From assembly GCF_021107415.1 (NCBI RefSeq), contig NZ_JAIOSW010000029.1:1-5709 (forward strand): a stretch of DNA of 5,709 nucleotides, in the 5' to 3' direction. This DNA comes from Desulfobacula sp. GTDB taxonomy: Bacteria > Desulfobacterota > Desulfobacteria > Desulfobacterales > Desulfobacteraceae. This document shows positions 1 through 5,709 of this stretch, one piece after another. The notes below the pieces were generated by a model, which saw only the letters and a list, made by a program, of their open reading frames with translations, ran no database searches and had not been told where the DNA came from. The position numbers and the translations under genes are program-made. The first letter of the stretch is position 1. Each line of letters opens with the position of its first letter.

Positions 1-26
1 CTTTGAAAATCTAAATATTTTCTTGT

Positions 27-113
27 TCAAAAGCCAAAACATATACTTTGCAAATGGGAACAAATTGAATTAATAGATAAAAAATCAGATGGTTGATAAA
101 ATCCAACCGTCAT
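27..113 (-). CDS. Possible 28-aa ORF coupled to the 89-aa gene
   Basis: An ATG at 113-111 overlaps the TGA stop (112-110) of the upstream gene in an ATGA arrangement, which is typical of translational coupling. The frame stays open for 28 codons (starting MTVGFYQPSD) and stops at 29-27. The product matches no family I recognise. Alternatives: the 89-aa gene and this frame may be one longer protein broken by a frameshift, or the ORF may be chance, since a terminator-like hairpin covers its first codons. A further ATG at 42-40 opens a third frame that runs off the window edge for 14 codons; it could be the start of another gene but has only weak Shine-Dalgarno support. Confidence 0.25.
   Translation of the reverse strand: MTVGFYQPSDFLSINSICSHLQSICFGF
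79..111 (-). terminator. Weak intrinsic-terminator-like hairpin
   Basis: On the minus strand the arm at 111-101 pairs with the arm at 97-88 (core GGTTG/CAACC, one mismatch and a possible wobble pair). After a 3-nt gap follows a run of six T (84-79). It overlaps the stop codon of the 89-aa gene, so it could end transcription of the nuclease operon. The gap between stem and T tract and the low GC content make it weak. If it works, the 28-aa ORF overlapping it is less likely to be real. Confidence 0.3.
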
Positions 114-379
114 TTGCGGTCATAGGTCCAGATATATGATTTTGTATCTTTCTTTTCATTTTGATAGGACCATTCTTTACGGATAATATTTATACAATAA
201 TCCTCATGAAGGTTTTCTTCTTCTGGAGAAATCCATTCACCTTTAACCCAGCTTGGAAAAGATTCTCTTATGTTTTTATCAAATTTAGAAAGAACTTCTG
301 TCTCCATTTTTGATATAGCGTTATAGATTTCAAATGTTTTGTTAATATTTTTAATTAAATATTCAGTAGCTTCAGACAT
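110..379 (-). CDS. 89-aa protein of unknown function, partner of the PD-(D/E)XK nuclease
   Basis: I do not recognise a family. The start chosen is the ATG at 379-377 because GGAGAG lies about 5 nt upstream on the minus strand. An in-frame TTG at 391-389 would add four residues but overlaps that Shine-Dalgarno sequence. The ATG lies inside the end of the nuclease gene (stop at 374-372), an 8-nt overlap suggesting translational coupling and a joint role. The protein is charged and soluble-looking, with a predicted helical N-terminal half and a Trp-containing C-terminal half (SWVKGEW, KEWSYQ, YIWTY). No signal peptide or membrane segment is seen. It could be an accessory or inhibitor of the nuclease, or the N-terminal part of a longer protein cut by a frameshift near position 112. 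Both ideas are inference. Confidence 0.7.
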   Translation of the reverse strand: MSEATEYLIKNINKTFEIYNAISKMETEVLSKFDKNIRESFPSWVKGEWISPEEENLHEDYCINIIRKEWSYQNEKKDTKSYIWTYDRK

Positions 380-1070
380 AATTCTCTCCAAGATTGGAAA
401 TTATAAAATTTGAATATTGCTTTGCAGTTGATAAAATATATTCGTTTTTACAATTATTTGCGAACTTTTGTAAAACTTCCGCTATATCTTTCCAACTAAT
501 ATTAAAATCAGCTTTTCCTGAGTCAGGTTTTCTACCATCAGTGGTTAAAAAGAATACCTTGCACATTGATCGAGGGATGCCAAGAGCCATAGATCTTTTG
601 TTAAGAATCTCATTGTATCTCTCAATTTGATCGTCTTGCTCATTTGCCATTATTTTTGCTTCAATAATAAGCCAGAAATTTTTATTATAAATAGATATAT
701 CAACTCGACCTTGCTCGGAATAATTATCTTCAGTGGATACCGTGAAATATCCACCCTCTGTATATTGAAATATTTCTTTGACCTCAAATTTCTTTAAAAA
801 ACATTCTAAAAAAAGTTCCCCTTGGCTATGATTCCCACTTGGATTAAAAAACCATGCAAGCAAGGAACAATGTTTTAGTTCATTTTTTCCTATATTGAAT
901 CCATCGAATATATTAAGGCTTGGGGGAGTAATGGCGTAATTTTGTTTATCAGATAAAATTTTAGGGACTAAAGTTTCAAAAAACTGAAAATCTATTTTTT
1001 TTAGTTGCTTTTTTTGTTTAAAAGGAAATTCTTCGAAAAATGAGTTTATTGTGATCTTTTTAACTGTCAT
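372..1070 (-). CDS. PD-(D/E)XK nuclease superfamily protein (PDDEXK_4-like)
   Basis: This 232-aa protein shows the layout of the PD-(D/E)XK_4 family. A conserved acidic helix comes first: NELKHCSLLAWFFNP (residues 63-77, Glu64), followed by a Gly/His-containing QGELFLECFL segment. The catalytic core is GRVDI (121-125, Asp124) and IIEAKI (135-140, Glu137 and Lys139), followed by the helix EQDDQIERY (144-152). These match the D-(x)n-ExK metal-binding signature of a DNA endonuclease. It is the first gene of cassette 2: the ATG lies 58 nt after the attC recombination point, with only a poor Shine-Dalgarno sequence. The downstream 89-aa gene overlaps its 3' end by 8 nt. No signal peptide or membrane segment is seen, so it should be cytoplasmic. 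A role in phage or plasmid defence is inferred from family and cassette context. The substrate cannot be told from sequence. Confidence 0.88.
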   Translation of the reverse strand: MTVKKITINSFFEEFPFKQKKQLKKIDFQFFETLVPKILSDKQNYAITPPSLNIFDGFNIGKNELKHCSLLAWFFNPSGNHSQGELFLECFLKKFEVKEIFQYTEGGYFTVSTEDNYSEQGRVDISIYNKNFWLIIEAKIMANEQDDQIERYNEILNKRSMALGIPRSMCKVFFLTTDGRKPDSGKADFNISWKDIAEVLQKFANNCKNEYILSTAKQYSNFIISNLGENYV

Positions 1071-1122
1071 TTTGGTATTTTATTTCTTTTTTCTCTGTAT
1101 TTAAATATGCAACGTAATTGAA

Positions 1123-1248
1123 ACCGAACGTCTAGCTCAGGTGCAGCCGGGGTTACCACAACCTTTGCTTAAAATATATATTTTAATTTTACAGCAACCT
1201 TCGAAAACAGCGCAGACCCCGGCTGTCACCTGAAGCGTTTTGTTAAAT
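1123..1248 (-). other. attC: attC recombination site of cassette 1
   Basis: Read on the minus strand, the site opens with R'' ATTTAAC (1248-1242, RYYYAAC) and ends with R' GTTCGGT (1129-1123, one base off GTTRRRY). Between them the arms at 1233-1216 and 1153-1137 are complementary over 17 bp. A single unpaired base, T1226 (A on the minus strand), is an extrahelical base of the kind IntI uses to choose the bottom strand of a folded attC. The 62-nt variable loop contains an AT-rich palindrome (TTAAAATATATATTTTAA). The TAA stop of the DUF262 gene lies inside R'', the usual close packing of a cassette ORF against its attC. Length and register match the site at 2971-3096 exactly. Confidence 0.93.
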
Positions 1249-2976
1249 TTTCCATATATTCTTATAGGCTACTTCAGCCATTTTATCAGTATGAGTATTA
1301 ACGTCGTCAGGTGTCCATTCAGTTTTAGCAACTAAAAATTCTGGAATGCTATACTGTTCTTTTTTTAAAAGATTCATTTTTTCTGAAAAGATTTTGGTGC
1401 CCAACTTTCCATTCATTTCTTGATCGATAAATATTAGATTGCCAAGCTTTCCGATAGATTCCTCATCCCATATCTCATCAATGTTGGACTGTGGTTGCAC
1501 ATGCTCTATTGTCAGATCGTCAAAATCAACTGAATATTTATAAGAATAATATTCAGATAATTTTCTTAAAATATAGCGAACAAGTTTTTTTTGTTTTGAC
1601 CTACTATTCGTATAGTAAATCTCATTGAATGCCACTTTGAATTCCTCAAATGACGGATTTTTAGCTTTTAATTTGTCAACAAGGATAGTTATTTCATTAG
1701 ATGCATCTTGAGAATCATTCGCCTTAAATAGTTTTCGTGCAAATGAGGAATACATTGCCGATATGCCGCCAGAAGAGCGAGAAGAAGTTACAGCAGTAAA
1801 GATGAAATGGAATTTTTCAATAGATAGTAAAGCATCTCTTAATTTACCGAATTTAATAATTTTATTTCTGTATGACCTTATAAGAGACAAAACGGCAGGA
1901 ACTGGCTGAGACAACTTGAAAAGCTGGAGCGCCCACAGTGTTTGTGAAACTTCTCGTTCATTTTTATTCCAATCATATGATGTTTCATAAATAGATCTAT
2001 AAATCTTAACATCAGACAGTAAAGAATTTAAATATCCTGTCGCCTTTGCTTTTTTGATAGTCTTTTTAATTTTTGGGAATAATTTTTTGAGGGGGACGGC
2101 TTCATACCTCGAAGCCCAGAAATGATAGATAAAATTATCTGAAGAAATATCTGCTGATGAGTTGTGAATCATTTCTAAGATTTGTTGCCATTTTAATTTA
2201 GCATGGTCAACATCACCTCGTGCCTTAATGTGTTTGGCAAAGTGGTTTTTTACTAAATCTGTCAGCGCAAGATCTTTACCACGCGTGTTAAGCGTTTCAA
2301 AAATTAGATAAGCATCATCCTCGTTGTCTAAAGTTACGAAAATAACATTAAGGTTTAATACAGAATTTCTTATGCTTACGAGCTTAGTATTTTTCAGCTC
2401 TTTTCTGTCATCTTCTGGAACAGTAGTATCTGAGTCAACAGAATCCATGGCAGAAGCAACATACTTTTTAAACATTTGATGTGAATTCTCAAGATTTAGC
2501 TCCTCTGTATTTATTTCAGTTTCGACTTCAGGCTTCGAAAATTTTTGAATATGCTCCTGAAAATATGGGAATGATGTTTCTGTTTTTAAAACATATTCGC
2601 TTTGGTTATTTCTATCTTTTCTTTCAATGAGTTGATGGAGTCCTTTTGCAAGGTCATCATTTCCTATTTTTTTAAACTCATCCCTGATTACGCAAAGGAG
2701 GATTGTAATGGTAGTCAGGCGTTGTTGTCCATCAACAACACCAAATTGCTGTTTAGCTTTTTTGTAAACAACCATCGAACCAATGAAATAATCTTCATTT
2801 TTATTAATAACAAGGTCGTCCCAAAACTCTGAAATGTTTTCAGCATCCCAAGAGTAGGGTCTCTGAAAACGTGGAATATGAAAAAAACTCCCATTAAGTA
2901 AGCTTTCTATATCTGTGTCTTTCGATTCTATTTTCAAAGAGAGCCTCCTATATGATTATTGTAGATATCAATTTAA
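1129..2976 (-). mobile_element. Integron gene cassette 1 (complete, 1848 bp)
   Basis: The cassette is defined by the G/TT cleavage points of the two flanking attC R' boxes. It contains one gene filling nearly all its length, a 33-nt leader before the start codon, and its own attC at the 3' end. This is the standard cassette structure. At 1848 bp it is larger than most cassettes, reflecting the 564-codon gene. I see no promoter in the short leader, so expression would come from an array promoter or an upstream cassette. Confidence 0.9.
1243..2937 (-). CDS. GmrSD-family DUF262/DUF1524 nuclease
   Basis: This 564-aa protein joins an N-terminal DUF262 domain to a C-terminal DUF1524 HNH-type domain, the architecture of GmrSD-type (type IV) restriction enzymes and relatives such as SspE and BrxU. 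DUF262 motifs are IPRFQRPYSW (21-30), FIGSMV (51-56), VVDGQQRLTT (67-76; the DGQQR nucleotide-binding/hydrolysis signature) and FETLNTRGKDL (213-223). The DUF1524 part holds LTIEHVQPQS (475-484, His479), KLGNLIFI (497-504, Asn500), Asn509 and Lys520, then the usual tail with Trp541 and a final IW. All key motifs look intact. The TTG start is supported by a perfect AGGAGG six bases upstream and by no earlier start. Known relatives use nucleotides and cut modified or phage DNA; defence here is inferred. The stop codon falls inside attC. Confidence 0.92.
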   Translation of the reverse strand: MKIESKDTDIESLLNGSFFHIPRFQRPYSWDAENISEFWDDLVINKNEDYFIGSMVVYKKAKQQFGVVDGQQRLTTITILLCVIRDEFKKIGNDDLAKGLHQLIERKDRNNQSEYVLKTETSFPYFQEHIQKFSKPEVETEINTEELNLENSHQMFKKYVASAMDSVDSDTTVPEDDRKELKNTKLVSIRNSVLNLNVIFVTLDNEDDAYLIFETLNTRGKDLALTDLVKNHFAKHIKARGDVDHAKLKWQQILEMIHNSSADISSDNFIYHFWASRYEAVPLKKLFPKIKKTIKKAKATGYLNSLLSDVKIYRSIYETSYDWNKNEREVSQTLWALQLFKLSQPVPAVLSLIRSYRNKIIKFGKLRDALLSIEKFHFIFTAVTSSRSSGGISAMYSSFARKLFKANDSQDASNEITILVDKLKAKNPSFEEFKVAFNEIYYTNSRSKQKKLVRYILRKLSEYYSYKYSVDFDDLTIEHVQPQSNIDEIWDEESIGKLGNLIFIDQEMNGKLGTKIFSEKMNLLKKEQYSIPEFLVAKTEWTPDDVNTHTDKMAEVAYKNIWKI

Positions 2977-3096
2977 CGACAAGTTCACTGGTTGCAGGGG
3001 TTGCCAGAAAGCTTGTTCGTGATAATAATGATTGTTAAACCAAAACTTTTCAGAGCGGCTCAGTCCCCTGCAATCCAGTGAAACGCCAGGTTGGAC
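2971..3096 (-). other. attC: attC recombination site of the preceding cassette
   Basis: On the minus strand R'' is GTCCAAC (3096-3090) and R' is GTTAAAT (2977-2971), both perfect matches to RYYYAAC and GTTRRRY. The arms at 3082-3065 and 3000-2984 pair over 17 bp with one extrahelical base, T3074 (A on the minus strand). This bulge is 22 nt from the outer end of R'', exactly as in the other site. The loop is 64 nt. Conserved blocks shared with the other attC include TTCA and GGGG in the 5' arm and AACCCC followed by TGA in the 3' arm. The site should belong to a cassette lying at higher coordinates, but an IS91-family element begins directly at its outer edge. Confidence 0.94.
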
Positions 3097-3099
3097 GAA

Positions 3100-3112
3100 G
3101 CCGCTACGCGGC
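3100..3112. other. GC-rich hairpin at the IS left end
   Basis: GCCGC, TAC, GCGGC forms a perfect 5-bp stem with a 3-nt loop, starting 4 nt after the attC and about 75 nt before the recombinase start codon. Rolling-circle HUH elements often have a small hairpin at the terminating end, and the position fits a terIS-like structure. It could instead be left over from the interrupted cassette. Confidence 0.4.
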
Positions 3113-3140
3113 AGAAAAAACCAAAATAGTGTATAACTCC

Positions 3141-3186
3141 TATCCGTGTCCAATTCCGGATACAATAATTTAAAAAGGAGTATACC
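3141..3186 (+). promoter_or_regulatory. Upstream region and RBS of the recombinase gene
   Basis: An imperfect inverted repeat (TATCCG at 3141-3146, CGGATA at 3157-3162) overlaps a -10-like TACAAT (3161-3166) and precedes a strong Shine-Dalgarno AGGAG (3176-3180), six bases from the ATG at 3187. No good -35 element is visible, so the promoter is tentative. The repeat could be an operator or an end structure of the element. The ribosome binding site is clear. Confidence 0.4.
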
Positions 3187-4091
3187 ATGAAAAAAACAGA
3201 AGTAAATCGATTCAACAAGCTTTATGAACTGCATCTAAGATCTCTCAAGCTTCAAGGAAAAGCACAAAAAACCATTGAGGCTTATTCCAGAGCCTTACGC
3301 CGGGTTTGTGATTATTTTAATTGCTGTCCCGATAAATTAAAACCGGAACAATTGGAAAAATATTTTGCTGACCTTGTAGACTCTCACTCATGGAGTACAG
3401 TTAAAATTGACCGCAGTGGCCTGCAATTTTTCTGGAAACATGTACTCAAACTTGATTGGAAATGGATTGATATTGTAAAACCACCACAAGTTAAAACAAT
3501 TCCTGATATTATCACTCCTGCTGAAGTTGACAGGCTTATTGCTGTAATACGCAAACTGAGGTATCGTGTTTTTATATTAACTACCTATTCAATGGGGCTT
3601 CGTTTAGAAGAAACATTATCTCTTCAGGTTGGTGATATTGATGCAAGCCGGAAACGTGTTCATATCCGCCGTGGAAAAGGTCATAAAGATCGTTTGGTGC
3701 CATTGCCCGATCTTACTTTGCAGGGATTGCGTGAACTTTGGAGCAAGCATAAGAATCCCAAATTATTATTTCCCAAAGCCTCAGGTTCTTTTCAAACAAT
3801 TCAAAAAGCTAAAACTCATATGGATAGGGGTGGTGCACAAAAAGCCATGAAAACAGTTGTGGTTGAATGTGGTATTAAAAAAAAATCTCCGTGCATTCCC
3901 TTCGGCACAGTTTCGCCACTCATCTGCTTGAACGCGGCTTAAGTCTCCGCCATATACAGGCCTTGCTCGGTCATGCAAGCCCTCTCACAACAGCACGTTA
4001 CGCTCATATAACTGACTTCACAGAACAAAATAGTCTGCTCACTATTAATAAACTCATGAACACACTTCATGTTGATTTGAAAAAGGTGTAA
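3187..4091 (+). CDS. IS91-associated tyrosine recombinase, split by a -1 frameshift
   Basis: Two overlapping frames together make one XerC/D-type recombinase of about 301 aa. The first frame (3187-3942, 251 codons) has the SAM-like DNA-binding N-terminus (about residues 8-90) and catalytic Arg139 (GLRLEE) and Lys164 (RGKGHKDR), then ends in an unrelated tail. The second frame, ending at 4091, continues with [15 protein letters not shown] (box II His/Arg), LLGHAS and the nucleophile Tyr in TTARYAHIT. The frames meet at an A9 run (3877-3885). A -1 shift there gives [13 protein letters not shown], a smooth join. The first product alone lacks the box II residues and nucleophile and cannot catalyse strand exchange. 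The integron-integrase-specific insertion is absent, so it is not IntI. It may be programmed frameshifting, a real mutation or a homopolymer sequencing error. Confidence 0.87.
3877..3885 (+). other. A9 slippery run at the frame junction
   Basis: Nine consecutive A occupy three in-frame AAA codons. Slipping back one base on the mRNA, or gaining one A during transcription, moves ribosomes into the frame that encodes the recombinase active site. Runs of A7 or longer are known slippage sites in insertion sequences. An unshifted ribosome stops at 3940-3942, giving a 251-aa product. Confidence 0.6.
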
Positions 4092-4093
4092 TC

Positions 4094-5143
4094 ATGAAAA
4101 TAGCCTCTATTCTCAATCAATACCATGATAAATTTATTACTAAATATGGTGACACTGCATTACCCGGTCATTTAAAGGCAATAAATGCTATTTGCAATTG
4201 TCATACTCCTGCCTCGGGTGAACTTTACGTGGGTTGTTCCAATTGCAGCCATACAGAGTGGAAACCTTTATCCTGTGGTCACCGCAGTTGTCCTCAATGT
4301 CAGAATCATGAAGCCAGCCGGTGGATCGACCGGCAACAGGGTAAATTATTACCTGTTCCTTACTTTCTGATTACTTTTACACTGCCTTATGAACTAAGGT
4401 CATTGGCTTATCATAATCAGAGATTAATGTTTTCTCTCTTCTTTTTTTGTGTTGCAAGTACTCTGAAAGATTTTGGTTTAAATCCAAAAAAGTTGGGGGC
4501 TGAGATCGGAATGACTATGGTATTGCACACGCATAGCAGAAAACTCGATTTTCACCCCCACATACATGTTGTTGTTCCTGGTGGCGGCATTGATAAACGC
4601 AGACGTCAATGGAAAAAGAAAAAAGGGAAATATTTATTCCATTATAAAGCCTTGGCAATTGTCTTTCGTGCCCGATTTTTAGCAGCCTTAAATGAATCAA
4701 AACTTTTTATTCCCAAACAAGTCCCTAAAAAATGGGTGGTTGACTGCTCCCATGCAGGAAAAGGAATAACTGCGATCAAATACTTATCCAGGTATTTATA
4801 CCGTGGTGTTATCAGTGAAAAAAATATTGTTTCTAATCATAATGGCATGGTGACTTTTAAGTATACTGAAAGTAAAACAGGTGAAACACGATTTAGAACC
4901 CTTAAAGGGGAAAACTTTTTAAAACTGCTTATGCAACATGTCCTCCCCAAAGGGTTCCGAAGAGTCAGAGACTATGGCTTCCTTCACAGCAATGCAAAAA
5001 AAATACTTTTTCTGATTCAATTAATTTTATACGTTAAAATAAAAGAAATTGAACAACGTACAAGACCGATTTTTAAATGCCCATGCTGTAAGTCACCCAT
5101 GGTTGTTATAGGGTTTCGTTACACAGGAGAAAAATCCGGATAA
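4094..5143 (+). CDS. IS91-family HUH (Y2) transposase
   Basis: This 349-aa protein has the three expected IS91 regions. The N-terminal zinc-binding part holds Cys34, 36, 48, 51, 61, 66 and 69, including CGHRSCPQC (61-69). The HUH metal-binding motif is HPHIHVVVPGGG (154-165, His156 and His158). The catalytic tyrosines are in KYLSRYLYR (229-237), with Tyr230 and Tyr234 spaced as in the YxxxY motif that separates IS91 proper from the single-Tyr ISCR group. RDYGFLH (292-298) and a C-terminal CPCC cluster (329-332) are also family features. No motif is missing, so it is probably active. Its ATG lies 2 nt after the recombinase stop, with AAGG just upstream, so the two genes are likely one transcript. 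Such enzymes nick and transfer single strands at the element's origin end. Confidence 0.95.
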   Translation: MKIASILNQYHDKFITKYGDTALPGHLKAINAICNCHTPASGELYVGCSNCSHTEWKPLSCGHRSCPQCQNHEASRWIDRQQGKLLPVPYFLITFTLPYELRSLAYHNQRLMFSLFFFCVASTLKDFGLNPKKLGAEIGMTMVLHTHSRKLDFHPHIHVVVPGGGIDKRRRQWKKKKGKYLFHYKALAIVFRARFLAALNESKLFIPKQVPKKWVVDCSHAGKGITAIKYLSRYLYRGVISEKNIVSNHNGMVTFKYTESKTGETRFRTLKGENFLKLLMQHVLPKGFRRVRDYGFLHSNAKKILFLIQLILYVKIKEIEQRTRPIFKCPCCKSPMVVIGFRYTGEKSG

Positions 5144-5334
5144 TTATTATTAACGGCAAAAGCTGCTGTTCATTTTAAAAGCAGGGGGAAAAGAAACTTA
5201 AATGAAATAATTATTGCTTTAAAAAACCTATTTTCGGGTTAATGCACCCGTGCGCCTTAAATTTGACTATCCTTCTGAAGGCGCATCATCTTCTCCATAT
5301 TCAAAAAAAGATATTTTCTTATATATAGACCACA
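5144..5334. other. Non-coding IS tail with hairpins
   Basis: This stretch lies between the transposase stop and the glycosyltransferase stop and has no credible gene. It holds a small repeat (CTGCT at 5163-5167, AGCAG at 5180-5184) and two adjacent hairpins. The first is CGGGT (5235-5239) with ACCCG (5246-5250). The second is TGCGCCTT (5251-5258) with AAGGCGCA (5278-5285) and a 19-nt loop. The hairpins abut with no gap. They are probably the IS origin end or a terminator pair between convergent genes, though no T-run directly follows either stem. The last 49 nt (5286-5334) are AT-rich without visible structure. Confidence 0.5.
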
Positions 5335-5709
5335 TCAAAAATTTTGCCGGGCTTGTCCAACCACCGGATAAGATTGTGGTTCGTTCCTCACACAATCTAT
5401 CCTTATTCGTTCGGTGATTTCTGACCTGGCATCGTAATAAAACTGATCCGCCTGCTTTTGGTCTCTCTTAAAAACCCTGTAAACAACCATTGGGTTCTTA
5501 ATAAAATACCAATCGCCAAATTGATCAAATTTCCTGCACGATGTTACAATGTGGGCCTTGCGTATTGTGTAATACCGCTTTCCACGATCTTTTCCATATC
5601 TTTTCAAACGTTTACCAAAATCAATATCTTCGATGCAAGCCAGCTTTTCATCGAAGCCCCCAATTGCCTGATAGTCTTTTCTTAAGCACCAGAACATTCC
5701 AGCACTCAC
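5335..5709 (-). CDS. Glycosyltransferase family 2, C-terminal part (cut by window edge)
   Basis: The visible 124 codons are the C-terminal end of a GT-A fold family 2 glycosyltransferase. The frame is open to the window edge; the first codon there is GTG inside the coding region, not a start. Near the edge is SAGMFWCLRKDY followed by GGFDE (about residues 17-21) and the acidic pair ED (27-28), the usual acceptor-side and catalytic-base region. RLKRYGK and RKFDQFGDWY follow, as in many cytoplasmic polysaccharide or lipid glycosyltransferases. The N-terminal nucleotide-sugar binding half is outside the window. It converges on the insertion sequence and ends 191 nt from the transposase stop. Donor and acceptor cannot be told. 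It may be the gene of the cassette that owned the attC at 2971-3096, now separated from it by the insertion. Confidence 0.85.
   Translation of the reverse strand: MSAGMFWCLRKDYQAIGGFDEKLACIEDIDFGKRLKRYGKDRGKRYYTIRKAHIVTSCRKFDQFGDWYFIKNPMVVYRVFKRDQKQADQFYYDARSEITERIRIDCVRNEPQSYPVVGQARQNF

Follow-up and report, generated by a model that had tools for sequence, protein, structure and literature searches.

The window, by which we mean the whole 5709-base stretch of DNA analysed here, carries the genes of a cassette array on its minus strand and the genes of an inserted element on its plus strand. Its features are as follows:

110..391, minus: small open reading frame that overlaps the nuclease gene and probably belongs to its cassette
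372..1070, minus: PD-(D/E)XK nuclease (PDDEXK_4; Pfam PF14281, PADLOC PDC-S26)
1123..1248, minus: attC site 1, that of the GmrSD cassette, with R'' ATTTAAC at 1248-1242 and R' GTTCGGT at 1129-1123 (box-plus-stem scan and covariance model R2)
1129..2976, minus: GmrSD gene cassette, 1848 bp (from the sequence and the attC boxes)
1243..2937, minus: GmrSD-like protein (DUF262/HNH), 564 amino acids (Pfam PF03235 and PF07510; PADLOC models Orf5 and HEC-06)
2971..3090, minus: attC site 2, that of the upstream cassette on the glycosyltransferase side, with R' GTTAAAT at 2977-2971 and an R'' box cut after base 3090
3091..5409, plus: inserted element of 2319 bp, opposite to the array (ends from comparison with relatives)
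3091..3113, plus: element left end, TTGGACGAAGCCGCTACGCGGCA, with a short hairpin, conserved in relatives
3187..3942, plus: tyrosine recombinase, N-terminal frame (PF13495, PF00589)
3877..3885, plus: A9 tract at a conserved frame change (from the sequence)
3891..4091, plus: tyrosine recombinase, C-terminal frame (PF00589; alignment)
4094..5143, plus: IS91 family HUH transposase (NF033538, PF04986, PF14319)
5351..5409, plus: element right end, consisting of GGCTTGTCCAAC, a hairpin and CTATCCTTATTCG, conserved in relatives
5410..5415, minus: remainder of the site 2 R'' box (plus strand, TTCGGT), displaced by the insertion
5416..5709, minus: 3' end of a glycosyltransferase-like gene (weakly matched by NCBIfam TIGR04283, at 29.8 bits for a cut-off of 182)

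A scan for RYYYAAC and GTTRRRY boxes with a stem between them (cut-off 24) found exactly two sites in the window, 1123-1248 (stem score 34) and 2971-3096 (stem score 32); a stem score of 32 or more was obtained in none of 200 windows shuffled in 100-base blocks. Polarity was scored with a position matrix, for which attCs were taken from contigs with a true IntI gene, in genomes holding relatives of the transposase, and from the aadA1 attC of R100. The 17 candidates on IntI contigs gave 13 training attCs, as four were left out (L079 twice, L096 and L081:11320): one was an element end, one lay on the wrong side of intI and two looked poor. Twelve of the 13 were oriented correctly when left out. 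Site 1 scored 12.8 on the minus strand against -17.2 on the plus strand, and site 2 scored 5.7 against -31.6, while the maximum among 353 negative sites in shuffled sequence was -3.2.

A first covariance model (R1), made from trimmed training sites, reported neither window site, even with filters off, the probable cause being that long loops are beyond its span. As it also omitted two known sites of L084 (126 and 128 nt), a second model (R2) was built. R2 was trained on 16 attCs, with the window excluded: the 13 IntI-anchored sites and three from L045, the strand of which was set by R1 and not by IntI. At least seven of the 16 come from element-bearing contigs (L045, and L090, which is the contig of L005). 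R2 matched 1123-1248 with 44.4 bits (E 2.4e-9) and 2971-3096 with 28.4 bits (E 1.9e-5, computed with the element end standing in as R'' box), on the minus strand only. Both palindromes of the window are real attC sites. The first-pass annotation had claimed an unannotated integron with a GmrSD cassette; the box-plus-stem scan, the matrix and R2 all support this array, the last of these, built without the window, having placed both sites above background. Since both R2 matches lie on the minus strand, the array runs with the GmrSD gene, which agrees with the orientation first proposed. The opposite polarity, initially hinted at by insertion at G/TT (slash, junction), was rejected: the matrix and both covariance models put the attCs of element loci on the minus strand. 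The matrix scored minus above plus for 19 of 19 element-locus candidates (of 25 flank candidates, six were omitted as unlike attC). With the element taken as plus in 46 sources, 53 of 53 R2 attC matches were opposite to it; seven of these are R2 training sites and some lie kilobases away from the element.

The start of the GmrSD cassette (TTAAAT) is complementary to its R'' (ATTTAAC), as expected of a circular form, and the GmrSD stop codon (TAA, 1243-1245) lies inside the R'' of site 1 (1248 to 1242), as had been read from the outset. The next cassette begins at 1128 and has the nuclease gene in first place; the small frame that overlaps this gene had no family match in Pfam, NCBIfam or PADLOC. 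The glycosyltransferase-like gene is likely the gene of the cassette that owns attC site 2. These data support an array read on the minus strand, in which a glycosyltransferase-like cassette is followed by the GmrSD cassette and then by a two-gene nuclease cassette. The glycosyltransferase-like frame is free of stops into the right end of the element (window 5335-5709); when the flanks were joined in silico it crossed the attC and stopped just past site 2, which is unusual for a cassette gene. The cargo at 372-2937 resembles defence genes (GmrSD-like protein against PADLOC Orf5, 841.8 bits; nuclease against PDC-S26). A search of 50 genomes for the GmrSD protein gave no match at 1e-60. An Rfam scan of the window gave a single match, under its gathering score, and neither intI nor attI was seen within the 5709 bases. 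A common design of the two attCs, taken initially as a sign of a homogeneous array, was not found: on global alignment they showed an identity of 0.69, compared with a shuffle mean of 0.70. The sedentary chromosomal integron suggested on that basis, with its many near-identical attCs, loses its support as well, the two available sites being alike only at shuffle level. The integron is genuine and, taken alone, unremarkable; the more unusual feature is the splitting of site 2 by the element.

Both sites had been described as 126-bp attCs, and both were indeed recognised with boxes and stems, but site 2 is not intact. Bases 3091-3096 (TTGGAC) are the conserved left end of the element, so that the apparent outer box GTTGGAC is made of one attC base and the element end, and the rest of R'' is found at 5410-5415. 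The ends were fixed by comparing 45 transposase relatives, in which the left junction reads G/TTGRACGAAGCC and the right junction usually CTATCCTTATTCG/TT. When ends were aligned pattern-free, 21 left flanks finished in G and 32 right flanks started in a GTT-compatible way. The right junction is GTT in the window and in 32 right ends, and the next base is variable (A 18, C 9, G 8, T 1 of 36, with a pattern that demanded GTT). The two sides of the window junction have only GTT in common. The insertion is exact within the R'' box of site 2 (G/TT on the attC bottom strand). Read on the array strand, the left end is GTCCAAC in the window and GTYCAAC in general; this is a good R'' box, and attC site 2 is therefore rebuilt and probably still works. 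Two right ends (L007, 1851-1870; L028, 4137-4174) carried a short tandem duplication of the terminal sequence.

The exact left-end pattern was present in 15 of 395 genomes from the phylum of one host, and the same pattern written backwards, used as a control, was absent from the matches listed for these genomes. The 33 matching places gave 30 loci (G179 has 11 matches, of which seven were taken). Altogether 58 left ends were gathered, 57 of them with enough flank (L001, with too short a flank, was excluded), and the attC cut-off for flanks was set at the 99% point of 2850 control AAC sites. At this cut-off, 20 of the 57 were attCs with R'' at the element and two had R' there (both in G319). 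A second draw of 1321 controls gave a higher cut-off, and none of the 57 flanks outscored the best control, because controls share loci and may include true attCs. Element genes were found behind 37 left ends, which are not all independent since several copies come from the same genome (five from G179). Thirteen of these passed as attC with R'' at the element and 12 were kept: L118, which passed the 2850-control cut-off but failed the 1321-control one, was grouped with the non-attC flanks. R2 touched the junction in nine of the 37 at E<=1 (the window, L006, L008, L018, L022, L025, L030, L045 and L109), and in L014 its match lay a few bases from the junction. The other 25 of the 37 verified insertions lie outside recognisable attCs. 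Twenty more left ends had no element genes in view and stand outside the verified set; seven of these were classed as attC R''.

Among the 30 pattern loci, R2 matches ran in the same direction as the left end in L100, L114 and L104 (the last a weak attC match) and in the opposite direction in the others. L100 and L114 are the two G319 loci, in which the left-end sequence stands at the R' of an attC in array orientation and the contigs end before any element gene; the left end of L114 is about 2.5 kb from IntI. On the L005 contig, a copy of the element is separated from a true IntI gene by several attCs, each of which runs the other way from the element.

The N- and C-terminal parts of the recombinase were out of frame in 29 of the 31 loci in which both parts lie close together (L003 and L005 share a genome). 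In 27 of these 29 the joint is an A-tract, about 7-9 long; the exceptions, L035 and L037, have internal deletions and a joint that lacks the tract. L015 has a stop in the N part. In-frame recombinases were found in L043 and L044, which complete the 31 and are distant relatives, in L099 and L113, and in four plasmid relatives annotated as one gene. Both parts are under purifying selection, with dN/dS medians of 0.111 (114 unsaturated of 325 pairs) and 0.119 (331 of 465 pairs). In the alignment, a conserved stretch (ten residues, then LGHA and ARY), which has a catalytic role in tyrosine recombinases, is in the C part only. As the C-terminal catalytic part is reached in this branch only through the frame change at the A-tract, full-length enzyme is probably scarce, and the frame change likely signifies a regulated, low-level production of complete recombinase. 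A literature search returned no paper on a programmed frameshift with a tyrosine recombinase and an insertion sequence. L099 and L113 encode recombinases about 27% identical to that of the window behind the same left-end sequence, so the left end may predate this branch. Four left ends with 1.5 kb behind them (L105, L111, L123 and L127) had no recombinase match and are possibly decayed, different or non-autonomous copies.

The best NCBIfam profile of the N part is TIGR02249, which is also the profile of IntI. The N part scored 100 bits and the C part, scored apart, 47.6 bits, both below the cut-off of 265. The element recombinases form a branch separate from IntI in the tree (98/90). An IntI-specific segment, which follows the core and precedes the C-terminal catalytic box, is present in the two IntI compared and absent from five element recombinases and from a Photobacterium one. 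The possibility that the recombinase is itself an IntI was ruled out by these three results.

The 25 verified non-attC flanks were enriched for positions conserved in attC, A at 1 and 2, T at 8, A at 11 and G at 15 (p 1e-9 to 1e-3), and showed no enrichment for T at 9, G at 12 or A at 16. T8 together with A11 was present in 15 of these 25 flanks and in 41 of 358 background sites (p 5e-8). In G179, which has no IntI match at 1e-75, both bases were present in six of seven copies and in four of the five in which the recombinase was seen (L123 and L127 are the two others, and L127 is itself an attC). Flanks also folded slightly better than controls, with median z values of -1.47 for 12 attC flanks, -0.76 for the 25 others and -0.06 for 200 controls (p 0.015 and 0.028), many non-attC targets being only weakly structured. 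The half-site motif in non-attC flanks and the situation in G179 suggest that the R''-L'' half-site is recognised by the element's own machinery, through one or other of its enzymes.

We propose, with a probability of about 0.8, that the window holds a genuine cassette array, one attC R'' of which was entered backwards by an IS91-type element, encoding an HUH transposase and a tyrosine recombinase, whose own machinery chooses the site. The proposal is built on the ends, the R'' position, the opposite polarity, the recurrence, the target motif, the conserved frame change and the purifying selection on both frames. The element sits exactly in the R'' box (G/TT, attC bottom strand), opposite to the array, and its left end (GTYCAAC on the array strand) supplies the attC with a new R'' box. 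According to the proposal, the machinery of the element would recognise the R''-L'' half-site and so select its target, with the tyrosine recombinase as the likeliest agent; the HUH transposase would copy the element, and the frame change at the A-tract would keep full-length recombinase low. As judged from sequence, the element appears to be attC-targeting mobile DNA with a strong positional signature, the enzyme that chooses the site being a proposed one.

A close precedent for this behaviour is that of group IIC-attC introns, which insert at the R'' of the attC bottom strand (consensus TTGT/T), opposite to the cassette genes, and are also reported at other sites (PMC7923331, accessible part). 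The element uses the same box in the same orientation; however, the introns are retroelements with an intron-encoded protein, whereas the element encodes DNA enzymes (HUH transposase and tyrosine recombinase). Its enzymes also differ from those of the IS1111-attC group (ISKpn4, ISPst6; PMC11187229, accessible part), which uses a DEDD transposase with a guiding RNA. The transposase is a Y2 HUH enzyme with a zinc domain that matches NF033538 at 388.6 bits (cut-off 125), which places it in the IS91 family (IS91, IS801, ISCR, ISShvi3). It departs from this family in two respects: a tyrosine recombinase is present, split between frames in this branch, and the attC R''-L'' half-site is the preferred target. 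For ISCR28, attC sites have been reported at its end or directly behind it, with data not shown there (PMC12772301, accessible part), and IS91-like elements with attC alongside are mentioned, with no analysis of R'' in the accessible text, in PMC9229058 and PMC12772301. A literature search that left most subscription journals outside did not turn up any account of an IS91-type element that encodes a tyrosine recombinase and targets R''. A DNA transposon family appears to use the same box and orientation as group IIC-attC introns, and with a frame change that looks programmed and two dissimilar strand-transfer enzymes it offers a testable system. A caution applies to attC finders: a boundary that they report may be part of a transposon.

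Alternatively, the HUH transposase alone might pick the target by inserting beside a short tetranucleotide (here YAAC), in the manner of IS91 and IS801, for which enzyme a folded single-stranded attC would simply be a good substrate, the recombinase serving to resolve or circularise copies or in a similar function. We hold this as a tentative possibility. IS91-type transposases do choose short tetranucleotides, which YAAC would resemble: the IS801 targets GAAC, GGAC, CAAG and CGAC are like the 3' end of R'' (PMC3189936, accessible part). Also consistent with it are the use of this box, on the folded bottom strand, by group IIC-attC introns (PMC7923331, accessible part) and the somewhat better folding of element flanks than of controls. 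A further point in its favour is the right-end hairpin near the junction, which is similar to the oriIS of IS91. However, a tetranucleotide does not account for a motif that reaches 15 bases into non-attC flanks, and structure is weak in many non-attC targets.

The origin of new cassettes is an old question in integron biology, and the entry of elements into attC at a fixed box has been proposed as a route to them, a suggestion made for group IIC-attC introns (PMC7923331, accessible part). A stronger form of our reading would make the element both a dedicated parasite and a maker of cassettes: a frameshift-controlled recombinase would read the R''-L'' half of a folded or ordinary attC, enter backwards and rebuild R'', and copies lying behind ordinary genes at look-alike sites could, through inter-copy recombination, link these genes to an attC and so create cassettes. 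We regard this extended scheme as doubtful.

It is improbable, in our estimation, that a circular form of the element was taken up as a cassette by the IntI of the integron itself, the right end then being a poor attC. Such an event would fit the correspondence between GTTGRAC at the left start and GTYCAAC in subterminal position on the right, found in 13 of 16 elements (p 0.026), which resemble the two R boxes of a cassette circle, and the detection of the right end by the box scan in several loci. Many hosts do possess IntI: it was over cut-off in 25 of 35 host genomes and in none of 14 control genomes (37 of the 45 loci entered this count; L026 was left out). In the phylum sample 134 of 395 genomes had IntI, 11 of the 15 with the left-end sequence compared with 123 of the 380 without it (p 0.002), and four of the six with a recombinase behind the left end (G159, G166, G310 and G400, and not G179 or G386). 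The association between element and IntI, which also counts towards the main proposal, is weaker than it looks. IntI-mediated integration is opposed by the junction, which is at R'' rather than R', by the opposite orientation, and by G179, where 11 left-end matches coexist with no detected IntI. In addition, the right ends score poorly as attC: with the matrix, 10 of 11 fell under the 95% point of the negatives in both orientations (the exception is L030), and with R2 the window right end gave only 12.7 bits (E 0.13). A simple large cassette with a normal attC was judged unlikely on the same scores. That the palindromes are chance hairpins or terminators, or that this contig, which is short, was misassembled, is highly improbable given the R2 E-values (2.4e-9 and 1.9e-5), the absence of comparable stems in 200 shuffles, and the presence of the same junction in other contigs and in a plasmid record.

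This record was found by tblastn of 72,556 plasmid records, 323 of which contained relatives, all of less than 60% identity. The E. coli IncC plasmid NZ_LT985243.1 (L132, 2935-5330) carries a distant relative, with a transposase 44.6% identical, between aadA1 and qacEdelta1 and opposite to the array. Compared with the intact attC of R100, one flank in the plasmid matched up to position 13530 and the opposite flank from 13526 onwards; these limits place the break in TTGTT at the R'' box of the aadA1 attC. The full element of NZ_LT985243.1 was found at high identity in no other record among the 72,556 plasmids, nor in the E. coli genome collection. The distribution of the element family is mostly in Desulfobacterota genomes, with one E. 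coli resistance plasmid.
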